This document shows, piece after piece, positions 1-11,164 of a stretch of DNA of 11,164 nucleotides. A program made the translations under genes and the position numbers. Location: positions 8,655-19,818 of the forward strand of contig CAMYKE010000010.1 of NCBI GenBank assembly GCA_947258895.1, given 5' to 3'. Within the stretch, counting starts at the first letter, position 1. Every line of letters starts with the position of its first letter. This DNA comes from an uncultured Pseudomonadales bacterium (GTDB taxonomy: Bacteria; Pseudomonadota; Gammaproteobacteria; Pseudomonadales; IMCC2047). The notes beneath the pieces were generated by a model, which had not been told where the DNA came from, ran no database searches, and saw nothing but the letters and a program-made list of their open reading frames with translations.

Positions 1-318
1 CGACGGCAGCAGGGTGGTAAAAAACAGAGCGGAGACCATCGGCGCACTGAGGTTGGCCAGTTGGCTTGGCAGTGCAACCTCCGGGTTCCCGATCAGAACG
101 CCGTACAAGTGGCCGACGGTTTCCGGTGAACTGTAGAACACGGCGCCAAAAAATACGTAGAGGGCCAGGACACAGAGAAGATAAAAGAAAAAGTAGGTGC
201 TGAAATTCTGGAAAGTCGTTGATTCACGATTGCTGGAAGGCGTGTTATAGCGCCGGTAGGCGTTGACGCCTACGAATATCCCTCCGACACCCCACTCAAA
301 CAGTGTTGTTGTCTCCAT
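1..318 (-). CDS. Unrecognised integral membrane protein, N-terminal part (runs off the window)
   Basis: The frame is open from an ATG at 318 to the window edge, giving 106 residues without a stop, so the C-terminus is missing. The start is supported by a strong SD, GGAGGGG (complement of 321-327), just upstream. Residues about 7-20 are moderately hydrophobic, about 41-62 form a clear membrane helix rich in Phe, Tyr and Leu, and a further hydrophobic run begins near 94. Between them lies a polar stretch (about 21-38) and a loop at about 63-92. The protein is therefore probably a polytopic inner-membrane protein. I do not recognise the family. It lies downstream of the metalloprotease gene on the same strand, but a 277-bp gap with a possible promoter of its own argues for separate transcription. 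Confidence 0.7.
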   Translation of the reverse strand, partial: METTTLFEWGVGGIFVGVNAYRRYNTPSSNRESTTFQNFSTYFFFYLLCVLALYVFFGAVFYSSPETVGHLYGVLIGNPEVALPSQLANLSAPMVSALFFTTLLPS

Positions 319-355
319 GTCCCCTCCGTCAATCAGACGCGGCTGCCTATCCTGC

Positions 356-385
356 TATTTACTTGATTTGGCGGGTAATTGTCAG
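356..385 (-). promoter_or_regulatory. Possible sigma70-type promoter for the left-edge membrane protein gene
   Basis: Read on the minus strand, CTGACA (385-380, five of six matches to TTGACA) is followed after 18 bp by TAAATA (361-356), a poor -10. The predicted start of transcription would give a leader of about 30 nt before the ATG at 318. The -10 match is weak, so this is only a candidate. The rest of the 319-595 gap shows no gene and no clear terminator. Confidence 0.2.
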
Positions 386-595
386 GCCAGTGTGCATCCG
401 AAACCAACCAGAGTCAATGCAGGCGGTCCTCCGACGCTAGCCAACGCACCGCAAATTCTACGCGTAGAGGCATCTCTCCCGGCAATGCTCAGCGGGATTG
501 ACTCCACGAACTGAATTCCCTTCGACCGCAACGCGAAGTAAAAAACGGAGTCGCCCTTGTTTACAGCCCGACCGGATGTGCGGCGGCTACGGCTG

Positions 596-1615
596 CTAGG
601 CCGATAGCACCTGGATCCTGTACTCCCCGGTGTGCACTGGACTATAGTGTCTGACCCGTGCGTAATACTGGCCGGGCTGCAGCGATGCGTTGATCAACGC
701 ATTGGTGCCCACTCCTCCATCATCGTTCTCAGCGATCAGATCCGTCGGATTTTCGGGCCCAAACAGGGACAACACGACATCCGTGGACCCCGCGGTCTGG
801 ACGATGTAATTACCCTCGTTCTTGATGACGAATTTATAGAGGTCTTCCTCGCCCGCTGCAGAAATCTCGGCGGCGGCCGCGGTCCACACGGGAAGCTCGA
901 TTGCTTTTTCTTCGGGAGTCTTGCGTCCCGGGTACATTTCTTCACTTTTTACGAACAATCTGTCCAGTATGGACAATTCGTCGTTCTCCCGGGTCCCGCC
1001 GATATTTTCTGTCCACGAATCCGGAAACGCGTACAGCATGATGGATTCGGGGTCGAAATCCGTGCCGTTGACCTGATCCGCAGAGTATTTATTGAGCACG
1101 TTGTGCCGAATCGTCGCCTCGTCCCAGAAATTAGGTGGCCCGGACAGGTCCCTGATTACGGCTTCTTCGTTCCACTCAATTCCGCCATCCGGATTCTGGT
1201 GTTCGTGTCCGAGTCCGATCATGTGGCCGAATTCATGCAGGATGACGGCTTCATCCTGCCATCCCAGGTTCAATGTCGCGGCGTGCAACGGAATACTGAG
1301 ATTGTCTGTACCTACATACGACCAGGCGCCATCGTTGGCATCGAATGACACGCGAATCTTTGCTCGCGGATCGCTCGTAAACTCGAAATGGAGGTTAGCG
1401 TGCTCAGTCCATTGCGGCGCGAACTGCATGACCATGTCCTGTTGCTGCTGAGTTCCACCCATGAAGCGAATGGTGATGGTACTGCCATTGACCCACTGCT
1501 TGCGTTTGGGGCTGACCGCACGCACGCGGCCACCAGCCAACATGCGTGTGGCTTGCGGTCGACCGATTTCAGTGGGGAGCAATTTATCAAAACAGATATG
1601 AGGTGCTTTTGCCAT
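596..1615 (-). CDS. Leaderless astacin/matrixin-like zinc metalloprotease with C-terminal PPC domain
   Basis: This is a predicted zinc endopeptidase of the metzincin clan. Residues 127-138 read HEFGHMIGLGHE, the extended HExxHxxGxxHE site: His127, His131 and His137 bind zinc, Glu128 is the catalytic base, and the trailing Glu fits the astacin (M12A) type. A Met-turn, SIMLY, follows at 191-195 with Met193. The catalytic part covers about 40-230. Residues about 245-337 look like a bacterial pre-peptidase C-terminal (PPC) beta-sandwich, with a DLYKF start and a GQYYARV strand. The start is well fixed: SD GGAGGA lies 7 nt upstream (complement of 1623-1628), and an in-frame TAA (1634-1636) excludes a longer N-terminus. 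No Sec signal peptide is visible, which is odd for a protease with a PPC domain. It may act in the cytoplasm, leave by another secretion system, or be released by lysis. Leaderless astacin-like proteins such as the Legionella effector LegP look similar from memory, but that link is untested. Confidence 0.85.
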   Translation of the reverse strand: MAKAPHICFDKLLPTEIGRPQATRMLAGGRVRAVSPKRKQWVNGSTITIRFMGGTQQQQDMVMQFAPQWTEHANLHFEFTSDPRAKIRVSFDANDGAWSYVGTDNLSIPLHAATLNLGWQDEAVILHEFGHMIGLGHEHQNPDGGIEWNEEAVIRDLSGPPNFWDEATIRHNVLNKYSADQVNGTDFDPESIMLYAFPDSWTENIGGTRENDELSILDRLFVKSEEMYPGRKTPEEKAIELPVWTAAAAEISAAGEEDLYKFVIKNEGNYIVQTAGSTDVVLSLFGPENPTDLIAENDDGGVGTNALINASLQPGQYYARVRHYSPVHTGEYRIQVLSA

Positions 1616-2539
1616 GAGGGAATCCTCCGAAGCTTACCGGTAAACCTGTCGTGGGGGATGCATTGTCTTGTCCGGGATGTAATGCGCTGCTGCGGCATCC
1701 GTGACAGGAGAGAAGTGGAGTAGCGGTCCTTGTAGCCTGGTATGGAGCAGCATGATGCTCACCATCCTTGTTAAACCTGAGATAAAATTACGCCCATTTC
1801 GGGTAAAAGTCCAGTTGCGGAACCTGGTGCCGCGCGAGAGCGGGCTGATCAGTACTAGGTCTCAAAATCTTCCCTGCTCGAACATACTTATAAACGGATA
1901 ATTGCGATTTGCGTTTCACCTAAACCCTCTTCACCATGGAGTTTTTTTGAATCTCCGGACATTTACCCACAGCGGTGGAACAACTGGAATTTGGGCTTTT
2001 CCCAGTAATAATCAATCGCCAGAGAATTCGATCATATTCAACGCGACCAATTTCTTGGAATCTTTACATATTACGGATTCAGATCGCGCATCGCTATCGT
2101 CGGGATCCCAAGTCTCCGAAATCCATGGTCCATACAACGTGGTCCGATGCATTATCATATAAGGGTGGTTTCAATCATATAGTACTTGACTTCCCGCCAG
2201 CAACCTGGAGATCTAGTCACAACGCACACTGTACTAAAGTAATTGTAATAATAGGGATGCGTGTAATAGTAACGACAGTAGGACCAGACCCGAAAGTAAG
2301 CTTCTGGTGGGCTGCCAACGCTGCTGTGTGCCGATAGAGCAATGCCGCCGTTCCCGGGCGGTCGTCATCAACGTAGACTGCCCGCTAACAACACTGGCGA
2401 TTACGAAACGCATGAAACTGTCTCGAAGGATGGCCGACACCATGGCGATAAACACCACCATCGACAGCACGTTCACTCATATTTCCACGTCGCGCGCCCT
2501 TTAGGCCTGCCCTTTGGAAGCCTATTTACGATGAAGAGG
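1616..2539. other. 924-bp stretch without a convincing gene
   Basis: This lies between the metalloprotease start and the caspase-protein stop. It looks richer in AT than the flanking genes. The short frames in it (for example plus strand 1701-1901, 1902-2162 and 1975-2337) lack good SDs and read like non-protein. On the minus strand, a hydrophobic 80-residue frame (2476-2234, GTG start, weak GGAA upstream) and a shifted frame with a Tyr-rich run (about 2290-2230) may be remnants of a broken small gene, but I recognise neither. I see no tRNA, no transposase fragment and no clear terminator after the caspase gene. Confidence 0.5.
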
Positions 2540-5056
2540 TTAGTTTTTGCCGAACAGACGGCTGAACCAATTTTCAGATTGCCTTCTGAATTTCGTAACT
2601 TGGAGATTTTCCAGTTCCTTAATGAACTGTTCTGCAGATTGGTAGCGTGCGTCGGGTTCAGGCGCGGTTGCTTTGCGGCATATCTCGCTTAATGAGCGTG
2701 GGACCTTTGGGTTGACCTCTCGCGGATCCTGTTTTGCTACGCGTGAGTTCCATCGCTTACCCGTCAGTAGCTCGAACATCACAACTCCGAGGCCGTATAG
2801 ATCTGACCGAGCATCGATAGCGCTGGGGTTTGCTAGCGCCTCCGGACTCATGTAGTTCATTGTGCCCATTGTGACCCCAAATGCAGTTACATCGGAAAGG
2901 TTCTGCCGTTTGGCGATCCCAAAATCCGTCAGAAGATAACGATCCTGTCCAGAAATCAGGATATTGCCTGGCTTGATATCACGGTGAATGACGCCCTTGG
3001 AGTGGGCATAATCTAATGCGTGCGCAACCTGCCGTACAATGGAAAGGGTTTGCTCGGGAGATGTTGCACCCTTATCCACTAGCTGAGTCAGATCTCCTCC
3101 TTCAACGTACTCGAAGGCCATATACATAAGGTCTTCGTGGCGGCTGAAGTCGTACACGGCAACAATGTTTGGATGACGAAAATTCGCAATGATTTGTGCC
3201 TCCTGCTCAAAACGCTTCATCCACTCCTCGGAGTCGAAACGCAATGAAAGCAGTTTCAGTGCCACCTGGCGATTGAGGGCTGGATCCCTGGCTAGATAGA
3301 CCGGCCCCATCCCGCCTTTTGCAAGCAGGTGCACGATTTCGTATTTCCCGATTCTTCGGCCGTGTTCGATATCAACGTCTGGTGCCGTCGCCGTTGGTGG
3401 TAATGTAATATCCAGTGCTGGCAAAAACTGAGTTGCATCGGGCGACTCCTCCGCGCCATATGAGCCCGTGAGAGCGGCCTCATCCGTGACTCGAGATACA
3501 TTGCGGCTTATATCTCGGGGATGAGTGAAACTGAGCTTCAGATAGTCATCATCGCCGCCGCCGGACCATCGAAAATTGGGCTCAGTTGTGCGATTGAAGT
3601 ACTCCTCAAATAGTGTAAATCCTCGGCCAACACCTTCGTAGGCCAACAGTTGGGATAGATACCAGGTAATGGCAGCATCGTTTGGCACTGATACTTTATC
3701 GCCATGGAGGAACGATTGAAACGTGCGGTGGTTGGGCATCGCTCCGGGGCTGAAGATCTCAATTCCGGGATAGTTAAATGCGACTTGAACGATTTGAGGG
3801 AGTTGATAGTCTCGATGCACAACGGCGTTGGAGATGGCCTCCCTGATCACACGAAGAAATAACTGCTCGAATTCCTCGAGTTTTGATTCTCTCATATGCC
3901 GGACTACTTCCGTGCGCGTCAGATCGAACAGTCGTCGGACCTGGAATGCCAACGGACCGACAATATCAACGCGTCGGAAGTCGTCCGTAGTCTTATCACC
4001 CACTGTGAACAAAGCGCGGGCCTGAGGAACGAATCGATGCGGTTCTCGGGCAAAACACAATACTGCGGCCAAATGCAGTTTTCCTTCTGAAATTGGGCTG
4101 TATAGACCCAGCCTGGCGGCGGCATCACGAACGTTCTCGTGCGCGATGTTTGCGTTGTCTCCAATGTGTTGTGCAAACTCGCTGATTGCGTCGAGATCTA
4201 AGTCCTCGACCGTGACACCAGGACACGGGTGTCGTGACGCTTCAGTCTGCTCATAGAGGAGCCGCAATTCGTCAAGTGTACGGCTGGTCTTGCTGGACGC
4301 TGGTTGATCTTCGGTTGGTCCCCCGCTGCGTCTAAACCGATCGTGGGCCAACCATACTTGGCGGTCGGCATTGTCTACCCCGTAAGCGGGCGACTGGGGA
4401 TAAGAAGAATATCGCGCCATCGTGAGCTGGTTATTGACATAGCCAACGATGTCCTCTGGTCCAATGTAACCATCTGGTGTGGAGCGTCCTCCGAGTCCTG
4501 TCCGAATACCTTCGCAGAACAGATGTGTAAACACGCTGGCGGAACCATCCTCGAGTTCATAGCTGCTTTCGGTAGCGCGGCTCGAGGTAATTACCACGAG
4601 GCCGCGCGGTAGGTCGTGAAGTTCAGGGGGGTCCAGGCGACACAGTTTTTTTTGTCCGTGCTTGAGCGCCGCCCCGCTGTAGCACGCATCCAAAACCACA
4701 ATGGCCCGAGTGACACCTTGCGCCTGAATATCCGTCATTACATTACCGAAAGGCACGCTGGTCCGTGCACCTTCTTCTCCGAAAATCAGTGAATACATAC
4801 CGTGCTGAATTTCTCCATGGCCGGAAAAATATAAAATCAACTGGTCTAGATGGTGCCAGTCCTCGAGAATCTGCATCAACGCATCTAGGAATTGGTTGCG
4901 TGATGCACAATCTTGCAGAAGTGAGGTGCCTTTGGTTCGACAATCGCCCAGTAGAGGGTCACACAATATCGAGTGTACTTGGTCTGCATCTCTTCGGCTG
5001 GCCTGAAGTTCTGGGCCAGACTGGGCATTTACGACAAAAGCGTAGCGTGTGCCCAC
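2540..5056 (-). CDS. Caspase-like protease / RecG-C-like HATPase / Ser-Thr protein kinase fusion
   Basis: This 838-aa protein carries three recognisable modules. Residues 1-240 are a C14 caspase-like domain: YFSGHG (76-81) supplies His80, LDACYSGA (122-129) supplies Cys125, and a p10-like part with ITSSR (156-160) and SVFTHLF (174-180) follows. Residues about 285-512 match the C-terminal part of RecG-like/AlbA-HATPase_c_4 proteins: a GKLHLAAVLCF strand, a REAISNAVVHRDY N-box (405-417), an FSPG box (435-438) and a glycine loop EGVGRG (474-479). Residues about 569-815 are a Hanks-type kinase: loop AKGGMGPV (579-586), Lys601, Glu619, HRDIKPGN (691-698), DFG (711-713) and SPE (737-739). There is no signal peptide and no membrane helix, so it is cytosolic. 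The start is GTG, 4 bp after the upstream stop, so the two genes are co-transcribed. The first Gly of the kinase loop is Ala579. All main catalytic residues of the protease and kinase are present, so both are probably active. The likely role, by analogy with bacterial conflict systems, is a gated death protease; the trigger is unknown. Confidence 0.93.
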   Translation of the reverse strand: MGTRYAFVVNAQSGPELQASRRDADQVHSILCDPLLGDCRTKGTSLLQDCASRNQFLDALMQILEDWHHLDQLILYFSGHGEIQHGMYSLIFGEEGARTSVPFGNVMTDIQAQGVTRAIVVLDACYSGAALKHGQKKLCRLDPPELHDLPRGLVVITSSRATESSYELEDGSASVFTHLFCEGIRTGLGGRSTPDGYIGPEDIVGYVNNQLTMARYSSYPQSPAYGVDNADRQVWLAHDRFRRSGGPTEDQPASSKTSRTLDELRLLYEQTEASRHPCPGVTVEDLDLDAISEFAQHIGDNANIAHENVRDAAARLGLYSPISEGKLHLAAVLCFAREPHRFVPQARALFTVGDKTTDDFRRVDIVGPLAFQVRRLFDLTRTEVVRHMRESKLEEFEQLFLRVIREAISNAVVHRDYQLPQIVQVAFNYPGIEIFSPGAMPNHRTFQSFLHGDKVSVPNDAAITWYLSQLLAYEGVGRGFTLFEEYFNRTTEPNFRWSGGGDDDYLKLSFTHPRDISRNVSRVTDEAALTGSYGAEESPDATQFLPALDITLPPTATAPDVDIEHGRRIGKYEIVHLLAKGGMGPVYLARDPALNRQVALKLLSLRFDSEEWMKRFEQEAQIIANFRHPNIVAVYDFSRHEDLMYMAFEYVEGGDLTQLVDKGATSPEQTLSIVRQVAHALDYAHSKGVIHRDIKPGNILISGQDRYLLTDFGIAKRQNLSDVTAFGVTMGTMNYMSPEALANPSAIDARSDLYGLGVVMFELLTGKRWNSRVAKQDPREVNPKVPRSLSEICRKATAPEPDARYQSAEQFIKELENLQVTKFRRQSENWFSRLFGKN

Positions 5057-5060
5057 GGCG

Positions 5061-5066
5061 TCACCT
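5061..5066 (-). promoter_or_regulatory. SD overlapping the upstream stop codon (translational coupling)
   Basis: On the minus strand, AGGTGA sits 4 nt before the GTG start at 5056 and contains the TGA stop (5063-5061) of the upstream small gene. It is complementary to the anti-SD and supports GTG rather than a downstream start. Ribosomes finishing the membrane protein would be placed to begin the caspase protein, suggesting matched synthesis of the two. Confidence 0.5.
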
Positions 5067-5444
5067 AGGCAGGAGGTTGATCGTGAGCTGATCCGGATCC
5101 TCGGACTTGAGGTTTGTGATCACGTTACGCAGTTCGTTCTTGTCGATATTGTCCAGTTCATAGGTTACTTTTCGGGACTGAACGGAGACTTTGTATTTAG
5201 GCCGGGTACTACTCCAATAGCTGAGAACAGTAATCAAGGTGGAAATTGCGCTCAGGCCTAAACTTGCGATCGCTAAAGCAGTAGTTACACCTGCGTCTTT
5301 CTTACCTTGCGCGATCGTTTTCTTTGCATTGACGTCAATGTCATTCTGGATCAACAGATCCGCAAGGGAGTCCAAATCGTGGGCGAGATCTTTGTTAATT
5401 GCACCGAGTATACTGAAGCTTATGGAGATGGAGGGGTCGCTCAT
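5061..5444 (-). CDS. Small single-pass membrane protein, EACC1-like partner of the caspase effector
   Basis: This is a 127-aa protein. A longer reading to 5630 adds 62 residues that look non-coding. ATG 5444 is preferred because SD GGAG (complement of 5450-5453) lies 5 nt upstream. The layout is a short beta-type start (4-13), an acidic helical part (about 18-35), one membrane helix (about 52-77), and a basic turn leading to a C-terminal beta-strand and helix part (84-109). The order of helical region, small-residue membrane helix, KYKVSV and YELD strands, and a final helix resembles effector-associated constant component 1 (EACC1) proteins, which sit beside protease and other effectors in bacterial conflict operons. 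The family call is from memory of the pattern, not a search. Four bases separate it from the caspase gene. It probably anchors or senses at the inner membrane for the cytosolic effector. There is no signal peptide cleavage site. Confidence 0.8.
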   Translation of the reverse strand: MSDPSISISFSILGAINKDLAHDLDSLADLLIQNDIDVNAKKTIAQGKKDAGVTTALAIASLGLSAISTLITVLSYWSSTRPKYKVSVQSRKVTYELDNIDKNELRNVITNLKSEDPDQLTINLLPR

Positions 5445-5480
5445 TACTGCTCCGTCATGCCTCTTTGGGCTAAATATTTG

Positions 5481-5537
5481 AAAGGGTACCAGGAAGAATA
5501 AACACCCTTTTTGTACCAGGCAAGCGTTGGAGTACAA
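5481..5537. repeat. Cluster of inverted and direct repeats (possible operator)
   Basis: Three exact repeats interlock within 57 bp. AAAGGGT (5481-5487) pairs with ACCCTTT (5504-5510) across a 16-nt loop. TTGTAC (5511-5516) pairs with GTACAA (5532-5537) across 15 nt. GTACCAGG occurs directly at 5486-5493 and 5513-5520, 27 bp apart. The cluster lies about 40-95 bp upstream of the EACC1-like start and overlaps the candidate promoter. It could be an operator; the first dyad followed by TTTTT could also form a weak hairpin in plus-strand RNA. Confidence 0.5.
5510..5537 (-). promoter_or_regulatory. Candidate promoter of the EACC1-like/caspase operon
   Basis: On the minus strand, TTGTAC (5537-5532) is followed after 16 bp by TACAAA (5515-5510). 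Each half matches the sigma70 consensus at about four of six positions. Transcription would start near 5503, giving a leader of about 58 nt before ATG 5444. It overlaps the repeat cluster described separately, which fits regulation by a DNA-binding protein. Moderate to low confidence. Confidence 0.3.
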
Positions 5538-5896
5538 GGGTTTATGCGAAGCCTCGATGAAAAACATCAGATCTTGCTTCTTGCACCACCGAAATTTCCG
5601 TTTGTGCGTAGGCAATGCCGTCCAAAACAAACACTACGACTGTTGATTTTCAGCGATTGTTATTCCACGATTTGCATTGAATTTTGTGCCAACTTTATTA
5701 GCGCAATTTTAAGGCTGTCTGGGCTTATCGCCACGTGGAGTAGCACAACAAGTAATTGCACTATCTTCCCGAAGTGGGTCACACTAACATGCGATTGTAC
5801 AGCTAAAGTGCGAATTGCAGCTATGGATTGGGAGCGTACTTCCAGCTTGCCAACGAATATGATCCGCCCCCCACACATCGTAAAGTAGTCTGAAAT

Positions 5897-6952
5897 ATGA
5901 CAGAACAGGCTCAGGCATTACCCAAAGACAAGTCCCGGAATAGCCAGTTACTGGTGCGCACCGTTTTATTAGCCATTTGGGTCGCTCTGGTCGATCTCTG
6001 GCTGGCACGACATTTTCGTACCGGCCTGAGTATTAACGAATTATCGATGACCGTCGGGGTACCGTTGGCAAGTCTGTTCAGTGTCGGGGTGGTTGATTAT
6101 CTCGTGGGCCGGGACAGCAGGGAGTCCGCTGTCGATTCCATAAAGAATTATTTCCGCCACTTCATGACGACGCACTTAAGCACAAGGGTGCTGTCCCTGC
6201 TGTTTATTCTGAGCACGGCTATTGCCGCCACCTATTCCACTATCAGTATTGCACCAACCGGGGGCAACCACGAAATAACCGTGACACCGGTTGCTTTACA
6301 GGAACCGGTGATCAGTGATCACATTTCCCCCTCTTCGGCCAAGGATATTCACCTCTGGATCAACCCCTTTGCAACCCGGTACGAACTCGCAATCAGTGGC
6401 TTTTTACCCAAAGTAATCACTGTCAAACCCTTTCTGGGAACAACCATTCTTCCAGCCATCGATTTGTTGCAAATGCCAACCGTATTGTTCCGTCCGTCCA
6501 TCAAGAGTTACGAAGTTCTTGGCAGTGGCGGTCAGCTTGAGCTCTACCGTAAAGCCAATGAGACCTTTGAAAAAATTGCCGAGGATTCCGGTACCCACGC
6601 CTGGTATATCGGCGCAAGGCGCAATCAGCCTGGTGAACTCAGAAACGAATGGCAACTAGAAGCCCAGGCACTGGGACTTGGTGAGCAGGTAATTGCAATT
6701 CTTATGAAACGCTGGCGCAATCCTAAACTGCTAACTACTGTGGCTCTTGGGCCGGATGAAATTATTTGCGCGCTGGTGTCTAATGTCGAAAGAAAGGTTA
6801 TTGTAGCCGGGGTGGTGGGAACCATTGAAAGGCAGGAATATATCGATCTACCCCTTGGAGATATCGAAAATGATGTGGCCAAAGTTCATAACAACACCGA
6901 TGGCAATCCTGGCAGTAACGTTTGCAATTGGCTCGATGGGGGCGCTGGCTGA
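5897..6952 (+). CDS. Unrecognised membrane protein with three N-terminal helices and a large C-terminal domain
   Basis: This is a 351-aa protein whose N-terminal third is hydrophobic: membrane helices at about 19-37, 51-70 and 97-118. A charged loop (71-95) separates the second and third helices. The remaining residues (about 120-351) are soluble and rich in beta-type sequence. If the basic N-terminus (KDKSRNS) is inside, three helices place the C-terminal domain outside, in the periplasm, which fits the two exported proteins encoded next. No SD is obvious before ATG 5897, so the exact start is less certain. I know of no family that it matches. It is the first gene of a three-gene unit and its end overlaps the next gene by 83 bp. 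An anchor or scaffold for the two exported partners is a reasonable guess only. Confidence 0.8.
   Translation: MTEQAQALPKDKSRNSQLLVRTVLLAIWVALVDLWLARHFRTGLSINELSMTVGVPLASLFSVGVVDYLVGRDSRESAVDSIKNYFRHFMTTHLSTRVLSLLFILSTAIAATYSTISIAPTGGNHEITVTPVALQEPVISDHISPSSAKDIHLWINPFATRYELAISGFLPKVITVKPFLGTTILPAIDLLQMPTVLFRPSIKSYEVLGSGGQLELYRKANETFEKIAEDSGTHAWYIGARRNQPGELRNEWQLEAQALGLGEQVIAILMKRWRNPKLLTTVALGPDEIICALVSNVERKVIVAGVVGTIERQEYIDLPLGDIENDVAKVHNNTDGNPGSNVCNWLDGGAG
6857..6860 (+). promoter_or_regulatory. SD that selects the start of the second operon gene
   Basis: GGAG lies 9 nt before ATG 6870. In-frame alternatives are a GTG/ATG-type start near 6825, which would add 15 residues before the signal peptide, and ATG 6900, which has no SD. 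The 6870 start places a normal hydrophobic signal peptide at the N-terminus. Confidence 0.45.
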
Positions 6953-7727
6953 CGCCGAGCGACAGATCCGGGTCGAGCTGGATCTCGGTAATTCGTATCG
7001 GATCGCGCTTGGAGAAAACGCCGCGAAAGAGGCCAAAATACTGGCGGAAGCTGCTCTGACCAAAGCGCTTGGTGAAAAAATAAAATATTTTACTTTCGTA
7101 TCTTCCGCCGCAACCGGTTCCCACACGCTTTCATTTCGAATTGACCATCCCACCCCCGACGAGACCAGATCGAGTGCTGTGAGCCTCTTTGATTACTACC
7201 TGTTTTTAGACTTCAAGAAAAACAATGGAGGAATTACCAAATCATTGCAATGGTTGTTCAGGGACGCAGCCTCCAGCCTCAATGGCGTCGATACCCCGGA
7301 GACCATAGCGGCAAAACTGCGCTCTGACGTCAGCGAGAGGCAACACGAAAAGATCATTACGGATTTGCTAAGCCATGCAAGTTTTACCGAAAAGGCACGG
7401 TTCAAACCGGACGGAACGAAGGGCTGGATCATTGAGCATTCGCGACAGTCCCTCTGCATGGCGCCAGACAGCGAGTTGCAGATCGAAAGCATCGTCCCTC
7501 CCGAGGGTTTTGAAGATTCTTTCCTGGCGGAAGTAAAACGCCGTCAGAGCGGCGATGAAGCAAGCACCTTTACCCGGGCGAAAGACAACGTGGAACCTCT
7601 GATGACCGATCCTGAAAATGCGCGGGTCCTGGCCATTTATGTCATTAATTACGAGGCAGAGTGTGAACGTACCGTGACAGAAAGCACGCCGACGATGGTG
7701 ACGTTTTCCGAGGGAGGGGGGTCATGA
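6870..7727 (+). CDS. Exported protein of unknown family
   Basis: This is a 285-aa protein from ATG 6870. The N-terminus is a Sec signal peptide: Lys5, a hydrophobic core (about 8-22) and an A-L-A site before DAE, so cleavage is likely near residue 27. The mature part opens with alternating strand-like sequence (RQIRVELDL), then Ala/Lys/Glu-rich helices, and holds only two Cys residues far apart. There is no lipobox and no second membrane helix, so it is probably periplasmic. I do not recognise a domain. It starts inside the end of the upstream membrane protein gene and overlaps the next gene by 4 bp (ATGA), which implies coupled translation of all three. A role with the adjacent membrane protein and TPR-like protein is inferred from position only. 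Confidence 0.85.
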   Translation: MMWPKFITTPMAILAVTFAIGSMGALADAERQIRVELDLGNSYRIALGENAAKEAKILAEAALTKALGEKIKYFTFVSSAATGSHTLSFRIDHPTPDETRSSAVSLFDYYLFLDFKKNNGGITKSLQWLFRDAASSLNGVDTPETIAAKLRSDVSERQHEKIITDLLSHASFTEKARFKPDGTKGWIIEHSRQSLCMAPDSELQIESIVPPEGFEDSFLAEVKRRQSGDEASTFTRAKDNVEPLMTDPENARVLAIYVINYEAECERTVTESTPTMVTFSEGGGS

Positions 7728-9559
7728 AAACCGCGTTACTAATCGGCCTGCTGCTGTTAATTCCAGGCCCGGGACTGGCATACGAACAGGCGCTGCAAGA
7801 ACAGGTAGCAGCGAAAAACTGGCACGCCGCGGACAGGATACTCAGGTCCGCCAAAAGAGAATGTCATGCACAGGATGGTGTCGGAAAATGCAAAGATAAA
7901 ATTGCCTTCTCGCACGCCTGGGTGAATACCAGACGCGGGGATGAGGGCGGTGTGCATAGCGCGCAATATTACCGGCGTGCCGCAGCCGGGTATCAAGCGG
8001 TGTTACGCGATAACCCGGGGCATTTGCCCACGCTCGACAACCTGATTCTGGTGCTGGAACAGCTGGATGATCGCGCGGGCCTGGAGGTTATGCTTGCGCA
8101 ACTCACTCAAACCAGGGAACTCGCGCGCGCCGCACAGGTCGCGCTGATAATCGCCAGTAGTTACCGCGCCGAGAATAACGCCGTGCGTGCCTTTGCGTAT
8201 TACCTTCGCTCCTATGAGCTGGGAAAACAACCGCAGGCATTCAAGGGCACTGTTGCGGCTTTTGAAGCTGCGCCGAACCAGGACATGGGAAAACGCCTTT
8301 TAGACCTGGGGCGGGCAGAGGATAATCTAACCAATCGCATTCTGGTATGTGAGGCGCTGATTCGAAACCGGGAGTCAATAGATTATTCGCTGTGGGAAAG
8401 TGCAACCATAAGCTGGCTGGCATGGATGGGGCGTGCACGTCTGTTAACCCACCAGGTCGTCAAACAGTCCTTTGATCTGGGGGCTAACCCCGAGTTGCGT
8501 GACCTGTTCGACTCGCTCAGGGATCCCGGGTTAAGACTCGAGGAGAGTGAATTGCAACTCAGTCGGATGACCCTGGCAGATCGTCGCATTGACGGCTGGT
8601 GGTCGGATAGCCTGGTGCGCAGCTGGGCATACGCCATTGCTGCGTGGAGTGAGGGCCACAACCGGTTGGTGGCTGGCAAGGTGCATGAAACCAACAGTAT
8701 ATGGCTGGCCGCTATGCAGTATGCGCCGCCCACCTACGCCTATGATTCGAACGAACTGCAGGGACGCTGGGCAATTTCCCTCGAATTGATCACGGATTTC
8801 GCACGCCTGCAACAATTGTATAAAGCGCAACTGGATCCGGATGGAAACGTGTTTCGCAGAGTTGAACGGCTGTTATTTGACAGCAAGGCCCAGGCGTACA
8901 AGGTCAACGATTTGGTAGCTATCCAGCGGCATCATACCTTGATGGGAAAAATGTATGCTGATATCGGGATTTTTTCACAAAGGGATCACGGCGCACGCAG
9001 CGCGGAGTTCCAGCTCAAGCACGCGCTAAAGACCGCCCGGCTCAGAAGCGAAGAAACCCGCGTTGAAGACCCCCAGCCCAGCGTGGCCAGATTGCTGGGC
9101 GACGGCTACAGTTGCCAGCTGCCCAACCAAAAAAGCTGTACCCTCGACGATAAAAAAGCGGTGCATTACTACCAGGGAGCGGTCACTGATTTTATTAAAC
9201 TGGACGCGGTCGAGCCCGCTCGACAATCTCTCCAGGCACTAAAAAAATACCAGGTGGAACCCGTCGAAGAAACTATTCAACTGCAAAACCTCATCGATAT
9301 TCGCGCAAGTTTACCAATGGATAGACCAGTGACAAGCCGGGACGATCCCGATGTTTTGAGCAGGCAAATCGATCTCGCCAACCAATGGCAAAAACTGGGA
9401 GACAGCGCGAGAGCGCGGGAAAGCCTGGATCAGGCGCTGCAGGGAAGAGTAGTCGAGACCGAGAAAGCCGAGCTGTACGAAAGTCTGCAAAAGGGTGATG
9501 TAGAAAAAATCAAGAAATCAAGCCGGGATAAGCTATTGATTTACAAAAAGGCGCAGTAG
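7724..9559 (+). CDS. Exported alpha-helical TPR-like repeat protein
   Basis: This is a 611-aa protein. The start is firm: ATG overlaps the previous stop (ATGA) and SD GGGAGG (7712-7717) lies upstream. Residues 1-19 form a Sec signal peptide ending G-L-A before YEQ. The mature protein is helical throughout, with TPR-like pairs at about 80-118 (YYRRAAAGYQAVLRDNPGH followed by LDNLILVLEQ), about 138-168 and 541-575, and a further one near 470-505. Cys47 and Cys56 could form a disulfide. Such solenoids bind partner proteins, so it probably organises a periplasmic or envelope complex with the two upstream products. No enzymatic motif is visible. The specific family is unknown to me. No clear terminator follows the TAG stop. 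Confidence 0.85.
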   Translation: MKTALLIGLLLLIPGPGLAYEQALQEQVAAKNWHAADRILRSAKRECHAQDGVGKCKDKIAFSHAWVNTRRGDEGGVHSAQYYRRAAAGYQAVLRDNPGHLPTLDNLILVLEQLDDRAGLEVMLAQLTQTRELARAAQVALIIASSYRAENNAVRAFAYYLRSYELGKQPQAFKGTVAAFEAAPNQDMGKRLLDLGRAEDNLTNRILVCEALIRNRESIDYSLWESATISWLAWMGRARLLTHQVVKQSFDLGANPELRDLFDSLRDPGLRLEESELQLSRMTLADRRIDGWWSDSLVRSWAYAIAAWSEGHNRLVAGKVHETNSIWLAAMQYAPPTYAYDSNELQGRWAISLELITDFARLQQLYKAQLDPDGNVFRRVERLLFDSKAQAYKVNDLVAIQRHHTLMGKMYADIGIFSQRDHGARSAEFQLKHALKTARLRSEETRVEDPQPSVARLLGDGYSCQLPNQKSCTLDDKKAVHYYQGAVTDFIKLDAVEPARQSLQALKKYQVEPVEETIQLQNLIDIRASLPMDRPVTSRDDPDVLSRQIDLANQWQKLGDSARARESLDQALQGRVVETEKAELYESLQKGDVEKIKKSSRDKLLIYKKAQ

Positions 9560-9747
9560 TGTTGAAACCCTGTTCAAAGTCAGCGGCAGCGACACAAAGT
9601 ATATTCCAGGCTCTTTTTTCGATTTACCAATAACATGCAGGTCCCTACGCTCGCTGGAGCTGGCCTACAAGTGGGATGTTGTAAATCGCATCAGTTTTCC
9701 AATCCCGCGGCTATAGAATGGCACCACTTTAATTTGAAGATATCGGG
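9560..9747 (+). other. Gap before the carrier gene
   Basis: These 188 bp hold no frame worth calling. A small TTGAA/TTCAA dyad just after the stop lacks a T-run. TATAGAAT at 9712-9719 could serve as a -10 for the carrier gene, but no good -35 is found at 16-18 bp. The carrier gene may thus have its own promoter, but this is not proven. Confidence 0.3.
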
Positions 9748-11073
9748 ATGACTGAACACAACCATCGCCTGTTCGCCAGAGGCATAAAATCGCTGTCGAC
9801 GATTGAAGCAAACGAGATCAAGGCCACCTTTCTTTCCTTCGCCTTCGTCTTCATCCTGATGGCGGCGTATTACGTGTTGCGTCCGATACGCGATGCGATG
9901 GCGAGTGACTGGACCGATGCCGAAGTCAGCTGGCTGTGGACCCTCAACTTCTTTATCAGCACGGCAATGGTGGCGATCTGGGGATTTGCGATAGCACACA
10001 TACGCTTTTCCAGACTGGTTCCCGGTATCTATCTCTTTTTCGCCGCCAGTTTTGTATTGTTCTTTTTTGCCTCTGAATCGCTGGAGGATCGCGTGCTGGT
10101 GGACAAGGGCTTTTATCTGTGGGTGAGTGTGTTCGCACTGTTTCACGTGTCGGTATTCTGGAGTTATATGGCCGATGTCTTCAACAAGGAGCAGTCTAAA
10201 AGGCTGTTTGCGATCATCGCTGCTGGCGCCAGTCTAGGGGCCATTTTCGGGCCGCTCCTGTCGGGCGTGATATCCCATCTCATCGGTGTCGATGCCATGA
10301 TGCTGCTGTCGGCCGTGATGCTGATGCTTCCAATCCCCATTATTCTGTATCTGGCCAGGCTGAAACAGACAGAACTGGGCAATGCCGAGGCCACGGTGGA
10401 TATCGAACAGGTTAAAATCGGTGGCAATCCGCTGACGGGCTTCCGCGATTTCTTTACCCATCCCTACCTGCTGGGAATTGGCGTCTTCATCATTCTCTAC
10501 ACAGGTATCGGCTCATTTGTCTATTTTGAACAAAAAAACCTGCTGGCCGAATTCACCCGCGAGCAACGCGCTTCCATTTACGGTTATCGTGATGCGCTGG
10601 TCAATACCCTGACCTATTTACTGGCGTTCTTTGTGACCGGTCGCCTGGTCACGAGGCTGGGCATGCCCATTGCGCTTGCCGCAGTGCCGGTAGTTCTGAT
10701 ATTCGGGATGCTGGTTCTCGCCTTTTCTCCCGTGCTGATGGTAGCGGTCGCAATGCATGTCGCGCTGCGGGCCGGAAACTATGGTTTGACCCGGCCCGCC
10801 AGGGAGATGCTATTCACCCTGGTAAGCCGTGAAGACCGCTTTAAGGCGAAACCGGTCATCGACATCGTGGCCTACCGCGGCGGCGATGTAATTATGGGCT
10901 GGTTTTTCACCGCACTGAGCACGGGTTTGGGCCTCGGGATGGCTGCGATAGCGGCGGTGGGCGCCGGATTGGCCGCGCTATGGGCGTTGTTCGGCTTGCT
11001 ACTGGGGCGATCCTTTGACCGCCGCGAGGCTGGTACCTCCATTGACGTCGCCACTGCCACGGCAGAGCGTTAG
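9748..11073 (+). CDS. Tlc/NTP-NDP exchange-type carrier (MFS-like)
   Basis: This 441-aa polytopic inner-membrane protein has about 11-12 helices. Family features are YYVLRPIRDA after the first helix (41-50), SYMADVFNKEQSKRLF (139-154) and the stretch around SREDRFKAKP (360-369) with YRGGD (376-380), which I associate with Tlc nucleotide carriers and their free-living MFS-like homologues. It is shorter than the roughly 500-residue ADP/ATP translocases of Rickettsia and Chlamydia. In those parasites the family swaps host ATP for ADP; in free-living bacteria the substrate is generally unknown, so nucleotide transport should not be assumed. ATG 9748 has only a weak GAAGA upstream. The C-terminal tail after 421 is polar and cytosolic. 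It is separated from the TPR-like gene by 188 bp and is probably independent. Nothing further is seen in 11074-11164. Confidence 0.85.
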   Translation: MTEHNHRLFARGIKSLSTIEANEIKATFLSFAFVFILMAAYYVLRPIRDAMASDWTDAEVSWLWTLNFFISTAMVAIWGFAIAHIRFSRLVPGIYLFFAASFVLFFFASESLEDRVLVDKGFYLWVSVFALFHVSVFWSYMADVFNKEQSKRLFAIIAAGASLGAIFGPLLSGVISHLIGVDAMMLLSAVMLMLPIPIILYLARLKQTELGNAEATVDIEQVKIGGNPLTGFRDFFTHPYLLGIGVFIILYTGIGSFVYFEQKNLLAEFTREQRASIYGYRDALVNTLTYLLAFFVTGRLVTRLGMPIALAAVPVVLIFGMLVLAFSPVLMVAVAMHVALRAGNYGLTRPAREMLFTLVSREDRFKAKPVIDIVAYRGGDVIMGWFFTALSTGLGLGMAAIAAVGAGLAALWALFGLLLGRSFDRREAGTSIDVATATAER

Positions 11074-11164
11074 GTATATCTGTCCGCATCGGTAGCGGCT
11101 CCTGCAATCCGCCGCGGGCCAGCAATGTGGGCGCTGCACCCGCACCGCACCGTATCGCCTCCTG

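Follow-up and report, generated by a model that had tools for sequence, protein, structure and literature searches.

A two-gene locus pairing an EACC1-like membrane protein with a caspase–GHKL–kinase protein: a likely variant of the predicted EACC1-caspase system

Introduction

Among described systems, the closest to the locus analyzed here is the predicted two-gene EACC1-caspase conflict system (System 4 of Kaur 2020, PMC7159879). The available portion of that report describes up to 50 different C-terminal domains, treats EACC1 as a possible membrane sensor activating the caspase, and links this kind of system to multicellular lineages. The EACC2 caspases, as presented in the available part of a later report (Kaur 2021, PMC8195603), have a variable C-terminus that includes S/T/Y kinases. 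In the canu caspase–nuclease system (PMC12799240, available text), a bacterial caspase is already known to activate a partner effector.

Caspases have also been surveyed for their accessory domains in cyanobacteria, where 473 orthocaspases were found to carry 35 such Pfam domains. HATPase_c and HisKA occur in 4 each, and neither HATPase_c_4 nor Pkinase is among the accessory domains in the available part of Table 1 of that survey (PMC8283722). In the literature searched, EACC1 and caspase occur together only in Kaur 2020 and Kaur 2021, and GHKL, caspase and anti-phage together lead to one paper, which in its available part deals with CapK/CapS regulators. The titles and abstract starts of the matches listed hold no caspase–GHKL–kinase architecture.

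Here, we describe a gene pair in a stretch of 11,164 nucleotides from an uncultured Pseudomonadales bacterium (contig CAMYKE010000010.1, assembly GCA_947258895.1), hereafter the window. An earlier note, made from the letters of the window alone, had pointed to one protein combining a caspase, a RecG-C-like ATPase and a Ser/Thr kinase, in an order that it did not know from any described system.

Results

The three-module protein is encoded by gene 2, at 2540..5056 on the minus strand, with a GTG start at 5056 and a stop at 2540; the plus strand across the same interval has many stops and no open frame. The single uninterrupted frame of 838 amino acids claimed by the earlier note is therefore real, on the minus strand, and the caspase dyad (His80/Cys125), the GHKL box (residues 405–417) and the kinase motifs (601, 691–698 and 711–713) that it had named all lie at those positions. 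The GTG start fits the family, since most kinase-clade relatives have their initial M in the same alignment column. A chance fusion, a frameshift or a fusion artefact could be ruled out, because at least 14 other proteins carry caspase, GHKL and kinase in the same order. An AF2 model of gene 2 (23 sequences) has a mean pLDDT of 80.6 and a pTM of 0.44, with pLDDT below 50 only at residues 134–147 (a caspase loop), 243–254, 515–560 (the linker before the kinase), 713–727 (after the kinase DFG) and 836–838. The result lists of whole-model fold searches were occupied by kinases, and are thus silent on the caspase and GHKL folds. Gene 2 has no transmembrane-like segment by hydropathy and no extracellular sensor part. 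A promoter and terminator scan of 5400–6000 and an Rfam search of the window returned nothing. A neighboring gene in the window is ATP:ADP antiporter-like, with 80% identity to a Pseudomonadales MAG protein, which points to a probably gammaproteobacterial origin of the window.

The caspase domain covers residues 1–240 (4337..5056, minus strand) and is recognized by Pfam Peptidase_C14 (residues 4–187, E=2.4e-8) and by the family profile, against which the window scores 336 bits, being itself one row of that profile. H80 lies in SGHG (4817–4819) and C125 in DACYSG (4682–4684, both on the minus strand), together with D123. All three residues are kept in 66/66 aligned cores, a set that omits P0001 and retains five partial sequences, and a pseudo-caspase reading was rejected in view of this invariant dyad. 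At the thresholds used, NF047832 (EACC1-associated caspase) is the only NCBIfam model that matches the caspase part, with 87.6 bits against a cut-off of 140. A phmmer search of the PDB with the single caspase-region sequence found nothing, and a profile was needed; the core profile reached the metacaspase-4 structure 6w8s at E=9.4e-5, metacaspases being the nearest caspase-fold sequences in the PDB. The variable loop after C125 (residues 134–148; 4613..4657, minus strand), with pLDDT below 50 at 134–147, contains a conserved G134-x-K136, and of the 65 rows with letters at K136, 57 have K and 3 have R, amid variable neighboring columns. We propose that this may be the p20/p10 self-processing loop, cut at K136. 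Metacaspase-like proteases have a basic P1 preference, cleaving after Arg or Lys, which is tied to the D of DxCxSG. From the metacaspase kinship and D123, which occupies this position in 66/66 cores, we infer a basic P1 preference for the gene 2 caspase as well.

The middle module (residues 255–512; 3521..4294, minus strand) was assigned to the RecG-C/HATPase_c_4 type of GHKL domain by profile searches of the PDB and by relatives above the Pfam cut-off. On the window itself, HATPase_c_4 gives a marginal match at residues 431–488 (E=0.0095, 16.4 bits, below the 26-bit cut-off). The cut-off is passed by 5 of the 20 relatives scanned (P0037 with 55.8 bits, P0032 with 38.4, P0027 with 30.5, P0022 with 28.3 and P0018 with 26.2) and also by L005 (54.5), L015 (45.0) and P0070 (27.2); the remaining relatives mostly score 16–26 bits, a few having no match. 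The GHKL assignment therefore appears firmer at the level of the family than for the window sequence alone. When a profile of eight relatives, the window included, was searched against the PDB, 3lmm came first (E=3.7e-6), followed by histidine-kinase ATPase domains, those of DevS (0.015), of a GAF-domain protein (0.018) and of DosT (0.52); two further chains among them, at E=0.038 and 0.18, are probably chance matches. The whole-core profile found 3lmm at E=2.5e-7; phmmer with the single GHKL-region sequence found nothing in the PDB, so that here, too, a profile was needed.

The N-box of the module (residues 405–417, REAISNAVVHRDY; 3806–3844, minus strand) contains E406 and N410, and this E-x3-N pair is present in 62/62 rows with letters there. 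A G2-like EGVGRGF lies at residues 474–480 (minus strand), and the helix and strand order of the model is compatible with a Bergerat fold. The canonical G1 box of GHKL proteins is DxGxG. At residues 436–438 the module instead has S/N-P-G, and nucleotide binding is therefore not certain, ATP binding being plausible. Because of this G1 box, we place the module in the RecG-C branch, as a relative of GHKL through that branch rather than a canonical GHKL ATPase. The structure 3lmm represents the SLFN AlbA_2 + HATPase_c_4 ('RecG-like') proteins, whose C-terminal part is homologous to residues about 241–490 of gene 2. A tblastn search of plasmids with the core matched 59 records, none covering 80% of the core. 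Among the best 25 of the 59, 23 match within residues 241–485, at 26–33% identity, under the names RNA-binding domain-containing protein, RecG helicase, ATP-binding protein, Fic family protein or transcriptional regulator, or unannotated. Together with L077, a SLFN_AlbA_2 + HATPase_c_4 protein, these matches indicate that the caspase stands in gene 2 where the AlbA_2 nucleic-acid domain stands in AlbA_2/HATPase_c_4 proteins.

The kinase is joined to this core by a linker (residues 513–566; 3359..3520, minus strand) that is largely disordered in the model. The PknB-like Ser/Thr kinase domain itself covers residues 567–823 (2588..3358, minus strand; Pfam Pkinase at 572–818, E=1.3e-50) and has VALK with K601, HRDIKPGN at 691–698 and DFG at 711–713. 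The VAIK/HRDxKPxN/DFG motifs are intact throughout the kinase clade (14/14, counting the window), and the domain looks like an active Hanks-type kinase. Unlike PknB-type Hanks kinases, gene 2 lacks a transmembrane-like segment and has no PASTA match in Pfam. Each of the 14 clade members has a GHKL–kinase linker of 29–85 residues, in which no common basic site is evident by eye and K and R are slightly depleted (72 observed against 90.6 expected, P=0.02, counted without P0030). Both observations may speak against release of the kinase by the gene 2 caspase. P0030 has an EAD5 domain before a kinase that looks degenerate (HRDVTPDN, DFD).

PADLOC gave no system-specific match on six window proteins. 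It matched 40 families to gene 2, the best 25 of which all fall on the kinase region (with the models PD-T4-6, mad6, C3a189, MkoA and PglW), and gave only chance-level DRT matches on gene 1 (E about 0.04). A MoxR–vWA ternary system was rejected, as no such domain was found by Pfam in eight window proteins.

Gene 2 is preceded by a small gene on the same strand. Gene 1 (5061..5444, minus strand; ATG at 5444) encodes 127 amino acids, ends 4 bases before gene 2, and has one transmembrane-like segment (residues 56–74, hydropathy peak 2.09). The earlier note had considered a single protein; its three-module chain stands, and it is the product of the second gene of a two-gene operon. The EACC1 model PF19953 matches gene 1 at E=0.0094, with 16.4 bits against a cut-off of 23.6, and matches 3 of the 10 EACC1-like proteins scanned, none of them above the cut-off. 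The profile A3, built from the copies of 12 relatives without that of the window, matches gene 1 at E=8e-28, the next of 117 frames being at 1.6.

An EACC1-like gene lies directly upstream in 13 of the 14 relative loci examined, the window being the only kinase-bearing member in view. It is found at all seven GHKL-bearing loci (L001, L002, L003, L005, L006, L015 and L019), a count without the GHKL-bearing L004 and L011, which begin inside the gene at a contig end. In the other six of the 13 (L007, L008, L009, L010, L012 and L020), the same caspase clade occurs without GHKL, and the GHKL module is therefore constant in one large sub-branch and not in all. The one locus without an upstream EACC1-like gene, L018, is itself a broken caspase gene. 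In a profile–profile comparison, A3 matched A6, a set of six genes at the EACC1 position of other caspase loci, with a probability of 89.7 (E=1.8e-6); one of the six A6 members passes the PF19953 cut-off. An hhalign comparison of the EACC1-like set with L085 alone, the one EACC1 passing PF19953, was negative (probability 2), and the EACC1-like profile of the clade matched none of the upstream genes of L076 and L080–L093 at E<=1e-3. Gene 1 is likely a divergent EACC1, its scores lying below the curated cut-offs; alternatively, it may possibly be a convergent small membrane protein.

A search with residues 1–545 returned 48 proteins, one being the window's own, with 32–49% identity to the window. 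The alignment-based search (A1) was evaluated for the best 120 of 193 matches, the lower part of which consists of plain kinases and was ignored. By half-profiles, at least 65 proteins other than that of the window have both caspase and GHKL; 5 of these are partial. The earlier note had suggested counting chains with caspase, HATPase_c_4 and Pkinase; of the at least 14 proteins with this order besides the window, 13 belong to its clade. In members without a kinase, the likeness to the window mostly stops near residues 486–508. Past the core, the tails contain kinase, NB-ARC/TPR, NACHT, FGS, CHAT, pentapeptide repeats, PNP, FtsK, HD-CE, NA-iREase1, HEAT or trypsin domains, or no recognized domain, and a vWA in L002 and a TIR in P0037 remain below the cut-off. 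Two Symploca records, P0015 and P0050, are 84% identical over residues 1–533, and their tails past 533 are unrelated, with pentapeptide repeats in one and NB-ARC/TPR in the other. The N-terminal slot can also differ, as P0041 has a DUF4062 domain in place of the caspase.

A tree of 61 full cores was computed by a quick method with SH-aLRT support only, without P0001 (the window's own copy, with a late start) and the partial sequences P0071, P0072, P0075, P0076 and P0079. Tail labels were assigned manually from precomputed Pfam lists, and 'none' may hide undetected domains. The kinase clade comprises 14 rows including the window (SH-aLRT 95). Two origins of the kinase are required to explain the 15 rows that bear it, P0030 standing apart from the clade. 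The tail label changes 22 times on the tree, compared with a minimum of 10 and a shuffled mean of 32.9, and the tails are therefore partly inherited and often exchanged. Since 46 of the 61 rows have caspase and GHKL without a kinase, caspase control cannot in general depend on the kinase. STAND/TPR tails occur in 24/61 rows; with FGS added, they account for 28 of the 46 rows lacking a kinase. Judged from these alignments, caspase plus GHKL is the constant part and the kinase the exchangeable part, and the kinase version is an inherited architecture in a swappable tail slot.

A scan of genome contigs yielded at least 589 stretches and at least 53 loci, and many of the latter encode plain kinases or AlbA_2-type proteins. 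The named loci with the caspase clade are mostly from cyanobacteria (Symploca, Okeania, Trichodesmium, Moorena, Leptolyngbya, Phormidium, Microcystis and Mojavia); Thiotrichaceae and Planctomycetota contribute single loci. Many of these cyanobacterial genera are filamentous or colonial, in line with the reported link to multicellularity. In the large genome samples, scoring was limited to the top few candidates of each genome, and the counts are therefore lower bounds. Among 386 cyanobacterial genomes, the core was found in at least 3: the centre G001, G003 and, with a broken caspase only, G335. Two of the three have GHKL, the centre being one of these. In the family of G002, it was found in at least 6 of 61 genomes, three with GHKL, the centre being one. 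The groups around the planctomycete, Thiotrichaceae and verrucomicrobial loci (294, 369 and 240 genomes) have it in the centre genome only, and the Thiotrichaceae locus has the caspase part only. On these counts, the core is rare and patchy. NF047832-type caspases occur in 7 of 119 actinobacterial genomes at the threshold used, 5 above the model cut-off. At nine actinobacterial loci of this type, six of the caspases are above the model cut-off, an upstream EACC1-like gene is present at only some, and no GHKL was found in the part seen, 5 of the 9 frames running off the locus end. Ten distant matches on viral contigs each have a caspase by profile, and GHKL was found in none of these.

Discussion

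What the comparisons establish, at the level of sequence, is a gene pair with intact active sites, a caspase and a GHKL-related module conserved as a unit, tails that are swapped, and a kinase version inherited within one clade. Like the EACC1-caspase system in the available description, the locus has a 5' gene with one transmembrane helix and a 3' gene with an N-terminal caspase, and the C-terminus of the 3' protein is highly variable. It differs in that a GHKL/RecG-C module follows the caspase, and in that neither EACC1 nor caspase reaches the curated cut-off. The pair would therefore be a variant of the predicted EACC1-caspase system with an added GHKL module, EACC1 membership being likely. 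The view of the earlier note, which knew of no described system with this three-part order, holds insofar as the available main text of Kaur 2020 (PMC7159879) mentions none of GHKL, HSP90, HATPase, gyrase and RecG; it has to be narrowed insofar as EACC1-caspase pairs are described there, and as EACC2 caspases with C-terminal S/T/Y kinases are known from the available text of PMC8195603. The EACC2 systems resemble the locus in having a constant module plus caspase and a variable C-terminus including kinases; however, as far as that text goes, their chain places an alpha+beta EACC2 domain ahead of the caspase, whereas the caspase of gene 2 is itself N-terminal, with GHKL behind it. The canu system likewise has a bacterial caspase in an operon-encoded defense system, but it consists of a paracaspase with an Ig fold and a separate gated nuclease, and the available part of its report mentions no GHKL, EACC1 or kinase (PMC12799240). 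The single chain with three intact modules seen by the earlier note is supported, and it is of a kind proposed for conflict or cell-death systems.

With somewhat more confidence than doubt, we favor an operon of the EACC1-caspase kind, with a constant caspase–GHKL core and a swappable tail, here the kinase, that would act as a membrane-tethered zymogen. The EACC1-like protein would tether or sense and recruit the core, and a trigger, such as stress on the envelope or from infection, would cause the GHKL module to bind nucleotide and dimerize. Nucleotide binding with dimerization is a property of GHKL ATPases such as HSP90 and MutL. Dimerization would pair two caspase domains and activate them. 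With its basic P1 preference, the caspase would first process itself, in the loop at K136, and go on to cleave further proteins, so that the cell stops growing or dies. The kinase, on its disordered tether, might tune the core by phosphorylation or be deployed once the complex is active; its role may be that of a cargo, an amplifier or a lineage-specific gate.

Two of these roles, cargo and gate, can also be read as the main function. If the kinase were the effector, the caspase would cut the linker and free a soluble kinase to phosphorylate cell targets. Auto-proteolytic effector release has been proposed for EACC1 systems in the available text of Kaur 2020 (PMC7159879), the kinase motifs are intact in all 14 clade members, and all have a linker, disordered in the model of the window. 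However, the K/R depletion in these linkers and the apparent lack of a shared basic site weaken cargo release, and sensor-like STAND/TPR or FGS modules occupy the same position in more than half of the non-kinase rows (28/46), so that we consider this reading rather unlikely. The same sensor-type modules, common in the C-terminal slot, suggest that the kinase may fill that slot as a sensor or gate, as the earlier note had proposed, phosphorylating the core and thereby permitting or blocking the caspase, and the conserved order within one clade suggests functional coupling. Gene 2, however, has neither a transmembrane-like segment nor an extracellular part to sense with, and intact motifs show just that the kinase looks active; a gate as the whole explanation seems unlikely, though worth keeping in mind.

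A reading outside conflict would make gene 2 a signaling or regulatory protein of normal physiology, in differentiation, stress or transcription, with RecG-C reflecting a transcription-factor ancestry. The middle module is indeed akin to AlbA_2/HATPase_c_4 proteins, some annotated as regulators, and no defense gene was recognized beside gene 2 among the six proteins scanned. On the other hand, the rare and patchy distribution (at least 3/386 cyanobacteria, and the centre genome only in the groups of 294, 369 and 240) and the swapping of C-termini with partner domains typical of conflict systems make such a role improbable. The favored reading, a membrane-tethered core with an exchangeable tail, can be extended. 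Tentatively, and with doubt outweighing confidence, caspase plus GHKL might be the core of a hitherto undescribed kind of two-gene death system coupled to the membrane. The switch would be an ATP-driven GHKL clamp, related to that of Schlafen-type regulators, in the role that STAND ATPases have elsewhere. The clamp would lie between an N-terminal effector slot (caspase or DUF4062) and a swappable C-terminal slot, and in the clade of the window an active PknB-like kinase would set the caspase threshold.

To conclude, what looked like an isolated fusion of three domains can now be treated as a family open to testing, with a constant protease–ATPase engine, many interchangeable tails and one small membrane protein. 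The 84%-identical pair P0015 and P0050 offers a direct comparison of two tails on nearly the same core. If the proposed reading is true, a GHKL-type module would control a caspase, and the kinase version would be a compact bacterial model of kinase–caspase cross-talk.

Genes flanking the operon

On the plus strand, divergent from the minus-strand operon that encodes the EACC1-like protein and the caspase–GHKL–kinase protein, reading frames, Pfam and NCBIfam scans and hydropathy revealed a trio of overlapping or abutting genes (5897–9559). One product is a multi-TM-like protein, another carries a single N-terminal hydrophobic stretch, and the 611-aa product looks exported and gives a weak TPR-family signal; none of the three matched a Pfam family above the cut-off. 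The same strand continues with a MFS/ATP:ADP antiporter-like gene (9748–11073), whose product is 80% identical to a protein from a Pseudomonadales MAG, which suggests that the host is gammaproteobacterial. On the minus strand, Pfam and NCBIfam scans identified an astacin-like metalloprotease with a PPC domain (596–1615), against which the NCBIfam AbsR1 model reached 177/650 bits, far under its cut-off.

Relatives of the caspase–GHKL core

Among the matches listed, P0071 comes closest to the window core in sequence, at 61% identity; this partial protein of 390 aa is labeled as a Candidatus Pacebacteria MAG, and its record ends before the C-terminus. A planctomycete member (L015:7992–11321) combines caspase, GHKL, trypsin and NACHT domains in a single chain, and one GHKL core thus bears two proteases, the caspase and the trypsin. 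An IMG/VR contig (L056:5662–7198) also contains a caspase gene, whose product, judged by eye, has a hydrophobic tail at its C-terminal end. The gene directly upstream of it is of EACC1 size and includes a hydrophobic stretch, but the EACC1 profile built from the window's clade did not recognize it.

Two genes of the window's caspase clade, from Leptolyngbya and Trichodesmium records, are apparently decaying copies: one, with a GHKL module, is interrupted by a frame change (L006:7974–12625), and the other by stops (L018:7956–8708).

The GHKL module also occurs without a caspase, preceded by a DUF4062 domain in the relative P0041 and followed by a double-GTPase in P0080. The N-terminal slot ahead of the GHKL module may thus be exchangeable, as is the C-terminal one.
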